This document shows, piece by piece, positions 1-64,000 of a DNA stretch of 64,000 bases. The stretch lies in assembly GCF_000327485.1 (NCBI RefSeq), contig NC_019943.1:310001-374000 (forward strand). Direction: 5' to 3'. Both the position numbers and the translations under genes were made by a program. The DNA is from Methanoregula formicica SMSP (GTDB lineage: Archaea > Halobacteriota > Methanomicrobia > Methanomicrobiales > Methanospirillaceae). The notes under the pieces are model-generated. The model had not been told where the DNA came from. It searched no databases and worked only from the letters and a program-made list of their open reading frames with translations. Position 1 is the stretch's first letter; the number at the start of each line of letters is the position of its first letter.

Positions 1-1
1 C

Positions 2-178
2 ATAGCCGAGAACCCGGAATTTTCCGGGTTTAAACTCGGCGAGCCCGTCAACATCGACGGCGGCATCCTGGTCGAAGGCGAAGGGGCGGAGTTGCAGATT
101 GATTACAGCTACCGCACGTTTTTATCGGGCGTGTGGGAATCCGGGTTAAAGGATGCGTCGGATATCCTGTTCGGGTAA
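2..178 (+). CDS. atpE: A-type ATP synthase subunit E, C-terminal end (5' part outside window)
   Basis: An open frame runs from the left edge to the TAA at 176-178 and encodes about 58 residues ending in DASDILFG. Position directly upstream of subunit C and the residue pattern ([18 protein letters not shown] followed by a short acidic tail) fit the C-terminal domain of subunit E, the peripheral stalk protein that links the A1 head to membrane subunit a. The stop lies 12 bp before the next start, and the ribosome-binding site of atpC overlaps this stop, so the two are cotranscribed. Only the end is visible; the assignment rests mainly on operon order. Confidence 0.85.
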
Positions 179-190
179 GGAGGCACACGT

Positions 191-1246
191 ATGGGTGTGA
201 ATATTTCAGCACCGTACATCTATGTGTGCACCAGGATGCGGGTGCGGAAAGCCAAGCTCCTCCCGCGTGAGGAGTACATGCGGATGCTCAACATGAGCGT
301 TGCCGAGATCACCCGCGTCATCGAAGAAACCGAATACAAACAGGAGATCGACGAGCTTGGGACGGCGTTCAAAGGCATCGACCTAGTGGAAGTCGCCTTA
401 AGCTGGAACCTCGCAAAAGAATACCAGAAGATCCAGGAGATTGCACCGGGCACGCTCAAGGGCTTCACCCATGCCTATCTCCGGCGGTGGGACATCCAGA
501 ATGTCTTAACCATCCTCCGGGGCAAGGTGCAGGGTGAGAAACCCGGCAAGATCAAGGAGATATTAATCCCCGCCGGCAGCTTGGACAAGGTTGTGCTGGA
601 CCGGCTCCTTTCCGAAGAAAGCAACGAACGGATCATCGAACTGTTGAAAGGCCACCGGATGTTCCCGGTGCTTGCACGGGAGTTCCCGGCAGCAAAAGAG
701 TCCGGTTCGTTCTCCCATATGGAAAACGAGCTGTACAAGCAGTTCTACGGGGAGATCCTTGCCGATGCAAAGTCCGGGATCAAGGGCGCATCAGCGTTCC
801 TGTCCTACATCCAGCTGGAGATCGATATCAAGAATGCCAAGACCCTCTTCCGGCTCCGTGTGGATGCACAGACCGATGAGGATGTCCGGGACATGTTTGT
901 CACTGGCGGCACGCTCTCGGTGACGGACTTCACCAGCCTGGATTCCATCCGCGACACGAACGAGTTCATCGACCAGCTCAAGGTGAATTTCCGGAACGAA
1001 TCGCTCCATGCACTGCTGGACGAGCTGAAGGGCCAGAAAGGCAGCATCTCCGACATCGAGGTCCGACTGACCCGAGTCCAGCTTGAGCAGATGGAGAAGA
1101 TGAGCAAGCGGAATCCGTTCTCGATCCACCCGATTCTCGTATATCTCGAGAAGAAGAAGTACGAGGTCTTCAACCTGCGGGCACTTGCCCGGGGCAAGGA
1201 ATCGAGACTGCCGTCCGAGAAGATCGCGGAATACCTGGTGATGTAA
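191..1246 (+). CDS. atpC: A-type ATP synthase subunit C
   Basis: This 351-residue protein matches the usual length of archaeal subunit C (V-type subunit d family), the funnel-shaped, mostly helical adaptor that joins the rotor ring to the central stalk. The start ATG is set by a strong AAGGAGG about 8 bp upstream. It carries long amphipathic helices and short family-like stretches such as FTHAYLRRWDIQNV. The next gene begins at the base after its stop, so translation is probably coupled. The family call rests on length, composition and position between E and F. Confidence 0.93.
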   Translation: MGVNISAPYIYVCTRMRVRKAKLLPREEYMRMLNMSVAEITRVIEETEYKQEIDELGTAFKGIDLVEVALSWNLAKEYQKIQEIAPGTLKGFTHAYLRRWDIQNVLTILRGKVQGEKPGKIKEILIPAGSLDKVVLDRLLSEESNERIIELLKGHRMFPVLAREFPAAKESGSFSHMENELYKQFYGEILADAKSGIKGASAFLSYIQLEIDIKNAKTLFRLRVDAQTDEDVRDMFVTGGTLSVTDFTSLDSIRDTNEFIDQLKVNFRNESLHALLDELKGQKGSISDIEVRLTRVQLEQMEKMSKRNPFSIHPILVYLEKKKYEVFNLRALARGKESRLPSEKIAEYLVM

Positions 1247-1552
1247 ATGGAGATTGCAGTAATCGGCAACAGCGAGTTCATCCTCGGGTTCCGCCTTGCG
1301 GGCATCCGTAAGACCTATGCAGCGGAAAACGATGAGAAGCTCAATGAGCACATCACCACGGTGCTGCAGGACAGCGAGGTCGGTATCCTTGTCCTTAACT
1401 CAGGCGACATGGACAAGATCCCGCGGAGGCTCCGCGCAACGCTTGAGAATTCCGTGAAGCCGACCGTGATTGCGATTGGCGGTGAAGAGGAAGGCGGGCT
1501 CTCCATGCGGGAGAGAATCAAGAGATCGGTGGGTGTTGATCTGTGGAAGTAA
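1247..1552 (+). CDS. atpF: A-type ATP synthase subunit F
   Basis: A 101-residue protein starting immediately after the atpC stop. The N-terminal strand-turn [19 protein letters not shown] is the typical Rossmann-like start of subunit F, a central-stalk protein that contacts D and the A3B3 head and moves with rotation. Length (about 100 residues) is normal. The end of the gene overlaps the GTG start of atpA by 10 bp, consistent with translational coupling in the E-C-F-A-B-D order common in euryarchaea. Confidence 0.95.
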
Positions 1553-3306
1553 AAGGAAAACAAGCAAACGGAAAACAAGGGGTCCTCAAAAGGATCGCCG
1601 GCCCTGTCGTTACGGCAGTCAACCTTGACGCCCACATGTACGATGTGGTGAAGGTCGGCAAAGAAGAGCTGATGGGAGAAGTCATCAAGATCCAGGGCGA
1701 GCACATTATCATCCAGGTATACGAGGATACATCCGGTATCCGCCCGGGTGAGCCGGTATCGAACACCGGGCTCTCGCTTGCCGTGGAACTCGGGCCGGGC
1801 CTGCTGACCAGTATCTATGATGGTATCCAGCGCCCGCTCTCGGTGCTCGTCGACAAGATGGGCAACTTCATCGAGCGCGGTGTGTCCGCGCCCGGGCTCT
1901 CCCACACGAAGAAATGGACCTTCAAGCCGCTCGTAAAGGCCGGCGACAAGGTCGAACCGGGTACGATCCTCGGCGAGGTTCAGGAAACGAACATCGTCCA
2001 CAAGATCATGCTCCCGCCCAACGCAAAGGCCGGCACGGTCAAGACGATCAAGAGCGGGGACTTCACCGTTGATGAGACCATCTGTGTCCTCGATGACGGC
2101 CGCGAGTTCCCGATGATCCAGCGCTGGCCGGTCCGTGTCCCGCGCCCCGTGAAGGAGAAGCTGAACCCGACGATCCCGTTGATCACCGGTCAGCGCATCC
2201 TTGACGGTCTCTTCCCGATCGCAAAGGGTGGCACCGCTGCAATTCCCGGCCCGTTCGGGAGCGGCAAGACGGTTACCCAGCAGCAGCTGGCAAAGTGGTC
2301 GGATGCCGAGATCGTGGTCTACATCGGCTGCGGAGAACGCGGCAACGAGATGACGGAAGTTCTTACGGAATTCCCGCACCTCGAGGACCCGAAGAGCGGA
2401 AAGCCCCTCATGGAGCGGACGGTGCTCATTGCAAACACCTCCAACATGCCGGTGGCAGCCCGTGAAGCATCGGTGTACACCGGTATCACCATCGCGGAAT
2501 ATTTCCGTGACATGGGGTACGATGTATCCCTGATGGCAGACTCGACCTCCCGCTGGGCAGAAGCCATGCGTGAGATCTCCAGCCGTCTCGAAGAGATGCC
2601 CGGTGAAGAAGGGTACCCTGCATACCTTGCAGCCCGTCTCTCGGAGTTTTACGAGCGCGCCGGTCTTGTTGAGACCCTCAATGGCGCCGGCGGGTCCGTC
2701 TCGGTTATCGGTGCGGTTTCCCCCCCCGGCGGAGACTTCTCGGAGCCGGTCACCCAGAACACCCTGCGTATCGTCAAGGTCTTCTGGGCACTGGACGCCA
2801 AGCTCTCCCAGCGCCGGCACTTCCCGGCCATCAACTGGCTGAACTCGTACTCTCTCTACCTGGAAGCTCTCCAGGACTATTACGACAAGGAAGTTTCCCC
2901 CGACTGGAACAAGATCCGGTCCTGGGCAATGGAAGTCCTCCAGAAGGAAGCAGAACTCCAGGAGATCGTGCAGCTCGTCGGTTCCGACGCCCTGCCCGAG
3001 GCTGAGCAGGTCACTATCGAAGTGGCCCGCATGATCCGTGAGATCTTCCTCCAGCAGAACGCGTATGACTCGGTCGACACGTTCTGTGACATGACCAAGC
3101 AGTACGACATGATGAAGGCGATCAAGATGTTCGCCGACCTTGCCTATGCCGCCCAGCTTGCCGGCGTTTCCCCGGCCCAGATCATCGGTGTCAAGAGCAA
3201 GGGCGAACTGCCCCAGATCAAGTTCATCAAGGACTACAAGCCCGAACTCGCGAAGATCGAGAAGCAGATGGACGCTGAGTTCAACACCCTGAGGTCGGCA
3301 GCATGA
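1543..3306 (+). CDS. atpA: A-type ATP synthase catalytic subunit A
   Basis: A 587-residue catalytic subunit of the A1 head. The Walker A loop GPFGSGKT is at about residues 236-243, preceded by the non-homologous insertion domain typical of V/A-type A subunits (about 120-200), and followed by the GERGNEM segment. It makes or hydrolyses ATP at the A-B interface, driven by ion flow through the membrane part. I use a GTG start at 1543 inside the atpF end; no ATG gives a better N-terminus. The stop TGA overlaps the atpB start as ATGA, so A and B are translationally coupled. Confidence 0.97.
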
Positions 3307-4691
3307 AGGAATACAGGACTATCAACAAGATTGCCGGCCCCCTGGTTTTCGTAGAGAAGACTGAGCCGGTTGCTTACCAGGAACTCGTGAACGTCGTCCT
3401 CTTCGACGGGACGATCAAGCGTGGCCAGGTGCTGGACACAAGCGACGAGCTCGTGGTTGTCCAGATCTTCGAGACCACCACCGGTATCGGCAGGGACAGC
3501 GGTATCCGGTTCACCGGCGAGACCATCAAGATGCCCGTGGGCAAAGATATGCTTGGCCGTATCCTGTCCGGTGGCGGTAAGCCTATCGACGGCGGCCCGG
3601 AGATTGTCCCGGAGAAGCGCCTCGACATCACCGGTGCGGCCATCAACCCGTACGCCCGCGGCATGCCGGCAGATTTCATCCAGACCGGTATCTCCACGAT
3701 CGACGGGACCAACACCCTTGTCCGTGGCCAGAAGCTCCCGATCTTCTCGGGCGCAGGTCTCCCGCACAACAATGTTGCGCTGCAGATCGCCCGGCAGGCA
3801 AAGGTGCCCGGCTCGACCGAGAGTTTCGCCGTAGTCTTCGCTGCCATGGGTATCACCAAGGAAGAAGCGAACTACTTCATGCAGGACTTCGAGCGCACCG
3901 GTGCCCTCGAGCGTGCCGTCGTCTTCCTCAACCTTGCGGATGACCCGGCCGTCGAGCGTATCATCACCCCGCGTCTCGCCCTGACCACCGCAGAATACCT
4001 TGCCTTCGAGCTCGGTATGCACGTGCTGGTCATCCTGACCGATATGACCAACTACTGTGAAGCGCTCCGCCAGATCGGTGCAGCCCGTGAAGAAGTGCCC
4101 GGCCGTCGTGGCTACCCGGGTTATATGTACACGGATCTCGCCTGCATCTACGAGCGTGCCGGCATGATCAAGGGCCAGAAGGGTTCCGTTACCCAGATCC
4201 CGATCCTGACCATGCCCGGTGACGATATCACCCACCCGATCCCAGACCTGACCGGTTACATCACCGAAGGCCAGATCGTGGTCAACCGTGAACTGCACCG
4301 CAAGGGCATTTATCCGCCCATCAACGTGCTGCCCTCGCTTTCCCGTCTGATGAACCTCGGTATCGGGAAAGGTCACACCCGTGAGGACCACAAGAAGGTC
4401 TCCGACCAGATGTACGCCGGCTATGCAGAAGGCAATGACCTCCGCGGCCTGGTGGCCATCGTCGGTAAGGACGCGCTTTCCGAGCGCGACCGCCTGCTCC
4501 TTGAGTTTGCGGACCTGTTCGAGAACCGTTTTGTCCGCCAGGGGTATGACGAGGACCGCACCATCGAGGACACCCTCAACCTCGGCTGGGAGCTCCTCTC
4601 GTCGCTGCCGGTTGAACAGCTCACCCGTATCGACCGTGACCTCATCAACAAGTACCACCCCAAACTCAAGGCCGGTGCAAAGAAGGAGTAA
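3303..4691 (+). CDS. atpB: A-type ATP synthase regulatory subunit B
   Basis: A 462-residue non-catalytic subunit that alternates with A in the A3B3 hexamer. It starts with [18 protein letters not shown], the conserved beta-barrel entry, and shows the family pattern [15 protein letters not shown] and the GLPHNN segment at the place where catalytic subunits have a P-loop; no Walker A is present, as expected. Length is normal. It overlaps atpA by 4 bp (ATGA) and is followed 6 bp later by atpD. Confidence 0.97.
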
Positions 4692-4697
4692 CCAGCC

Positions 4698-5327
4698 ATG
4701 GCGCTGCGCGATGTCAAGCCAACCCGCTCGGAACTGATCAACCTGAAGAGGAAGATCCAGCTCTCCGAGCGCGGCTACAAGATCCTTAAGATGAAGCGCG
4801 ACGGGCTGATCCTTGAATTTTTCAAGGTACTCGCAGATGCAAAGGACTGCAAGGGGGATCTCCTCAAGAAGCACGCCCGCGCTGTCGAGATGATGGCGCT
4901 CGCAAACACCGTTGAGGGGGCCATCGGAGTGAAGTCGGCGGCATTCTCCGTCAAGGAAGTGCCGCAGATTGCCCTGAAGAGCAAGAATATCATGGGTGTT
5001 GTCGTGCCGCAGATCGAGTCCTCGAAAGTCAGGAAAACGCTCGCGGACCGCGGTTATGGTGTGCTCGGGACATCGACGGTCATTGATGAGACCGCATCGG
5101 CATTCGAGGAGCTCGTGGAAGCGATCATCATCAGTGCAGAAATTGAAACCACCATGAAACGCCTGCTCGACGAGATCGAGAAGACCAAGCGTCGGGTCAA
5201 CGCGCTCGAGTTCAAGGTCATCCCGGAACTCACCGCTGCCCGGGATTTCATCAAGATGCGCCTTGACGAGATGGAAAGAGAAGAGCTCTTCCGGATGAAG
5301 AAGATCAAGGCCCGCAGTACTTCATAA
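4698..5327 (+). CDS. atpD: A-type ATP synthase subunit D
   Basis: A 209-residue coiled-coil protein, the central rotor shaft of the A1 part. The N-terminal MALRDVKPTRSELINLKRKI and the long C-terminal helix (about 140-205, rich in E, K and L) are characteristic of the V/A-type D family. An AAGGAG sequence lies 5' of the ATG. The stop is 19 bp before pgk with no T-run or hairpin between, so pgk is probably on the same transcript. Confidence 0.96.
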   Translation: MALRDVKPTRSELINLKRKIQLSERGYKILKMKRDGLILEFFKVLADAKDCKGDLLKKHARAVEMMALANTVEGAIGVKSAAFSVKEVPQIALKSKNIMGVVVPQIESSKVRKTLADRGYGVLGTSTVIDETASAFEELVEAIIISAEIETTMKRLLDEIEKTKRRVNALEFKVIPELTAARDFIKMRLDEMEREELFRMKKIKARSTS

Positions 5328-5346
5328 CAGAAAAAGGGATTAATCG

Positions 5347-6564
5347 ATGCCGATTGGAACTATCAGGGACTTGGGAGCTGAGGGGAAAACAGTCCTCCTC
5401 CGGCTCGACCTCAACTCCCCCATCGACCCCTCATCCAACATTATTTTAGACGACAAGCGGTTCCGGGAGCACCTCCCGACCATCCATGCCCTGGACAAGA
5501 GCAAAGTCGTCATCATCACCCACCAGAGCAGGCCCGGCAAGAAGGACTTCACCACGCTCGAGGCCCATGCCGAAAAGCTGGAACAACTTCTCGGGAAACC
5601 CGTGACCTACGTGGACAGTATCTTCGGCAGGCACGCCCGCGAAGCCGTGCATAAGATGAAACCGGGCGAGGTCGTTATGCTGGAGAACGTCAGGTTCAAT
5701 GCCGAGGAGAACCTGACGCTGAAACCCGAAGAGGCAAAGAAGACCCATCTCATCAAAAGACTCTCCACGTTGGGGGATGTCTTTGTTAACGATGCGTTCG
5801 GCACTGCCCACCGGTCCCAGCCGACCGTTGTCGGTCTCCCCATGACCATGCGGTCAGCCGGGGGCCTCCTCATGGAGAAGGAGGTCTTCACGCTCTCGAA
5901 AGTCTTCTCGGGTGCGCCACGACCGGTCTGCATGGTGCTTGGCGGCACCAAGGTGGACGACTCAATCGACGTTGCAAGAAACGTGCTCGACAAGGGAATC
6001 GCGGACACGGTGATTGTTATCGGCGTCGTGGCAAACGTCTTTTTGATCGCGGCAGGGTACGATATCGGCAGACCCTCCACCCAGCTGATTGCCCAGCTCA
6101 AGTACCAGCCCGAGATCGAGAAGGCAAAGGAGATTCTTGGAAAATACAAGGACCGGGTTATCATGCCCCAGACGGTTGCTGTCCGCGAGAACAACCACCG
6201 GAAGGAATATCCTATCACGAAGATCCCCCCCGAAGACTGCCCGGTCCTCGATATCGGCATGGATGCAATCCACGACATGGTCGGGGTCTTAAAAAAGTCC
6301 GGCACCGTAGTCTTCAACGGCCCGGCCGGCCTCTTCGAGGAATCGGATTTTGCCACCGGCACTTACGAGATGATCAAGGCCGCCTCAAAGGTCGACTTCT
6401 CTGTTGTCGGCGGGGGGCATACCGCTGCGGTCATCGAGAAGATGGGTCTTGACGGCGACTTCACCCACATATCGACCGGCGGTGGCGCATGTATCGAGTT
6501 TTTGACCGGAAAAGTCCTGCCCGCGGTCGACGCCCTCGAGCAGTCAAAAAAGATATTCGGGTAA
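5347..6564 (+). CDS. pgk: Phosphoglycerate kinase
   Basis: A 405-residue enzyme interconverting 3-phosphoglycerate plus ATP with 1,3-bisphosphoglycerate plus ADP; in methanogens it mainly serves gluconeogenesis. Visible family features are the N-terminal LLRLDLNSPID, the nucleotide-binding NGPAGLFEE and the C-terminal ISTGGGACIEFLTGK. Length matches archaeal PGKs. It sits 19 bp after atpD on the same strand. The stop is followed at 6573-6578 by a T-run, and a convergent gene ends only 3 bp away. Confidence 0.97.
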   Translation: MPIGTIRDLGAEGKTVLLRLDLNSPIDPSSNIILDDKRFREHLPTIHALDKSKVVIITHQSRPGKKDFTTLEAHAEKLEQLLGKPVTYVDSIFGRHAREAVHKMKPGEVVMLENVRFNAEENLTLKPEEAKKTHLIKRLSTLGDVFVNDAFGTAHRSQPTVVGLPMTMRSAGGLLMEKEVFTLSKVFSGAPRPVCMVLGGTKVDDSIDVARNVLDKGIADTVIVIGVVANVFLIAAGYDIGRPSTQLIAQLKYQPEIEKAKEILGKYKDRVIMPQTVAVRENNHRKEYPITKIPPEDCPVLDIGMDAIHDMVGVLKKSGTVVFNGPAGLFEESDFATGTYEMIKAASKVDFSVVGGGHTAAVIEKMGLDGDFTHISTGGGACIEFLTGKVLPAVDALEQSKKIFG

Positions 6565-6566
6565 TC

Positions 6567-7052
6567 TCACTCTTTTTTCATTACGTCGAGCATCATTCCG
6601 GTAAGGAAGCTGTTCGGCCGTTTCCGGGATACAATGGCGGGCCTCTCGTACGCGGGCTTTGAGATGGTAACAATCTCGTCGGAAGTCCCCACCTGCATGA
6701 CCGGTTTTTCCAGATGCCTGCTCCGGCTCCGCATGGTTGAGAGAACGGCAAACGAGAATCCAAGTGCCGTGAACATGAAGAGACAGACCGCAAAGATCGC
6801 GGTGATACCGAGGATCAGGCCGAAGCGGGTCTCCTGCAGGAGCGCCCAGATGCCGACAATGAATACGATCCAGAAGATGAGGACCGCGATCTTCGTGGAC
6901 TCGATGGGGCTTGCAAGGCTGCGTTCACGTTTCTCCTCGTCGTCGGTCGGGAAACGGTCAATCATCTTTCCGAGCGCAAGGAGTGCAATGCTGCAGCCGA
7001 TGGCAAACACCCCGACAATCGGGAGAAGCAACAGGAGAATCTCGTTCATCAT
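6567..7052 (-). CDS. Small integral membrane protein of unknown function
   Basis: About 161 residues with three hydrophobic segments (roughly residues 5-28, 55-77 and 79-105) and a charged cytosolic tail of about 50 residues. I do not recognise a family. The start is chosen at ATG 7052 because GAGGTGA lies just upstream; a GTG at 7058 and an ATG at 7049 are possible. A TATA-like CTTTTTATAG (7087-7098, minus strand) would give a short leader containing that ribosome-binding site. It converges on pgk with a 2-bp gap. Confidence 0.7.
   Translation of the reverse strand: MMNEILLLLLPIVGVFAIGCSIALLALGKMIDRFPTDDEEKRERSLASPIESTKIAVLIFWIVFIVGIWALLQETRFGLILGITAIFAVCLFMFTALGFSFAVLSTMRSRSRHLEKPVMQVGTSDEIVTISKPAYERPAIVSRKRPNSFLTGMMLDVMKKE
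6573..6578 (+). terminator. T-run terminator after pgk
   Basis: Six consecutive T on the + strand about 9 bp after the pgk stop. Archaeal RNA polymerase ends transcription at oligo-T. The run lies inside the last codons of the convergent gene at 6567-7052. Confidence 0.5.
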
Positions 7053-7175
7053 GGTCACCTCACGATAATTCCCCTTTAACTGCCGCGCTATAAAAAGTAT
7101 TCCATATGAATTATTTAGGAAATACGAGTGCCGGTTTCTGTAGTACTTATGAATTATCGCGGGCGTTTAACAGCC

Positions 7176-7206
7176 TATTTATAGTATTTTACCCTATTTT
7201 TTAGGG
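7176..7206 (+). promoter_or_regulatory. Promoter and candidate operator of the ribbon-helix-helix gene
   Basis: TATA box TATTTATAG at 7176-7184 is centred about 28 bp before the ATG at 7208, so the mRNA should be leaderless. A perfect inverted repeat CCCTA-N5-TAGGG at 7192-7206 lies exactly where transcription should start, a plausible autoregulatory operator. Confidence 0.5.
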
Positions 7207-7207
7207 A

Positions 7208-7522
7208 ATGGCTGTAAAAGTACAGGCGAGCCGCGGGGAACGTGTTGCGATCTCCTATAAAATGCCCCCCAATATCTACGAGAAAGTCAATAAACTCGTG
7301 TACGAGGAAAAGAAGTTCTCTACGGTCTCGGACTGTATCACGCAAGCTTTATTATCCTTCGTCGATAATCACCACGATATGGGACAGTTCAGGGAACTGT
7401 TCAAGGATTATATGTCATCAGAGGAAGGAAGGGAGCTCATGAAAACGATGATGAAAGAAGTGCTCCTCGATGTGTTGTCCCACCAGAAGATGGAAACAAA
7501 GGATGCCAAGGGTAATCCATAG
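7208..7522 (+). CDS. Ribbon-helix-helix type DNA-binding protein
   Basis: A 104-residue protein. Residues about 10-50 have the ribbon-helix-helix pattern: a short strand (ERVAISYKMP) then two helices (NIYEKVNKLVYEE and VSDCITQALLSFVDNH). Such proteins bind DNA as dimers through the strand. The C-terminal half is an acidic, Met-rich helical tail of unknown role. No toxin partner gene lies beside it, so a lone transcriptional regulator is more likely than an antitoxin. The start follows a TATA box at leaderless spacing and an inverted repeat that may be its own operator. Confidence 0.72.
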   Translation: MAVKVQASRGERVAISYKMPPNIYEKVNKLVYEEKKFSTVSDCITQALLSFVDNHHDMGQFRELFKDYMSSEEGRELMKTMMKEVLLDVLSHQKMETKDAKGNP

Positions 7523-7600
7523 GTAACGTACTTCCCCGTCTCTTTTCTCCTCCCTGTAGCCTGCGTTATTGATTATTGAACTGGAAGGATCGCTTGTATC

Positions 7601-8080
7601 ATGCACATCCGAGTTATCTCCGTCGGCAGGATCAAGGAACGGTTCCTGCAGGACGGCATCCTTGAATATGAGAAGCGCCTGCGCCCCTATGCGAAGATCC
7701 AGATCATCGAGGTTCCCGAAGAGAAACGCCCGGTGTCTGCAACCCCGCCAATTGAACGGGCTGCGATGGCAAAGGAAGGGGAACGAATCTTTGCAGCCAT
7801 CCCCGAGGGCTCGTATGTTGTTGCGCTTGACGTCAACGGGGAGGACTGGTCAAGCACGGCCCTTGCCGAAGCCCTCTCGCGCTGGGAACTTGCCGGCAAC
7901 AACCAGATCGCATTCATCATCGGCGGAGACCTCGGGCTTGCCCCGGCAGTTCTCTCAAGGAGCAACCTCCGGCTCTCCCTCTCGCACATGACGTTTACCC
8001 ATCCGATAGCCCGCCTTCTTCTCATCGAGCAGATCTACCGGGCGTTCCGGATCCTCCGGGGCGAACCCTACCATAAGTAA
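7601..8080 (+). CDS. rlmH: 23S rRNA (pseudouridine1915-N3)-methyltransferase RlmH
   Basis: A 159-residue SPOUT-class methyltransferase that uses SAM to methylate pseudouridine 1915 in helix 69 of 23S rRNA. Diagnostic features are the start MHIRVISVGRIK, the glycine-rich SAM-site loop IIGGDLGL in the C-terminal half and the invariant C-terminus RGEPYHK. Length is normal for the family. A T-run at 8098-8103 follows. The downstream membrane cassette starts 83 bp later. Confidence 0.95.
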   Translation: MHIRVISVGRIKERFLQDGILEYEKRLRPYAKIQIIEVPEEKRPVSATPPIERAAMAKEGERIFAAIPEGSYVVALDVNGEDWSSTALAEALSRWELAGNNQIAFIIGGDLGLAPAVLSRSNLRLSLSHMTFTHPIARLLLIEQIYRAFRILRGEPYHK

Positions 8081-8097
8081 CGAATTACGGGATCGTC

Positions 8098-8103
8098 TTT
8101 TTT
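8098..8103 (+). terminator. T-run after rlmH
   Basis: Six T on the + strand 18 bp after the rlmH stop, in the 83-bp gap before the next gene; a plausible archaeal terminator. Confidence 0.35.
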
Positions 8104-8163
8104 CAGAAAATCCGATACATTTTTCTTATTCAAGATCTGATTTCGAGACAGGAAGGAAGTTCC

Positions 8164-8505
8164 GTGGTCATCGAGGTACTGTCCTACAAGGCAAGCAGCC
8201 TCAATCCGCTGTTCAAATGCCTTATCATCATCCTGTACATCATCGGGACATGGTTCTTTTATCTTGCCTGGAGGAAATACGGGGGCAACCTGAAGATCAT
8301 CGCCGGGGCATTGATGTGCGGCGGTATCGCTGCCTGCATCGGGGCTGGTGCCCGGTTTTTGGGGGACTACCTCATCCAGTTCAAGTGGATGGAGAGCACC
8401 GGCGCCATCATCTTTGCACTCGTCAGTCTTTTTGTGGCCGTTCTCGTGTACAGGAAATTCTCCGAGATTGCCGAAGCGTTCGGGCTGAAAGGGGGAGGAG
8501 AATAG
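8164..8505 (+). CDS. Membrane protein of unknown function, first gene of a three-gene cassette
   Basis: 113 residues with three hydrophobic helices (about 17-36, 45-62 and 78-98) and a charged C-terminus ending GLKGGGE. Start GTG at 8164. The last bases form part of an AGG-rich ribosome-binding site for the next gene, which begins at the base after the stop. I do not recognise the family. Tight packing with 8506-8838 and 8835-9059 suggests the three products work together at the membrane. Confidence 0.72.
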   Translation: MVIEVLSYKASSLNPLFKCLIIILYIIGTWFFYLAWRKYGGNLKIIAGALMCGGIAACIGAGARFLGDYLIQFKWMESTGAIIFALVSLFVAVLVYRKFSEIAEAFGLKGGGE

Positions 8506-8838
8506 ATGGCCGACCTTCTCGATTACAACACGAGCCCGCTTGTGCTTATCCTGAAAGGTGCAGCCCCGCTCATCTTCCTTGTGGCGCTGGTGCTGTACGT
8601 TGCCATCCGTCGCTTTTTCACCGGGAAGATCCGTCTTTTCCTCGATACTCTTATCCTGTTTGCGTTCTTCACTTTTGTCGCCGGCTGGCTCCGTATATAT
8701 GCCGACGGCACCGAGTTCGGGTTCACAAATGAGTATTCCCTGCGGTGGTTGCAGTCCATCGGGTACATCGTATCGGCCGGCTGCTTTATTTATGCGGGAT
8801 ATCGGCTGCTGCACCTGTCCGGGGAGGAGAAGCCATGA
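8506..8838 (+). CDS. Membrane protein of unknown function, second gene of cassette
   Basis: 110 residues, also with three hydrophobic helices (about 16-34, 43-60 and 82-103), so the topology resembles its upstream neighbour even though the sequences differ. It begins at the base after the upstream stop with GGGGGAGG nearby, and ends in TGA overlapping the next ATG as ATGA. No known domain is visible. Confidence 0.72.
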   Translation: MADLLDYNTSPLVLILKGAAPLIFLVALVLYVAIRRFFTGKIRLFLDTLILFAFFTFVAGWLRIYADGTEFGFTNEYSLRWLQSIGYIVSAGCFIYAGYRLLHLSGEEKP

Positions 8839-9059
8839 CGGAATATTCGGACCGTATCATGCTAATTCTCGAACCGAAAATCGGCCATGCACTGGCCCAG
8901 TCCGCACTCCGTATCAAGTGCAAGAAGCTCGGGATCGCGCCGGAACATATCACATCAGAAACGCTTCCCGTGCTGGCAGACGATCTCTATGAGCCGCTCC
9001 GGATCTTTGCCGGCGATGAATTTGCCCGGGGACTAGTCACCCAGATAAAGGCCCTTTGA
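8835..9059 (+). CDS. Small soluble protein of unknown function, third gene of cassette
   Basis: 74 residues starting MTEYSDRIMLILEPK at an ATGA overlap, with GGGGAGGAG upstream. It is soluble and mixed helical, with a repeated spacing of LA and DD/LY motifs. I suspect it belongs to a small domain also found attached to methanogen signalling proteins, but this is from memory of the pattern only. Its coupling to two membrane proteins suggests a cytosolic partner. Confidence 0.68.
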   Translation: MTEYSDRIMLILEPKIGHALAQSALRIKCKKLGIAPEHITSETLPVLADDLYEPLRIFAGDEFARGLVTQIKAL

Positions 9060-9097
9060 GTAAGGGAATCCCGCCCTGGTAGTTCGTGTTCCCCGTT

Positions 9098-10516
9098 TTA
9101 CCCTTTTTTTCCGACCGGGTACCGATACACACCTCGAGGTATGCTCATCTCGAAGACGGCACCCTTCCCCGGTGTGCCGGTCTCCCTGATTGTAATCCCG
9201 GTGATCCCCAGGATCTCCCGGACAAGGAAAAGTCCAAGGCCGGTGTTTTTGCCATACCCGCGTTCGAACACCCGCTCTTTCTCGTCATCGGGAATACCCA
9301 CGCCATCGTCTTCCCAGAGGATCTTCAGTCCCCCCTCGCCCTCGCGGCAGGTGACCTGGAGATTCCGGACATGCCCTCCATGCCGCAAGGAGTTGTCAAA
9401 GAGGTTGAAGAAGACCTTCTGGAGCATCGGGTCCGCAAACACCTCCACATCACCGCAGGTGGTCTGGAATTGCACCCCTTCCGGCACCATCCTCCTTGGC
9501 AGGACGGAATCGATCTTCTGCCAGCGTGAGTCCGTGCTCCCCAGATCCTGGTACACCCGGCTGAACTCGATTTGGGTCTGGATAGCGCGTGTTGTGGTCC
9601 CGATCTTCAGGAGGAAGGAGTCAATCTCCTTCGGAGGATTCCTCTTCTGGATAAAAATGATGTTGCTGTCAATGATCGAGATCTTGTTTAAGATATCGTG
9701 GCGGGTGATACTGGAGAGGAGGTTCAGTTTCTTGTTGGCCATGCGCAGGGCATCGTCAGCCATCATATGCATCGTGATATCGAACAGGCAGATGATTGTC
9801 CCCCGTTCCGGATGAACGGAATAGAGAGGGCCATGACTGAGAAGGACCCGCAGAATTGCGCCGTCCTTTCTCTGCCATCGGGTTTCCACCGGAAGGGCAT
9901 TCCCGTTCATCGTGTGGTTATTGCCGTCTGCCGGTGGCAGGAGGCAGGTATCGGCATCCGGCCAGAGGGTGTGGATGTCGGTGGTTTCCAGTTCTTCCCG
10001 GGTATACCCGGTCAGTGTGCAGAGATGTTCGCTGGCGTGAGTGATGGTTTTCCCTTTGAGAATCCCGACACCGGCCGGGACCGTGCGGATGATGCCTGCA
10101 AGCAGGTCATTTTCCACCCTGAATGCCCGATCTTCCGCCTTCCGTTTTCCGATGACCTGGTGGATGGTAGCGGTGAGCCGGGCGAATTGTTCGCCTTTCG
10201 CCCCTCCTTTTTTGACATACCCGTCCGCACCATGGCTGAGGGCCTGCATCACGACTTCTTCGCTTCCTCTCCCGGTAAAGATGATGAACGGGGTTGTGTC
10301 GCCTTGTTCCCGGAGTGCCTTTACAAGCGGGATCCCGTTTATCTCCGGCACCGGGTAATCGCTGATGATGAGGTCATAGGGTGCAGCGTTGTGCACCTGC
10401 ATCGCGGTGCCGGCAGAGGTTGCGGTATCAATGGTGAACAGGCCAGTCTCGTTAAGGGAACGCCTGCAGTCCTCAAGCAGGGCCGGATCATCATCTACAC
10501 CCAGAATGCGCAGCAT
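9098..10516 (-). CDS. Response-regulator/PAS/histidine kinase hybrid
   Basis: 472 residues. An N-terminal receiver domain (1-125) has acidic residues VDDD, phospho-acceptor D53 in ISDYPVPE, T81 and K102. A PAS domain follows (about 135-255), then a dimerisation segment with H273 in SITRHDILNK and an HATPase domain (about 360-470) with the N box FFNLFDNSLRHGG and the G boxes DDGVGIPD and GLGLF. The protein has no membrane segment, so it probably senses a cytosolic signal and may be controlled by phosphorylation from another kinase. Its kinase core closely resembles that of the large kinase at 60276-64000. The ATG lies 28 bp from a TATA box, so the mRNA is probably leaderless. Confidence 0.9.
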   Translation of the reverse strand: MLRILGVDDDPALLEDCRRSLNETGLFTIDTATSAGTAMQVHNAAPYDLIISDYPVPEINGIPLVKALREQGDTTPFIIFTGRGSEEVVMQALSHGADGYVKKGGAKGEQFARLTATIHQVIGKRKAEDRAFRVENDLLAGIIRTVPAGVGILKGKTITHASEHLCTLTGYTREELETTDIHTLWPDADTCLLPPADGNNHTMNGNALPVETRWQRKDGAILRVLLSHGPLYSVHPERGTIICLFDITMHMMADDALRMANKKLNLLSSITRHDILNKISIIDSNIIFIQKRNPPKEIDSFLLKIGTTTRAIQTQIEFSRVYQDLGSTDSRWQKIDSVLPRRMVPEGVQFQTTCGDVEVFADPMLQKVFFNLFDNSLRHGGHVRNLQVTCREGEGGLKILWEDDGVGIPDDEKERVFERGYGKNTGLGLFLVREILGITGITIRETGTPGKGAVFEMSIPRGVYRYPVGKKG

Positions 10517-10540
10517 TACCAGAGGTACGTCTGATGAGGT

Positions 10541-10549
10541 TTATACAAT
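10541..10549 (-). promoter_or_regulatory. TATA box of the receiver-PAS-kinase gene
   Basis: On the minus strand the sequence reads TTGTATAAACC, centred about 28 bp before the ATG at 10516. There is no ribosome-binding site at that ATG. Confidence 0.5.
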
Positions 10550-10600
10550 TACCGATATGGAGAGGTCCTCATAAAAGGGTGCATTTTTTATCGAATAATT

Positions 10601-10610
10601 ATTTATAATA
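10601..10610 (+). promoter_or_regulatory. TATA box of a structured leader or small RNA
   Basis: TTTATAATA on the + strand predicts a transcript start near 10632, about 150 bp before the HEAT-protein gene. Confidence 0.4.
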
Positions 10611-10614
10611 GGGT

Positions 10615-10636
10615 TACATTATAATATTGTAATGTA
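10615..10636. promoter_or_regulatory. 22-bp near-perfect palindrome, candidate operator
   Basis: TACATTATAAT at 10615-10625 is followed directly by ATTGTAATGTA at 10626-10636; the halves are inverted copies with one mismatch. It covers the start site predicted from the TATA box at 10601-10610, so a bound regulator would block that promoter. Confidence 0.45.
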
Positions 10637-10735
10637 CCTCCAAGGCCTTCCGGAAAGGATTGCTGCAACGCGGGTACGCTCCGCTCATGGTAAGCGGAGG
10701 CTGTTTTTCATCTTCTGAACCGGTTTTCCGGTTGA
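10632..10735 (+). ncRNA. Candidate small RNA or structured 5' leader
   Basis: After the predicted start site come a short self-complementary CCTTCCGGAAAGG (10642-10654), a 7-bp hairpin CTCCGCT/AGCGGAG (10679-10685 with 10693-10699) followed by a T5 run at 10703-10707, and a second perfect hairpin AACCGG-TTTT-CCGGTT (10718-10733). No reading frame of note is present. It could be a roughly 75-nt RNA ending at the T-run, or the leader of the HEAT-repeat gene. No known riboswitch class is recognised. Confidence 0.35.
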
Positions 10736-10782
10736 TGAGAGCTGGTATTGTCCTCTGAATATGCTGATGATTGGTGAATAAT

Positions 10783-11241
10783 GTGGATATGAGTCTTGAA
10801 TGGCAGGGGCAGGAGTATTCTGTCCTGCCCCGCGGGGGAGTGTATGATCTTATTTCTGCAGCGCAGTCCGGCGCGGATAGTGAAACCCGGCAGCGGGCTG
10901 TCGCGGCTCTCGGGAAGAGCGGCGATCCGCGTGCAGTCCGGCCCGTGGCCGACCTGTTGTACGATGCAGACCCGGAGATCCGGCTTGCATCTGCGATCGC
11001 TCTTGGCCTGCTCAGGAGTGGACGCCCGGTCGATGACCTGGTGGCGCGGCTGCGGGACCGCACTGAACATGCGGCAATCCGGGAACAGGCAGCTGTTGCC
11101 CTTACCGCTATCCGGAGCACCGGGGCAGTTTGCGGTCTCCGTGAATTTGCCGCTGACGGAAATGAAGATGACGCCCTCCGCACCCGCACGGAAAACCTGC
11201 TCAAAGGGATTGGCGCGAAGGAGATGAGTTCCGGTCCGTGA
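10783..11241 (+). CDS. HEAT-repeat protein
   Basis: About 152 residues made mostly of HEAT-like helical pairs: repeated units with the patterns RAVAALGKSGDPRAVRPVAD, RLASAIALGLL and REQAAVALTAIRS. HEAT repeats form a curved protein-binding scaffold, and short ones in archaea often serve as adaptor modules; the partner is unknown. The start is uncertain: GTG 10783 has GGTGA at a good distance, while ATG 10789 and TTG 10771 are alternatives. It lies downstream of a structured leader with its own TATA box. Confidence 0.75.
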   Translation: MDMSLEWQGQEYSVLPRGGVYDLISAAQSGADSETRQRAVAALGKSGDPRAVRPVADLLYDADPEIRLASAIALGLLRSGRPVDDLVARLRDRTEHAAIREQAAVALTAIRSTGAVCGLREFAADGNEDDALRTRTENLLKGIGAKEMSSGP

Positions 11242-11623
11242 GGGGGAGATAGTGCTCCCGTTTTCCCGGGGTAATTACCGGTAAGTCTGCCTGCCTGGTC
11301 CACGAGGCGTCAGACAGGGGTCTCCGGCAGACCCCCCACTCCCCATGCGGGGGGGATCAGGAACGATTTTCACGAACCGGGTGGGGGGTCAACAGGATAC
11401 CCCCCCATCACGTTTGAAAGGACGCATTATTCCACAGGCTTTCAAGAGCCCTCTGGAGGTTTTCACTCTCGGAGAGATCAGCCCTGGATGTTACCCGAAA
11501 TGAGAATGGGAAGTGGATCCCGGCTGAAAGGGGGAGGGGTATACCGAATACCACCCCCCCACAAGGCAGGGGGGTTACCGGGAATTTAAAAAAAAAGAGG
11601 AGGGGGGTATGCAGGACACCGCC
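11242..11623. other. Non-coding region rich in G and C tracts and inverted repeats
   Basis: No convincing gene in 382 bp. It holds several runs of six or seven G or C. GACCCCCCAC at 11330-11339 is the inverted copy of GTGGGGGGTC at 11381-11390; CCCCATGCGGGG forms a small hairpin near 11341-11352; and ACCCCCC/AGGGGGGT pair around 11555-11575. The left end (TTTTCCCGGGGTAA, about 11260) and right end (TTACCGGGAATT, about 11576) are roughly inverted. It may be a degenerate element or a structured RNA. Confidence 0.4.
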
Positions 11624-12211
11624 TCACACTTTCCTGAGTACAGCAGCCCGGTTCAGGAAATACCAGTACCGGTCCTCAACCCGGAACCCGGTGTTTTCCA
11701 GTAGCGCAAGGTTTTCCGCGAACTCCTTACCGGGGACGATATACAGTGGTTCGGTGTAGAAGAAGGTACCCCCCGGCTTAAGGAGCAGTGCGATCTCACG
11801 GAAGTATTGTTCCAGGTCCGGCACCTCGTGCAGGACAAAGATGGCAAACGCCACATCGAATGTCCCGTGCAGCTCTATAGGAAGATCGATCCGGTCAGGC
11901 GGGCACCGGTGCGTCCGTACCCGCGACATCAGTTCCTTGCGGTCAAGTTTTTTCGAGAGGATGTCGAGCATCTCCTCCTGAAGGTCGGCAGACCAGACCT
12001 GCCCGATCTCTCCTACCCGCAGGGCGAATTCCCGGGTGAAGAAGCCCGGCCCGCAGCCGAAATCGAGCACACGGTCACCGTACTTTACGTACCGTTCCGC
12101 CAGCCGGTCGGGACGGTAGAGGAACCGGCGGAACGCGGTATCGAGGTGGGCGGCATTCTTTGCTGAAAAGACCTCGTGCTGGTGGCGGCGGGGCATCTCA
12201 CCCGGAGACAT
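11624..12211 (-). CDS. SAM-dependent methyltransferase (class I)
   Basis: 195 residues with a class I fold: motif I VLDFGCGPGFFTREFA near residues 47-62, an acidic residue after strand 2 (SADLQEEML), the motif DVAFAIFVLHEV and the post-motif LLKPGG. The substrate is unknown. The start at 12211 is chosen because a TATA-like AGTTATCC (minus strand, 12235-12242) is centred 28 bp upstream, which implies a leaderless mRNA; an upstream GTG at 12229 would lie outside that transcript. Confidence 0.85.
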   Translation of the reverse strand: MSPGEMPRRHQHEVFSAKNAAHLDTAFRRFLYRPDRLAERYVKYGDRVLDFGCGPGFFTREFALRVGEIGQVWSADLQEEMLDILSKKLDRKELMSRVRTHRCPPDRIDLPIELHGTFDVAFAIFVLHEVPDLEQYFREIALLLKPGGTFFYTEPLYIVPGKEFAENLALLENTGFRVEDRYWYFLNRAAVLRKV

Positions 12212-12234
12212 AGAGAGATCTGCGTGCACTTCGG

Positions 12235-12242
12235 GGATAACT
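12235..12242 (-). promoter_or_regulatory. TATA box of the methyltransferase gene
   Basis: Minus-strand AGTTATCC centred 28 bp before the ATG at 12211; it supports that start and a leaderless mRNA. Confidence 0.4.
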
Positions 12243-12318
12243 GTTCCGGCAGTCTTCCGACTCTATCCCAATGTTAATATCCAGAGACTCTGTCATAGTT
12301 TTACGTAGGAAGATACCC

Positions 12319-13803
12319 ATGAAACGCATTGTTCTTCTCATCCTGTTCGTCGCAATTCTTGCCGCCGGGTGCACATCCCAGAAAACATCCCCGTCGCAGG
12401 GGGATGCCCTCTATGCACAGGCAGAAAGCCAGTATGCACTGGAGAACTATCATGCTGCTGCTGACCTGTACGAGAAAACATCCCGACAGTACCGGGCAGA
12501 AGGCAATGCTGCAAAAGCAAAGGAAGCCCTGAACAAGGCCTCCCTTTCTGCGCGGATGTTCGTTGAGTTTCCGTACAACCAGTCGGTCATGGCAGCCATG
12601 ATCGATGAAGCATATCCGTCAGCATCGGCCGGGCAGAAAGAAACATGGCTCTCCTGTAAAACGGGCCAGTGCATCACGAGTGACGGGGAAACCCTGTACT
12701 TCACCGATACCGTTGGCAATGTGAGGTACCATAATTCTGACCTGATACGAAATGCAACCGCGGGCATGGGCAAGACGCCATTTTATGACGAGATGAAGCC
12801 CCTTACAGCGACCCCTGCCACAGAGGGGGCAGTGTATGTCAACCCGGTCCGGTGGGAAGGCACAGAAACGCTCAGGATCCCCGCAGGATTGCTTCCGAAA
12901 AACGGAACCTTCCGGCTCTGGGTCCCCCTGCCCGTTGAGTCCCCCTCCCAGAAAGACGTGACCATTATCTCCGTTGAGCCGGCACAGTACGTGAAATCGC
13001 AGACCGGTACAGATGCAGATATGGGCCTTACATACCTTGAGATCCCCCTGGAGTCCGTGAAAGGCGATTTCCTCAATATTACCGCACGGTTCCGCTACAT
13101 GCAGTATGAAGTGCGGTACACGATCGATCCGGCAAAGGTAGGAACGTACAACTCGAGCGATCCTGAATACCAGAAGTACACCGCATCCGGAAAGAACATC
13201 GTAGTCTCACCCGAGATGAAAGCAAAGGCGCTCTCGATTGTGGGGAACGAGACCAATCCCTACCTGCAGGCAGAGAAGTTGTACTGGCATGTTGTCTCGC
13301 ATCCCTACAGCCATGTCCCCCATGTATGGCTCAGCGCCAGCGGGACACCTGAATCGGTCTATATGCTCAGGACCGGCTACGGTGACTGCGGTACGCAGAG
13401 CATGTACTTTGCCGCGCTCTGCCGTTCGCTCGGTATCCCGGCCCGGGCCATCGGCGGCTACCAGCTCGTCCCCGGCTATGCGGGAACTCACTTCTGGTCA
13501 GAGTATTACCTGCCAGGCTATGGCTGGATACCGAACGACGTGACGATAGCCGAGGGTGCGGAATGGTCGTACGAGGCATCGGACGATGACCGTCACCAGT
13601 ACAAGGACTTCTATGCGAGAAACCTCGACCCATACCGCTACATCATCCAGAAAGATGTGGACGTCCCGCTTACCCCGCCCGCGGGCAATGTCGTCATGTT
13701 CGATATGGTCGTGCAGTCGCCCAAGGCAGTCTGCGACACCTGCGATACCGACCCGGAGTTCGAGATGCTCGAGAACTGGAAGGTAGTTGTGAAAAAGGTG
13801 TAA
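12319..13803 (+). CDS. Secreted lipoprotein with transglutaminase-like cysteine domain
   Basis: 494 residues from the ATG after AGGAAGA. A lipoprotein signal (MKRIVLLILFVAILAAGC) ends in the lipobox LAAGC. A TPR-like helical pair follows (about 25-70, LYAQAESQYALENYHAAADLYEK), then a linker, and a C-terminal transglutaminase-like domain with the catalytic triad C357 (GDCGTQS), H391 (THFW) and D407 (PND). Such domains act as peptidases or protein-modifying enzymes; the activity here is unknown. It should be anchored outside the membrane. A hairpin with T-run follows. Confidence 0.88.
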   Translation: MKRIVLLILFVAILAAGCTSQKTSPSQGDALYAQAESQYALENYHAAADLYEKTSRQYRAEGNAAKAKEALNKASLSARMFVEFPYNQSVMAAMIDEAYPSASAGQKETWLSCKTGQCITSDGETLYFTDTVGNVRYHNSDLIRNATAGMGKTPFYDEMKPLTATPATEGAVYVNPVRWEGTETLRIPAGLLPKNGTFRLWVPLPVESPSQKDVTIISVEPAQYVKSQTGTDADMGLTYLEIPLESVKGDFLNITARFRYMQYEVRYTIDPAKVGTYNSSDPEYQKYTASGKNIVVSPEMKAKALSIVGNETNPYLQAEKLYWHVVSHPYSHVPHVWLSASGTPESVYMLRTGYGDCGTQSMYFAALCRSLGIPARAIGGYQLVPGYAGTHFWSEYYLPGYGWIPNDVTIAEGAEWSYEASDDDRHQYKDFYARNLDPYRYIIQKDVDVPLTPPAGNVVMFDMVVQSPKAVCDTCDTDPEFEMLENWKVVVKKV

Positions 13804-13805
13804 GC

Positions 13806-13823
13806 GGGAATAATCCCTTTTTT
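13806..13823 (+). terminator. Hairpin plus T-run terminator
   Basis: GGGA-ATAA-TCCC followed at once by six T, a few bases after the transglutaminase stop. Confidence 0.5.
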
Positions 13824-13838
13824 CTTCCGCTCAGTCCG

Positions 13839-14651
13839 TTACCGGGTCAGCCGCCCGCAGACAATGGTCGTGTCCTTCTCTCCGGCAGCGGTGCTCGCCC
13901 CGCCCTCCCAGTACAGGCCGACAGGATTCCCATCGGTATCTGTCATGAAGCCGAGGATCCCGGTGCCAAGACCCGTCTTCCATGCGGATCCGGTCCGCGA
14001 GTCATCGCTGTGTACTGTGCCGGTTGAGTCAAAGATCCGGACCATGACCTCGTCCGCCCGTTTCGGGTTGATCGTTGGTTCCCCGGCAATGATCCACATG
14101 TGACCGGTGTCGAGGGTATTCGGTCTCAGCCAGAGACAGACATCTCCGGGCCTGAGATCAACGGGCCTTTGGACCTTTGATCCATACAGGGCCGCCGGGC
14201 TCTTCGTGTCCATGGTATTGAACGCGGCAGCATAGGACTCTATCGAAGGGTTGGCACCCTTGCCGATCTCACTGTACGCTGCCGGTGTTGCATTCATGAG
14301 TACGTGGTCGACAAATCCGAGGCAGTCGAATTTGTAGGTCCCTGTGGTATCATCCGATGTATAGGGTGGGTGGACATACTCGGTTGACCTGATATTTTGG
14401 AACATCCGGTACGTTTCACGGAAGACCGGGCTGTCAGATTGCACGGATGCGAGCTGTTCCGCGATTGACTCTTTTATGGTAGTGGATGCGGGGAGTGCAG
14501 CCATGGTCTCCTCCATGGGAATCCCCTTATGGGCTGCAGGGGATGGAGAGGCAGGAACGGTTTGTTGAGCAGATGGGGAGGTACAACCTGCAATAAGGAC
14601 GAGTGAAACACAGAACAGGACAGGGAGAAGAGACGATAGCCGGAGATCCAT
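13839..14651 (-). CDS. Lipoprotein with NlpC/P60-like cysteine peptidase motifs
   Basis: 270 residues with a lipoprotein signal (lipobox LIAGC, C23), a Ser/Pro/Ala linker and a domain from about 70. The pattern KFDCLGFVDHVL with C110 matches the nucleophile motif of NlpC/P60-like papain-fold proteins (DCSGFV in classical members). LRPGDVCLWL and DTGHMWIIAG with H184 match the later strand and histidine. Archaea of this group lack murein, so the substrate is not classical peptidoglycan. It converges on another cysteine-enzyme lipoprotein. The family call is by motif only. Confidence 0.72.
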   Translation of the reverse strand: MDLRLSSLLPVLFCVSLVLIAGCTSPSAQQTVPASPSPAAHKGIPMEETMAALPASTTIKESIAEQLASVQSDSPVFRETYRMFQNIRSTEYVHPPYTSDDTTGTYKFDCLGFVDHVLMNATPAAYSEIGKGANPSIESYAAAFNTMDTKSPAALYGSKVQRPVDLRPGDVCLWLRPNTLDTGHMWIIAGEPTINPKRADEVMVRIFDSTGTVHSDDSRTGSAWKTGLGTGILGFMTDTDGNPVGLYWEGGASTAAGEKDTTIVCGRLTR

Positions 14652-14699
14652 GCAATGAATGGAATTGCGGACGGAATAAAGGATGAGAAAAGGAGAACT

Positions 14700-16232
14700 T
14701 TAATTCCCGGCAGCCGGTTTCTCTTCTTCCGGCTCTTCTTCTTCGCCTGCCTTCAGGGTCTTCATCGAGGGGAAGAGGATGACCTCCTTGATGGAATTAT
14801 TGTTGGTGAGAAGCATCACGAGCCGGTCGATACCGATGCCGACACCCCCGGCGGGGGGCATACCGAACCCGATCGCATTGATGAAGTCGTAGTCGATCAT
14901 CTGGGCCTCGACATCGCCCAGCTGGCGTTTTTTGTCCTGTTCCTCGAACCGCTCCTTTTGGTCCACCGGGTCGTTCAGCTCCGAGAAGCCGTTGCCCACT
15001 TCCATGCCGGCAATGAAGAGCTCGAAGCGCTCGGTGAAGCCCTCCTTCTCGCGGTGGCGCTTGGCGAGCGGTGAGTTCTCGACCGGGTAGTCGTAGATGA
15101 AGGTCGGCTGGATGAGTTTCTCCTCGACAAGCCCTTCAAAGAATGCGATGAGGTACTCACGCTGGGACTGCGGCTTGTCCGGGTCCTCGATCCTGTGCTC
15201 ATGGGCGAGTTTCCTGAGTTCGTCAACAGAGTGGGCGAAGATGTCGATGCCGCCGATCTCCTTTACAGCATCCGCCATCGAAAGTTTCCTCCACGGTTTT
15301 GTGAAGTTCAATGTCACGTCGCTGAACGGGAGCTCGTACTTCCCGTGGATCTTTTCGATGATATACGTGACAATGTTCTCGGTGAGCTCCATCATGTCCC
15401 GGAAGTCACGGTACACCCAGTAGATCTCGACCATGGTGAACTCTGGGTTGTGATCCGCGTCCACACCCTCATTCCGGAAGTTCCGGGAGATCTCGAAGAC
15501 CTGCTCGAACCCGCCGACGATTAGCCGCTTCAGGTAGAGCTCGGGAGCGATCCTGAGGTAGAGCTTCTGGTTAAGGAAGTTGTGGTAGGTGGTGAACGGC
15601 CGGGCGTTTGCGCCCCCGTAAACCGGCTGGAGTATGGGAGTCTCGAATTCGAGGAACCCATGGTCGTCGAGGTATCTCCTTAGGAGCGAGATGATCCGAC
15701 TCCGGTTCCGGAATGTCTGCCGGTTCTCTTCGTTCACGATCAGGTCAACGTAGCGCTGGCGGTAGCGCTTCTCCACGTCCTTTAACCCGTGGAACTTCTC
15801 GGGGAGGGAACAGACCGCTTTGCAGAGGAGACTGAATTTGTCCACCCAGATGGTGATCTCCCCCAGTTTCGTCCGGAAGACGTGACCCTCGACCCCGATG
15901 ATGTCCCCCCGCTCGACAAACTGGTTGAAGAGCTCGAATTGTTCCTCGCCGAGATCGTTCTTACGGATGTAGAGCTGGATCTTGCCGCTCTCGTCTGCAA
16001 GATCGGCAAAGATCGTCTTCCCATGGTTCCGCACGATGTGGACACGCCCGGCCGTGGAGACGCTCTCGGCGCTCTTGTCATGGGTGATCTCCGCGTACTT
16101 TGTTTTGATCTCGGAGACGGTGTTCCTGCGGTCGAATGTCGGGGGAAACATGCAGTGCCCTTTCTCACGGAGGGCCACGATCTTGTCGAGCCGTGTCTGG
16201 TCGAATGCGGTATTCTCGGTGGAGTCGGTCAT
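14700..16232 (-). CDS. lysS: Lysyl-tRNA synthetase, class II
   Basis: 510 residues. An OB-fold anticodon-binding domain (about 60-150) precedes the class II catalytic core: motif 1 region around 180-205, motif 2 FEISRNFRNEG with an ATP-contacting arginine, and motif 3 GVGIGIDRLVMLLTN near the end. The tail is acidic (EEEEPEEEK). It charges tRNA-Lys with lysine. Many methanogens instead carry a class I lysyl-tRNA synthetase, so the bacterial/eukaryal-type enzyme is notable. No class I copy is in this window. Confidence 0.95.
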   Translation of the reverse strand: MTDSTENTAFDQTRLDKIVALREKGHCMFPPTFDRRNTVSEIKTKYAEITHDKSAESVSTAGRVHIVRNHGKTIFADLADESGKIQLYIRKNDLGEEQFELFNQFVERGDIIGVEGHVFRTKLGEITIWVDKFSLLCKAVCSLPEKFHGLKDVEKRYRQRYVDLIVNEENRQTFRNRSRIISLLRRYLDDHGFLEFETPILQPVYGGANARPFTTYHNFLNQKLYLRIAPELYLKRLIVGGFEQVFEISRNFRNEGVDADHNPEFTMVEIYWVYRDFRDMMELTENIVTYIIEKIHGKYELPFSDVTLNFTKPWRKLSMADAVKEIGGIDIFAHSVDELRKLAHEHRIEDPDKPQSQREYLIAFFEGLVEEKLIQPTFIYDYPVENSPLAKRHREKEGFTERFELFIAGMEVGNGFSELNDPVDQKERFEEQDKKRQLGDVEAQMIDYDFINAIGFGMPPAGGVGIGIDRLVMLLTNNNSIKEVILFPSMKTLKAGEEEEPEEEKPAAGN

Positions 16233-16346
16233 TGTGTATGCACCACGGTGTAGGACGGTATGTATCCTATCTATGGGACCCCGGGCGTAATAATACCATA
16301 ATAATCCCCCGTCAGGGTTCCGGGAATCCGGCTTATCATGGGGGTA

Positions 16347-17678
16347 TCAGTGTTTTTCGTGTTTCTTCAGGACTCCGGAGGCATACTTTGCCAGTCCGTA
16401 GACCCCGTCGGTGGACGGGTGGACCTCGATGAAGTCGGAAAAGTCGTGAACCAAAAAGTGGCGCTTCATCAAAAGTGCCATATAGCCGGCAATCAGCCCA
16501 CCCCCGGGCGAGGCCGTGGCCATGCCGCTGAGGGTGCCATCCGGTGCAACAAGGATCTTTGCAAAGCCGGTATCTGAGGCCGGGACAGCCCAGAATGTTC
16601 CGGGCCCTGCTACGCCCGGGATGACAAGCGGTTTTGACCGGGGATTGTTATCGGAGCAGAACGCAAGTTCATACCCGAGGTTGAGGGCCTGGGGGATGGC
16701 TGAGTAATCCATCTTCCTCCGCGCCCCGAGGATATTGTCCGCTGCCACGATCCCCTGCAACCGGGCAACAGGGGTCAGGAACGGCGGGCCGGTGACATCG
16801 CCTGCGGCATAGATACCAGAAATGGTTGTCTGCATGTACTCATCCACGATCACCTCGCCGTTGGGTCGTTTTGGAATCCCTTCAAGCATCCCAGAATTGG
16901 GCGTGAGTCCTGCTGCTACGAGGACCGCATCGCAGGCAAGAACACTCTCTTTTCCGCCATTTTTCAGAGGGATCTTGAGGTTTTCTGGTGAACCTCCGAC
17001 AGCAAGGACATCGGTGCCCTCCCGGATCTCCACACCGGCAAGCTCGCGCACCGCCCGTTTCCGGATGGTCTCATCGAGATTTTTCAAAAAACCGCTCCGG
17101 GAAAGAACCGTGACCCTGCTCCCGAACCGGGAGAAGATGTAGGCGAATTCCGCTGCCATGATCCCCCCGCCAATGATGACAAGCCTCCCTGGCAGAGATT
17201 TCATAGCCTTAAGGGAATGCGGAGTGAAAACGCCTTCATTCCTTATACCATCGATGTCCGGCAGTGCCGGGCGTGATCCGGTGGAAAGGATGACGGCTTC
17301 GCTTTTCAGGCTCTCGCTGCCAACAATAACCTCCCTACCATCAAATCTCCCTTCCTGCCCGTAGAGAATTTCCACACCGGCATCCCGTGTCTCCTTGTCA
17401 AGGACATCCGTGATGGTTTCCTGCACCTTTGCCATCTCGCGCAGGAGCGCCTCAAAGTCAAGATCCGGCACCTTTCCGAGGATCCCGAGCTTGCTGAACA
17501 AACCCGCGGCTTGGATATGCCGTGCAACGTCGTTCATGGCACAGACCGGCATGCACCCGTAATGGAGGCACTGCCCGCCGATACCACCTTTCTCGACGAG
17601 CGTGACCTCCCTGCCGGCAGATGCAAGTCGGATCGCGGCAAGCCGTCCTGCGGGGCCACCGCCAAGAACCACGATCAT
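16347..17678 (-). CDS. Pyridine nucleotide-disulfide oxidoreductase (lipoamide-dehydrogenase-like)
   Basis: 443 residues. The FAD dinucleotide fold VLGGGPAGRLAA starts at residue 3, the redox-active pair is C37/C42 in GGQCLHYGC, and a second NAD(P)-binding fold VIIGGGIMAAEFAY lies near 176. GIYAAGDVTG is the second FAD motif. Two departures from the lipoamide dehydrogenase pattern: the usual lysine after the second cysteine region is C46 (CMPVC), and the C-terminal His is present (H420 in HPSTDG) but the glutamate five residues later is not. Substrate is therefore unclear. No lipoate-enzyme genes are nearby. Confidence 0.88.
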   Translation of the reverse strand: MIVVLGGGPAGRLAAIRLASAGREVTLVEKGGIGGQCLHYGCMPVCAMNDVARHIQAAGLFSKLGILGKVPDLDFEALLREMAKVQETITDVLDKETRDAGVEILYGQEGRFDGREVIVGSESLKSEAVILSTGSRPALPDIDGIRNEGVFTPHSLKAMKSLPGRLVIIGGGIMAAEFAYIFSRFGSRVTVLSRSGFLKNLDETIRKRAVRELAGVEIREGTDVLAVGGSPENLKIPLKNGGKESVLACDAVLVAAGLTPNSGMLEGIPKRPNGEVIVDEYMQTTISGIYAAGDVTGPPFLTPVARLQGIVAADNILGARRKMDYSAIPQALNLGYELAFCSDNNPRSKPLVIPGVAGPGTFWAVPASDTGFAKILVAPDGTLSGMATASPGGGLIAGYMALLMKRHFLVHDFSDFIEVHPSTDGVYGLAKYASGVLKKHEKH

Positions 17679-17771
17679 GAACGCCTGCCCATCCGGCTGA
17701 AGCAGGAATTGTTGCAGGGTATGCCCCTGCGAAAACTGATAAAAAGAGGAAAATGCGGGATCATGTGCGTG

Positions 17772-18722
17772 TCAGAAGACTTCGACGCCCTCATCCATTG
17801 GCTCTGAGAGCAGTTCACCGGTAAATGCATTTACTTCCACGATCTTCTTGCCCCGGATCTGCCAGACAGGGATGTAGACCTGCCTCGTCTCCACAGTGAT
17901 ATTCTTCCGGTCGGGCTTCAGGACCTTCTCCTCGTAGAAGATCGCGTCCCCCTTTTCCTGCTTGATCCGGACCTTCTGGGTCAGCCTGTCGATCAGCTCG
18001 CTGACGATCCGTTCCGTTGCCTCCTCTTTCCGGATATGGGGATCGCACACTTCGGCCCCGCCGGGGATCTCTTTCTCCTCGGCCTGTTTTCCATCAAGGT
18101 CGATCTTGATCCCATTGATGGCATTGATGGCCCCCCACCCGTCAGCATCGAACGGGATCCGGCGGTCCTTGTACACCTGCTCCCCGGTGCTGGTGAAGTG
18201 GAAGAGGAAGTAAGGCATGAACCGAAGCTTGGCCTGTCCCTGGACACCTCCGGCCCGGATTGCAGCCTGTTCTGAAATCTTGACCGGGAAATGGAGGAGC
18301 GTGATTCCCGATGGCTCATCCTTTGCCACCTCAGCCGCTGCAATAGCCGCAGCCTTTGCCCGTGACGCGGTGAGATCGAGAGCAAGTTCGCGACCAACGA
18401 TATCTGCAAGCACTGCCTCGCCGGTGTACCGGACAAATTCCTCCACTCCCCACTGGATGCAGTTCTCTGTGGTAATACTCTTATCAAGGGTGAAGAGCAG
18501 TTTCTTGCAGGTCATCTCATGATCGTCGATCATGAGACTGTAGTTGGTTTTATCGAACTGGGCGATCATGTTCCGGTCGTTTGAGCAGAGCACAAGAATG
18601 CATGTGCTGTCATGGATCGCAGAAAGGTCGAGGGGGTCGTCGACCTCTTCCACCTCAAAACGAGCCGCTTCAAGAATGAGTCTCATCGCATTCTTGGCTT
18701 TTTCCCGCATGTCGTGTTCCAT
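17772..18722 (-). CDS. Conserved protein of unknown function
   Basis: 316 residues, soluble. The N-terminal part (1-110) alternates strands and helices (MRLILEAARFEVEEVDDP, CILVLCSNDRN), a pattern compatible with a small nuclease-like or receiver-like alpha/beta fold. The middle is Ala-rich helical (ASRAKAAAIAAAEVA). The C-terminus ends VYIPVWQIRGKKIVEVNAFTGE, resembling the strand-rich end of PepSY-like modules. No catalytic motif is evident. Start at ATG 18722; an inner ATG at 18710 is possible. It runs toward the disulfide reductase (93-bp gap) and diverges from the DUF128 gene 45 bp away. Confidence 0.75.
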   Translation of the reverse strand: MEHDMREKAKNAMRLILEAARFEVEEVDDPLDLSAIHDSTCILVLCSNDRNMIAQFDKTNYSLMIDDHEMTCKKLLFTLDKSITTENCIQWGVEEFVRYTGEAVLADIVGRELALDLTASRAKAAAIAAAEVAKDEPSGITLLHFPVKISEQAAIRAGGVQGQAKLRFMPYFLFHFTSTGEQVYKDRRIPFDADGWGAINAINGIKIDLDGKQAEEKEIPGGAEVCDPHIRKEEATERIVSELIDRLTQKVRIKQEKGDAIFYEEKVLKPDRKNITVETRQVYIPVWQIRGKKIVEVNAFTGELLSEPMDEGVEVF

Positions 18723-18767
18723 TAAGAATACATTTTCGTGGTCTTATAGAACAATTTTTCTATTGAA

Positions 18768-19532
18768 ATGCCCGAGATTACTGTAATGAACCCCCCTCTG
18801 AAATTTGTCAACAACAAAATCGAGGACTATGCCCTCCAGACAACCTACGATCCGGCAAAAAATGAGGGGAGCATTGTCTATAATCTGTCCCTGGTAAAAA
18901 CCGGGGACTTGGAATTTGCCATCTCGGTATTGAAGGATGCTAACCGGTCCGGCATCAGCATGAGCGGGCTTGTTAAGTTCCTTGAACCGGAAAAGAAGAT
19001 CTCAGGGCTTACGATCCCTCCCGGCTGCACGGGAATCTGCACCATGTGCAGCATCTCGTTTGACGGCATCCTGATCCGGCATGGCATCCCGGTGAGGCCC
19101 ATCGGGGGCGGGATTGTGGAGATCGAGAACCGGACACCGGTGCGCTTCACCCATATGATCCTTTACGAACACACCACCATCGACCCGCTCCAGGTCCTGA
19201 TGTCCCAGAAGACTACTTCTGTGACGGATGTGATGCGCAAGGGCAGCGGCAACATCCTTGCCAATATCCGCGAGTTCCATATGGAAGCCGAACCCCTTGT
19301 CGGGCAGGTGCTCGATGAACTGTCCGGTAGCAACTTCTCCGGGGTGCTCGACGTTGGTATGCCGAACGTCCCCCTTCTCGGTGTCCCGGTCAGCCCGCAG
19401 TTCATCGGTATTGCCGCCATCGGGGGGACAAACCCCCTCGCAGCCATCCGGGAAGCTGACCGGTGGATCCAGGTTCAGGCCATGAAAGGTCTCATCGACG
19501 TGTCGGAAATGGACGAAATCCGGGACTACTAA
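18768..19532 (+). CDS. DUF128 (NrpR-type effector) domain protein, no DNA-binding domain
   Basis: 254 residues that match one NrpR regulatory domain, including the glycine-rich PPGCTGICTMCS, PIGGGIVEIENR and GIAAIGGTNPLAA. NrpR represses nitrogen-fixation and assimilation genes and responds to 2-oxoglutarate; full repressors add a winged helix at the N-terminus. Here no helix-turn-helix is present, as in the separate NrpRII subunits known from Methanosarcina, which act together with a DNA-binding NrpRI. The partner is not in this window. A TATA-like CTTATAGA (18743-18750) lies just upstream; an inner ATG at 18786 is an alternative start. Confidence 0.85.
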   Translation: MPEITVMNPPLKFVNNKIEDYALQTTYDPAKNEGSIVYNLSLVKTGDLEFAISVLKDANRSGISMSGLVKFLEPEKKISGLTIPPGCTGICTMCSISFDGILIRHGIPVRPIGGGIVEIENRTPVRFTHMILYEHTTIDPLQVLMSQKTTSVTDVMRKGSGNILANIREFHMEAEPLVGQVLDELSGSNFSGVLDVGMPNVPLLGVPVSPQFIGIAAIGGTNPLAAIREADRWIQVQAMKGLIDVSEMDEIRDY

Positions 19533-19620
19533 CGAACGTCTTCGTTCCAGAATGTTTCTCCCTGAACGTCTCTCCAGATTGTCCATAACACCATGACACC
19601 CGGTATTATCTACTTGAAAG

Positions 19621-20337
19621 GTGAACGATGTGGTTATGTTTGGGTGGGACGGGGAGCTGCCTCCTCCAACGGTTCGGACAATTAATGAGATGCAACCAGT
19701 CCTTGCCGATCCGAACTGTGCACATGAGGGTCCGTTGTATTGCATGTACCGCGATCTTGCACAGTCCGATGCCGACTGGACGTGGTTGCATGCCCATAAA
19801 TTGCGGTACGACCTGACGGTAATCCCCCCCAACAATCTCTGCGGGGAGTGGGTTAAGACCAAAGGTCATTACCACCCGAGGAACCCGGCCGGCGTGGGCT
19901 ACCCTGAGATATATGAGGTCCTGGAAGGAACAGCCCGGTATCTCCTTCAGTCCCTGGACCTTCTCGATATTGTCATGATCGATGCACGTGCCGGAGATCT
20001 TGTCGTCATCCCGCCCGGGTACGGCCATGTCACCATCAACCCGACAACTGATGAGACGCTGGCTATGGCAAACATTGTGTCAACGGAATTCGAGAGCGAG
20101 TATGGGGAATATATCTCCCGCCGCGGGGCAGCGTATTTTGCGCTCTGTAACGGCGAGATCCGGAAGAACGCACGTTACCCCCGCGTTCCCTCGGTACGGT
20201 CGGCAAGTCCGGGATCCGGACATTGGGGCGTCCCCAAAGGCCCCCTGTACAGCCTGATCGGGGACGAGAAGGCCCTCTCGTTCCTTAACTATCCCGAACG
20301 GTTCAGCACTCTCTTTGAGAACCTGTTAAGAGGCTAG
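19621..20337 (+). CDS. pgiA: Glucose-6-phosphate isomerase, archaeal cupin type
   Basis: 238 residues of the metal-dependent cupin isomerase family found in euryarchaea, which interconverts glucose-6-phosphate and fructose-6-phosphate. The metal-binding cupin motif is KGHYHPR...PEIYEVLEG in the middle, with a second strand motif PGYGHVTIN carrying the last histidine. Start GTG 19621 is uncertain: a TATA-like GGTATTATC at 19602-19610 sits about 27 bp before ATG 19636 and would make that a leaderless start. The last 35 bp overlap nadE on the other strand. Confidence 0.92.
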   Translation: MNDVVMFGWDGELPPPTVRTINEMQPVLADPNCAHEGPLYCMYRDLAQSDADWTWLHAHKLRYDLTVIPPNNLCGEWVKTKGHYHPRNPAGVGYPEIYEVLEGTARYLLQSLDLLDIVMIDARAGDLVVIPPGYGHVTINPTTDETLAMANIVSTEFESEYGEYISRRGAAYFALCNGEIRKNARYPRVPSVRSASPGSGHWGVPKGPLYSLIGDEKALSFLNYPERFSTLFENLLRG

Positions 20338-21067
20338 GGGCAGGCATACGCTTGTGCCCGCTCTTTTTCACCAGTGCGAGCACCTTCTCTTCCGAGGGAT
20401 TTTGTGCCTTCCATGAATTCTCTTCAAGTGCCCTGAGTGCTGCATCGATCTCGGTGTAGGAAAGCCCGATCTCCTTCTCGTCGCTTTGCCCTGCCCACAG
20501 TCCGGCAGAAGGGACCTTCCTGATGATGGGTTCCGGTATGTTTAGTTCTCGTGCAGCTACGAAGATGTCGGTCTTGTAGAAATGGAGGAGAGGCTGGATA
20601 TCAGCAGCACTATCGCCGTATTTTGTGCTGTAGCCCAGCATATACTCGCTCCGGTTGGACGTGCCACAGACAATCCGGTGGTCACGGTTGGCGTAATAAT
20701 AGAGAGTAATCATCCGGATCCGGGCCATCAGGTTTCCGAGGAGATAGGGTGTTTCTGTAAAGCCAGGCATAGTCCGAAAGCCTTCGAGCATCGGATCGAT
20801 ACTGATAACTTCATAGGGGATTTTAAACCGGCTGCACAGGTCTTCAGCATCGCGGAGATCGTCAGGGCTACTTACCGATGAAGGCATCAGGAGGCCTAGT
20901 ACGTTTTCCGGCCCCACTGCCCGGCAGCAGAATACCGCCGCTACTGCCGAGTCAATCCCCCCGCTCAACCCTATGACAATCCCTTTGCACCCGGTCTGCC
21001 AGTAGGCATGCCGGACCATCTGTTCGATCCTGCCCAAACGGCACCAGAGCCCGTCCTCTGTCTCCAT
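20303..21067 (-). CDS. nadE: NAD+ synthetase
   Basis: 254 residues of the ammonia-dependent class. The PP-loop SGGIDS is at residues 35-40, and GTSNRSEYMLGYSTKYGD with the later KTDIF form the deamido-NAD and ATP sites. It amidates nicotinic acid adenine dinucleotide to NAD+. No glutaminase domain is attached. It lies 19 bp downstream of the degenerate TtuA-like gene, so they probably share a transcript. The 3' end overlaps pgiA by 35 bp (convergent). Confidence 0.95.
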   Translation of the reverse strand: METEDGLWCRLGRIEQMVRHAYWQTGCKGIVIGLSGGIDSAVAAVFCCRAVGPENVLGLLMPSSVSSPDDLRDAEDLCSRFKIPYEVISIDPMLEGFRTMPGFTETPYLLGNLMARIRMITLYYYANRDHRIVCGTSNRSEYMLGYSTKYGDSAADIQPLLHFYKTDIFVAARELNIPEPIIRKVPSAGLWAGQSDEKEIGLSYTEIDAALRALEENSWKAQNPSEEKVLALVKKSGHKRMPAPSLLTGSQREC

Positions 21068-21086
21068 ACACCTCTGCCTCTAATTG

Positions 21087-21767
21087 TTACCGGGTTTCTT
21101 CATCAACTGTTCGGTGCTTGTTCTGTTCTGCTTCCGTTTCTTGTGCTGCAGCAGAGAGCATCTCGCCAAGATTCAGGATCGCGTGGGGTGCTGCCGGGTG
21201 ACGGTGCGCATATGCTCCAAGTATGTTCTTCACATCCTCATACAGGGAGTCATTTTGCCGTGCGGCAGGCACGCTGCTCTCCTCCAGCCCGTGAATCCGG
21301 GAATACTGGGCGATCTCGCAGGAGGGAATATGGCAGAAGGGAGCGAAAACGGGACGTGTGCCTGTATCTCCTCTTCTCCCAATGATGCTGGTCATCGGCT
21401 CCCCCCTGAGGATTCCGGCAAGGATAGCTGCAGAACAGTCTTCGAGCGTGGTTGCGAGCGCTATCCGTGTTGCTCCGGTGCGTCCTGCTATAGAATCAGG
21501 ACTCTCGTGGGCTCCTCCCGGGATCCCCGATACTAGGATATCCCTCCGTTTACCGGCCAGATTGTGGAGAAAGAAGAGAAGGGCTCTTTCGGCGGGATCT
21601 CCTGTGATGATCACAGCGATATGATCGCCTGGGCACATTCCTTTTTGCTGGCGGATCGTGCGCTTGGCTTTTGTTTCGATATCGGCTACAAGGTGCTCCA
21701 CACAGAGATACTGGCCGGAGTATGGCTGGTAATGGATTGCCTTCTGCCGGCACTTGCTGCACTGCAT
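21087..21767 (-). CDS. Degenerate TtuA/Ncs6-like protein lacking the PP-loop
   Basis: 226 residues from the ATG at 21767 (an upstream TTG at 21800 is less likely). The N-terminus has the zinc knuckle of tRNA-thiolation enzymes: C3, C6, C22 and H25 in MQCSKC...LCVEHLVADIETK, followed by strand GDHIAVIITG. Where the family has the ATP pyrophosphatase loop SGGKDS, this protein reads ITGDPAE, and the C-terminal Cys pair is absent. FAPFCHIPSCEIAQYSRIHGL still matches the family's late segment. It has probably lost adenylation chemistry and taken a structural or regulatory role. It precedes nadE. Confidence 0.72.
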   Translation of the reverse strand: MQCSKCRQKAIHYQPYSGQYLCVEHLVADIETKAKRTIRQQKGMCPGDHIAVIITGDPAERALLFFLHNLAGKRRDILVSGIPGGAHESPDSIAGRTGATRIALATTLEDCSAAILAGILRGEPMTSIIGRRGDTGTRPVFAPFCHIPSCEIAQYSRIHGLEESSVPAARQNDSLYEDVKNILGAYAHRHPAAPHAILNLGEMLSAAAQETEAEQNKHRTVDEETR

Positions 21768-21843
21768 TCCGTCTGACCCGATCAGTTCTGGACAATGCAA
21801 GATGTTTAAGGTTATGCAGCCTGGAATGCCCGGGTGCTGAAGG

Positions 21844-21851
21844 TTTTATAC
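21844..21851 (+). promoter_or_regulatory. TATA box of rio2
   Basis: TTTTATAC is centred about 30 bp before the ATG at 21878, giving a leaderless or nearly leaderless mRNA. Confidence 0.5.
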
Positions 21852-21877
21852 TCTCGCACATAACCTCTCTAACGGAT

Positions 21878-22732
21878 ATGGTCGTCGCCGCGGAACAGAT
21901 CCGCAACCTGAACAAATACGAGCGGTCGATCCTGCTAGCCCTTGAACGCGGGATGAAGCGGTACTCTTGGGTGCCGCTTGAACATATACGGGCTGCAACA
22001 AAGCTCTCCGAATCCGAGGTCAATTACCGGCTCTCCCGGCTCATTGCCTGGGGAATGGTCCGGTTCAACCCGGTGCCGTACGACGGGTATGCCCTTGTCT
22101 TTGGCGGATATGATACCCTGGCTCTCACTGCGCTGTCCCAGAAAGGTACACTCTCGGCGCTGGGAGCCTTGATTGGTGAGGGAAAGGAGTCTGTTGTGCA
22201 CGAGGCACTTGGTCTTGGCCCCGTTGCCGTCAAGTTTCACCGGGTTGGTCAGCGTTCCTTCTCGTCAGCGCGGGTGAACCGGGAGTACATGGAGGAGGGG
22301 CACTGCCCCTGGCTGATCGCCTCAAAAAAGTCGGCAGAGCGTGAGTACCTGGCCTTAAAAAGGCTGCACCCTGCGGTGAGTGTTCCGCTTCCCATTGCCC
22401 AGAACCGGCATGCCGTGGTGATGTCTCTTATTGAAGGGGGGATTCTCAACCGGACCGCGCTTGAAACCCCTGAAAAAACCCTCGATGAGATCCTGGAAAA
22501 TGTCCGGAACGCGTACAGGGCGGGCATCATCCATTCGGACCTTTCGGAATACAATATCCTTGTTGAGAACAGGCGATGTGTCCTCATCGACTGGCCCCAA
22601 TGGATCGGGACCGCTCACCCCAATGCTGAGGCCATCGCTGGACGGGACATCGACAATATTCTCGCATTCTTCAGACGGAAATATAAGATCCGGCGTGACC
22701 GGGAGGTTGCGTTGCAATGGGTGATCGGCTGA
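21878..22732 (+). CDS. rio2: RIO2-type serine protein kinase
   Basis: 284 residues. An N-terminal winged helix (about 1-85) is followed by a RIO kinase domain with the phosphate loop IGEGKESVVHEA, catalytic loop IIHSDLSEYNILV and metal-binding IDWPQW. RIO2 is an ATPase/kinase for maturation of the small ribosomal subunit in archaea and eukaryotes. The start follows a TATA box at leaderless spacing. The 3' end overlaps the DUF460 gene by 16 bp; with thiL the three form a tightly coupled operon. Confidence 0.94.
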   Translation: MVVAAEQIRNLNKYERSILLALERGMKRYSWVPLEHIRAATKLSESEVNYRLSRLIAWGMVRFNPVPYDGYALVFGGYDTLALTALSQKGTLSALGALIGEGKESVVHEALGLGPVAVKFHRVGQRSFSSARVNREYMEEGHCPWLIASKKSAEREYLALKRLHPAVSVPLPIAQNRHAVVMSLIEGGILNRTALETPEKTLDEILENVRNAYRAGIIHSDLSEYNILVENRRCVLIDWPQWIGTAHPNAEAIAGRDIDNILAFFRRKYKIRRDREVALQWVIG

Positions 22733-24681
22733 AGGTTTTCGGTATTGACATCGTCAAAGGATCAGTCCGTTCCCGCTCCCGGCGGCCGATGTACGCGCTC
22801 GTCCGTATGGACGGCTCACGGATCGAGAGCGAGACTGAGGTCTCCCTGTTCCGCCTCTTCCGCCTCCTTACCGCAGAACAACCGGATATCCTTGCCGTTG
22901 ACAGCCTGCAGGAGATCGCGGCAGACCAGCACGAACTCTTTTTCTTCCTGCAGGGGCTTCCCCCCCGGACCCGTCTTGTACAGGTGACGGGAGGTGAACG
23001 CAAGGAGTCGCTCCAGAAGGTTGCCGGCCGGTACAATATCAGTTTCAACAAGTTCGATCCCTTTGCGGAAGCACGGACAACGGCACAGGTTGCCACGCTG
23101 GGCGCCGGGGCTGAAGTGATTGCGTTCGAGAACGAGAGCGAGATTGTAGTCAGCCGTCACCGTTCCCCGGGCAAGGGCGGGTGGAGCCAGAACCGGTATG
23201 TGAGGAAGATGCATGGGGCGGTGCAGCTCAAGGGGAGGGAGATTGAACAGGCGCTTGTTACCGCTGGCTTACGGTACGAGAAGAAGGAAACCCGGGCGTT
23301 TGGCGGGTGCAGCAGGGTTGCGTTCCGGGTTTTTGCCGTCCGTGACCAGGTGCCGGTCTCCACGTACAGGGGTGCTGATGTGCAGGTCCGGATCAGTGGC
23401 AAGCGGCTTGAGCGGATCCGGTTCCGCCCGCTCTCCGCGAAACCCCGGTACCTGATCGTGGGAATCGATCCCGGGACAACGACGGCCTTTGCCGCACTGG
23501 ACCTTGATGGCAACCTCCTCCACCTCCAGAGCTCGCGCCAGATGACGATGTCCGATGTGATCGAGGCGCTCTATAAGGTGGGAAAACCGCTCATCATCGC
23601 CTCTGATGTCGAGGAGATGCCCTTCACGGTCGAGAAGATCCGCCGTGCGTTCTCAGCGATCGCGTTCACCCCGAAACAGGATACCAGTGTCGAGACCAAG
23701 ATGGAGCTTACTGCCCCATTCGAATACACCAACGACCATGAGCGCGATGCGCTGTCTGCGGCGCTCGATGCCTTTCGGCAGTACCGCCACCGGTTCCAGA
23801 ACCTGATGAAACGGATCCCGTCGGGGCACGACCTCGATGAGGTGAGGGCGCGGGTCCTCCGGGGGCAGTCGCTTGAACAGGTCATCGGGGAGATGAACAC
23901 GGTTACCCCTGTTTTAATTCCGGATGCCGCGCCGGTTACGGTCGATGAGAAACATGATGAGCGGGTGCGGGTGCTGGACGGGATGGTCAAACGCCTCAGG
24001 GCATACGTGGCCGAACTGCAGGAAGAGATCAAAGCAAAAGATTACGAACTTCACCGCATGTCCTCACGCCTGAAGAAGGTCAGCACTTCCCGGGATGCAG
24101 CGCTGGCAAAGAATGCCGAAGTGGTAAAACGGGATGCAGTCATCCAAAGCCTGAAAAAACGCCTGCACAAAGAGGAGCGGCACAACCGCAACCTGGTAAA
24201 GCGCCTTGCCCGGATCCGGAAATTTGCCGAGCTCTCGATGGAAGGCGATGTGGTCCCGGTGAAGGTCATGGACACCCTCACAAAGGAGGGACTTCGCAAG
24301 CTCGCAGACGATGTCGGTGTGGATGAGGGCGATCTGGTGTACGTGAACAGGACTGATGGGTGGGGAAGGAGCATTGTCCGCGATATTGCTGATCTCCGCG
24401 TGCGTGCCGTCATTGTAGCAGAAAAAAATCTTGCCGTCGGGGACCCGCACTTATCCCTCTCATTCCGTGAGGCGGGTATCCCGCTTCTTTCCGATAAGGA
24501 GACAATTACTCAGGTCCGGGGGAAACAGGGGCTCTGCGCGAAGGAGGCGCTGGAATCTACGCTTGCCCGCTGGAAGGGGGAGCAGGAGCGGCACGAACGG
24601 GAGAAGAAAACGGAACTGATCGAGCACATCTTCAAGGAGTACAAGAGCGAACGGGGTAAGGTAGTGAAGAAAGGTGGATGA
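22717..24681 (+). CDS. DUF460 protein with RNase H-like folds and coiled coil
   Basis: 654 residues. The N-terminus (1-120) starts KVFGIDIVKGSV, an RNase H-like strand with an acidic residue. A second, clearer RNase H-like domain at about 245-355 has LIVGIDPGTTTAFAAL, IIASDVEEMP and HERDALSAALDA, so acidic residues for metal binding are in place. A coiled coil of charged heptads (about 410-500) follows, then an alpha/beta end. The DUF460 family is archaeal and of unknown function; a nucleic-acid role is inferred from the fold. It overlaps rio2 by 16 bp and thiL by 8 bp. Confidence 0.88.
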   Translation: MGDRLKVFGIDIVKGSVRSRSRRPMYALVRMDGSRIESETEVSLFRLFRLLTAEQPDILAVDSLQEIAADQHELFFFLQGLPPRTRLVQVTGGERKESLQKVAGRYNISFNKFDPFAEARTTAQVATLGAGAEVIAFENESEIVVSRHRSPGKGGWSQNRYVRKMHGAVQLKGREIEQALVTAGLRYEKKETRAFGGCSRVAFRVFAVRDQVPVSTYRGADVQVRISGKRLERIRFRPLSAKPRYLIVGIDPGTTTAFAALDLDGNLLHLQSSRQMTMSDVIEALYKVGKPLIIASDVEEMPFTVEKIRRAFSAIAFTPKQDTSVETKMELTAPFEYTNDHERDALSAALDAFRQYRHRFQNLMKRIPSGHDLDEVRARVLRGQSLEQVIGEMNTVTPVLIPDAAPVTVDEKHDERVRVLDGMVKRLRAYVAELQEEIKAKDYELHRMSSRLKKVSTSRDAALAKNAEVVKRDAVIQSLKKRLHKEERHNRNLVKRLARIRKFAELSMEGDVVPVKVMDTLTKEGLRKLADDVGVDEGDLVYVNRTDGWGRSIVRDIADLRVRAVIVAEKNLAVGDPHLSLSFREAGIPLLSDKETITQVRGKQGLCAKEALESTLARWKGEQERHEREKKTELIEHIFKEYKSERGKVVKKGG

Positions 24682-25540
24682 CCGGGATCTTCTGAAAACC
24701 GTGATGGGCATTGTCGGGAAGGAGAAATGTGTTGATGACTGTGCCGAGTTTGCCTGTGGTGGGCAGGTAATGGTGGCAACAACAGATATGCTCCACCGGT
24801 CAACCGATTTTGTCCCGGGGATGACCGACTGGCAGGCCGGCTGGATGAGCGCAGCAGTCACCCTCTCTGACATAGCGAGCATGGGCGCTGCGCCGAAATA
24901 TTTACTGATTGCGGTTGGCCTTGATGACTGGAAATGCCTCGAGGGTGTCATGCAGGGGGCAAAGGACTGCTGCATGAAGTATGGCGCGGAGATCATTGGC
25001 GGCGACATCGACCGGCATAATGAGCTCACGGTCGTTACGACCGGCCTTGGACTTGTTGACAGGCGGGACATCGCCCGGAGGACCGGGGCATGGCCGGGCG
25101 ACCTTGTCTGTATCACTGGTACGCCGGGACAGGCGCAGGCATGGCTGGATGGGTACCACCAGTTTGAGAAGTATTTGTTCGAGCCGCAGCCACGGGTAAC
25201 GGAGGGGCAGCTCCTCGGGAAGGCCGGTGTGAGCGCAATGATGGACGACAGCGACGGGATTGCCCTCTCGCTCTATGACCTGATGAGTGTGAACGAAAAT
25301 TGCGGCTTTGCGCTCGATTTGTCGAAACTCCCCCTGCCAGCCGGCATCCCTGCAGAACGGGCACGAGAACTTGCACTCTATGGCGGCGGTGACTATGAGC
25401 TGATCTTTACCATCGCACCGGACCGGTTCCCGGTGGATGATGTGGCCGCTACTGTAATCGGCACGGTCACCGAGAAAAATGCCGTCACGGTTGACGGTAT
25501 CCCTCTGGAAAAGCGGGGCTACCAGCACCGCTGGGAATAA
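24674..25540 (+). CDS. thiL: Thiamine-monophosphate kinase
   Basis: 288 residues from a GTG overlapping the end of the DUF460 gene; GAAAGG precedes it. It phosphorylates thiamine phosphate to thiamine diphosphate. Family marks of the PurM-like fold include DDCAEF, VATTDMLHRSTDF, the loop WMSAAVTLSDIASMGA and the late GGGDYELIFTI. A T8 run follows the stop. The link to rio2 and DUF460 is by operon position only. Confidence 0.94.
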   Translation: MDDRDLLKTVMGIVGKEKCVDDCAEFACGGQVMVATTDMLHRSTDFVPGMTDWQAGWMSAAVTLSDIASMGAAPKYLLIAVGLDDWKCLEGVMQGAKDCCMKYGAEIIGGDIDRHNELTVVTTGLGLVDRRDIARRTGAWPGDLVCITGTPGQAQAWLDGYHQFEKYLFEPQPRVTEGQLLGKAGVSAMMDDSDGIALSLYDLMSVNENCGFALDLSKLPLPAGIPAERARELALYGGGDYELIFTIAPDRFPVDDVAATVIGTVTEKNAVTVDGIPLEKRGYQHRWE

Positions 25541-25541
25541 C

Positions 25542-25549
25542 TTTTTTTT
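25542..25549 (+). terminator. T8 terminator after thiL
   Basis: Eight T directly after the thiL stop codon. Confidence 0.6.
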
Positions 25550-25637
25550 CAGGCAGCATTCCGCGGGCTTATCGCAGTTTCCTTATATACAAGGCGCAAG
25601 AGACATTTCTTCAGAGAGTACAGGCGGGAAGACAGGC

Positions 25638-26063
25638 ATGGAACCACTCGAGAGCAGGATGGCACGGCTGACGCCGGAGCAACGGATGGAAGTGGAAGAT
25701 TTTGTTGATTTCCTTCTCCTGAAGAATAATTTCCACAAGAATCCACCAGCAGTCCCCTCCCCATCGCCAATCCTGATGAACGCCCCCCCGGTCCTTTCTG
25801 CTGAGCCGGTTCCTGCAGTGCCGGCAATGCAGATGGAGAATCCACTCATCCATGAAGAACCACACCTGCCGGAAAGCGGTCATGATCCGGGACCTTTCTC
25901 TCTCCAGGAGATTGCCGATTCTGGTGAGGACGGGTATATGGACTATGGTAAATATGAGCAGGTTGCTATCCCTGCTGCAGGATCCGAAAAGAGCGTGAAA
26001 CGGAAGGTCATTGCACGGGAGGCTGAAGGGAAGTCCCGCCACCTGCTTGATTGGGTGGACTGA
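25638..26063 (+). CDS. Small protein with short N-terminal helical motif and Pro-rich linker
   Basis: 141 residues. The N-terminus ESRMARLTPEQRMEVEDFVDFLLLK resembles the short helical start of DUF2281-type proteins, sometimes antitoxin-like. A Pro/Ser/Ala-rich linker follows (about 33-65), and the end EGKSRHLLDWVD is basic then acidic. No enzyme motif. A TATA box CTTATATAC near 25580-25588 predicts a leader of about 25 nt. It converges on the TIR gene with a 17-bp gap. Function unknown. Confidence 0.65.
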   Translation: MEPLESRMARLTPEQRMEVEDFVDFLLLKNNFHKNPPAVPSPSPILMNAPPVLSAEPVPAVPAMQMENPLIHEEPHLPESGHDPGPFSLQEIADSGEDGYMDYGKYEQVAIPAAGSEKSVKRKVIAREAEGKSRHLLDWVD

Positions 26064-26080
26064 TCCTGCCTGTTGAGGTC

Positions 26081-27205
26081 TTACATCGAGCGATAAGTCC
26101 GGTAATACAATAGTTTATCAACAATTGTTTTTTCTGATCCGGAATAGAGGGTGACAATCACCCGGATACGGTCTGTCCCCCGGGTGCCCTGCAGTTTTAC
26201 CTCTGAGAGCCGCTGGTTGAAATTGAGTTTTCCCCCGGTCTCTGTCCCGTCTGACCGCGTCAGGATAACCCGGTTGTCTTTTATAAGCCCCATCCCTGGC
26301 CCCCCATTGAATGTCACGGTCACCATGGCATTGCTGTTGTCCTTGTTCGCATCGATGTACAGCTCCGTGTCTTTTGCAAGGGTCTGCGTTGGTTCCACGG
26401 TCAGCACTACCGTATTCACCAGGGCATCCGAACTCCGGTAGTCAATTGCTGATGAAGTGCCGGCTGCGCCGGAAGCATTCAGGCCTGTGGGCGGGTTGAA
26501 GATCCCTGTCAGCATCATAACTGAAAGAAGGATAACCACAACGAGACCAATGCCTGCAGCGGCAAGTACTTTCGTATTCCACACGGGAACTCCTGATGAG
26601 GGTCGGCTGCCGGCGGCTTCTTTTGCCTCCTCTTTCGGGGTCGGAATAACAGGAGTTGTTTCAGGCATCTGCCCCGGGGAGGATTCGTCAGGGATTTCTT
26701 GAGGTACGAGCTTCGGCACCGGTGGGGATGCAGCTGCTTCTGCAGGTATCGGAGGAACAGCTGTCACAGTTCTTTTGCCGATGATGTGCTCCACAGTCCC
26801 GACAAGACGGTCGATATGTTGTTCCATAGGGGGTGTGACGGCATCGAGCCAGTGCGGTACACCGATAAGATATTCCATGGACTTCGAGGGAGTGACGTCC
26901 TCGATACGGAACGGGATGATGATGCGCCCCTTGTTCACGGCATGGGTCAGCTCCCTTGTCACATGGGGAGACTTGTTCGCCGACGAGGAAAAAATGACAA
27001 CAAGCACTTTTCCTTCTTCAATACCCTCGATGATGGCTTCAGGAAAGTTCTTACCGGGATTGATATCCCGCGGGGCGATCCAGCACCGGATATTCCGCGA
27101 TTCTAATCGTGCACATACGGCATCGGCAATGATCTTGTCCTCCTGCGCATAACTGATAAAAACGTCATGATGGCCGGAACTCTTCTGGAGTGGATCGTCT
27201 GTCAT
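26081..27205 (-). CDS. TIR-domain transmembrane protein
   Basis: 374 residues from the ATG at 27205. A TIR domain spans about 12-140: HDVFISYAQED start, CWIAPRDINPG loop, VVIFSSSANKSPHVTREL with E85, and IIIPFRIED. E85 sits at the place of the catalytic glutamate in NAD-cleaving TIR domains, so NADase activity is possible. A Pro/Glu-rich linker (150-205), one membrane helix (about 213-236) and a C-terminal beta-rich domain (about 265-374) follow. That domain matches the body of the lipoprotein at 40732-41211, which places it outside the cell with the TIR domain inside. It lies 79 bp downstream of the PAS-RyR gene on the same strand. Confidence 0.9.
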   Translation of the reverse strand: MTDDPLQKSSGHHDVFISYAQEDKIIADAVCARLESRNIRCWIAPRDINPGKNFPEAIIEGIEEGKVLVVIFSSSANKSPHVTRELTHAVNKGRIIIPFRIEDVTPSKSMEYLIGVPHWLDAVTPPMEQHIDRLVGTVEHIIGKRTVTAVPPIPAEAAASPPVPKLVPQEIPDESSPGQMPETTPVIPTPKEEAKEAAGSRPSSGVPVWNTKVLAAAGIGLVVVILLSVMMLTGIFNPPTGLNASGAAGTSSAIDYRSSDALVNTVVLTVEPTQTLAKDTELYIDANKDNSNAMVTVTFNGGPGMGLIKDNRVILTRSDGTETGGKLNFNQRLSEVKLQGTRGTDRIRVIVTLYSGSEKTIVDKLLYYRTYRSM

Positions 27206-27213
27206 GTGCCTGT

Positions 27214-27234
27214 CAGGATCGCGTAGAGATCCTG
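27214..27234 (-). promoter_or_regulatory. Inverted repeat in the TIR gene leader
   Basis: A perfect CAGGATC-N7-GATCCTG (27214-27220 with 27228-27234) begins 9 bp upstream of the TIR ATG. A TATA-like CTGATAAAAATCC (minus strand, 27250-27262) would start the transcript near 27229, within or beside it. It may be an operator or an mRNA hairpin near the ribosome-binding region. Confidence 0.45.
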
Positions 27235-27284
27235 CCCTCCCTCTATGGATTTTTATCAGGACTATATGATGATTAGTGTTGCCG

Positions 27285-28379
27285 TTACACGCGGACAATC
27301 TTCAGGTATACCTTTGCAAGGATTGCCGGCAGCGCCCTGACAGCGTTCCGGTCCTTCATTCTCTGCGCGTCTGAAAGATTGGCCCAGGGGAGGATGCAGT
27401 CATGGATCTTCTGCATGTCGTCCCTATTCCCTACGTAGACCCAGCCTTTCTTCACCCGCTCGTCGATCCACCGCTCGTGTTCCATCTCGGCAAGGAGTTC
27501 CACCTCATTATCCGAGAAGGCAAAGAGCGGCTCTTTATCCCCTGAAGAGAGCGCGATGGTACAGTGGATGCGGTGGAGCATCTTCCAGATATTCTCGGCC
27601 TGACGGATATTCGAATCCTTCAGCCGGTTGGGCAGCTCGTTCCAAGGAACCATGGAGGAGTTCGTCTCGGGGGTCTGGCCTGCTTTTCCTTCGTTTTCCA
27701 GGTAGTGTTCATGGATTGCCCGCGCAACCAGCTCCCGGGTACCGGTTGCACCGATGTCATAGTATTTCCTGATGATGGTGCGGACCTTCTCCGATTCAAT
27801 CCATCCCTTATCGATCCTTGTTATGATATCGTCGATCTCGGTTGCCAGGGTGTGGATCTTTCCTGCAGTCTTCTGGTCTTCAAGCAAATCCGAGAGGCCG
27901 ATGATGGCGGTGAGCGGGTTGCGAAGGTGGTCTCCCAGGATGGCGAACTGTTCGATGTTCTTCTCGATCTGGGCATAAGCATCCCTCTTGAACTGCTCCA
28001 TCTCAACAAGCTCGGTAATGTCTAGGCCATAGACCAAGGCACCCGCGATATTCCCGTTCTTATCACAACGGGGAACCATGGTGAACCGGATGACATGATT
28101 CATCCCATCTTTTCCCGTCAGTGTTTTGGTTGCCGTGGAATGGTAAAGACCCGGTGCGGTAAAATCATGAATCTCCGAGAGCAGTTCATCAGAGAAAGCT
28201 GGAAAGAATTGACGAAGGTGACGGCGGTATCCCGGGACGTCTTCATATCCCATGAACTCGTTGAAGATACGGTTGGACCAGGCCACTGTGCCATCGGGCT
28301 CCAGTACCAGCACCCACTCTGCCAGACCGTCAAGGGCAAAGAGAAGGGTTTCCTGCAGATTGGCTGGTGGATTGTCCAT
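27285..28379 (-). CDS. PAS protein with kinase-like dimerisation segment and C-terminal RyR domain
   Basis: 364 residues, soluble. A PAS domain covers about 10-125 (LEPDGTVAWSNRIFNEFMGY ... YGLDITE). Next comes the helical segment found in many methanogen PAS proteins, FAILGDHLRNPLTAI with H151, up to about 205 (KGWIESEKVRTIIRKYY); no HATPase domain follows. Residues 217-364 are a RyR (ryanodine-receptor) module: AIHEHYLENE, MVPWNELPNRLKDSNIRQAENI, then the full repeat LLAEMEHERWIDERVKKGW ... LPWANLSDAQRMKDRNAVRALP. Prokaryotic RyR modules are thought to bind nucleotide-like ligands. A TATA box gives a leaderless start, although GGTGATC also lies before the ATG. Confidence 0.9.
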   Translation of the reverse strand: MDNPPANLQETLLFALDGLAEWVLVLEPDGTVAWSNRIFNEFMGYEDVPGYRRHLRQFFPAFSDELLSEIHDFTAPGLYHSTATKTLTGKDGMNHVIRFTMVPRCDKNGNIAGALVYGLDITELVEMEQFKRDAYAQIEKNIEQFAILGDHLRNPLTAIIGLSDLLEDQKTAGKIHTLATEIDDIITRIDKGWIESEKVRTIIRKYYDIGATGTRELVARAIHEHYLENEGKAGQTPETNSSMVPWNELPNRLKDSNIRQAENIWKMLHRIHCTIALSSGDKEPLFAFSDNEVELLAEMEHERWIDERVKKGWVYVGNRDDMQKIHDCILPWANLSDAQRMKDRNAVRALPAILAKVYLKIVRV

Positions 28380-28403
28380 CCGAGATCACCGCAACTGTTT
28401 GAT

Positions 28404-28410
28404 GATATAC
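28404..28410 (-). promoter_or_regulatory. TATA box of the PAS-RyR gene
   Basis: Minus-strand GTATATC is centred 28 bp before the ATG at 28379. Confidence 0.4.
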
Positions 28411-28501
28411 TCCTCTGTCCCATAACACTTGTCAAATGTGAAACGAAGCGAGCTGGGAATAGATAACCTTCGGTAATTGATTGTTTTTTGGAAAATGAGA
28501 A

Positions 28502-28573
28502 TGGACTCGACGGGATTTGAACCCGTGGCCTTCACGTTGCAAACGTGACGATCTACCCCTGATCTACGAGCCC
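28502..28573 (-). tRNA. tRNA-Ala (anticodon TGC)
   Basis: A 72-nt cloverleaf: acceptor GGGCTCG with CGAGTCC and discriminator A, anticodon stem TCACG/CGTGA around loop TTTGCAA (anticodon TGC), T arm ACGGG-TTCAAAT-CCCGT. The alanine identity pair G3:U70 is present. CCA is not encoded and there is no intron. Confidence 0.97.
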
Positions 28574-28686
28574 GCATGCACCTGTCTTTGCGGTATGTTA
28601 TTTTTCTGCGGATTCCATATAGTTGTTACTGATCCTCATATAGCAAGGAAGATGTAGGGAGGGCTCCAACGTAGATGCGTTGACCT

Positions 28687-28872
28687 ATGGCGCAACTGAT
28701 CATTGAGCCGAAGAAGGGAAAGGACGGGCAGATCGAGTATATCGTGAACTACCATGACAAGAAGAGCGATAATTCGTTTACTATCACGATAACCACCGAT
28801 CTCAATGAAGCCATGGAGAAGCTGAAAGCAACACTCGACGATGAAGTGCAGGCAATGCTGCAGAAGAAGTGA
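28687..28872 (+). CDS. Small protein of unknown function between two tRNA-Ala genes
   Basis: 61 residues, MAQLIIEPKKGKDGQIEYIVNY..., with alternating strands followed by a C-terminal helix (LNEAMEKLKATLDDEVQAMLQKK). Compact and highly charged; no known domain. A TATA-like TCATATAG at 28634-28643 predicts a leader of about 20 nt, and a T6 run at 28881-28886 ends the unit just before the second tRNA, which is on the opposite strand. Codon use and the regular beta-then-alpha pattern support a real gene. Confidence 0.7.
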   Translation: MAQLIIEPKKGKDGQIEYIVNYHDKKSDNSFTITITTDLNEAMEKLKATLDDEVQAMLQKK

Positions 28873-28880
28873 CCAATCCC

Positions 28881-28886
28881 TTTTTT
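28881..28886 (+). terminator. T-run after the 61-residue gene
   Basis: Six T, 8 bp after the stop codon and just before the convergent tRNA-Ala(CGC). Confidence 0.4.
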
Positions 28887-28897
28887 GAAAACAGCGA

Positions 28898-28969
28898 TGG
28901 ACCCGGCGGGATTTGAACCCGCGGCCTCTACGTTGCGAACGTAGCGATCTACCCCTGATCTACGAGCCC
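28898..28969 (-). tRNA. tRNA-Ala (anticodon CGC)
   Basis: A 72-nt cloverleaf nearly identical in its D arm and T loop to the tRNA at 28502. Acceptor GGGCTCG/CGGGTCC keeps the G3:U70 identity pair; anticodon stem CTACG/CGTAG encloses TTCGCAA (anticodon CGC). CCA is not encoded. A minus-strand TATA-like AAAATATAC (28983-28993) lies at promoter distance. Confidence 0.97.
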
Positions 28970-29050
28970 GCTTGATGTGTTCTGTATATTTTCGAGTCTT
29001 TGGGATATAGTTCTTGGCGTCCTGTCAGGAGTTTGGGAAAAAGAAGGTGT

Positions 29051-30055
29051 TTAGAGGATGATCTCGATATCGAGTTTCTCTGCCAGTTCCTTGTACCGGT
29101 TCCGGATGGTGACCTCGGTCACACCGGCGACCTCTGCTACTTCGCGCTGGGTGCGCCGCTCCCCGCCCAGGATGGAGGAGATATAGATGGCTGCTGCGGC
29201 GACACCCGTCGGGCCACGGCCGCTTGTCAGTTCGCGTTCCCCTGCCTGACGGAGGATCTCCACTGCACGGCTCTGCACCTCGCCCTTGAGGGTGAGGCCT
29301 GAGCAGAACCGGGGCACGTAGTCGATCGGGGAGGTCGGGAGAAGCTTGAGTCCCAGTTCACGGGAGATGAACCGGTATGTCCTGCCGATTTCCTTCCTTG
29401 AAACACGGGATACTTCTGCAATCTCGTCGAGCGTTCTTGGCACGCTGCACTGCCGGCAGGCTGCGTAGAGTGCAGCTGCTGCAACACCTTCGATGCTCCG
29501 GCCACGGATCAGGTTCTTGTCAACAGCGTCACGGTAGACGACGGCCGCGGTCTCACGGACGTTCCGCGGCAGGCCCAGTGCCGAGGCCATGCGGTCCAGC
29601 TCGGAGAGGGCGAATGCGAGGTTGCGCTCGGTTGCATTACTGACACGGATCCGGCGCTGCCACTTGCGGAGACGGTAGAGCTGCGCCCGGTTCTTGGAGG
29701 AGATGGCCCGACCATAGGAGTCACGGTTGCGCCAGTCGATCATGGTCGAGAGACCTTTATCGTGGATCGTGAAGGTCATCGGTGCACCGACACGTGACCT
29801 CTTCATTCTCTGGTCGTGGTCGAATGCACGCCACTCCGGGCCGCGGTCGATGAAGTCGTCATCGATGACAAGCCCGCAGCTCTGGCAGACAAGTTCTGCA
29901 CGTTCGTAGTCGTGGACAAGCTGCCTGCCGCCACACTCGGGGCACACGGTTTCCGTGTGGTTCTCGGCTTTCTTCTCCTGCTCTTTCTGTTTCGTCCTCG
30001 CCTTGAGCGCTTCACGCTCGGACTGGAGGACTTTAAGTTTCTCGATTTCCTGCAT
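29051..30055 (-). CDS. tfb: Transcription initiation factor TFB (TFIIB homologue)
   Basis: 334 residues. After a charged N-terminal helix ([26 protein letters not shown]) comes a zinc ribbon with CPECGG and CQSCG, the B-finger region and two cyclin-like repeats (about 145-240 and 245-334), the second ending in an [28 protein letters not shown] recruits RNA polymerase to TBP-bound promoters. ATG 30055 is chosen because AAGGTGA sits 6-7 bp upstream; ATG 30061 is too close to it. The long basic N-terminal extension before the ribbon is a feature to note. gar1 lies just upstream on the same strand. Confidence 0.96.
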
Positions 30056-30125
30056 CCACATTCACCTTATCCTGATAAGCGGGCATTTTGATTACGGGAT
30101 TTTTACCGGTATCCCTTAGCGGGAG

Positions 30126-30350
30126 TTACTTTGTGAAGAGTTTCTCATTGGGCTGGACAGTGCATTTTTCCCGGCAGAGAACGGCGGCATACGGGGCTTT
30201 GATGTTCCCGAAGAGATCCAGGATCTTTCCCACGGGCTTCATCCGCCGATCGCTTACCTCGCTGTACAGCGGGGGAAGCTGGGCGGCATCGCACTGGATG
30301 ATGAGCATCCGGCTGCCAATAGTGCTCATCGCTCGGCCAACAACTTTCAC
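30126..30350 (-). CDS. gar1: H/ACA ribonucleoprotein protein Gar1
   Basis: 74 residues from a GTG preceded by GAGGT. The barrel pattern VGRAMSTIGSRMLII ... VSDRRMKPVGKILDLFGNIKAPYAAV is typical of archaeal Gar1, which binds Cbf5 in the pseudouridylation complex. It precedes tfb by 70 bp, a neighbour pair common in euryarchaea. Several AT boxes upstream (30402-30443) may serve the pair. Confidence 0.93.
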   Translation of the reverse strand: MKVVGRAMSTIGSRMLIIQCDAAQLPPLYSEVSDRRMKPVGKILDLFGNIKAPYAAVLCREKCTVQPNEKLFTK

Positions 30351-30401
30351 GAATAACCTCGGGGGTACATTAATGCTGATTCTTTTAGTAATCTATATAT
30401 G

Positions 30402-30443
30402 TGCGACGGCACGGTATTTAAATGTTGCGTGAAAGTATAAATA
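30402..30443 (-). promoter_or_regulatory. Tandem TATA-like boxes upstream of gar1-tfb
   Basis: Minus-strand CATATATAGA (30402-30412), CATTTAAATACC (30413-30425) and CTATTTATAC (30434-30443) lie in the 99-bp gap. The first would give a leader of about 30 nt carrying GAGGT. The plus strand reads GTATAAATAG at the third box and could also fire antisense into the PHP gene. Confidence 0.45.
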
Positions 30444-30449
30444 GAAAAT

Positions 30450-31103
30450 TCAGAGCCCGAGAAAATCGTCGATATTTAAAGATAGTACTTCCCTGCACTC
30501 CCGGTCGCTCAGCCCGGCTCCTTTTGCAACAATAAATTTCGCGCGCTCGTTCATGATGTCATGGGGTGCGTGCGCATCCGAATCCACGACCAGCTGGCAG
30601 CCAGCCTGCCGGGCAACCTGTACCACATGACCGTTGGTCCGGTTATGCCCCCCGCGTGCGGTCAGTTCAAGCGCGATACCGTTCTTTGCGGCAGTTTTTG
30701 CGTCCTTCAACGTGATGAGACCCGGGTGGGCAAGAACATCCACATATTTACATCCGCAGGCTGCATGATTGGTGCCCTCGGCAACCGGCTCGACCGGCGT
30801 CTCGCCGTGGACAACCACGATATCTGCCCCCCGTGTTTTCGCTGCCTTTGCCAGGGAAGCGATCTGTTGCGGGGGAACATGGGTGATCTCGATGCCGCAG
30901 AGCAGGCGGACCCCGAACAGGTCAGCGGATTCCCTGACCAGCGCAATTGTTGCGAGCAGGGACTCCGCATTGGACGGATCCGCATGGTCGGTGACCGCAA
31001 CAGTCGTGTATCCTGTCACTGCCATGCGGCGGACCAGCTCGATTGGCAGCATCTCCCCGTCCGACAGGATCGAATGGGTATGGAGGTCATACATGCCACT
31101 CAT
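30450..31103 (-). CDS. PHP-domain metal-dependent hydrolase
   Basis: 217 residues from the ATG preceded by GGAGG (7-bp spacing). PHP motifs are in order: YDLHTHSILSDG, TDHADPSN, a glutamate strand CGIEITHVP, VVHGE, LAHPGLITL and DSDAHAP. PHP hydrolases cleave phosphate esters or nucleic-acid ends with two or three metal ions; histidinol phosphatase is one member, but the substrate here is not decided by sequence. The start overlaps the srp19 stop as ATGA. Confidence 0.9.
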   Translation of the reverse strand: MSGMYDLHTHSILSDGEMLPIELVRRMAVTGYTTVAVTDHADPSNAESLLATIALVRESADLFGVRLLCGIEITHVPPQQIASLAKAAKTRGADIVVVHGETPVEPVAEGTNHAACGCKYVDVLAHPGLITLKDAKTAAKNGIALELTARGGHNRTNGHVVQVARQAGCQLVVDSDAHAPHDIMNERAKFIVAKGAGLSDRECREVLSLNIDDFLGL

Positions 31104-31375
31104 TTCCGCGCCTCCAGTCTCTGGGCAACCTTCCGGATCAGCAGCTCCTTCTTCTCCTTCCATTCAACAACGAGCCGGCCCTCGCGCCGTGTCCAGTGGG
31201 CCGGGTGGTGCTTGTCCTCTGCGCGGAAGGGTATTCCCGACTTTTTCAGCGCCCGCTCAAGATCTGTCAGGACCGGTGCCTTGACTCCGATACTGCGCGG
31301 AACCCGCCTCCCTTCAGCACGCGAATATGCCGCATTGAAGTAGCAGGGATAGATGATGCACTCTCCAGCTGCCAT
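31100..31375 (-). CDS. srp19: Signal recognition particle 19 kDa protein
   Basis: 91 residues with the SRP19 pattern: IIYPCYFNAAYSRAEGRRVP, then a basic C-terminal half ending HWTRREGRLVVEW...KKELLIRKVAQRL. SRP19 binds 7S RNA and orders it for SRP54 in protein targeting. The ATG is 27 bp from a TATA box shared with hypB, so the mRNA should be leaderless. Confidence 0.95.
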   Translation of the reverse strand: MAAGECIIYPCYFNAAYSRAEGRRVPRSIGVKAPVLTDLERALKKSGIPFRAEDKHHPAHWTRREGRLVVEWKEKKELLIRKVAQRLEARK

Positions 31376-31398
31376 TGCCAGATCGTTTGTGGGTCAAG

Positions 31399-31407
31399 GT
31401 ATAAACA
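31399..31407. promoter_or_regulatory. Shared TATA box of srp19 and hypB
   Basis: GGTATAAAC on the + strand reads GTTTATACC on the minus strand. Its centre is about 27.5 bp from both the srp19 ATG (31375) and the hypB ATG (31430), so one box can start two leaderless mRNAs in opposite directions. Confidence 0.6.
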
Positions 31408-31429
31408 CTGCACGCTCCCACCTTCTATC

Positions 31430-32077
31430 ATGCATCATATCGACGTCAAGCTGGAGAAGGACGTGTACGACGCAAACAACACTCTGGCCGACCATAACGC
31501 AGCGCACCTGAAAGCCCACGGGGTGCGTGCGTTCGATCTGCTGGGGGCAATCGGGTCCGGAAAGACCTCGCTGGTCGAACGGCTCGTGCCCCTGCTGGAG
31601 AAGAAGGGTCTCAAGGCCGGGGCAATCGCCGGTGATGTGTACGGCGATGACGATTTCAAGCGAATCGTTGCAACCGGCATCCCCGCGTACAATGCAAACA
31701 CAGGAAAGGAATGCCATCTTGACGCACATCTAGTGGAGCACGCAATCGACCACCTCCCGCTTGACGAAATTGATGTCCTTTTTATCGAGAATGTCGGCAA
31801 CATGGTCTGCCCGACGGACTTCCGTCTTGGTGCAGAAAAACGGATCGTCGTGGTAAGCTCAACAGAGGGGGATGATGTCGTGAACAAGCACCCGATGATG
31901 TTCCGCGACTGCACGATCAGTGTTATCAACAAGGTTGATCTTGCACCACTCGTTGGCTCGAACCTTGACCGCATGCAGGCAGACATTGCCCGGTACAACC
32001 CGGGTATGCCGGTATTCCGGACCAACCTGAAGACCGGGGACGGTGTAGCAGCACTCCTTGATGAAATCCTGGCATGA
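31430..32077 (+). CDS. hypB: Hydrogenase nickel incorporation protein HypB
   Basis: 215 residues. The G1 loop is LLGAIGSGKTSLVERL, followed by AIAGDVYGDDD, the HypB metal-site stretch TGKECHLDAHLVEHA, FIENVGNMVCP and INKVDLAP as G4. HypB is a GTPase that passes nickel to NiFe-hydrogenase large subunits. The His-rich N-terminal tail of some bacterial forms is missing, as usual in archaea. No hypA is adjacent. The start is leaderless relative to the shared TATA box. Confidence 0.95.
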   Translation: MHHIDVKLEKDVYDANNTLADHNAAHLKAHGVRAFDLLGAIGSGKTSLVERLVPLLEKKGLKAGAIAGDVYGDDDFKRIVATGIPAYNANTGKECHLDAHLVEHAIDHLPLDEIDVLFIENVGNMVCPTDFRLGAEKRIVVVSSTEGDDVVNKHPMMFRDCTISVINKVDLAPLVGSNLDRMQADIARYNPGMPVFRTNLKTGDGVAALLDEILA

Positions 32078-32097
32078 AATGCCTGAAAAAGAAGTAC

Positions 32098-32106
32098 TAT
32101 AAATAA
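32098..32106 (+). promoter_or_regulatory. TATA box of rps8e
   Basis: CTATAAATA predicts a start near 32128. A second box GAATATATAG (32117-32126) could start transcripts near 32147; both leaders would include AGAGTGA before the ATG. Confidence 0.5.
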
Positions 32107-32172
32107 CCCGGAAGTGAATATATAGAGCACCACCTTCGGGATGCGGTCCCGGGGAAATAAGAGAGTGACACC

Positions 32173-32550
32173 ATGCAGTGGCAGGGAGAATCAGTCCGGA
32201 AGGTTACCGGTGGCAGGCGCCGCCCGGCAGCCATGAAGAGGAGAGCAGAGATCGGCCGTGCGGCAGCAGACACCCACCTCGGTGAGCCCCGCAGCCGTGT
32301 TGTGCGGACATATGGTGGCAACCATATCACCATGGCCCTCCGTGCAAATTTTGCCAACGTGACCAACCCGAAGAACGGGGAGACAAAGAAAGTGAAGATT
32401 GAGAAGGTCGAGCAGAACACGGCCAACCCGAACTATGTCCGACGGAACCTTGTCACCAAAGGTGCGGTCATCAGGACCGAACTCGGGTCTGCCCGGATCA
32501 CCAGCCGCCCCGGACAGGACGGCATCATCAACGCAGTGTTACTCGAATAA
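32173..32550 (+). CDS. rps8e: 30S ribosomal protein S8e
   Basis: 125 residues, the normal archaeal length. It has the S8e marks KVTGGRRRPAAMKRR, YGGNHITMALR and the end TELGSARITSRPGQDGIINAVLLE. It binds 16S rRNA in the small subunit. A T7 run follows the stop. Confidence 0.97.
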   Translation: MQWQGESVRKVTGGRRRPAAMKRRAEIGRAAADTHLGEPRSRVVRTYGGNHITMALRANFANVTNPKNGETKKVKIEKVEQNTANPNYVRRNLVTKGAVIRTELGSARITSRPGQDGIINAVLLE

Positions 32551-32564
32551 CCAATATCCCATCC

Positions 32565-32571
32565 TTTTTTT
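32565..32571 (+). terminator. T7 terminator after rps8e
   Basis: Seven T, 15 bp after the stop. Confidence 0.5.
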
Positions 32572-32607
32572 CGTTACCGCGGTTTTGTAACCGTGTTTTT
32601 CGCAATC

Positions 32608-32614
32608 TTTTATC
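32608..32614 (+). promoter_or_regulatory. TATA box upstream of 32639 gene
   Basis: TTTTATC centred 28 bp before ATG 32639, which supports that start and a leaderless mRNA. Confidence 0.4.
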
Positions 32615-32638
32615 TCTATCGTGCACAATTCTTTTCTC

Positions 32639-33061
32639 ATGCGAAGGATCTATTATCGTTTCCCGCAGCGGGTGGATCTCTCGTTTGCCATGGGAATGCC
32701 CTTCATCGAGACGCTCAGGTACATTGCAGAGCTGGACAATACGGAATCGACCAAAACTACCGGAAAAGAGCTGGTCAAGGTAAAGACAAGGGTTGAGATT
32801 GCAGTTGACCGGGCCACGTTTGGTGAGATAACGCCGGACCTGCTCCGACCCGGGGCCATCACGGAAGCTGTCGACCTCCGCGTCTCCGTTCTCGCACTGG
32901 CCCTGCGCGGGGGAGGCAAGGTTCCTATAGCAAACGATATCTTCTATCTCAGGCTTACCGATCAGGTCTCCCGAACGGATATTGACATAGCAAAGGAAGG
33001 CCGCGGGGAAGGGCTGGATGCCCTTGACATGAAGAATATCCTCCTTGGTGCAGGAAAGTGA
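32639..33061 (+). CDS. Conserved protein of unknown function, coupled to DUF2240 gene
   Basis: 140 residues, MRRIYYRFPQRVDLSFAMGMP, mixed alpha/beta, soluble. The pattern KTRVEIAVDRATFGEITPDLL and the acidic end DALDMKNILLGAGK show no catalytic motif I know. The ATG at 32639 has a TATA box at leaderless distance. Its stop overlaps the GTG of the next gene (GTGA), so the two proteins are translated together and likely work together. Confidence 0.75.
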   Translation: MRRIYYRFPQRVDLSFAMGMPFIETLRYIAELDNTESTKTTGKELVKVKTRVEIAVDRATFGEITPDLLRPGAITEAVDLRVSVLALALRGGGKVPIANDIFYLRLTDQVSRTDIDIAKEGRGEGLDALDMKNILLGAGK

Positions 33062-33519
33062 CCCTCAGGACAACGATCGCCGCCCCGTTCCGGCACACCC
33101 GGAAGAGCGGGATGAAGAAGAACGAGCTGGTCTACTATTATGCCCTTGACCGGAAATGGATGAGCACGGATCAGGCCAACCAGCTCCTCCGCCGGGCCGA
33201 GGAGGATGGGCTCCTGAAACAGGAGAGCGGAATTTTCTCGCCGGCATTCGATACCGCTGCAGTGACCATACCGGTCGGCTTCAAGCCCACTTCAGCTATT
33301 TTCGAGCGCAACGATCCCATGCAGGAGCTTATCGGCCGCATAGCGCGGGCACGAAAGGTCGAGGAGACAGAGATTGTAGCAGAGATGAACAAGGTTATCC
33401 GGGAAGGATTCGACACCCATCTCCTCCCTCCGGCAGCCCTGGTTGTACTGGCAAAAAAGTACCATGTCTCCTGCGATGACCTGCGCGATCCCCTCCGGCA
33501 GGCCCTGCGAAAGGCATAG
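33058..33519 (+). CDS. DUF2240 family protein
   Basis: 153 residues. The N-terminal half looks like a winged helix (KSGMKKNELVYYYALDRKWMSTDQANQLLRRAEEDGLL), followed by AVTIPVGFKPTSAIF and a helical end (ELIGRIARARKVEETEIVAEMNKVI). The overall pattern matches the archaeal DUF2240 family, whose role is unknown; a nucleic-acid-binding role is inferred from the fold. It begins with GTG overlapping the upstream stop. Confidence 0.85.
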   Translation: MTLRTTIAAPFRHTRKSGMKKNELVYYYALDRKWMSTDQANQLLRRAEEDGLLKQESGIFSPAFDTAAVTIPVGFKPTSAIFERNDPMQELIGRIARARKVEETEIVAEMNKVIREGFDTHLLPPAALVVLAKKYHVSCDDLRDPLRQALRKA

Positions 33520-33627
33520 CCGGGAAAAATATCCGAATGCGTGTCCGGTTTCACCAGACACGGTACTACACAAAGTATTTCCTTAAAATATTCAATATTC
33601 TACATAGAATCATACAGGAGTCAGACT

Positions 33628-34134
33628 ATGAGACATGGAAGGAGAAGAGGAATGGACCTCGGCAATCTGCCGTGGCTCCCCATTGCCGCCGTCATCGGTG
33701 TGGTTGCTGTTGTGATCATTGCAGCGTTGTTTTTCCTTGGCGGAGGGCCCGGGGGGGACAGCTCCCCGTCACCTGCCGTGAGCAACACTCCCTTCCCGCA
33801 GACCCCCATGAAGGTAACCCAAGGTGTAGCAGCCATCACGGTCCGCGAGACCACAGCACCTGCAGTCCCGCCAACCGGAACCTGGGTGATGGTTGAGTAC
33901 ATTGGAAGTTTCAAGGGAAGCTACGGGATGCCTTCCGATATCCAGAAGGCCGAGAACTCAGGGATCCGGCTGTATGAAGTCGTGAATGCAACAGGTGCGG
34001 TCAAGGCAGAGTTCCAGAAAAAGGATGGCTCAACGAAGCACGACCTCACGGTGACCATATACCGGGACGGCAAAGCGGTGAAGTTCGCAAAGAACAGCTC
34101 CGCCTATGGTATTGTCTCCGTCCAATACCTGTAA
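33628..34134 (+). CDS. Membrane-anchored extracellular protein
   Basis: 168 residues from an ATG with AGGAG upstream. A basic N-terminus and one membrane helix (about 15-38, LPIAAVIGVVAVVIIAALFFLGG) are followed by a Ser/Pro/Thr linker and a beta-rich domain from about 88 (GTWVMVEYIGSFKGSYG ... YGIVSVQYL) that should face outside. The domain occurs in other Methanomicrobiales exported proteins as far as I recall, but it is not the domain shared by the TIR protein and the 40732 lipoprotein. Function unknown. Confidence 0.75.
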   Translation: MRHGRRRGMDLGNLPWLPIAAVIGVVAVVIIAALFFLGGGPGGDSSPSPAVSNTPFPQTPMKVTQGVAAITVRETTAPAVPPTGTWVMVEYIGSFKGSYGMPSDIQKAENSGIRLYEVVNATGAVKAEFQKKDGSTKHDLTVTIYRDGKAVKFAKNSSAYGIVSVQYL

Positions 34135-34185
34135 TCTTTCTTTTCCCGCGCCCGTGCACGAAAAAACGCAATAAAAAAGATAGTT

Positions 34186-34626
34186 TTACTTCTTGCCGAC
34201 CCGGGCCTTGGGTGCGGACTTTTTCTCTTCTTTCTTTTCGCCCTCTACCTTGGGGAAGAGCTCATCAAGGGACTTCTCGCCATATGCCGTGACACGGGCG
34301 TTGATCTGCACGAACTCAGCGGTTATCTCGCTCGCACGGATCATCTTCCTGCGGCGTTCCCCGTCCATGACCGGGTGAAACCCGATGCCCCCTGCAAGGA
34401 GGAGTTTCTTGCGCCCGGCTCCCGGGACACTCTTCTTTGCAGCGATCCCGGTCCGGTCGGTTCCACCGGTGATCTGGATCTTGTATCCGGCAAGCCCGAG
34501 CGAGCCTGCTTCGATTTCATCACCGATACGTTTCCCTACGATCGCACCTGCTGCGCCGCCAGTGGCGTCAACATTGTAGGCGCGGCCGGTCTTGGGGTCT
34601 GAAACAACGACTTTGAACTCAACCAT
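34186..34626 (-). CDS. rps6e: 30S ribosomal protein S6e
   Basis: 146 residues. S6e marks are MVEFKVVVSDPKTGRAYN, GKRIGDEI, YKIQITGGTDRTG and FHPVMDGERRRKMIR. The C-terminus carries a lysine-rich tail. It belongs to the small subunit and is followed on the same strand by infB, which is a translation-factor neighbourhood. Confidence 0.97.
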   Translation of the reverse strand: MVEFKVVVSDPKTGRAYNVDATGGAAGAIVGKRIGDEIEAGSLGLAGYKIQITGGTDRTGIAAKKSVPGAGRKKLLLAGGIGFHPVMDGERRRKMIRASEITAEFVQINARVTAYGEKSLDELFPKVEGEKKEEKKSAPKARVGKK

Positions 34627-34748
34627 ACCTGATTCTTCCTATTATATTTAGTAACCCTCTTCTGGGGTCTTTTCACGTCTCCGGCTGCCGGCGGATTCGC
34701 CCACACATGAGAAGTACCCATTTTATTATACTGGTACGCTATTAAACC

Positions 34749-34762
34749 CTCGCGTGCGCGAG
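34749..34762 (-). terminator. Hairpin after infB
   Basis: CTCGCG-TG-CGCGAG, a perfect 6-bp stem, lies 11 bp beyond the infB stop; a T-run is weak, so it may be a processing or terminator hairpin. Confidence 0.3.
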
Positions 34763-34772
34763 CATGCGGTTA

Positions 34773-36551
34773 TTACTTGCCCCAGAAGGGGTCGGTCTTG
34801 CGGCGCATGGCGGTAAACTCTGCCAGTACTTCCTGGGTGCTGGTGTTGAGCGTCTTGAGCATCTCTTTTTCCAGCACCTTGACATGGCGCTCCGGAATGT
34901 CCACGAAGAGGTCGTCTCCCACGCTCACCTGTCGTCCGACCGTTGCCCCCTCGATGGATATCGCCACCTCGAGGCCCTCATCGGCCTCGCGGATGGATTC
35001 CTGCCGGAGCTGCATGGTCTTGAGGTGCCCCACTTTCTTCCCGTCAAGCTTGATCAGGTTGACATCGCTCCGGAGCTTCCCACCCAGCACCCGCACACCG
35101 ACGACGGCCGGGTTGCTCTGCCGGAAGACACAGTCCGGCAGGAGACGAATCTTTGCCGGCATCACCACATGCTCGAAGCGCTGCTTCTCCATGAGGCGTT
35201 TCTGTTCGTCCCGCCACTCCACGTACTGGTCGATGAGCTGGTAGATGACCTTCCCCTCAAAGACCTTCACCTGCGTGTACAGCGGATCCTTGATGATCTC
35301 CGCGGCGTCCGGTAGGAGGGGTGTGTTGAAAGAGAGCAGGACCCGGAACGCGGGATTCTTGATGGTCTCGGTCTCGACAAGATCGAGCCGGCTGACCGGC
35401 CCGACCTCCGCCCGCATCACCCCGATCTCCTTGGACTCGAGCTCCTTGCAGAGGGCCTCAAGGGCACCGATCGTGTCGGCCTTGATGACGATCCCTTCCT
35501 CGGCAAGGTTGACATGGATCTCGGTCATCTCCCTCTTGATTTTTTCTGTGACCTCGTCGCGGTTCCCCCGGATGACAAAGAAGGGAGACCCGGCAATCAC
35601 GCCCTCGAGGTTCGGGGCAGTGACCTTGATCCCCGCGGCAGCGGCAACGGACTTCACCCGCTCGAACCGGTCCTCGGTGAGGATCTCCTGCATGGGCCGG
35701 GGTTTCAGGAGCGAGCGCACCTTGGTGACGACAACGTCTACCTGCGTTGCGACCGCAATCTCGTCACCAACGGCAAGCGTCCCATCGTAGAGGATCACGT
35801 CAAGGGTTGTCCCAAGGCCGCGTTCTTCCTTTACCTCAAGAACTGTGCCGGCTCCCGGGCCCTCGACCAGGAGTTTCAGCTCGTCGCTCATGTACCGCTG
35901 GGCAAGCCCGATCATGATAAGGAGGAGGTCCGGAATCCCTTCTCCCGTATGGGCGCTGAGAGGAACAATCGCCAGGTTTCTCTGGAAATCCGCCACCCGG
36001 TCGAACCGGTCGGCGGAGAAGTCAAGTTCCGAGAGTTTTCCCACGATCTCGTAGGTCTTGTTCTCGACATCGCCTTTGACCCGCTCGTTCTGTTTGTTGA
36101 ACGATGAGATGAACGACTCGTTCTCGTTCACCCTCCACCCGTGAATGCGATCGATCTTGGTTGCTGCAATGACAAACGGGGTCTTGCAGTTCCTGAGGAT
36201 CTGGAGCGCTTCGATGGTCTGGGGCTGGAACCCCTGGTTGATGTCAACGACCAGGATCGCCATATCGGCAAGCGCCCCGCCGCGTGCACGGAGCGTTGTA
36301 AATGCGTGGTGTCCCGGTGTGTCAATAAAAAGCAGGCCCGGGATGTTGATCGGGACCTTGCCCATGCTCCCGCTCATGGTACGGATTGCCTCAATCGGGA
36401 CGATGGTTGCGCCGATATGCTGGGTAATGGCGCCGGCCTCTGAGCTGACGACCGACGAGCCCCGGATCCGGTCGAGCAGCGAGGTCTTGCCATGGTCCAC
36501 GTGTCCCATCACGCAGACAATCGGTGTCCTGATCTTCGGGTTCTCCGCCAT
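34773..36551 (-). CDS. infB: Translation initiation factor aIF5B (IF2 homologue)
   Basis: 592 residues from an ATG preceded by GGAGG with 8-bp spacing; the open frame extends upstream to 36689 but that part does not resemble the family. The GTPase domain has G1 GHVDHGKTSLLD, G2-region AITQHIGAT, G3 DTPGHHAF and G4 TKIDR; domains II to IV follow, with the C-terminal helix at the end. It joins ribosomal subunits and helps place initiator tRNA. It follows rps6e on the minus strand. The leader carries GAC-rich sequence and no small ORF. Confidence 0.95.
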   Translation of the reverse strand: MAENPKIRTPIVCVMGHVDHGKTSLLDRIRGSSVVSSEAGAITQHIGATIVPIEAIRTMSGSMGKVPINIPGLLFIDTPGHHAFTTLRARGGALADMAILVVDINQGFQPQTIEALQILRNCKTPFVIAATKIDRIHGWRVNENESFISSFNKQNERVKGDVENKTYEIVGKLSELDFSADRFDRVADFQRNLAIVPLSAHTGEGIPDLLLIMIGLAQRYMSDELKLLVEGPGAGTVLEVKEERGLGTTLDVILYDGTLAVGDEIAVATQVDVVVTKVRSLLKPRPMQEILTEDRFERVKSVAAAAGIKVTAPNLEGVIAGSPFFVIRGNRDEVTEKIKREMTEIHVNLAEEGIVIKADTIGALEALCKELESKEIGVMRAEVGPVSRLDLVETETIKNPAFRVLLSFNTPLLPDAAEIIKDPLYTQVKVFEGKVIYQLIDQYVEWRDEQKRLMEKQRFEHVVMPAKIRLLPDCVFRQSNPAVVGVRVLGGKLRSDVNLIKLDGKKVGHLKTMQLRQESIREADEGLEVAISIEGATVGRQVSVGDDLFVDIPERHVKVLEKEMLKTLNTSTQEVLAEFTAMRRKTDPFWGK

Positions 36552-36812
36552 AGTCCGGTCCTCCGTATTGTTCAAGCCCACGGCACGGGAAAAAACACCG
36601 CGCCCTCCTGCCCGGATGATGTGTCCGGCATACATCGCCGTCAGGGAAGAGTGTTTCGGGCCACCTGATATGTAATGGACTCCTGACAATATTAATTGTC
36701 ACCCCGCGGACAGGGATGACCTCCCGTATAAGGAATGCCGCACATCAGGCGTGCCGACGCATTGGCAAGGATACATTAATCAAAGAACAGTGCAAAAATT
36801 AAAGGGCAATTT

Positions 36813-36885
36813 GCCAGGGTGGGGTAGTTGGTTATCCTAGGGGACTGTGGATCCCCCGACCCGGGTTCGAGTCTCGGCCCTGGCC
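36813..36885 (+). tRNA. tRNA-His (anticodon GTG)
   Basis: A 73-nt cloverleaf: acceptor GCCAGGG/CCCTGGC, D arm GGGT/ATCC, anticodon stem GGGGA/TCCCC with loop CTGTGGA (anticodon GTG), and T arm CCGGG-TTCGAGT-CTCGG. The discriminator is C73 as required. The base before G1 is T (36812), so the extra G-1 that marks histidine tRNA is not encoded. Confidence 0.95.
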
Positions 36886-37038
36886 TTCTTTTCACGGTAA
36901 CGATTGCAGGCGATTTCAATACGCATCCTTTTGGATCTGTCGTTCGATGACGATCGGGATCTGCCCGGTTCTCCGTCATATCCTCCTTGCAGGTTTTCGA
37001 GGCCTGGAACTACGAATAAAAAGACTTATTGTCTCAAT

Positions 37039-37047
37039 CTATAGAAT
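37039..37047 (+). promoter_or_regulatory. TATA box upstream of 37070 gene
   Basis: TCTATAGAA centred 27 bp before the ATG, consistent with a leaderless mRNA. Confidence 0.4.
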
Positions 37048-37069
37048 TAGCAGAAATAAAAGAGCAGGC

Positions 37070-37426
37070 ATGGAGAATTCCCTGGTCGTCCCGGCAGCAG
37101 TAATCGGCGTTGCGTTCATCGTCTTCGGTGCCGCACTCGGTATTGCGTACCTGTCAGGTTCTCCGGTTCCTCCCTTCCAGCCGCCCCCGAATCTTGCCCC
37201 TCTTGAAACCCCGGTTCCCTATGTGGTGGGGGATATCATGCAGTCAGAGGACACCACGCAGGGGGCAATTGTTACCGGCTATGATGCATACCGGGAGTTG
37301 TACTCGTACCAACCGGTGGTTGTCAATGTCAGCGCAGGTACGTTCCATATCCTTGAAGGAACCGGCACGATGCCCTGCCAGGAATTTGAGGCACGGTATC
37401 CGTACAAGATATTTACGAACACGTAA
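37070..37426 (+). CDS. Membrane-anchored small extracellular protein
   Basis: 118 residues. One membrane helix near the start (about 7-29, VPAAVIGVAFIVFGAALGIAYL), a Pro-rich stretch (PVPPFQPPPNLAPLETPVP) and a short strand-rich domain with one Cys near the end (MPCQEFEARYP). The body should be outside. Family unknown. Its promoter gives a leaderless start at 37070. Confidence 0.7.
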   Translation: MENSLVVPAAVIGVAFIVFGAALGIAYLSGSPVPPFQPPPNLAPLETPVPYVVGDIMQSEDTTQGAIVTGYDAYRELYSYQPVVVNVSAGTFHILEGTGTMPCQEFEARYPYKIFTNT

Positions 37427-37533
37427 AGCGCATCACGGCGATTCCCGTTTTGCGATTGGTGTCTTCGATGGAATGAGAGAGAAGCCGCGCTCATGCCTCC
37501 AACTACGGCACCTCTCACACTACAGCACTTTTT

Positions 37534-37568
37534 TGTACAACATAACACAAATATGTACATAAAAATCC
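37534..37568 (+). promoter_or_regulatory. Promoter with two TGTACA palindromes
   Basis: TGTACA at 37534-37539 and 37554-37559 are 20 bp apart (two helical turns). The second overlaps TATA-like CATAAAAAT (37558-37566), which lies about 45 bp before the methyltransferase ATG. The spacing suits a dimeric repressor blocking TBP. Confidence 0.4.
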
Positions 37569-37606
37569 GATCCATCCCAGAGAATCTCTCCGGAGCACAT
37601 CCCATT

Positions 37607-38413
37607 ATGGCCGAACATACCTATGTCCACGGGTACTCTACCCGGGAATCTGAACGTCTTTCTGACCAGGCAGAGACACTCACCGATCTCCTTCACCACG
37701 ACACCCGGTACCCTGCCGGTTCCCGGGTGCTGGAAGCCGGCTGCGGAATTGGTGCCCAGACGGTAATTCTTGCAGGAAACAGCCCGGGTGCCATAATTAC
37801 CTCTATCGACATCTCGGAAGAATCTCTCAGGAAGGCAGAACAGTCCGTCCGGCAGGCAGGGATCACGAACGTGACCTTCCGGCAGGCGGACATCTTCCAC
37901 CTCCCTTTTCCTCCTGCCAGCTTCGATCACATCTTCCTCTGTTTCGTGCTCGAACACCTTGCCGATCCCGAGCAGGCCCTTGGACGGCTCCGTCCGCTCC
38001 TCAAAGAAGGGGGGACGATCACGGTGATCGAAGGCGATCACGGCTCGACCCTCTTCCATCCTGATAACGCCTTTGCGAGGAAAGCGGTGCAATGTCTTGT
38101 CACTCTGCAGCGGCAGATGGGCGGGAACTCCCTGATCGGGAGGGAACTCTACCCGCTTATCAGCTATGCCGGGTTCCGCGATGTCCATATCTCCCCCCGA
38201 ATGGTTTATGTTGACTCTTCACGCCCTGCCCTTGTGGAAGGGTTCACGAAACTGACCTTCACGGCCATGGTCGAAGGTATCGGGGCCACGGTTCTTGAGA
38301 AGGGGCTGATGACCCGGGAAGAATGGGATCGCGGGATCGCAGCATTGTACCGCACGGCCGAAGAGGACGGTGTCTTCTGTTATACGTTCTTCAAGGCAAC
38401 CGCACGGAAATGA
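37607..38413 (+). CDS. SAM-dependent methyltransferase
   Basis: 268 residues. Class I fold: motif I VLEAGCGIGAQTVILA near 46, SIDISEESLRKAEQSV, motif AFD-like FPPASFDHIFLCFVLEHL and PLLKEGGT. The pattern resembles UbiE/Coq5-type enzymes, but the C-terminal half (GFTKLTFTAMVEGIGATVLEKG) is not diagnostic for any substrate. The start ATG at 37607 fits the fold; upstream codons are open but include the promoter. A TATA and TGTACA repeats lie upstream. It is followed by a quinone-reductase-like gene 13 bp later. Confidence 0.85.
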   Translation: MAEHTYVHGYSTRESERLSDQAETLTDLLHHDTRYPAGSRVLEAGCGIGAQTVILAGNSPGAIITSIDISEESLRKAEQSVRQAGITNVTFRQADIFHLPFPPASFDHIFLCFVLEHLADPEQALGRLRPLLKEGGTITVIEGDHGSTLFHPDNAFARKAVQCLVTLQRQMGGNSLIGRELYPLISYAGFRDVHISPRMVYVDSSRPALVEGFTKLTFTAMVEGIGATVLEKGLMTREEWDRGIAALYRTAEEDGVFCYTFFKATARK

Positions 38414-38426
38414 CAGGATGAACGCC

Positions 38427-39032
38427 ATGAAAATCTCCCTTATCCTTGCACATCCCCGTCCGGGAAGTTTCAATCATGCAATCGCCGGGACAGCAGCCCG
38501 TGTGCTCCATGATGCCGGTCATATTGTCTCTGTCCATGATCTCTATGCGGAAGCGTTCGATCCTCTTCTCCTGTCTGAAGAGGTCCCCCGTGATACACTA
38601 CTTCCCGATGATATCGCGCAGCATTGCGCCGAGATTGCCTCAGCCGACGGGATCGTTATTGTCCATCCCGATTGGTGGGGGATGCCGCCCGCGATCCTGA
38701 AAGGCTGGATTGACCGTGTCCTCCGCCCGGGAGTTGCTTACAGGTTCGCGGAGACAGATTCCGGCGATGGAATTCCTGCAGGGCTCCTGAAAGCAAAAGC
38801 CGCTATTGTCTTCAATACGTCCAACACCCCCTGGCAGCGGGAGATCGAGATCTTCGGCGATCCGCTCGAACGGCTCTGGAAGGATTGCGTCCTTGTATTC
38901 TGTGGCGTACCGGTCGTCCAGCGCCGGATGTTTGGGGTCGTAGTGACCAGCACGGATGCCCAGCGGAAGGCATGGCTGGAAGAAGTGAGCCGCCTGGTAT
39001 CAGAGACCTTCCCTCAGGAATCCTCTGCATAG
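38427..39032 (+). CDS. NAD(P)H:quinone reductase-type flavoprotein
   Basis: 201 residues of the flavodoxin fold. The FMN phosphate loop is LAHPRPGSFNHAIA near the start, and VIVHPDWWGMPPAILKGWIDRVL is the marker segment of the KefF/NQO-like family. It probably reduces quinones or nitro compounds with two electrons from NAD(P)H. Start ATG 38427 is preceded by GGATGA; ATG 38418 is three codons earlier. Probably cotranscribed with the methyltransferase upstream. Confidence 0.88.
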   Translation: MKISLILAHPRPGSFNHAIAGTAARVLHDAGHIVSVHDLYAEAFDPLLLSEEVPRDTLLPDDIAQHCAEIASADGIVIVHPDWWGMPPAILKGWIDRVLRPGVAYRFAETDSGDGIPAGLLKAKAAIVFNTSNTPWQREIEIFGDPLERLWKDCVLVFCGVPVVQRRMFGVVVTSTDAQRKAWLEEVSRLVSETFPQESSA

Positions 39033-39113
39033 CAGGTACCGATTCTCATTTTCGCCCCGTGCATGCTTCCGGTTTATCTTGTCACTGACAGACAATCCTG
39101 ATGGAGACTGACA

Positions 39114-39521
39114 ATGGACACCGAAACGATCACGACAGATATCCTCGCGACAATCAGGGACATGAACCGGGCCTGGACTACCGGGTGGCATGATGAAGAA
39201 TTCCGCCAGTATATCCACAAGGATGCCGTTGCTATCGTGCCCTCAGTACCCGGACGTCTTGAGGGACTGAATGCCTATGTTGCCGGCTGGAGAGGGTTCG
39301 CCCTGACAGCAACGATCCATTCCTGGCAGGAGTCCGATCATAAGGTGGAGATATTTGCCGGTGGACGGTGCAGTGTGGTAACATATTTTTTCACGATTGA
39401 TTTTACACTAGGCGGCGTGCGGCAGACCATGCGGGGCCGGGATATGTTCTTTTTGGTGAAAGAAGGGAAGACGTGGCTGGTTGCTGCTGACCAGTTCTCA
39501 CCGGAACCTACGGTATCATGA
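39114..39521 (+). CDS. SnoaL/NTF2-like protein
   Basis: 135 residues. Helix-then-curved-sheet pattern of the DUF4440/NTF2-like fold: ATIRDMNRAWTTGWHDEEFRQYIHKDAVAIVP at the start and FFLVKEGKTWLVAADQFS at the end. Such proteins bind small molecules or act as lyases and isomerases; the ligand is unknown. GGAGA lies upstream of the ATG. Confidence 0.8.
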   Translation: MDTETITTDILATIRDMNRAWTTGWHDEEFRQYIHKDAVAIVPSVPGRLEGLNAYVAGWRGFALTATIHSWQESDHKVEIFAGGRCSVVTYFFTIDFTLGGVRQTMRGRDMFFLVKEGKTWLVAADQFSPEPTVS

Positions 39522-39587
39522 TTGAAAAAACAAACGGGACACGACCAGTATAAATTTTTGTGCAGAGAATACTAGAGGAGAGATACC

Positions 39588-39842
39588 ATGGAAACAATCG
39601 TCATTGTCGGCTACGTTGCCGGCGCCCTCACCACCATCTCGTTCGTGCCGCAGGTGGTCAAGGCCTGGAAGATGAGGGAGACCCGCGATCTCTCGCTTGC
39701 CATGCTCGTTCTCTTCGCTATCGGTGTTATTCTCTGGACCCTGTACGGAATCTGGGTCGGGTCCCTTCCCATCATTGCCGCCAATGTTATCACGTTTGCT
39801 CTGATTCTTGTACTGCTTGGCCTGAAATTATGGTACAAGTGA
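39588..39842 (+). CDS. SemiSWEET-type sugar transporter (PQ-loop, MtN3 family)
   Basis: 84 residues forming one three-helix unit. The PQ-loop motif FVPQVVKAWK is at about 19-28, followed by TRDLSLAMLVLFAIGVILW and a third helix ending YK. SemiSWEETs work as homodimers moving sugars or similar solutes. GAGGAG precedes the ATG. Substrate cannot be told. Confidence 0.9.
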   Translation: METIVIVGYVAGALTTISFVPQVVKAWKMRETRDLSLAMLVLFAIGVILWTLYGIWVGSLPIIAANVITFALILVLLGLKLWYK

Positions 39843-39961
39843 ATCCGGCTTTTTTTAGGACCTGACTCTCAGGACCAATCGGGATCTCCCGTTCTGGATG
39901 CATACACTTAACCGGCTGAACGGACTTACCGTGAGAGAAGGGAAAAAAGGATGATGTCGGT

Positions 39962-40585
39962 TTATTGGGATTCCTGCTGCAGGAGTACAAGGCATCCCGA
40001 GAGGATATCGTGGAGCCCCTGGTGCTTCCGGGTGAAGGCAATCATGATGAACCCGATGAAGATGAGCAGGGCGGAGATGTATTTCCAGAAGAACCGGAGT
40101 GTTGTCCGGGCAAAGCTCGGCTTGTTTCCCTCAAGGTCGGTTACCACCAGTTTCATCAGCACCTTGCCCGGCGTTGCCTGGCTGCGGGAGGACTCAAAGC
40201 CTGCATAGTAAACCCAAGGTACCACGACAAGGGTAATCCCGTATGCCGCAATGATTGATCCGAAGAGGGCTGCCATCGTACCCTCGTTGGTCAGTTCTGC
40301 AACCGGCACATGCTGGACCGCATAGAAGTAGAGGTTCTGGAAACCCCGGAAGAGGCCGAGTGCGCCGGCAACAACCAGATCGATGAGCAGGATGAGGATG
40401 AGATCTACGATGAAAGCCACAAGACGCCTCCCAAGGCCGGCATACACGCCGACATCGGGCCCTTCGTCCTCTTCCGGCACAGGGGCGGCAACCGGTCGCG
40501 ACGGGACCAACTCGATATCAGCCCCGCACCACTGGCAGAATTTTCCGGAGGCATCCGTCTCTTTTCCGCATTTAGGACAGAACAT
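39962..40585 (-). CDS. RDD family membrane protein with N-terminal zinc ribbon
   Basis: 207 residues from the ATG preceded by AGGAG. The N-terminus is a zinc ribbon (FCPKCGKETDASGKFCQWCG), then an acidic/Pro linker and an RDD domain: GRRLVAFIVDLILILLIDLVV, a second helix, and TPGKVLMKLVV, with the R and D residues typical of the family. The end has FWKYISALLIFIGFIMIA. Function of RDD proteins is unclear (some are ion transporters). The zinc ribbon faces the cytosol. Confidence 0.88.
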   Translation of the reverse strand: MFCPKCGKETDASGKFCQWCGADIELVPSRPVAAPVPEEDEGPDVGVYAGLGRRLVAFIVDLILILLIDLVVAGALGLFRGFQNLYFYAVQHVPVAELTNEGTMAALFGSIIAAYGITLVVVPWVYYAGFESSRSQATPGKVLMKLVVTDLEGNKPSFARTTLRFFWKYISALLIFIGFIMIAFTRKHQGLHDILSGCLVLLQQESQ

Positions 40586-40731
40586 TCGATAGACTCCTGA
40601 TAAGTAAACTTCATCCGGTGTCCTTTTTAATGTATCGTTCTTTTCCGGAATTCCTTCCTCTCCCCGTATTCTCCACCTGCGTCCGGGTTTCTGACACAAA
40701 TCAGTAATACCAATACATGCAAGGGATCTGC

Positions 40732-41211
40732 ATGAAGACAACCCGGATCCTGATTGTTCTTTTCGGGGTCGTACTCTGTGCTCTCGCTGCCGGCTGCACG
40801 AGCCCGACCAGTATCCTGATGAAGAGCGGTACCCCAACCCCCTCCCCGCAGGTGACGGTATCACCGGAGACAACGTTGCTCTCGCAGGGGGCTTTCATGC
40901 CCGTGCAGACACTGCCTGCTGAACAATACGTTGACGTTCAGCTCACAAAGGAGCGCCCGGATTACACAATCCACCTCCTGTACAATGGCGGCAAGGGAGA
41001 AGTAAGCGTCCAGAACATCTTCCTGAAAGCGACGCTGTCGGACGGGCAGGTTATTGAGAAATACCTGAATGACAACCAGCGTCAGCCAAGGAGAGGTGAC
41101 GAGATCATCATCAAGGGTACCCGAGGCAGCGACCGTGTCGAGGTCTATATCACCAGCGTTGGCCAGACCTATAAGATCCTTGACAAGGAACTGCTGGTGA
41201 ACCGCCTCTGA
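40732..41211 (+). CDS. Lipoprotein with the same domain as the TIR protein's C-terminus
   Basis: 159 residues. Lipoprotein signal MKTTRILIVLFGVVLCALAAGC with lipobox LAAGC. A short Pro/Thr linker leads to a beta-rich domain (about 65-159). Matches to the TIR protein's C-terminus include YNGGKG against FNGGPG, SDG, the motif KGTRGSDRVEVYIT against QGTRGTDRIRVIVT, and ILDKELL against IVDKLLY. The domain is therefore extracytoplasmic in this protein. Function unknown; a binding or sensing module is inferred. Start ATG 40732 follows AAGGGATC. Confidence 0.85.
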   Translation: MKTTRILIVLFGVVLCALAAGCTSPTSILMKSGTPTPSPQVTVSPETTLLSQGAFMPVQTLPAEQYVDVQLTKERPDYTIHLLYNGGKGEVSVQNIFLKATLSDGQVIEKYLNDNQRQPRRGDEIIIKGTRGSDRVEVYITSVGQTYKILDKELLVNRL

Positions 41212-41249
41212 CGTGCCCAGATAATCCCCGGGCATCTTTTTCCGGGTTT

Positions 41250-42329
41250 TTACCCGGTGTGGCTGATCCTGCTGATTCGTTCCGTGTATTTCTGTGTTGC
41301 ATACCCGAGCAGGCCGGCAACCGCAAGGACTGCTGCCAGTACCGCCCATTGCTCCGCTCCTGCCGTGCCCACCGCAAGCCTTGTCAGGAGGTTCATCGGG
41401 TTTGCCGGCAGGGAGAGGGCAAAGAGGATCACGACAACAAGCGCTGTCGAGAAGATGAACTGGGCAGCGGTCCGTTCGCGGTAATGGAGGGCAGTCAATG
41501 CGCCGAGCAGGACAAGGACGAAAGAACTGATCGTCACGTGAAGCAGAATCAGGCCGGCATTCTCGATCGCAATACCGTTGATCATCAGGAGCACCAGCCA
41601 GACCGCGGCCTGGACGGGGACGAGGATCTCGCAGGCAAGGACTTTACCCCAGACCATCTCGGGGAACGTGACCGGTGTCGAGACCAGCGTTTCGAGCGTG
41701 TCGTGCTGGTATTCTTCAGTAATCAGGTCGATGACGAGTGCTGAGGCGATGATCGCCGGCATGAAGATCAGAAGCGGGATCAAAAGTCCGTACACGAACT
41801 CGTAGAAGTCGCCTCCGCCCGATGCCGGGGGGAACCGGAGTGGCAGCGGCTTTTCGTTCAACCGATCTATCCGTATCTCACGCAGGTCCTTTTCGTACCG
41901 CAGGAAGATATCCTTGAGTTTGACATCCACGATGGCACTCTGGAGATCGTTTTGCAGGGTATAGAGCGTGACCTTGATCGGGGCATCGGCATCCGGGGCC
42001 GTGTCCGGGACCCAGATCACGGCAGCAAGTTTCCGCTCCTTAAGGGCAGTCACCCCGGTCGAGAGGTCCATCTGGAAGACCCGGAAGTCCGGGCTGGCAT
42101 AGAGATAACGGGACAGGTCCGATTCATTCCCCGCGTAGCCTACGTTATACTTGAACCGGGAGTACTTTGAGAGCGACGAGGGGTCGTACATCGAGGTGAG
42201 CCCCACCATCAGGAACGAGGAGAAGAGGGCGACGAAGAGCTGGAGCAGGATGGCAAGCAGGATCGTCCGCTCCGAGAGGAGGCCGCGGAACTCCTTCTCT
42301 GCAATGATGGACAGGTGCTTTGCCATCAT
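41250..42329 (-). CDS. ABC-2 type permease
   Basis: 359 residues from an ATG that overlaps the upstream stop (ATGA). An N-terminal helix (ILLAILLQLFVALFSSFLMVG) is followed by a large extracytoplasmic loop (about 55-170), then five hydrophobic helices in the C-terminal half, with EEYQHDTLETLVSTPVT as the family's coupling segment. It belongs to the NatB/ABC-2 export class and pairs with the fused permease upstream and the ATPase at 45241-46131. Confidence 0.9.
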   Translation of the reverse strand: MMAKHLSIIAEKEFRGLLSERTILLAILLQLFVALFSSFLMVGLTSMYDPSSLSKYSRFKYNVGYAGNESDLSRYLYASPDFRVFQMDLSTGVTALKERKLAAVIWVPDTAPDADAPIKVTLYTLQNDLQSAIVDVKLKDIFLRYEKDLREIRIDRLNEKPLPLRFPPASGGGDFYEFVYGLLIPLLIFMPAIIASALVIDLITEEYQHDTLETLVSTPVTFPEMVWGKVLACEILVPVQAAVWLVLLMINGIAIENAGLILLHVTISSFVLVLLGALTALHYRERTAAQFIFSTALVVVILFALSLPANPMNLLTRLAVGTAGAEQWAVLAAVLAVAGLLGYATQKYTERISRISHTG

Positions 42330-44134
42330 AAGAACCACCCCAGGATGAAATAGAGGTTATAGAGACAGTGGACAACCATGGCGAGGGCAAGGCCCGGGAC
42401 AAATCCTTTTGCACCCCATTTTTTTATACAGCAGGCAACGATCAACACTCCAGCAAAGTGGAGGAGGAGCGGGAGCCAGAGCGAGCCGAGGGAGAGAAAG
42501 AGGATGCTCCCGAATACCGAGTCCGAGATCTGGGCAAGGGTGACGAAGAGGAGGAGCTTCTCTCCGACAAGGAACCCGATGGCAGTTGCCCCGCTGGCAA
42601 GGATGAGGTTCTTCCACGTTAAAAACCCGGGATCGCGGATATACACCGTGTAGATCCCGATTCCTTTTGCGGTCTCCTCGATCAGCGCGGCAAAGAGAAG
42701 CAGGAAGACAAGCGATGCCGGCATCGGGAGGTTGAAGAAGAGGACGAGGCACATCATCTGGACCATGAAGACGAACGGGATAGAGAACCCCGTGAGGAGA
42801 AAGAGCGAGAGGAACGGGTGCTTCCGCGAGAGAATCTCCGAGAGGAACTCCCGCATCCGCGTCACGAGTCCCTTCTCCGAGAAGAGCCGCTCCTCCTTGA
42901 AGTTCCGTGCCGCAATATAGAAGAGGACGGCACTCGTCAGCCAGAAGAGTGAGGTCGAATACAGGTAATCGGTGACAGTCCAGGCCGTGCCCTGCAGGGT
43001 GAGGACGATGAGGGTTAACGGAGAAATGAGGCTGATGACATGGACGTTGGCAAAGATGCTCGGAAAGAAGAGGTACGAGGTGGCAACCGTTGAGAAGAAG
43101 ATGGAAATAAACGATAGTTCCTTGAACGACCGCGAGAGCATGCCGATGAGCAGCGCGTTTGCAAGGAAGAAGAAGATCACCGGGACAAGCGGGAGGATGA
43201 TGAGGGGCGAGGCCCGGATCCAGAGCGTGAGAGCGGTACAGATCGCAAGCATGCCCATGAGGTAGGGGAGCATCTTTCCGATGACGATGGATGCTGTCTT
43301 TACCGGTGCCGAGAGAAGGATCTCACCCTTCCGCTCGATCCGCTCGTTCATGATGCTCATCATGAAGAACTGGCTCGTGAAGTAGAGCGGGAAGATGAAA
43401 ACGAAAACCAGGATGATGGAATCGAACGGGAGGGGAGGCGAGAGCTGGGACGGCGTCTTGAACGTGTCCATCGTGCCGGTTGACGAGGACAGGGTCTCGG
43501 TGTAGCGCGAGATCTGGGTGTTCTCGGCATTGGACTGGACCAGCTGCCCACGGAGATCCTCTTTCGTGACAGAGAGGGTTGGCGACGGCGTTGCAATCTG
43601 TTCTACCGGCCCTTCCGGCACCAGCGCAGCCCGCACCGGCGCGGCGCTGACGTACTGGCCGCTCTGGGTTGCGAGGAAACTGAGTTCGCTCTTCACGCTC
43701 TGGGTATCGATCCAGAGCGGGTACGCGGCAAAGAGATCCTCTTCGCGGTTGTACACGCTGCCTACGTATTTCGCGTAGTCGCGTTCGAGAGTCTTGCGTG
43801 CCGCAACGGACCGGCTCGCCGTACCCGTGTACGCGTAGCCGTTAATGATAAGGATGTCAAACTCTCCCCGCTGGGCGATCAGGTCTCTCTCGGGAAGCTG
43901 GAAGACCGTGAACCGTGCATCTTCCGCAAGGATCTGCGCCATTGTCGGGTCATCGACGCCGATCCGGTACATCCCGTCCTGGAGGTGAAGGCCGGTCTGG
44001 GTTGAGAAGCCGGTGACGGCCACGAGCAGGACAAAGAGGACGATGGCGAGCGGGAGAACGTCCCGGCTCATCATGGAAAAGGACTTCTTTACTTCCCATC
44101 GCGCGATGGTCGTGATATCGGCAAGCGCACCCAT
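42326..44134 (-). CDS. ABC-2 permease fused to a PrsW-like membrane protease domain
   Basis: 602 residues. N-terminal half: ABC-2 permease with a first helix (LPLAIVLFVLLVAV), a big outer loop and a helix bundle up to about 400, including MNERIERKGEILLSAPVKTAS. C-terminal half (from about 425): more helices with the PrsW-like set E486 E487 and K490 (EETAK), E525 (LVGE), H559 (LLHFAGV) and H589 with N593 (HCLYN). PrsW proteases cut membrane proteins such as anti-sigma factors; here it is attached to a transporter. Start ATG 44134 has GAGGGG upstream. It overlaps the next permease gene. Confidence 0.82.
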   Translation of the reverse strand: MGALADITTIARWEVKKSFSMMSRDVLPLAIVLFVLLVAVTGFSTQTGLHLQDGMYRIGVDDPTMAQILAEDARFTVFQLPERDLIAQRGEFDILIINGYAYTGTASRSVAARKTLERDYAKYVGSVYNREEDLFAAYPLWIDTQSVKSELSFLATQSGQYVSAAPVRAALVPEGPVEQIATPSPTLSVTKEDLRGQLVQSNAENTQISRYTETLSSSTGTMDTFKTPSQLSPPLPFDSIILVFVFIFPLYFTSQFFMMSIMNERIERKGEILLSAPVKTASIVIGKMLPYLMGMLAICTALTLWIRASPLIILPLVPVIFFFLANALLIGMLSRSFKELSFISIFFSTVATSYLFFPSIFANVHVISLISPLTLIVLTLQGTAWTVTDYLYSTSLFWLTSAVLFYIAARNFKEERLFSEKGLVTRMREFLSEILSRKHPFLSLFLLTGFSIPFVFMVQMMCLVLFFNLPMPASLVFLLLFAALIEETAKGIGIYTVYIRDPGFLTWKNLILASGATAIGFLVGEKLLLFVTLAQISDSVFGSILFLSLGSLWLPLLLHFAGVLIVACCIKKWGAKGFVPGLALAMVVHCLYNLYFILGWFL

Positions 44135-44249
44135 CGTGTCCCCTCAGCAGCTTCTCCTGCATCATCTCCCATATGAAGAGGGCAGGGAGCAGACAACGTT
44201 AGTGAGTGTAATACCGGGTTCCTATATGTAACTCTCCATCCCGGCAGGT

Positions 44250-45128
44250 TCAGTTGACGATGTTGTTGTTGACCGTGTAGTGGTAATTCAGCTCTTCTGT
44301 CAGGTACGGCATCAGGTTGTCCACATCGTAAAAGGTCGTTTCGAACACGGGATCGTAATACGAGAACGGCTGCCCGGCCTGTGCCTCGATCCGGGCCACC
44401 GCATGCTCGATCTCTGCTTCCGATTTCCAGTCATCATCCTTATACGGCCAGATGCGGTAATCCATGTCGGCGATGGCAATCAGTTTCTTCACGTGGTATC
44501 CCTGTTCCGTGAGGTTACGAGTTGCTTCCAAGTCTCCGAGTGAAAAGGTATACAGGCTGTAAATACCGGAACCGGAACAGGTCACCCACATCCTCGGGTG
44601 AGTATGGATGATGATATACTGGCGGTCTTTTTTCATCGGGCCGGAGAAGAGATCTGCATCGATGCTCCAATAATCGCCCTTGACGAACGTGGAGTCGCCC
44701 GTGTTCATATCGATCAGGTACCCGAGCTCCTTAGACTTCTTCACATCGCAGTTCCGGGGGCTGCCCTGGTGGATAATAACTGTGTCCGCGACATCGCTGT
44801 CCATGAACATCTCCAGTTTGTTCCGTGCATCAACGATCCGGGCATTGAGCGCTGCCTCGGAGATCAGGGTCGGAGCTGGGGATGGTGTTGGCGTTGTTAT
44901 TGTCTCTATTGTAGTAGCCGGCGGGGCTGAAGTTGCGACTGGTGCGGAGACGGTTGTTGTTCCTGTCATTGTCGTAGGCTGCACTGTTGACGGAAGGGGA
45001 GTTGCCACGACCGTTGCGGTTGCCTGCGGCACTGCGGGGGTTTGTTCCGGCGATGAACAACCGGCGATCGCTGCAACCACGAGGGTGATCAGGATCACTG
45101 CAGATCCCAGGCAGGCAGTTCGTGACAT
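44250..45128 (-). CDS. Lipoprotein with a JAMM-like metal-binding motif
   Basis: 292 residues. Lipobox IAGC (C24), then a long Thr/Pro/Ala-rich linker (about 30-88), then a domain with IIIHTHP (H175, H177) and FSLGD (S196, D199). H-x-H and S-x2-D are the JAMM/MPN+ zinc signature, but 18 residues separate them instead of about 7, so an insertion or a different fold is possible. JAMM enzymes cleave isopeptide or peptide bonds. Start ATG 45128 is leaderless from a TATA box at 45147-45160. It sits between the ABC permeases and the divergent ATPase. Confidence 0.75.
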   Translation of the reverse strand: MSRTACLGSAVILITLVVAAIAGCSSPEQTPAVPQATATVVATPLPSTVQPTTMTGTTTVSAPVATSAPPATTIETITTPTPSPAPTLISEAALNARIVDARNKLEMFMDSDVADTVIIHQGSPRNCDVKKSKELGYLIDMNTGDSTFVKGDYWSIDADLFSGPMKKDRQYIIIHTHPRMWVTCSGSGIYSLYTFSLGDLEATRNLTEQGYHVKKLIAIADMDYRIWPYKDDDWKSEAEIEHAVARIEAQAGQPFSYYDPVFETTFYDVDNLMPYLTEELNYHYTVNNNIVN

Positions 45129-45146
45129 GATGCATTCCGTTGACAG

Positions 45147-45160
45147 GATAGCATAATAAA
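45147..45160 (-). promoter_or_regulatory. TATA box of the JAMM-like lipoprotein gene
   Basis: Minus-strand CTTTTATTATG is centred about 27 bp before the ATG at 45128. Confidence 0.4.
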
Positions 45161-45240
45161 AGATCCTTCCTGCCTTGCAGGTGCCGGTATCCCAACCTAT
45201 ATCACCAAGACAACACAAGTCTGATCGAAAGGCGACCCCC

Positions 45241-46131
45241 ATGATCACGGCCCATAACCTCACGAAAGACTTCGACGGGTTCCTGGCGCTCGACAACATC
45301 AGTTTTTCGTTTGAGGATGGCGAGATCTTCGGGATCATCGGCCACAATGGGGCGGGCAAGACAACGCTCCTCAAGATCATCTCCGGCCTCATCACCCCTA
45401 CGTCAGGCGAGCTCTTCGTCAACGATATCGACGTGGTCAAAGATCCCCTTTCCCTGAAGCAGAACCTTGGGTATTTGCCGGAGGAGTCCCGGCTCTACGA
45501 GACGATGACCGCTGAGAACTACCTTGCGTTCTTCGGGGAGATTTACGGGCTCTCCCAACAGGAGATCAAAGTCCGGTCCAGCCAGCTCTTTGCCGCCCTC
45601 TCGCTTGAGCCGGATGGCAAGAAGATCGGGGAGTTCAGTAAGGGTATGAAACGGAAGGCAGCAATCGCCCGCTCGCTCATCCACAACCCGGGCTTCCTGG
45701 TCTACGACGAGGCAACGAGCGGGCTCGACCCGATGACTTCACGCTTCATCGCTGACTACCTCCGCCGGCTCCGGCAGGACAAAAAGACAATCGTACTCTC
45801 GGCACACAACCTGTACCAGGTCGAGGCGATCTGCGACAAGGTGATGATCCTCCGGCGCGGGAAGGTTGTGGCATTTGGCACCATGAAGGAACTCCGTGAC
45901 CAGTTTGGATCGCTTACGTACACAATCTTCTTCTCCATCGACGACCCGGCAAAACTGGTCGGGCACTCCAGGACATACCGTCAGGAGGAGGGTTTCTTTG
46001 TCTGCGAAGCAGAGGACATGAAGGATCTCAACGAGTGCACTGCCACGATTACTGAGGCCGGTGGGCGTGTCGAAAAGATCGAGTCGCGTTACCCTTCGCT
46101 TGAGGAAATGCTCCTGAAGATCGGGAAATAA
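45241..46131 (+). CDS. ABC transporter ATPase
   Basis: 296 residues. Walker A GHNGAGKTT, signature FSKGMKRK (a variant of LSGGQ), Walker B LVYDEATSGLDP and the switch histidine SAHNL. The C-terminal 80 residues form an extra domain seen in ABC-2 exporters. It drives the two permeases at 41250-44134. It is transcribed divergently from the rest of the locus; a TATA box CCTATATCA (45194-45204) gives a 14-nt leader. Confidence 0.94.
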   Translation: MITAHNLTKDFDGFLALDNISFSFEDGEIFGIIGHNGAGKTTLLKIISGLITPTSGELFVNDIDVVKDPLSLKQNLGYLPEESRLYETMTAENYLAFFGEIYGLSQQEIKVRSSQLFAALSLEPDGKKIGEFSKGMKRKAAIARSLIHNPGFLVYDEATSGLDPMTSRFIADYLRRLRQDKKTIVLSAHNLYQVEAICDKVMILRRGKVVAFGTMKELRDQFGSLTYTIFFSIDDPAKLVGHSRTYRQEEGFFVCEAEDMKDLNECTATITEAGGRVEKIESRYPSLEEMLLKIGK

Positions 46132-46144
46132 GCAGAGCGTAATC

Positions 46145-46153
46145 CATAAATTT
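46145..46153 (+). promoter_or_regulatory. TATA box upstream of 46174 gene
   Basis: CATAAATTT centred 25 bp before the ATG; leaderless mRNA likely. Confidence 0.4.
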
Positions 46154-46173
46154 TCCCGGGTTCATCTCCCTCC

Positions 46174-47763
46174 ATGCATTCCGGGATCAAGATTGGTATC
46201 GTACTTTTTGTGCTGATCATCGCTGCCGTTGCCGGTATGGCGGTGACAGGATTCTGCCCCCCGGCCGGGCCATGGCCGCAGCCGCCGTGGTGTACGGACA
46301 AGGCGCAATTCTCACAGGATATGGGAGCCCTGACCGGAGGCTTATACGGGACCCCTGGTGGGTATGCAGCGATGCCCACGACGGCTGCGTCCGGAACCCC
46401 GCTCACACTCACGTTCCGGGCCGCACTTCCCGAAACAACCGGCCCGGTTGTGCTCCGGCTCAATGACAAGGAATACCCGATGACCGCTGAGACCAGCTAC
46501 TTGTTCACATCATCAGCAATACCACTGGTTTCGGGAGACCGAATCCGGTACTCGTATATATCAGGGACATCTGCGACATCTGTCCAGGATGGGACAGTTG
46601 CCCGGAGCCAGGAGGTTGGCGACGGGCTTGTCTGGATGACAACACCAGTTGTCCGGAAGACCGGGTTCCTGAAAGGGCATACACTCATGGATGCCGGCGG
46701 GAATATTCCGGTGGCGGCAAAGGCCGGAACCCTCTGGACTACGTACGATGCCATGAAAGAGGATGGCGGGGAGTATATCGGGTATGATTATTATTGGGCA
46801 TATAAGAACACCTCGGCCCCGGAGATCGTTGATGAGGCGACAGCCGGCCTGTGGAATGCTGCTGATGAAGATTCGATTGGACTCATGGCGGACGAGTCCC
46901 ACCGCCGTGGGATGAAGTTCTTCCTGATCACAGAGCTCGAATGGACCGTAATGCCTGGGGAGTATCCCACAAAAGACAACGATGCGTACATGAAATACCA
47001 GGAGAACAAGTGGACCCAGGGGCAGAAGACTGTGCAGGAAATGGCCGACAAACTCACCAGGAACCCGCAGGACGCTGAGGCAAATGCCTACTGGGACCGG
47101 TGGTTTGCCCAGTTCGGGGCATTCATGCAGAAATCTGCACGGATCGCTGAAAAGCACAATGTCGAGATGCTCGCGCTCGGTAAGCAGATCGACGGGGCGA
47201 TGATCCCGGCCAACGAGCAGCGGTGGCGGAAGCTGATCGCCGATGTGCGGACAGTCTACCACGGGAAACTGACGCAGGTCCTTTACACAAATGAGGGATC
47301 GGATTATGTATCGCAGATCCTCTGGGCAGACGATCTCGATGTCATAACCATCTATTATTACAACCGGTTCTCCGGTGCGGAACGGCCCTCGCTTGCGGAA
47401 CTGGAGTCTGCCATGGATGGGTTCAACCGGAAGCAGTTCGATCCGCTGTACCAGAAATACAAAAAACCGCTCATCTTCCTCCTCCCGTTCCAGAGCCGGG
47501 ACCATGCCGCACAGCAGCAGTGGTTCGAACCGATGGCAACTTCCCCCGGGGTTGAGCAGGATCTGATTGCCCAGGCTGACCTGTATGAGGCGTTTTTTGC
47601 ATCAACACTGGATGAACCGTGGATGGATGGGGCGTTCACGTGGGGGTACTGGATCGAGCCCGGTTTCAACCCGAAATATTCATTCGAAAAGTCATCATCG
47701 GTCCGGGGAAAGCCGGCGGCTCTTGTCATCCAGCGCTGGTTTGCGCAGGCCGGCACAGCCTGA
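46174..47763 (+). CDS. Exported GH113-like glycosidase
   Basis: 529 residues with an N-terminal signal or anchor (IGIVLFVLIIAAVAGMAVTG). After a small beta domain, from about 180 the pattern matches a TIM-barrel glycosidase: FFLITELEWTVM, ANAYWDRWFAQFGAFMQ, EMLALGKQIDG, IWADDLD-like ILWADDLDVITIYYY and WGYWIEPGFNP. It most resembles GH113-type mannanases, where two glutamates act; candidate acids are E in LITELEW and D or E near the late strand. Substrate unknown; archaeal cell-surface sugars are possible. The gene is leaderless. Confidence 0.75.
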   Translation: MHSGIKIGIVLFVLIIAAVAGMAVTGFCPPAGPWPQPPWCTDKAQFSQDMGALTGGLYGTPGGYAAMPTTAASGTPLTLTFRAALPETTGPVVLRLNDKEYPMTAETSYLFTSSAIPLVSGDRIRYSYISGTSATSVQDGTVARSQEVGDGLVWMTTPVVRKTGFLKGHTLMDAGGNIPVAAKAGTLWTTYDAMKEDGGEYIGYDYYWAYKNTSAPEIVDEATAGLWNAADEDSIGLMADESHRRGMKFFLITELEWTVMPGEYPTKDNDAYMKYQENKWTQGQKTVQEMADKLTRNPQDAEANAYWDRWFAQFGAFMQKSARIAEKHNVEMLALGKQIDGAMIPANEQRWRKLIADVRTVYHGKLTQVLYTNEGSDYVSQILWADDLDVITIYYYNRFSGAERPSLAELESAMDGFNRKQFDPLYQKYKKPLIFLLPFQSRDHAAQQQWFEPMATSPGVEQDLIAQADLYEAFFASTLDEPWMDGAFTWGYWIEPGFNPKYSFEKSSSVRGKPAALVIQRWFAQAGTA

Positions 47764-47856
47764 TCCCCCCTATTCTTTTCTTTTATCCCGTCTCATACCT
47801 GTATAAGACTGGCGACGGTGCCCGGTACTGTCAGCCCATCTTCAGGGAGGTTTATC

Positions 47857-48348
47857 ATGGCAGCCGAGTTGCATATTCGGGTGATGCAGGAGAGCGACCG
47901 CGATGCGGTCATGCGGATATTCAATCACTATGCACGGACCAGCTTTGCTGCCTATCCTGAGGGCCCGCTACCGCTGCAGTTTTTCCCGCACTTGAAAGAG
48001 GGAGCGATCTCGGCAGTTGTTATCGAAGATGCAGGCGGCGTTGTGGGGTTCGGGCTCCTGAAACCCTTCTTCCCGTTCCCGGCATTCCGGAAGACCGGGA
48101 TGGTGACGTACTTCATTGCCCCGGAATATACCAGGAAAGGTCTCGGGACCCGGCTCTTCGGGCGGCTTCTTGAAGACGCAAAGAACAACGGTATGAAAAT
48201 GCTCCTTGCAAATATCTCTTCAAAGAATGAGGGGAGCATCCGCTTCCATGCAAACAAGGGGTTCAGGGTTGCCGGCACTCTTGCCGGTGTCGGCGAGAAA
48301 TTCGGGAAACCGTTCGATGTCGTCTGGATGCAGCGGCCAGTGGAATAA
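47857..48348 (+). CDS. GNAT family N-acetyltransferase
   Basis: 163 residues. Acetyl-CoA-binding motif A is YFIAPEYTRKGLGTRLFGRLLEDA (R/Q-x-x-G-x-G/A form), followed by SSKNEGSIRFHANKGFRVAGTL. The substrate is not decided. Related archaeal proteins resemble phosphinothricin acetyltransferases. GGGAGG precedes the ATG at a good distance. Confidence 0.9.
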   Translation: MAAELHIRVMQESDRDAVMRIFNHYARTSFAAYPEGPLPLQFFPHLKEGAISAVVIEDAGGVVGFGLLKPFFPFPAFRKTGMVTYFIAPEYTRKGLGTRLFGRLLEDAKNNGMKMLLANISSKNEGSIRFHANKGFRVAGTLAGVGEKFGKPFDVVWMQRPVE

Positions 48349-48381
48349 TACCGCAGTATATACTCCCACTTTACGCAGGGC

Positions 48382-49914
48382 TCACACTACCCGCACAACT
48401 GCCCCGTTGTTCCGGGCTGTCGTGATCAGTGTTGAGCCACCCCCGTTTCCGCCCATGAAGGACCGGGCTGCCCGTTCTACGGACTTCATGTCCGTGTCCC
48501 CGATTGCATAGACTGCCGGACCGAACGAGCTCATCCCGGCACCGGCAGCGCCCGCCCCGCGGAGTACCGGGAGAAGGCCGGTCACGGCATGCGGCTGGAG
48601 ACTGAGCTCGACCTTCTTGAACCCGAGTTCCTGGACATTGTTGATTGCGGAACCAAAGAGATCGAGATCCTGCCCGGCAAGCCCCGGCAGCATCCGCATC
48701 AGCACTTCGTGGGAGAGGGCTCGGACATCGTCGAGCGGGACCGGGCAGCGGGTCCGGAAGATATCCGCTTCCTGCCCGCCGCTCGCCCCGGCCGGGACCG
48801 CGGGAATGGCCAGCAGGATCTTCCAGTCCCGGGGGAAATCGTGCCGGACAATGACGGGCGGGGGATGAACGCCCCGCGATGCAGAGGACGGGCGGAAGTC
48901 GGTCTTCTCGCCACCGGCCCCGAACCGGTGCCCGCCATCGATAATGAACCCGCCGTGATCGAATGCTGCAGTGCCGATGCCGGAGGTTCCGCCCCGCCCC
49001 GTGAGCCGGGCGAGTTCGCAGGCCGGGAGGTGGCGGTCGTGAAGTTCTGCAATCGCTTTTGCCACGGCAAGCGAGATCTGTGACCCGCACCCTAAGCCGA
49101 TGTGGGCAGCAAACTGCTTTCTGACCGTGATGGTTACGCTCCCCCCGAGCCTGAAATTCTGCAGGACTTCTGCTGCCACCTGACGGATCCGTTGTTCCAT
49201 TGCCGGGTCGCAGCCGGTCACCGAAAGGACCGGCGAGAGTTCCGCTTCGATGAGGATCCCCGGCTCATCCAGCGTTATGCCGATGCCTCCGTCCACCCGG
49301 CCCGAACCTCCATGCATGTCGATGAGCGAAACGTGAACTCGCGAAGGCGTATCGATGACCACGCGACGGGTATCGAGGAAGCGGTTATAGGGAAACTGCT
49401 CCTCGATGAAGATGAGTGGCTTTCCGCCGTGGATGATCTGGTACTGCCGCGAGAGGAGCGGCTCGCTTTTACAGATGGCAAAGATCCTGCCTGCCTCCTC
49501 AGATGCGGGGAGGACCCGGGCAGTGAGGATCTCGCGCCGCGCCTCGATCTTATGCTGCGCAATGATCTTCCCGATGGGGATGTCGGCTTTCAGGAGATCG
49601 TCTTTGAATTCCGGCGAGAGACGGCTGACCGGCGTGTGTGACACTGCATAGATCAGTACTTCGCCGTTCTCCTCAGTCTTTATCTCTACGACCCGGAAAT
49701 TGACCGGGTCACCTACTGCAATGTCAAGGTGGTCTGCGGCGGCGGTGTCGGCAGGAACAATCTCCTGCACAAGCGTCCGTATGACAACATTCTTTCCGGT
49801 GATCGATTCCAGGATCTGGGTAACCGATCCGTCCGTCCCGAGCAGGAACTTCTGGACAGGCGAGATCCTCCCGACCTCGGATTCCATCTTCCGGATTGCA
49901 TCCCTGATGTCCAT
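48382..49914 (-). CDS. mptG: Fused chorismate-lyase-like (DUF98) and beta-RFAP synthase
   Basis: 510 residues. Residues 1-170 resemble archaeal chorismate-lyase-like DUF98 proteins (PVQKFLLGTDGSVTQILESI, VGDPVNFRVVEI, SRLSPEFKDDLL). From about 183 it is a GHMP-superfamily beta-ribofuranosylaminobenzene 5'-phosphate synthase (IDTPSRVHVSLIDMHGGSGR, P-loop-like IGLGCGSQISLAVAKAIA). This enzyme joins a ribose phosphate to an aromatic acid in methanopterin synthesis, with release of CO2 and pyrophosphate. The fusion puts supply of the aromatic acid and its use in one chain. A TATA box (49939-49949) gives a leaderless start. The gene name applies to the C-terminal half. Confidence 0.88.
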   Translation of the reverse strand: MDIRDAIRKMESEVGRISPVQKFLLGTDGSVTQILESITGKNVVIRTLVQEIVPADTAAADHLDIAVGDPVNFRVVEIKTEENGEVLIYAVSHTPVSRLSPEFKDDLLKADIPIGKIIAQHKIEARREILTARVLPASEEAGRIFAICKSEPLLSRQYQIIHGGKPLIFIEEQFPYNRFLDTRRVVIDTPSRVHVSLIDMHGGSGRVDGGIGITLDEPGILIEAELSPVLSVTGCDPAMEQRIRQVAAEVLQNFRLGGSVTITVRKQFAAHIGLGCGSQISLAVAKAIAELHDRHLPACELARLTGRGGTSGIGTAAFDHGGFIIDGGHRFGAGGEKTDFRPSSASRGVHPPPVIVRHDFPRDWKILLAIPAVPAGASGGQEADIFRTRCPVPLDDVRALSHEVLMRMLPGLAGQDLDLFGSAINNVQELGFKKVELSLQPHAVTGLLPVLRGAGAAGAGMSSFGPAVYAIGDTDMKSVERAARSFMGGNGGGSTLITTARNNGAVVRVV

Positions 49915-49938
49915 CCAACCATCGTTATCGCACCGGAA

Positions 49939-49949
49939 GATAAGGATGC
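49939..49949 (-). promoter_or_regulatory. TATA box of the RFAP-synthase fusion gene
   Basis: Minus-strand CCTTATCTTCC centred about 30 bp before the ATG at 49914. Confidence 0.35.
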
Positions 49950-49984
49950 TGATGCGGTGCCCGGTCCGGAAAAACAGCCACTCG

Positions 49985-50359
49985 TTACCGGAACTTCCGC
50001 AACGGTCCGTTTGCGGATCTTCCTGGCACTGCCGGCCCAGGCACCCGCGCCAGGATCTCCGCGAGTGCCTCCCCGTTCAGCCTGCCCTTCTTACCGATGA
50101 CTGCCCCGGTCCGTAGCGTGAGTACCCTCGATGTCATGATATAACTCTCGGAAAAGAGGTCGAGCCCCCCGGTGGCAAAATCATCGATAGAGAGCGGCAG
50201 GCAGGGTGCATCGGAGGGCGGCTTGCTGCTGACCGGGCAGATACGGATAAGGCCGGATGTTCCGGTACCGATGACAATGACCGGCCGGGTCTTTGGAGGG
50301 GTACGATCATCCAGTGCGACCGCCGCGAGGAGGACATCGCCAACAGCATACTGCCCCAT
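49985..50359 (-). CDS. MazF/PemK-like protein, solo
   Basis: 124 residues with the barrel pattern of the MazF/PemK family: GDVLLAAVALDDRTPPKTRPVIVIG, then IRICPVSSKP and SYIMTSRVLTLRTGAVIG. MazF members are sequence-specific mRNA cleavers when paired with an antitoxin. No antitoxin gene lies beside it, so it may be a free-standing relative. The ATG has a TATA-like GCTTATCCG (50385-50393) about 30 bp upstream. Confidence 0.78.
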   Translation of the reverse strand: MGQYAVGDVLLAAVALDDRTPPKTRPVIVIGTGTSGLIRICPVSSKPPSDAPCLPLSIDDFATGGLDLFSESYIMTSRVLTLRTGAVIGKKGRLNGEALAEILARVPGPAVPGRSANGPLRKFR

Positions 50360-50423
50360 GCATTAGTATCCGGCGCGGAAACGGATAAGCGATGGGGTCC
50401 TCGCATGGCAGGAACGGGAACTC

Positions 50424-50430
50424 TTTATCC
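50424..50430 (+). promoter_or_regulatory. TATA box upstream of 50453 gene
   Basis: TTTATCC centred 26 bp before ATG 50453. Confidence 0.35.
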
Positions 50431-50452
50431 AGAGCGGTGCAAAGGAAGATCG

Positions 50453-50782
50453 ATGACGCGCTGCGATCACTGCGGCAACGAGACAACCCTCCCGTTCACC
50501 TGCCAGCACTGCGGCGGGAAGTTCTGTTCTGACTGCCGGCTCCCGCCCAACCATAACTGCACGGGGATCGGCAGCTGGAACAGGAAACCCCGGCCAGCTG
50601 TTGGCATGAGTTACAGCAGGGGTGGGAGCGTCAGCGCGACCGGCGGGATTGCCACGGACGCCCGTCGCGGCGTTGCGAAGAAGGCGGAGACCGGGATCCC
50701 ATACCTGAAGATCATGATCGCTGTAATCGTTCTGATCGTACTCGGACTTGCCGGGCTCATGCTTGCCGGATACCTCCGTTAG
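50453..50782 (+). CDS. AN1-type zinc-finger membrane protein
   Basis: 109 residues. An AN1 zinc finger occupies about 1-38 (C4, C7, C17, C20, C25, C28 with the later H and C in NHNC). A Gly/Arg-rich linker follows, and one membrane helix is near the end (about 84-106). The zinc finger is cytosolic or at the membrane surface. AN1 fingers are common in eukaryotic stress proteins and also known in archaea; function unknown here. The ATG at 50453 fits a leaderless promoter; an upstream frame is open but lies before the TATA box. Confidence 0.82.
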   Translation: MTRCDHCGNETTLPFTCQHCGGKFCSDCRLPPNHNCTGIGSWNRKPRPAVGMSYSRGGSVSATGGIATDARRGVAKKAETGIPYLKIMIAVIVLIVLGLAGLMLAGYLR

Positions 50783-50919
50783 CGGCTCCCGGCAGTGCCA
50801 CTGACCCGTCCGCGATTGGTAAACTTTTGTCACAGAATTCGTTTAAGCCTGTACCCAGTACTTCCTAATCAGCCCCGGTACCTGAACGGATCGATAAGGT
50901 CCCGGCAGTTGGAGATAGT

Positions 50920-52122
50920 ATGAAACAGAGAAAAAATGCAGTTCTGATTTTTGCGGTCGTTATTGTGATGATTGGCGTCTCGATTGTTCTTGCGGAGCAG
51001 TTTGCGGGGACAGGTGCATCCACCCCTCCACCCCATGAACCTGTTGTGGGTACCCGGGCGACAGCAGTCGCAGCAACCCCGGCAGTCGCGATCACGGCAA
51101 CGGCCATGCCGGAAGCTGTCATTTCGAAGGAGGAGGCAACGGCCCTTCTGGATGAAGGGGAAACCCACGGGTATTCCATTGCCGGTATCACCCTCACAGA
51201 CCGGTATCCCGGGAAACTCCTGTACGAATTCTCTTTGGTGCCGGATAGCACGCACTCCCGCAAGACGAACGCGACACTTTTCATCGATGCGGAGACCGGC
51301 GATCCCTATGCCCCTCTGCAGGATAAGGCAGGGATCACGATCGAACAGGCAAAGGAAAAGGCCCGCGGGGCATTCCCCAACATTCCCGCAGACCGGGTCA
51401 GGATCCGGTTTAACGACGGGTCGCAGTACATGCGGGGATGGTCCTTTGACCTGATGAATGCTGGAGACAGGCTTGTCCAGGGCGGCCTTGATGCGGACAC
51501 GGGCGAACTGAAATCGTACTTCATTGGGATCAAGCGCCTGGGCCGGCCCGCCACGCCATCTGTCCCGATGGATGCGGCACAACGGACGGCGGAACGGGAG
51601 GTACGGGAACGCAACGGCGAACTCCCGCTTACCCTTGTCGATGCCCGTCTGGACCCGCTGGGGATGCCCGGTGAGGACATTGCCGGGAAATACGTGTTTG
51701 TGTACAAACGCGTCATCCACGGGGTCCCCTGCGCCAGCGACGGGATCCTTGTCACGGTCGATTCCGTTGCAGGGAACGTTGTCGACTACCATAAGTCGTG
51801 GAGCCTTATGGAGGATGCTGTGGCATTACCGGCAGAACCGGCAATAACAAAGGATGCTGCAATAAAAACTGTGAAAGACGCTGCTGTGAAGATATACCCG
51901 GATTCTGCTGCAAGCCTACGGATTGTCTCCGCCGATCTCCGGTGGAGGGACTTCCACAACCCGGACAAGGTAACGCCCGGGCCTGGCAGCGTTCCGCTTG
52001 CCTGGAAGGTGCAGTTCGATGACGAGACGATCCGGGCACAACAGTGGCCGGTCCCGGGCAACGGCTGGGTGGACGCGAAGACCGGGACATTGCTGGACCT
52101 GTATTACCGGCACGAGCACTGA
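50920..52122 (+). CDS. Exported protein with PepSY/YcdB-like repeats
   Basis: 400 residues. An N-terminal membrane anchor (NAVLIFAVVIVMIGVSIVLA) and a Thr/Pro/Ala linker are followed by two or three PepSY-like alpha/beta units: each has a helix with AKEKARGAFP- or AIKTVKDAAVKIYP-type residues and a strand ending DADTGEL or DAKTGTL. PepSY domains often inhibit peptidases. It should lie outside the membrane. No catalytic motif. It begins after a TATA-like GTTTAAGCC (50837-50845), some 80 bp upstream. Confidence 0.8.
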   Translation: MKQRKNAVLIFAVVIVMIGVSIVLAEQFAGTGASTPPPHEPVVGTRATAVAATPAVAITATAMPEAVISKEEATALLDEGETHGYSIAGITLTDRYPGKLLYEFSLVPDSTHSRKTNATLFIDAETGDPYAPLQDKAGITIEQAKEKARGAFPNIPADRVRIRFNDGSQYMRGWSFDLMNAGDRLVQGGLDADTGELKSYFIGIKRLGRPATPSVPMDAAQRTAEREVRERNGELPLTLVDARLDPLGMPGEDIAGKYVFVYKRVIHGVPCASDGILVTVDSVAGNVVDYHKSWSLMEDAVALPAEPAITKDAAIKTVKDAAVKIYPDSAASLRIVSADLRWRDFHNPDKVTPGPGSVPLAWKVQFDDETIRAQQWPVPGNGWVDAKTGTLLDLYYRHEH

Positions 52123-52226
52123 TCCTGCACCCTTTGACCCGGGCGATTATTGGAATGATAAAATATTGGCACAGAAATAGTTTAAATGCAGACCGCGGAC
52201 GTACCTGACATCAGGAGAATCTTGAA

Positions 52227-53189
52227 ATGAAATTTGAAATGAAATCTTCAACAGCAGGTGTCATGGCTGTACGCGTTGGTGCAGCCCTTGTACTGGCAGT
52301 TCTTATCGCAGTACCCGTCATGGCAGAGATATCGTTTGAGTCCAGCTGTCCGCAGACGATTGCAGAAGGGGACGCGTTCACGATCCACGGGACCGGCGCG
52401 ACAAACGGGTCCGTTACCCTTCTTGTGTTTGGCCGGCACTATTTCCATACTTTTACGGCAAACCCTGATAATCGAGGGGACTTCTCTGTTACCGTTGGAC
52501 CGGAAGAGACCCGGAACTTCTCCGCCGGCCAGTATGCTTTCGTGATCCAGGACCCGGGCGAAAACGGGCAGTACGAGATCGGTACCCGTATCTCCACCTC
52601 CGGGAACATCACGGTCACAGATCGCGGCACTGCGGTTGTCGACTTTGGTACCGCAACCGACCTGAAACCGTGGATCGATCCCGAGATTGAAATCCTCATG
52701 GCGGCATCGGGGAGGGCGGGGGTTGACGATGTCTTCCGGGTGGAGTACTTCTTTGTCGAACTCCCTTCCCTTCATTTCGATCAGGAAAGAGATCCGGTGA
52801 CCGGCCGGCTGATCCTGAACGGCAGCGATCCCCGCAGGATGGTATTTTCCGGGACCACCAACATGGCACCGGAGAATGTCCTGACCGCACGAATCCGGGA
52901 TGCTGCGTCCGGAAAGGAGATCTTCACCGATACCATCCCGGCCATTACTCCCGCGGACGGGATGGGGCCGGGGAAGCACAGTTCGTGGAACACGTGGCAC
53001 TACAGCCTCGACCCGGTGCGGCTCCCGTCCGGGGAATATATTATCACGGTTGGCTGGGATAAGGAGACGTGGTGCGGGAGCAACACAGCGCTGTTCGTTG
53101 TCCCGGATGCGGGGGCAGCAACAGGCCAGCAGATTTCTGCACCCACCCTGTTTTCACTCATGAATTCCGGGCTCTTTGCCCGGCTGTAA
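52227..53189 (+). CDS. Secreted beta-rich protein
   Basis: 320 residues with a signal sequence (VGAALVLAVLIAVPVMA) and several Ig-like or carbohydrate-binding-like beta domains: TIAEGDAFTIHGTGATNGSVTLLVFG, VFRVEYFFVELPSLHFD and LPSGEYIITVGWDKET. Two cysteines (one near the N-terminus, one in ETWCGS) may pair. It could be a cell-surface or S-layer-associated protein; no closer family is sure. TATA-like AGTTTAAATGC (52180-52190) and GGAG lie upstream. The end overlaps the opposite gene by 36 bp. Confidence 0.78.
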   Translation: MKFEMKSSTAGVMAVRVGAALVLAVLIAVPVMAEISFESSCPQTIAEGDAFTIHGTGATNGSVTLLVFGRHYFHTFTANPDNRGDFSVTVGPEETRNFSAGQYAFVIQDPGENGQYEIGTRISTSGNITVTDRGTAVVDFGTATDLKPWIDPEIEILMAASGRAGVDDVFRVEYFFVELPSLHFDQERDPVTGRLILNGSDPRRMVFSGTTNMAPENVLTARIRDAASGKEIFTDTIPAITPADGMGPGKHSSWNTWHYSLDPVRLPSGEYIITVGWDKETWCGSNTALFVVPDAGAATGQQISAPTLFSLMNSGLFARL

Positions 53190-53996
53190 GCCGTTCACCG
53201 GATCCTGCACTGGTGCGGGGAATTCCGCAGCGGCACGGGCTTCCCCGCCATTCCTGATAATTTTCCCGGCATCCCCGGTGAGCGAATACTGCACGGGCCT
53301 GCCGGTCTTCTCCCGGTCCTGGTCGGCAAGCACGATCCCGTCTTCCACCAGCATCTGCATGTGGTACCAGAGGGCCGGGCCCGAGATATTCAAACTTTTT
53401 TTCAGCTCCGTCCTTGGCATGGCCTCTTCTTTTTCCAGCAGGGAAAGGATGTGACTGCGAAGGGCGTTATTCCGGTGTGTCAGGATCTTCTGTTCGAGTT
53501 CCGGGATTCCGGTCTTGTGGATATAATAACGGGTCAGGCCGCCGTCTTTTGTTTCCTGCACGACATGAAAGGAGGTGAGCAGGGCGAGGTGATAGGAAAG
53601 CGTGCCGCGGTTAATGTCGAGTTCCCGTGCAAGGGAACTGAAATGGCACCCGGGACGGGACCGGATGAACTCCGCGATCCGTTCCCGCAGGGGGTGGTCG
53701 AGCAGTGTCTTCCTGGTTATCCCGCGGAACCTGAACAAGAGAAAGAAACCCAGGCCCCCGAAAAGGATCGTGACGATGACCTTTGCCAGTGCCGGGGAGA
53801 CCATTCCCGCATAATGGAGCACCATGATCTCCGGGGGGTGGAACATCCGCGGCACCCCATGCACGGAAGGATCTCCCCAAAGGAGGAGCGTGATGGTATT
53901 CAGGGAGGCGTAGATACAGATGAGGGCAATGAGAAAGATGAACCCGTACCATGCTGCCTGCCGGAGGATCCGGAGTAGTACTATGAGGCGTACCAT
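53154..53996 (-). CDS. Membrane-anchored regulator with two winged helices
   Basis: 280 residues from ATG 53996, which lies 28 bp from a TATA box (54018-54030). Two membrane helices come first (about 10-38 and 63-90), then two ArsR/HTH-20-like winged helices: RERIAEFIRSRPGCHFSSLARELDI with NRGTLSYHLALL, and SHILSLLEKEEAMPRTELKKSLNI with GPALWYHMQMLVEDGIV. The protein should bind DNA at the membrane. Its targets may be the adjacent exported proteins, with which it shares a convergent overlap. Confidence 0.88.
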   Translation of the reverse strand: MVRLIVLLRILRQAAWYGFIFLIALICIYASLNTITLLLWGDPSVHGVPRMFHPPEIMVLHYAGMVSPALAKVIVTILFGGLGFFLLFRFRGITRKTLLDHPLRERIAEFIRSRPGCHFSSLARELDINRGTLSYHLALLTSFHVVQETKDGGLTRYYIHKTGIPELEQKILTHRNNALRSHILSLLEKEEAMPRTELKKSLNISGPALWYHMQMLVEDGIVLADQDREKTGRPVQYSLTGDAGKIIRNGGEARAAAEFPAPVQDPVNGLQPGKEPGIHE

Positions 53997-54017
53997 CAAC
54001 CACCATTTTCAAAACAA

Positions 54018-54030
54018 CATATTTATTATA
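54018..54030 (-). promoter_or_regulatory. TATA box of the membrane winged-helix gene
   Basis: Minus-strand CAAATATAATAAATATG centred 28 bp before the ATG at 53996; it excludes the TTG at 53999 as first codon. Confidence 0.45.
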
Positions 54031-54104
54031 TTTGGTAAAATTCTGTCACAGAAATTTTAAGGTGGCTGTCATCGTATAATCCATCAGTCTCGGAAAAGAA
54101 TTCC

Positions 54105-55388
54105 ATGAAAATATTGTTGCATACGTGGGTAATTCTGCTCTCCTTTTTCCTGTTGGCCGTCCCCGTGACAGCAAACCTGTCCGGTACTGACATCCCTATC
54201 CATTCGCCGTATATCATCGAAGATGAATCCGGGGATCCCTATTTCACCTATTCAAAGGGATTTGTCTTTGATCAGAACTGGATTGTATGGATGACCTACA
54301 GATTGAAACAAGCACCTCCGAAGAATATTTCCAGCATCATCCGGATGATGAACGTGTCCGATGGGGAAACGCAGGTTATTGCGACCTCCCCCTCCTCTGA
54401 CCACCAGTACATGTTCGATACACCCTTCAGTGCCGAAGAGGGCCATGTTGTCTGGAGCGAAAACTCCATGATCTTCCTGTACGACCGGACAACCGGAAAA
54501 GAAAAATCTCTCACCACGGATGAAAGCAGGGGCGACCCCCGTCTTTATCGGCAGAACCGGAACCCAATCATCATCAGTGACCGCATCATCTGGATCGGCG
54601 ATCAGGTCTATCCGTCAACACGATCTGAAATCGCCCTCCTCAACCTGACAAGCCAGAATCGCCAGCTCGTTTTCTCCGGCCCCGGAAAAATCGGCACGCT
54701 TTCTGCGGACGGATCCCATATTGTCTGGTCGGATGAGCGCAACGAACCTGGCGGCGGGGATATTTATCTTTTCGATCTTGACAGGAATGAGGAGATCCCT
54801 CTCTGCACGGCCCGCGACCTCCAGCATTATCCCCGGATTTCAGGGGAGTATGTTGTCTGGGAAGATCTCCGTGACGGGAATCCTGCAATCTATCTCTATA
54901 ACCTGACATCCAAAACAGAACAGCGCATCAGTGGCGATAATCCCCTGACGCTGGCAAGTATGCCTTACATTGCCGGTAATTATGTTGCATGGACACAGTA
55001 TGATGTCCATGACAGGACACGGGAGAAGTCCCGGACCATCGCGATCTATCGGATCAACACCGGTGAACGTGAATTGTTCCTCCAGGGAACACGGCCCCTG
55101 ACATTACTGGATCTCAAGGAGAACCGGCTTCTGTATTATCGTTCAGAAGGGAAATCCCTGCAAGAAGGATACGTCCACCTGTTCGTGATCGATACGATGG
55201 AGGAATCCCTGGTAACGACACAGCCGGCTCCTGTGACAGGCCAGGAAAACCTCACCCGGGAAGCTACTCATCAGCGGTCGCCTGCTCCCTCGCAGTCAGC
55301 ACCTGTCTGTGTCGCACTCCCGCTTGCGGCTGCCTGCATCGCTTTTTTTATCTGGGCGCGGACTGCGTACCCGTCTACCGGATCCTGA
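54105..55388 (+). CDS. Secreted TolB-like beta-propeller protein
   Basis: 427 residues. Signal sequence (VILLSFFLLAVPVTA), then repeats typical of TolB-like blades: SADGSHIVWSDERN with DIYLFDLDRN, then SGEYVVWEDLRDGNPAIYLYNL, then AGNYVAWTQYDV. Several N-x-S/T sites could be N-glycosylated. A Ser/Pro/Ala linker and a hydrophobic end (PVCVALPLAAACIAFFIWA) anchor it to the membrane. A surface binding role is inferred. A TATA box near 54055 gives a leader of about 24 nt. Confidence 0.82.
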   Translation: MKILLHTWVILLSFFLLAVPVTANLSGTDIPIHSPYIIEDESGDPYFTYSKGFVFDQNWIVWMTYRLKQAPPKNISSIIRMMNVSDGETQVIATSPSSDHQYMFDTPFSAEEGHVVWSENSMIFLYDRTTGKEKSLTTDESRGDPRLYRQNRNPIIISDRIIWIGDQVYPSTRSEIALLNLTSQNRQLVFSGPGKIGTLSADGSHIVWSDERNEPGGGDIYLFDLDRNEEIPLCTARDLQHYPRISGEYVVWEDLRDGNPAIYLYNLTSKTEQRISGDNPLTLASMPYIAGNYVAWTQYDVHDRTREKSRTIAIYRINTGERELFLQGTRPLTLLDLKENRLLYYRSEGKSLQEGYVHLFVIDTMEESLVTTQPAPVTGQENLTREATHQRSPAPSQSAPVCVALPLAAACIAFFIWARTAYPSTGS

Positions 55389-55819
55389 CCCTTTTTCGGA
55401 ACAACCAGATCCCCTGAGAGAACACTGCCATTGGCACTCCCCGGAAAAAGAGTCTCTCCAAAAACCCCGTAAAACGCCCGGATTGGCAAAAGGACGAAGG
55501 GCACTTTTTCGTGGAGTGGAAATGTGGTCCACGCCGATGGAGAAGACCGTAATTCGGGGCCCGTTTCCAAATTGCGACGATTTTACCCCCACTCCAACCT
55601 GCAAAATAGCGGGCGTCCGGCGCCCCCTTTTTTTGGACATAGTTCAGGATGCCCGGAAAAACCCCCTGTCCGGTGACTGCTATGACCGTTTTGGAGGGGG
55701 TCGTGTTAACCAGTGTTGTTGAACTTTTCCCGGGCCGGCGCCCGGCTGCCCTGCGGCATGGCTTCGGAACCTTTTTTGACGCAGGCATCCGATACTGTCG
55801 CAGGAGAGTGCAAATTTAC
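55389..55819. other. Non-coding region with hairpins, possible dispersed element
   Basis: About 430 bp without a convincing gene; frames are open on both strands but show no protein-like composition. It has hairpin CGTGGA...TCCACG (55510-55515 with 55528-55533), hairpin GGGCG-TCCGG-CGCCC (55611-55625) followed by a T7 run, and the inverted GC blocks CCCGGGCCGGCGCCCGG (55728-55744). The length and structure suggest an RNA gene or a small repeated element. Confidence 0.4.
55611..55634 (+). terminator. Hairpin plus T7 terminator-like site
   Basis: GGGCG-TCCGG-CGCCC followed by CC and seven T. Confidence 0.4.
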
Positions 55820-56101
55820 ATGTGGCTTGAACTGCTGACACTGTTCATTGGAATCGCATTCGGATTTTTCCACAAGGGAAAGGAAGACTACTGGGGGATT
55901 CTCCGGAATGGTGCGATCCTCGGGATTGTCATCGGCGTCCTCGCCGTCCTCATATCGATGTTCCTTGCGCCGGGCAGCACGAGCCTGAGTTTTGACTTCC
56001 CGGGGGCATTCGGGACCATTCTTGTGATCCTTGTCTTTGTCATCCTGATGATCGCGGGCACATTCATCGGCGACCGGATCGAGCGGGTCCTGAGAAAATA
56101 A
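55820..56101 (+). CDS. Small membrane protein
   Basis: 93 residues with three hydrophobic segments: MWLELLTLFIGIAFGFF, LRNGAILGIVIGVLAVLISMFL and FGTILVILVFVILMIAGTFIG. A charged loop HKGKEDYW lies between the first two and a basic tail RIERVLRK at the end. No family recognised. Start ATG 55820 is the first methionine after the structured region and gives the first helix intact. AGGAGAG lies 12 bp upstream. Confidence 0.72.
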   Translation: MWLELLTLFIGIAFGFFHKGKEDYWGILRNGAILGIVIGVLAVLISMFLAPGSTSLSFDFPGAFGTILVILVFVILMIAGTFIGDRIERVLRK

Positions 56102-56200
56102 CAATACAACCGTATTCCGTTTTTCCTCTCCGTTTTTTTACAGGCGATCCGGCCGTACTGATATAACCCGTGACATCCCATCCCTGATCCGGAGTTTATC

Positions 56201-56869
56201 ATGAAGATCCTTGCCATCCACGGGAGCCCCCGGACGCTCCGGAGCATTACCCGCCAGCTTGCCCAGTTTGTCCTTGAAGGAGCCGCTGAAGCCGGTGCAG
56301 AGACAGAGATGATCGATCTCTGCGACCTGAAGATCACGCCCTGCACCGCGTGTGAGGGGTGTTCGTTCAATGGCATCTGCGTGTTCGAAGACGACATGCC
56401 GGCGCTCGTAGAGCGGATGAAGGAAGCGGATGGGGTCGTCTTTGCCTCACCTGTGTACATCGACAATGTCTCCGGCCAGATGAAGATCTTCTTCGACCGG
56501 CTGGCTGATGCAATCCATTACCAGCTCCTTGCAGGGAAGTTTGGCTGTTCAGTGGCGAGCACACATACATCCGGGGGAGATGCTGTTGTCGCGTACCAGA
56601 ACCACGTGCTCAATTATCTTGCGGTGGTCTCGGTTGGCGGCATCAGCGTGGCAACCGGTGGCGATTCATATGCTGTGGATGCAAGGGAAGCGGATGCCCG
56701 TGCGCTCGGAAAAAGACTCTGCGCTGCAATAGCCGATGGCTTTTCCGATCCAAAGCAGGAAGCGGAGATCGCGGACAACCGGGAATTTTTCCGCGATATT
56801 GTTGTGGAGAACAAGGATATGCGCACGGAAGAGTACGAGCGGTGGGCACAGCTGGGATGGATACCGTGA
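56201..56869 (+). CDS. Iron-sulfur flavoprotein (Isf family)
   Basis: 222 residues. FMN loop HGSPRTLRSITRQLA at the start, then CTACEGCSFNGIC, which fits the cysteine pattern C-x2-C-x2-C-x5-C of methanogen iron-sulfur flavoproteins, and SPVYIDNVSGQMKIFFDRLADA. These carry one 4Fe-4S cluster and FMN and take electrons from ferredoxin; many reduce oxygen or peroxide. TATA GATATAACC (56160-56167) and CCGGAG precede the ATG. Confidence 0.9.
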   Translation: MKILAIHGSPRTLRSITRQLAQFVLEGAAEAGAETEMIDLCDLKITPCTACEGCSFNGICVFEDDMPALVERMKEADGVVFASPVYIDNVSGQMKIFFDRLADAIHYQLLAGKFGCSVASTHTSGGDAVVAYQNHVLNYLAVVSVGGISVATGGDSYAVDAREADARALGKRLCAAIADGFSDPKQEAEIADNREFFRDIVVENKDMRTEEYERWAQLGWIP

Positions 56870-56941
56870 TGGGGAACGGGCACGGCCTCCAATCGGCAAA
56901 ACAATTTTATAATTACCCGGTTCAGGGCTCTTGAGGATACC

Positions 56942-57862
56942 ATGCGTTCCCGGGACGATGCTGTCAGCGAAGTTGCCGCCGAGATCCTGATTATCGTCCT
57001 TGTGCTCATCCTTGGCGCCGTTGTTGCAGCAATGCTCTTTGGCGTCATGCCCTATATCCCGAAGAACGCGTATCTTGTCACGGAGTGCTCCTACCCGGTC
57101 ATGCCCGGGTATACCGCAATCGCCGTCCACCACCGCGCCGGAGATTCGCTGAACTTCTCCGATACCAACATTGCATCGTTTCCCGCCGAGATCCGTGTCG
57201 ATACCTCTGCCGGATCGTCACGTGCAGTTCCCGACTCCTCCGCCGCGCTCTTCCGGGCCGGTGATACGATTTTTCTCTATAACACCGGCACCGGGTTCCG
57301 GATGACGAAAGACCTTACCGGCATTTCAGCTGTCCCGCTCCCTGCCGGGGATATGAAGGTCCGCCTCATCGATACGACAGCAACTATTATGATCGGTGAG
57401 TGTTCCCGCCTTCAGTCCCAGGCCACGGGCACACCCACTGCCACCGCCACGGCAACGTCAACGATCTCGCCAACCGGCACAACATCCGCGACACCCACTG
57501 CAAGTCCCACGATCTCGCCAACCGGGACTGCCACACAGACTCCCACACCAACGGCCACTGCCACCGCCACGGCAACGCCGACCCCCGATCCCACAAAGCG
57601 TACCGTGAACGTAAGCTGGTCCCCACCTGGACTGGGTGATGTCACGCTGTTACCATCAACCCCACTTCTAAGCGGCCAGAGTGTCACCGTTACTGTCGGG
57701 AGCAGTCCTTCGTTCACCTTCACGCCCCGCAACAAGAAGTACGTTGCATCGATCCAGCTTGACGGGACAACAGTCTATACTGGCACGGCCGTGAATACAC
57801 CGGTTACGTACACGATCCCCCCGATCGCTGCGAACCATGTCCTGACAGCCTCCTTCCGGTAG
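56942..57862 (+). CDS. Archaeal type IV pilin-like protein with Thr/Pro linker
   Basis: 306 residues. The N-terminus MRSRDDAVSEVAAEILIIVLVLILGAV has the class III signal pattern of archaeal pilins: basic start, acidic residue, then an unbroken hydrophobic helix. A beta-rich part (about 40-155) is followed by a mucin-like Thr/Pro/Ala stretch (about 160-220) built from DNA repeats, then a C-terminal beta domain like a bacterial surface repeat (RTVNVSWSPPGLGDVTLLPSTPLL). It probably sits in a pilus or on the surface. TGAGGAT lies before the ATG and TATA TTTTATAAT is at 56906-56914. Confidence 0.85.
   Translation: MRSRDDAVSEVAAEILIIVLVLILGAVVAAMLFGVMPYIPKNAYLVTECSYPVMPGYTAIAVHHRAGDSLNFSDTNIASFPAEIRVDTSAGSSRAVPDSSAALFRAGDTIFLYNTGTGFRMTKDLTGISAVPLPAGDMKVRLIDTTATIMIGECSRLQSQATGTPTATATATSTISPTGTTSATPTASPTISPTGTATQTPTPTATATATATPTPDPTKRTVNVSWSPPGLGDVTLLPSTPLLSGQSVTVTVGSSPSFTFTPRNKKYVASIQLDGTTVYTGTAVNTPVTYTIPPIAANHVLTASFR
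57421..57592 (+). repeat. Direct repeats coding the pilin Thr/Pro linker
   Basis: GCCACTGCCACCGCCACGGC occurs near 57436 and again near 57554. A second unit around CGATCTCGCCAACCGG occurs near 57461 and 57509. Such repeats can grow or shrink by slippage and recombination. Confidence 0.6.
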
Positions 57863-57990
57863 GTGATACATATGGCGATAATTTCAGTCTATCTCTCCCC
57901 CGAATCCACGGTTGGCACGATGCAACGGAATCCTGACGACCCTGTATGTGCTAGGGCCCCGGCACCGGACGGGCAACAAAAAGAGCGCGA

Positions 57991-57999
57991 GATATTTAA
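57991..57999 (+). promoter_or_regulatory. TATA box of the PAS membrane protein gene
   Basis: GATATTTAA is centred 27 bp before the ATG at 58023; the ATG at 58002 would be upstream of the transcript. Confidence 0.45.
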
Positions 58000-58022
58000 C
58001 CATGAAACCGTTACTCAATAGC

Positions 58023-58730
58023 ATGGAAACAGCGGTGCGGGAACCCCCATCGATAGTACCGTTCAGGCCGGCCGTTCTCGCCGTGTTATCGGTCCTCGTG
58101 GTCCTCACCACGATCTACTGCCTGACTACCGGCATCCAGATAGTGTTCCCGCACCTGTATTATGTCCCCATCATCCTTGCAGCGTACTGGTACCAGAGGA
58201 ACGGGGTGCTGTATGCCGCAGTCATGGGTCTCATCTATCTCTCGCTTGTTACCCTCTTTATCGGGTACAATCCCAACAATGTTGTTGCAGCGTTCACCCG
58301 CTGCGTTGCTTTCGTGGTAATCGCAGGAGTCGTTGCGGTCCTCTCCCACAAGATCGCTGAAAAACACGCCTCGCTGGAACGTTCAGAAGAGAAATTCCGC
58401 ACGATCTGGGAGAATATCCCGGCCGGAGTCATGCTTGTTGATGCTGACACCCACGAGATCGCAGCTGTCAACCCGGAATTCGAACAGATGACCGGGTATA
58501 TGGAGAAGGAGATGATCGGCCGCTCCTGCCACCAGTTTGTCTGCCCTGCGGAGAAAGGGTCGTGCCCGATCAGCGACAAAGGCATGACCATCGACCATTC
58601 GGAGCGGCTTGTGCTCACCCGAAACGGGAAGTCTTTTCCGGTGATCAAGACCGTGAGACCGGTCACGATTGGCGGCCGGGCACTCCTTATTGAGATTATG
58701 TGCTCGCACGAGGCGAAAGAGAACACGTGA
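58023..58730 (+). CDS. Membrane sensor with PAS domain and no output domain
   Basis: 235 residues. Four hydrophobic segments fill about 17-105 (including VLAVLSVLVVLTTIYCL and FTRCVAFVVIAGVVAVL). A PAS domain follows from about 120 (EEKFRTIWENIPAGVMLVDADTHEIAAVNPEFEQMTGY), with a Cys-containing loop CHQFVCPAEKGSCP. No kinase or cyclase is attached, so it needs a partner. The large multi-PAS kinase at 60276 could be one, but this is only a neighbour guess. The TATA box sets the start at 58023. Confidence 0.85.
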   Translation: METAVREPPSIVPFRPAVLAVLSVLVVLTTIYCLTTGIQIVFPHLYYVPIILAAYWYQRNGVLYAAVMGLIYLSLVTLFIGYNPNNVVAAFTRCVAFVVIAGVVAVLSHKIAEKHASLERSEEKFRTIWENIPAGVMLVDADTHEIAAVNPEFEQMTGYMEKEMIGRSCHQFVCPAEKGSCPISDKGMTIDHSERLVLTRNGKSFPVIKTVRPVTIGGRALLIEIMCSHEAKENT

Positions 58731-58798
58731 TCAGCCGGGACAGGCGGGTTTCTGTTCTGGGATACCTCAGGTTCCGCTGAAGCGCGAGCTCCCGTCAG

Positions 58799-58813
58799 GA
58801 AAAAAGAAAAAAA
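58799..58813 (-). terminator. T-rich terminator of rubrerythrin gene
   Basis: On the minus strand T7, C, T6 follow the rubrerythrin stop within a few bases. Confidence 0.6.
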
Positions 58814-58815
58814 GT

Positions 58816-59388
58816 TCAGTAGTTCTCCGCCAGCAGCTCGAAGTGCGCCTGCGGGTGGTCGCAGACTGGGCACTTGGCGGGGGCGTTCTTCCCGCTCATC
58901 ACGTGGCCGCAGTTCCGGCAGTGCCACTGGACAGATGATCCCGCCTTGAAGACTTTGCCCTTCATAACGTTCTCGTACAGTTTCCGGTACCGCGCCTCGT
59001 GATGGGCCTCGACCTTTGCGACATTCGAAAAGAGCCGGGAGATCTCCGGGAAGCCCTCTTTCTTTGCGGTTGCTGCAAAGTCCGGGTAGAGCATGCCCCA
59101 TTCCATCTTCTCGCCATCGGCCGCAGCTTTCAGGTTCTCCTTTGTTGTCCCGATCACACCGGCGGGATAGCCGGCAGTGATGGTGACCTCGCCGCCCTTG
59201 AGCTCCTTGAAGAAGAGTTTTGCGTGCTCGCGTTCGTTGGCCGCCGTGTCCTCGAAGATCGCGGCGATCTGCTCATAGCCCTCTTTCCGTGCAACGCTTG
59301 CAAAGAAACTGTACCTGTTCCGTGCCTGCGACTCGCCGGCAAATGCCGCGAGCAGGTTCTTCTCGGTCTTGCTACCCTTGAACTTCAT
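58816..59388 (-). CDS. Rubrerythrin
   Basis: 190 residues. A ferritin-like four-helix bundle (about 5-140) has diiron ligands in [23 protein letters not shown] and [11 protein letters not shown]; a rubredoxin-like domain at the end has two Cys pairs (CRNCGHV and CPVCDHP). Rubrerythrins reduce hydrogen peroxide and protect anaerobes. It is a single unit closed by a T-rich run. Confidence 0.96.
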
Positions 59389-59534
59389 GATACGATCATC
59401 TCAATGTATTCAACCATGACGGAAATATCCTCCGGTGTTGGCAGGGACCGGCAGGAACACCGCTGTTTTTTAGGGTCCTTGGGAAACGCGATCTTGATAA
59501 CAGCGAACGATAAACAGACTGGTGAGGATCCCAA

Positions 59535-60254
59535 ATGATGCGACCCGGCCCAATCCTGTTCATCGGAATGTTTTTTGTTGCCGGTATCATCCTGCTTGCC
59601 GCGACTCTGTCGGCAACCGGTATGTATGCCCGTGATAATGGCCGGATAACCTACGGGCTCGACAGCCAGCTTCCCGCTCCGCGGTACTATACCGGCATCG
59701 ACTTTGATTCCCTCTCGTCCAACAGTCACCTCACCGTCATTCCCCTGAAGAGCTACCGGCAGCAGGTGACGAACTACAGCTGCGGAGCGGCTGCAGCCAT
59801 GACCGTGATGTCCTATTACGGCAGACCGGTCAACAACACGGATGACGAAGAGATCCTGCTTGCCCATGAGATGAATCCCGACGTCTCGGAAAAGACCGGC
59901 ATCAATCCCGAACAGATGACCTCGTGGTTCAACCGGCACGGCTGGAACGCCACGTGGCATACTGGGGGAAGCCGGGAGATGCTCCTTTCCAACCTGAAGG
60001 CCGGGGTACCTACGATTGTCGAGTGGATTGACTGGGGCGGCCACTGGGTAGTCGTGGTCGGGTATGACACGCGGGGAACGGAAACCGTCTGGGATGATGT
60101 CATCATCTTTGCCGATTCCGTTGACTGTCACGATGACCGGGTGGACGGGATCACGTACGCCAACTACGGACAGTTCGATGCCATGTGGTTCGATGCCCAT
60201 TACTTCCCAGCGGAGATGCGGAACCGTGTGTATATTATCGCCCGCCCGGCCTGA
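59535..60254 (+). CDS. Exported C39-like cysteine peptidase
   Basis: 239 residues with a strong GGTGAGGATCC site upstream of the ATG. One membrane helix (about 5-28, ILFIGMFFVAGIILLAATL) anchors it. The domain has the C39-like pattern: YSCGAAAAMTVMSYYG with C83, GVPTIVEW, then GGHWVVVVGYDT with H170, and D194 in IIFADSVD as the third residue. Classical C39 peptidases cut leader peptides; solo membrane forms are less known. It faces outside. The large kinase gene ends 22 bp away on the other strand. Confidence 0.85.
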   Translation: MMRPGPILFIGMFFVAGIILLAATLSATGMYARDNGRITYGLDSQLPAPRYYTGIDFDSLSSNSHLTVIPLKSYRQQVTNYSCGAAAAMTVMSYYGRPVNNTDDEEILLAHEMNPDVSEKTGINPEQMTSWFNRHGWNATWHTGGSREMLLSNLKAGVPTIVEWIDWGGHWVVVVGYDTRGTETVWDDVIIFADSVDCHDDRVDGITYANYGQFDAMWFDAHYFPAEMRNRVYIIARPA

Positions 60255-60275
60255 ATCCCAGACACTCCGTATCCC

Positions 60276-63200
60276 TTATTTCTGCGCAGACCGGAACGCA
60301 CCTTTCGGGACCGTGATCTCAAAGCACGCACCTTTCCCGTGCGTCCCGGTCTCGTGGATCTCAATCCCGGTGATTGCCAGGATCTCCCGCGCTAAAAAGA
60401 GCCCGAAGCCGGTATGCTTCCCGTACCCTTTCTCGAAGATCTTCTGTTTCTCGTCCAGCGGGATGCCGATCCCGTTGTCTGCGAAGGTAATGAGGAGTTC
60501 TCCGTCTTCACTGATCCCGCACCGGACCGTGACAACCGTGAAGGTTTTTCCGTACCGTGCCGCATTGTCGAAGAGATTCAAAAAGACTTTTACTATCATC
60601 GGATCGGAGAAGATCTCGAAGGAGTCGCAGCGCATGTCAAGGTCAAGGAGCGGGGGCCTCACACTCTCAATAACATCCCTCACAGCGACCCACACGGGAG
60701 CGTGCGCACCCATGTCCTGGTAGGTTTTGGCAAATTCGAACTGGTGCTGGATGGTCTCGATTGACGAGGAGATCTTCGCGAGAAAGTCCATAACCACCGG
60801 GTCTGGCTTCCTGAGCGCGGCAAGCTGTGCATAGCCCTGCATAACCGTGAGCTGGTTGGCCACGTCGTGCCGGGTGATGCTGGAGAGGAGGTTGAGCTTC
60901 CGGTTGCTCTCCTTTATCGCGTTCTGGACCTGTTTCATCTCCGTGATGTCCCGGGCATTCCCCATATAGGTCATCACCTTCCCGGTTTTGTCGAGGATAG
61001 GCGAGACGCTCGAAGTATGGACCCGGACCGATCCATTGGCATGAATCACCCGGTACTCGACACCCGTCATCCGCTGGCCGGTCGAGATGACGTTTTGCAG
61101 GGCCTCTTCACACAACGCGATATCGTCTGGATGGATGAATTGTTTGAATGACTGTCCTGTCACGTCCTCCGGCATGTACCCGAGAATATCCGTGAAGCTG
61201 GGCGAGACAAACGTGAATACGCCTTCGTGATTGATCAGGTAGATGATATCGTGCGTGTTCTCGACAAGGAGGCGGTACTTCTCCTCCGATTCCCTGAGGG
61301 CGTTTTCTGCCTCTTTCCGGTGCGAGATGTCATGGATGAGACCCAGGATTCCAAAGACGGAACCGGAGGGATCGAGCAGGGGGATGAGGCGGATATCAAG
61401 CCAGAAGGTACCGGAGGGCAGGTGTTCGAAAACCTCGTTTCTTAAGGGGATCCGGCTTGCGGCAATCCCACGGATCGCCACCATGTACTTCTCGGCAATC
61501 TCCGGCCGGAAGAGGGAGAAGAGGTTCTTGCCGATAAGATTCTCCGGGGTGGTGAGCATTGCCCGTGCTCCCAGCGGATTGATGTACCGGACCGTCCCAC
61601 AGGTATCTAAAAAGAAGATCATGTCGGGGGAATTCTCAGCAATGAGCCGGTATTTTTCCTCGCTCTCCTTTAACGCGATCTCGGCGAGTTTGCGCCTGCT
61701 GATGTCCCGCCCTTCGGCAAGGAGGAACGGGATTTTGTCATCCGCACCCTTCACGGGCTTGATCGAGAAGTCAATAAAGGCAGTGTGGCCGTCACTTGCC
61801 CTGTGGGTGGTCTCGAACCGCACGGTCTCACCCGATGCAGCTTTTTGTATCGCGTCCTTCAGCTGCTCCTGTATTTCGGCCGAGTGGGACCACCAAGCGG
61901 TCTCCCAGAAGGGACAGCCTGCTACTGCGGATTCCTCTACGCCGGCAAAATCGAGGGCGGTACGGTTGGCCATGAGTACCGTTCCGTCCGGGTTGATCAG
62001 CCCGATGAACTGGGACGTCTGGTTGGTAATTGCCCTGAACTTCGCCTCGCTTTCCTGGAGGGCCTGGCTGATCCCGATTCGGTCCGTGACATCTTGGAGG
62101 ACGCCGGAAAAGACCAGTTCATCGCCATGCCGGACCGGGCTTGCCATCCCCCGGAACCAGATCACATCTCCCGAAGGTTTGACAAATTTTCCGGTAAAAT
62201 CCCAGAGGGCTTCGGAATCTGTCGCGGTATGGACCGAATCCATGAACCTGGCCCTGTCTGAAGGGTGTACCGCGCTCGTGAACGCCAGGAAGAACTTCGA
62301 AGGATTGTTGTCGATGCCAAGGATCTCACGCGATCTCTCGTTTATGTAGTAGAATCCCATGCTGCCGTCGAATCGGGCATAGAACTGGAAGACGACTCCC
62401 GGCACTGTTGTGGCGATCTCTTCCATCTGCTGCGTACGGGTGCGGATCTGCTCCTCAGCATCGGCAAGCTCGTCATACTGTTTTCTGAGTTTCTCCTCGG
62501 CATTGGCAAGCTGCTCGTACGCGGCCTGCCGTTCAGCCTCCATCCGCTGTTTCTCCGTTACATCGTGGATGATCCCGAGCAGCGCCGGCTGGTCCTGGTA
62601 CGTGATGAGGGTTACGGTAAACTCGCAGATCCTGACCTCCCCGTTCCGGGTAACGACACGGGCGGAGAACGAATGCGGGATATCTTCCCCCGCCGTCCTC
62701 CGGTCCCGTGCTTCCTGCAATCGTGCGCGGTCATCGGGATAAACGAGATCCCAGATGTTTTTCTTTTGGAGTTCTTCTTCGCTGAACCCGGTGAGTTCCG
62801 ACACTCTCCTGTTGGCAAAGAGGAGCCGGTCGCCACGGTAGATGTAGATAGCATCGCTGCTGTTCTCAACAACTGTGCGGTACTTCCGTTCGTCTGCCCG
62901 GCGTTCGGCTTCCATCCGCTTTGCCTTTAAAAGGCTCCAGAGCCCCTGCATCAGGAGGAGCAGCTCGTTTGCATCGTTCCCGGAGTAATCGGTTGCCTTG
63001 TTGGCCACACCAGCCACGAGAACAACCCGGCCCTCCTCAATCACCGGCACGTTCATGTGCCGGATGATGTGGGGATGGCCGTCCGGGTATCTTTTCTTTG
63101 CGGGATTCGGGACGAGATAATCGTTCGTGATGACCGGCCGGCGCTGCCTTACTGCCTCTCCCCATAGCCCGGTTTTCTCAGTCTTATAGATGATTGGCTT

Positions 63201-64000
63201 CTCCACCATCGTGCATTCGGCCATCACGGATCTCGACCAGGCGTACATGGTGAGCTCGCTCTCGTCCTCGTTCATGAAGGCGAGGTACGCAAGCGGGCTT
63301 GCGGTGATGATGCAGGCGCCTTCAACTGCATAAGAACGGAGGTCTTCATCGCCCTTTTCGGCATGCTCGTAGAAGCCGAGCATATACTTGAGGCGCTGTT
63401 CGCTCTCGCGGATCCTCCGCCCGCTTGCGGCAAGTTCCTCGTACTGCTCCCTGAGCTCGTCACCAGATGCAGCGAGTTCCTCGTTGACCGCCCGAAGGTT
63501 CTCCTCCTCCTTTTTCCGGCCGGTGATATCGACAATGATACCCCGTGTCCCGGTAACCCTGCCGTTCCTGAGAACGGTAGAAGAAAAGATCAGGATGGGA
63601 AAACTCGTGCCGTCTTTTCGTAAAGCGGAATATTCCCGTCCGGCATTCTCGCTGATCCCGGTTTCCAGGATCGTCTGAAAAAACGCGGAGGCACGGTCCC
63701 GGTCTGCAGGTGCAATCGCAGTGCGAAAATCCACTCCCCGGGCGAAGGTGTCCGCTGTATACCCGAACATATCCAGTGCACGGCGGTTGACATAGGTCAG
63801 TCTTCCGGTTGCATCGGATTCATAAATCCCCAGGGGCAGCAGTTCGGCAAGTTCGCGGAACCTCTTCTCGCTCTCTCGTTGGGCTTCCTCAGCTTTTTTC
63901 CGGTCGGTGATGTCCCGGATCGATTCGATCGCACCGGTAACATTCCCCCCCTTGTCATACAGGGGGCTTGCTTTCGCAATGACATAGATCTGTTTTCCTT
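60276..64000 (-). CDS. Multi-PAS/GAF histidine kinase (N-terminus outside window)
   Basis: The frame is open from 60276 to the window edge (more than 1,240 residues). From the edge: the end of one PAS domain (KGGNVTGAIESIRDITDR), a second PAS with FRELAELLPLGIYESD, a coiled-coil, a GAF domain (VEGACIITASPLAYLAF...), then five PAS domains (RKYRTVVENSSDAIY, IATTVPGVVFQFY, KFRAITNQTSQFIGL, KYRLIAENSPDMIFF, KYRLLVENTHDIIY), a dimerisation segment with His in SITRHDVANQL and an HATPase (FLNLFDNAARYGK, FADNGIGIP, GKHTGFGLF). The kinase core is close to the one at 9098-10516. It is a soluble many-input sensor. Confidence 0.93.
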   Translation of the reverse strand, partial: GKQIYVIAKASPLYDKGGNVTGAIESIRDITDRKKAEEAQRESEKRFRELAELLPLGIYESDATGRLTYVNRRALDMFGYTADTFARGVDFRTAIAPADRDRASAFFQTILETGISENAGREYSALRKDGTSFPILIFSSTVLRNGRVTGTRGIIVDITGRKKEEENLRAVNEELAASGDELREQYEELAASGRRIRESEQRLKYMLGFYEHAEKGDEDLRSYAVEGACIITASPLAYLAFMNEDESELTMYAWSRSVMAECTMVEKPIIYKTEKTGLWGEAVRQRRPVITNDYLVPNPAKKRYPDGHPHIIRHMNVPVIEEGRVVLVAGVANKATDYSGNDANELLLLMQGLWSLLKAKRMEAERRADERKYRTVVENSSDAIYIYRGDRLLFANRRVSELTGFSEEELQKKNIWDLVYPDDRARLQEARDRRTAGEDIPHSFSARVVTRNGEVRICEFTVTLITYQDQPALLGIIHDVTEKQRMEAERQAAYEQLANAEEKLRKQYDELADAEEQIRTRTQQMEEIATTVPGVVFQFYARFDGSMGFYYINERSREILGIDNNPSKFFLAFTSAVHPSDRARFMDSVHTATDSEALWDFTGKFVKPSGDVIWFRGMASPVRHGDELVFSGVLQDVTDRIGISQALQESEAKFRAITNQTSQFIGLINPDGTVLMANRTALDFAGVEESAVAGCPFWETAWWSHSAEIQEQLKDAIQKAASGETVRFETTHRASDGHTAFIDFSIKPVKGADDKIPFLLAEGRDISRRKLAEIALKESEEKYRLIAENSPDMIFFLDTCGTVRYINPLGARAMLTTPENLIGKNLFSLFRPEIAEKYMVAIRGIAASRIPLRNEVFEHLPSGTFWLDIRLIPLLDPSGSVFGILGLIHDISHRKEAENALRESEEKYRLLVENTHDIIYLINHEGVFTFVSPSFTDILGYMPEDVTGQSFKQFIHPDDIALCEEALQNVISTGQRMTGVEYRVIHANGSVRVHTSSVSPILDKTGKVMTYMGNARDITEMKQVQNAIKESNRKLNLLSSITRHDVANQLTVMQGYAQLAALRKPDPVVMDFLAKISSSIETIQHQFEFAKTYQDMGAHAPVWVAVRDVIESVRPPLLDLDMRCDSFEIFSDPMIVKVFLNLFDNAARYGKTFTVVTVRCGISEDGELLITFADNGIGIPLDEKQKIFEKGYGKHTGFGLFLAREILAITGIEIHETGTHGKGACFEITVPKGAFRSAQK

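Follow-up and report, generated by a model that had tools for sequence, protein, structure and literature searches.

A TIR gene beside a gene for a PAS protein with a ryanodine receptor module in Methanoregula formicica: a candidate NAD-derived signalling pair

Two adjoining genes on the reverse strand

The DNA analysed here, the window, is a stretch of 64,000 nucleotides from Methanoregula formicica SMSP (contig NC_019943.1, positions 310,001 to 374,000), and all coordinates are those of this stretch unless a locus is named. The genome consists of one contig of 2,820,858 bases. Two genes follow each other on the reverse strand. The upstream one (27285..28379) encodes a protein of 364 residues made of a PAS domain, a helical hairpin and a ryanodine receptor (RyR) module. 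The downstream one (26081..27205) encodes a protein of 374 residues, with a predicted cytosolic TIR domain, a linker, a single membrane helix and a beta-rich domain that would face outward. Between the stop codon of the RyR gene and the ATG of the TIR gene lies a gap of 79 bp (27206..27284, same strand), the corresponding distance being 32-223 bp in eight other adjacent pairs. The start of the TIR gene was taken as the ATG at 27205; were it to begin at the alternative in-frame TTG at 27298, it would share 14 bases with the RyR gene. The only TIR_2 gene and the only PF02026 gene of the genome are those of this pair. Scans for sigma-70 promoters and terminators were of no help in defining an archaeal operon. 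Two tRNA-Ala genes are located just upstream (28502-28573 and 28898-28969, reverse strand), and a gene for NAD synthase (20303-21067, reverse strand; PF02540, 2.3e-70) is found 5 kb from the TIR gene, possibly by coincidence.

A TIR domain tethered to the membrane

The features of both proteins are given with their coordinates on the reverse strand. The TIR domain covers about residues 14-134 (26804..27166; TIR_2 match at 15-134, E=4.5e-23), and structure comparison matches its model to SARM1, RPS4, RUN1, SPARTA and AbTir. Residue E85 (codon 26951..26953) is the putative catalytic glutamate, and a glutamate is found at this position in 75 of the 78 distinct TIR domains that we collected. Judged by sequence and model, the domain thus has both the fold and the catalytic glutamate of NAD-cleaving TIRs. 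The linker that follows (26567..26759) is the place where four aligned orthologues carry a zinc ribbon, CxxC...CxxCG, the cysteines of which are lost in the window protein. Then come the hydrophobic helix (residues 214-232; 26510..26566), placed by sequence and a low-confidence model, and the C-terminal domain (about residues 256-374; 26084..26440), delimited by its paralogues and rich in strands at 265-366 in the same low-confidence model. A preliminary description of this DNA had proposed the TIR reading frame, E85, a single membrane helix and a beta-rich C-terminus, and all four stand after a check of the open reading frame, Pfam, alignment and the low-confidence model. PADLOC models and NCBIfam, by contrast with TIR_2, return weak, partial TIR matches only.

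The same genome contains at least seven further copies of the beta domain, some of them in short proteins with lipoprotein-like signal ends or in zinc-ribbon proteins with one membrane helix. Because its paralogues belong to apparent lipoproteins and zinc-ribbon membrane proteins, the domain is probably extracellular. One lipoprotein-like paralogue is encoded within the window itself (40717-41211, forward strand). That the outer domain should be a sensor dedicated to the TIR/RyR pair is an idea weakened by the presence of the same domain in a number of unrelated proteins encoded elsewhere in the genome.

A regulator without kinase domain, ending in a RyR module

The upstream protein begins with a PAS domain (residues 16-125; 28005..28334), identified by PAS_4 (1.6e-9) and by the structural model. 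It is followed by a HisKA-like helical hairpin (DHp, residues 126-207; 27759..28004; HisKA match 3e-6 at 143-190), absent from the preliminary description, which displays a GDHLRNPL box. The usual H-box is HELRxPL, and in our own reading the histidine here comes one place later. A Pfam search finds no HATPase in the protein, which sets it apart from histidine kinases. Indeed, the PAS-DHp part resembles a set of methanogen PAS proteins with an IEQFAILGDHxRNPL hairpin, also devoid of HATPase (examples are at loci L025, L026, L035 and L039); these end after the hairpin, whereas the window protein adds a RyR module. We considered, and rejected, an origin as a histidine kinase that had lost its HATPase: close PAS-DHp relatives in other methanogens lack this domain as well, and it follows that the RyR module was joined to a non-kinase regulator. 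Pfam recognizes PAS, HisKA and RyR alone, with no effector domain, and neither PADLOC models nor NCBIfam gave a match to RyR.

The RyR module extends over residues 209-364 (27288..27755). Its PF02026 score, 58.6 bits for a curated cut-off of 27.4 (7.4e-16, residues 292-350), confirms the clear RyR module announced for this frame. The limits then suggested, 217-364, were better than those of Pfam, which covers residues 292-350 alone, while the homologous module of some 150 residues, roughly 209-364, recurs in other proteins. In our own reading of the alignment, its first half resembles a degenerate repeat of the second, with A..IHE.Y...PW.EL...SN..QA in one and A..EHERW...PW..L...KDR in the other. 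A structural model (pLDDT 85.5) displays helices at 211-232, 251-270, 290-310 and 337-355. The top PDB matches of this part, 6uhi and 9ls7, are a Bacteroides/human (Bt-hRyR) R12 chimera and human RyR3 Repeat12. As modelled, the module is therefore a complete tandem R12 fold. It shares with Repeat12 of the animal ryanodine receptor the tandem four-helix architecture and the key residues, but it belongs to a soluble protein of 364 residues with no calcium-channel part.

What the module might bind

Phage RyR proteins have been found to bind or cleave the TIR signals 2'cADPR and 3'cADPR (PMC13232231, May 2026). In one of them, RyDEP, the ligand is held by H75, W78, H100 and D117; six of the eight homologues tested bind TIR signals, and those other than RyDEP did not cleave them, despite high sequence conservation (PMC13232231). 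The four residues have counterparts in the window protein, the spacing of which is identical (0/3/25/42): H301 (codon 27477..27479), W304 (27468..27470), H326 (27402..27404) and D343 (27351..27353). Among 141 distinct RyR modules, the first is histidine in all 141, the second tryptophan in 122, the third histidine in 104 and the fourth aspartate in 109. The RyR proteins of phages Nepra and Lewando show the same H-W-H-D pattern, in a two-half module like that of the window protein. The catalytic His-Asp dyad of RyDEP is present too, as H301 and D343; it does not predict hydrolysis, because tested homologues with the conserved site did not cleave the signals.

The idea that prokaryotic RyR modules bind nucleotides, put forward when this locus was first described, gains from the binding of TIR-made nucleotides by phage RyR proteins (PMC13232231) and from the preservation of the ligand residues; the classical animal cADPR, its suggested ligand, has become less likely. 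The likeliest ligand would be 2'cADPR or 3'cADPR. A plain adenine nucleotide is another candidate, ATP and ADP being ligands of the R12 domains of animals.

The likeness to RyDEP and the phage RyR sponges lies in the R12/PF02026 fold and in the identical spacing of the His-Trp-His-Asp set (PMC13232231). Unlike these stand-alone phage proteins, the window protein, known here from its sequence, is encoded by the host at a conserved chromosomal site, is fused to PAS-DHp and has a TIR partner. The viral contigs that were searched for RyR yielded three weak matches only. In Arthrobacter phage Lewando (L193), the RyR gene is close to a gene for the nicotinamide riboside transporter PnuC (1486-1926, 2036-2323), which fits NAD-linked counter-defence.

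Conservation of the pair in Methanomicrobiales

PAS-RyR genes are present in ten genomes of the family, and all ten possess the TIR-TM-beta gene. In nine of them the two are adjacent, on the same strand, with the RyR gene first. In the tenth (G171) PAS-RyR is on another contig, TIR-TM-beta having stayed at the usual chromosomal site. A contig end cuts the RyR gene in another genome (G188). One conserved site houses the pair in most genomes, and the genes around it, for NAD synthase, RIO kinase, DUF460, AIRS and TFB, are partly syntenic in relatives; the pair also occurs intact at a different site, without its usual flanks (G166, L097). In trees, the PAS-RyR proteins form one group and the TIR-TM-beta proteins another, with moderate support, and the window TIR and RyR domains are placed near those of other methanogen pairs that associate TIR with TrkA_N-RyR.

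The preliminary description had proposed a search for this neighbourhood in related genomes. Run on 232 genomes of Methanomicrobiales, it bears out the association: a TIR gene lies within 3 kb of 23 of the 38 collapsed RyR loci, for 0.15 expected. PF02026 exceeds its cut-off in 33 of these genomes and TIR_2 in 61, both being found in 29. A TIR gene is thus present in 29/33 genomes with RyR and in 32/199 of the others (Fisher 6e-16). These counts, like that of the loci, are not independent, because relatives share history. The presence of both genes in ten genomes out of ten, and their adjacency in nine, support the view that the TIR gene and the PAS-RyR gene are a conserved unit.

TIR genes next to RyR genes in many phyla

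Outside the order, 58 loci were chosen by RyR alone, and 27 have a TIR gene within 2 kb. The adjacency occurs in Chloroflexota, Pseudomonadota, Verrucomicrobiota, Actinomycetota, Bacteroidota, Bacillota, Acidobacteriota, Spirochaetota and Aminicenantes, and it changes 20 times along the RyR tree. Many RyR loci have no TIR gene nearby. When all loci are taken together, TIR genes reach a density of 4.68 per 10 kb up to 0.5 kb from the RyR gene, against 0.08-0.28 at distances above 2 kb. So steep a profile leads us to reject a loose defence island as the explanation of the adjacency, and our data support its being general.

RyR genes adjoin TIR genes of several architectures. The commonest RyR partner combines a C-terminal RyR module with a TrkA_N (RCK) domain and two membrane helices, as predicted, and is often next to a TIR fused to TPRs. 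The examples that we examined lack a potassium-channel filter motif; such proteins are candidates for channel-like proteins gated by TIR products. Instances from methanogens and bacteria are L075 (7748-9412 with 9512-10915), L091 (913-2610 with 137-907) and L121 (6693-8486). Like them, the window pair has its TIR gene directly beside the RyR gene, and the TIR and RyR domains are related; it differs in that its RyR module is carried by PAS-DHp instead of a channel-like 2TM-RCK protein, and its TIR by a membrane anchor where theirs often has TPRs. Other assemblies were seen. A stand-alone RyR protein of 96 residues (L077, 3721-4011) is encoded, in Methanomicrobiales, in a cluster that also comprises several TIR genes and the gene of a membrane protein (4059-5135). 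RyR proteins of 860-880 residues include an AAA/STAND-like NTPase or a guanylate-cyclase-like domain (L116, 3545-6187; L130, 2187-4775). Finally, a gene at L126 (5940-6920) joins RyR to a nucleotidyltransferase-like domain (DUF6036) and has TrkA_N-RyR and TIR genes as neighbours.

Thoeris, where the TIR protein ThsB works with the effector ThsA, comes to mind at once: here too a TIR gene adjoins the gene of a reader, one of whose domains can be expected from homology to bind cADPR isomers. The reader domain is RyR, whereas that of Thoeris is SLOG or macro; the window reader, with only PAS, HisKA and RyR and no PADLOC model matching it, has neither SIR2, nor membrane pore, nor protease, and its TIR partner is tethered to the membrane. 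A single SIR2_2 domain occurs elsewhere in the genome, unlinked to the pair. Similar in outline, the pair is not Thoeris, as judged by its effector.

A possible relay and its alternatives

TIR proteins make cADPR isomers and phage RyR modules bind them (PMC13232231). From this, and from the residues that the pair conserves, we infer NADase activity, ligand, direction of the signal and output. The helix that bears the outward beta domain would anchor the TIR domain to the inner side of the membrane. Once triggered, the TIR domain would cleave NAD+ through E85 and give a nucleotide of ADP-ribose type, 2'cADPR or 3'cADPR being the likeliest; the R12-type module may bind this product via H301, W304, H326 and D343. 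Binding would alter the dimeric DHp and PAS part, and so relay the state of the system, perhaps to a partner protein, suggested by the absence of any effector domain from the PAS-DHp-RyR protein itself. That the pair is a two-gene unit of NAD-derived signalling, in which a nucleotide made by the TIR is bound by the RyR protein, which then passes its state on, has in our opinion an even chance of being correct.

RyR need not be a receiver, because the phage RyR proteins counteract TIR signalling. The lack of effector domain and HATPase in the RyR protein, the many RyR loci with no TIR gene close by, and the PAS-RyR gene of G171 that lies apart from its TIR gene also count against a relay. The TIR might consume NAD as an effector or make a signal, and the RyR protein might switch it off, either sequestering its product or hydrolysing it as a host-encoded counterpart of RyDEP; PAS and DHp would then set the activity of this brake, the loss of which would let signal or NAD depletion proceed. 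The only microbial RyR proteins known biochemically, those of phages, do degrade or sequester TIR signals (PMC13232231), the equivalents of the RyDEP dyad are kept, the RyR gene is upstream in 9/9 adjacent pairs, as antitoxin genes often are, and the C-terminal place, normally that of the output in PAS-DHp proteins, would fit RyR activity controlled by PAS. Yet the other phage homologues tested cleaved no signal, however conserved their sequence (PMC13232231), and the RyR module of the commoner TIR/RyR pairs is part of a membrane protein, more suggestive of an effector than of a sponge. A brake is nearly as consistent with the sequences as a relay, and sequence alone separates neither; weighing everything, we regard it as rather unlikely, though deserving serious attention.

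Less probable still is a sensor of energy or redox state, where RyR would bind ATP, ADP or AMP as animal R12 domains do, and the TIR would be a non-enzymatic scaffold for clustering at the membrane. The matched human RyR3 Repeat12 structures, which contain ADP, ATP or AMP-PCP, speak for it, and PAS domains are frequent sensors of redox state or small ligands; but then it is difficult to see why E85 and the core of the TIR domain are conserved, why all of the RyDEP residues are kept, and why RyR adjoins TIR genes of such varied architectures. As for mere neighbours, held together by conservation of a site whose flanking genes are partly syntenic in relatives, this reading is already largely refuted and hardly credible, for the pair is intact away from these flanks (G166, L097), G171 keeps both genes though separated, and the adjacency recurs in many phyla.

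What the linkage would mean

The relay thus remains our preferred reading, and the pair looks like an undescribed system of signal maker and signal reader. No paper joining a host TIR with RyR was found in the literature searched, which does not extend to the systematic survey of TIR systems by Yirmiya et al. 2025. Two papers that cite it make no statement on RyR, and two earlier surveys, of NAD/ADPr networks and of NTP-dependent conflict systems, leave RyR unmentioned. Beyond this locus, TIR and RyR may together represent a widespread, unnamed form of prokaryotic nucleotide signalling, with host R12 modules receiving TIR-made cADPR isomers, a generalization that we advance tentatively, at somewhat less than even chances.

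The linkage of host TIR and RyR genes across many phyla predicts what the RyR module reads, and it suggests that phage sponges were derived from host parts. It would also provide a prokaryotic precedent for the R12 domain of animal ryanodine receptors and for their disputed link with cADPR: whether cADPR-type molecules act directly on ryanodine receptors is an old question, which can now be tested in a small soluble archaeal protein. If the proposal is true, the R12 modules that receive the TIR signal would be coupled to PAS-DHp regulators in Methanoregulaceae, and to two-helix, channel-like RCK proteins elsewhere.
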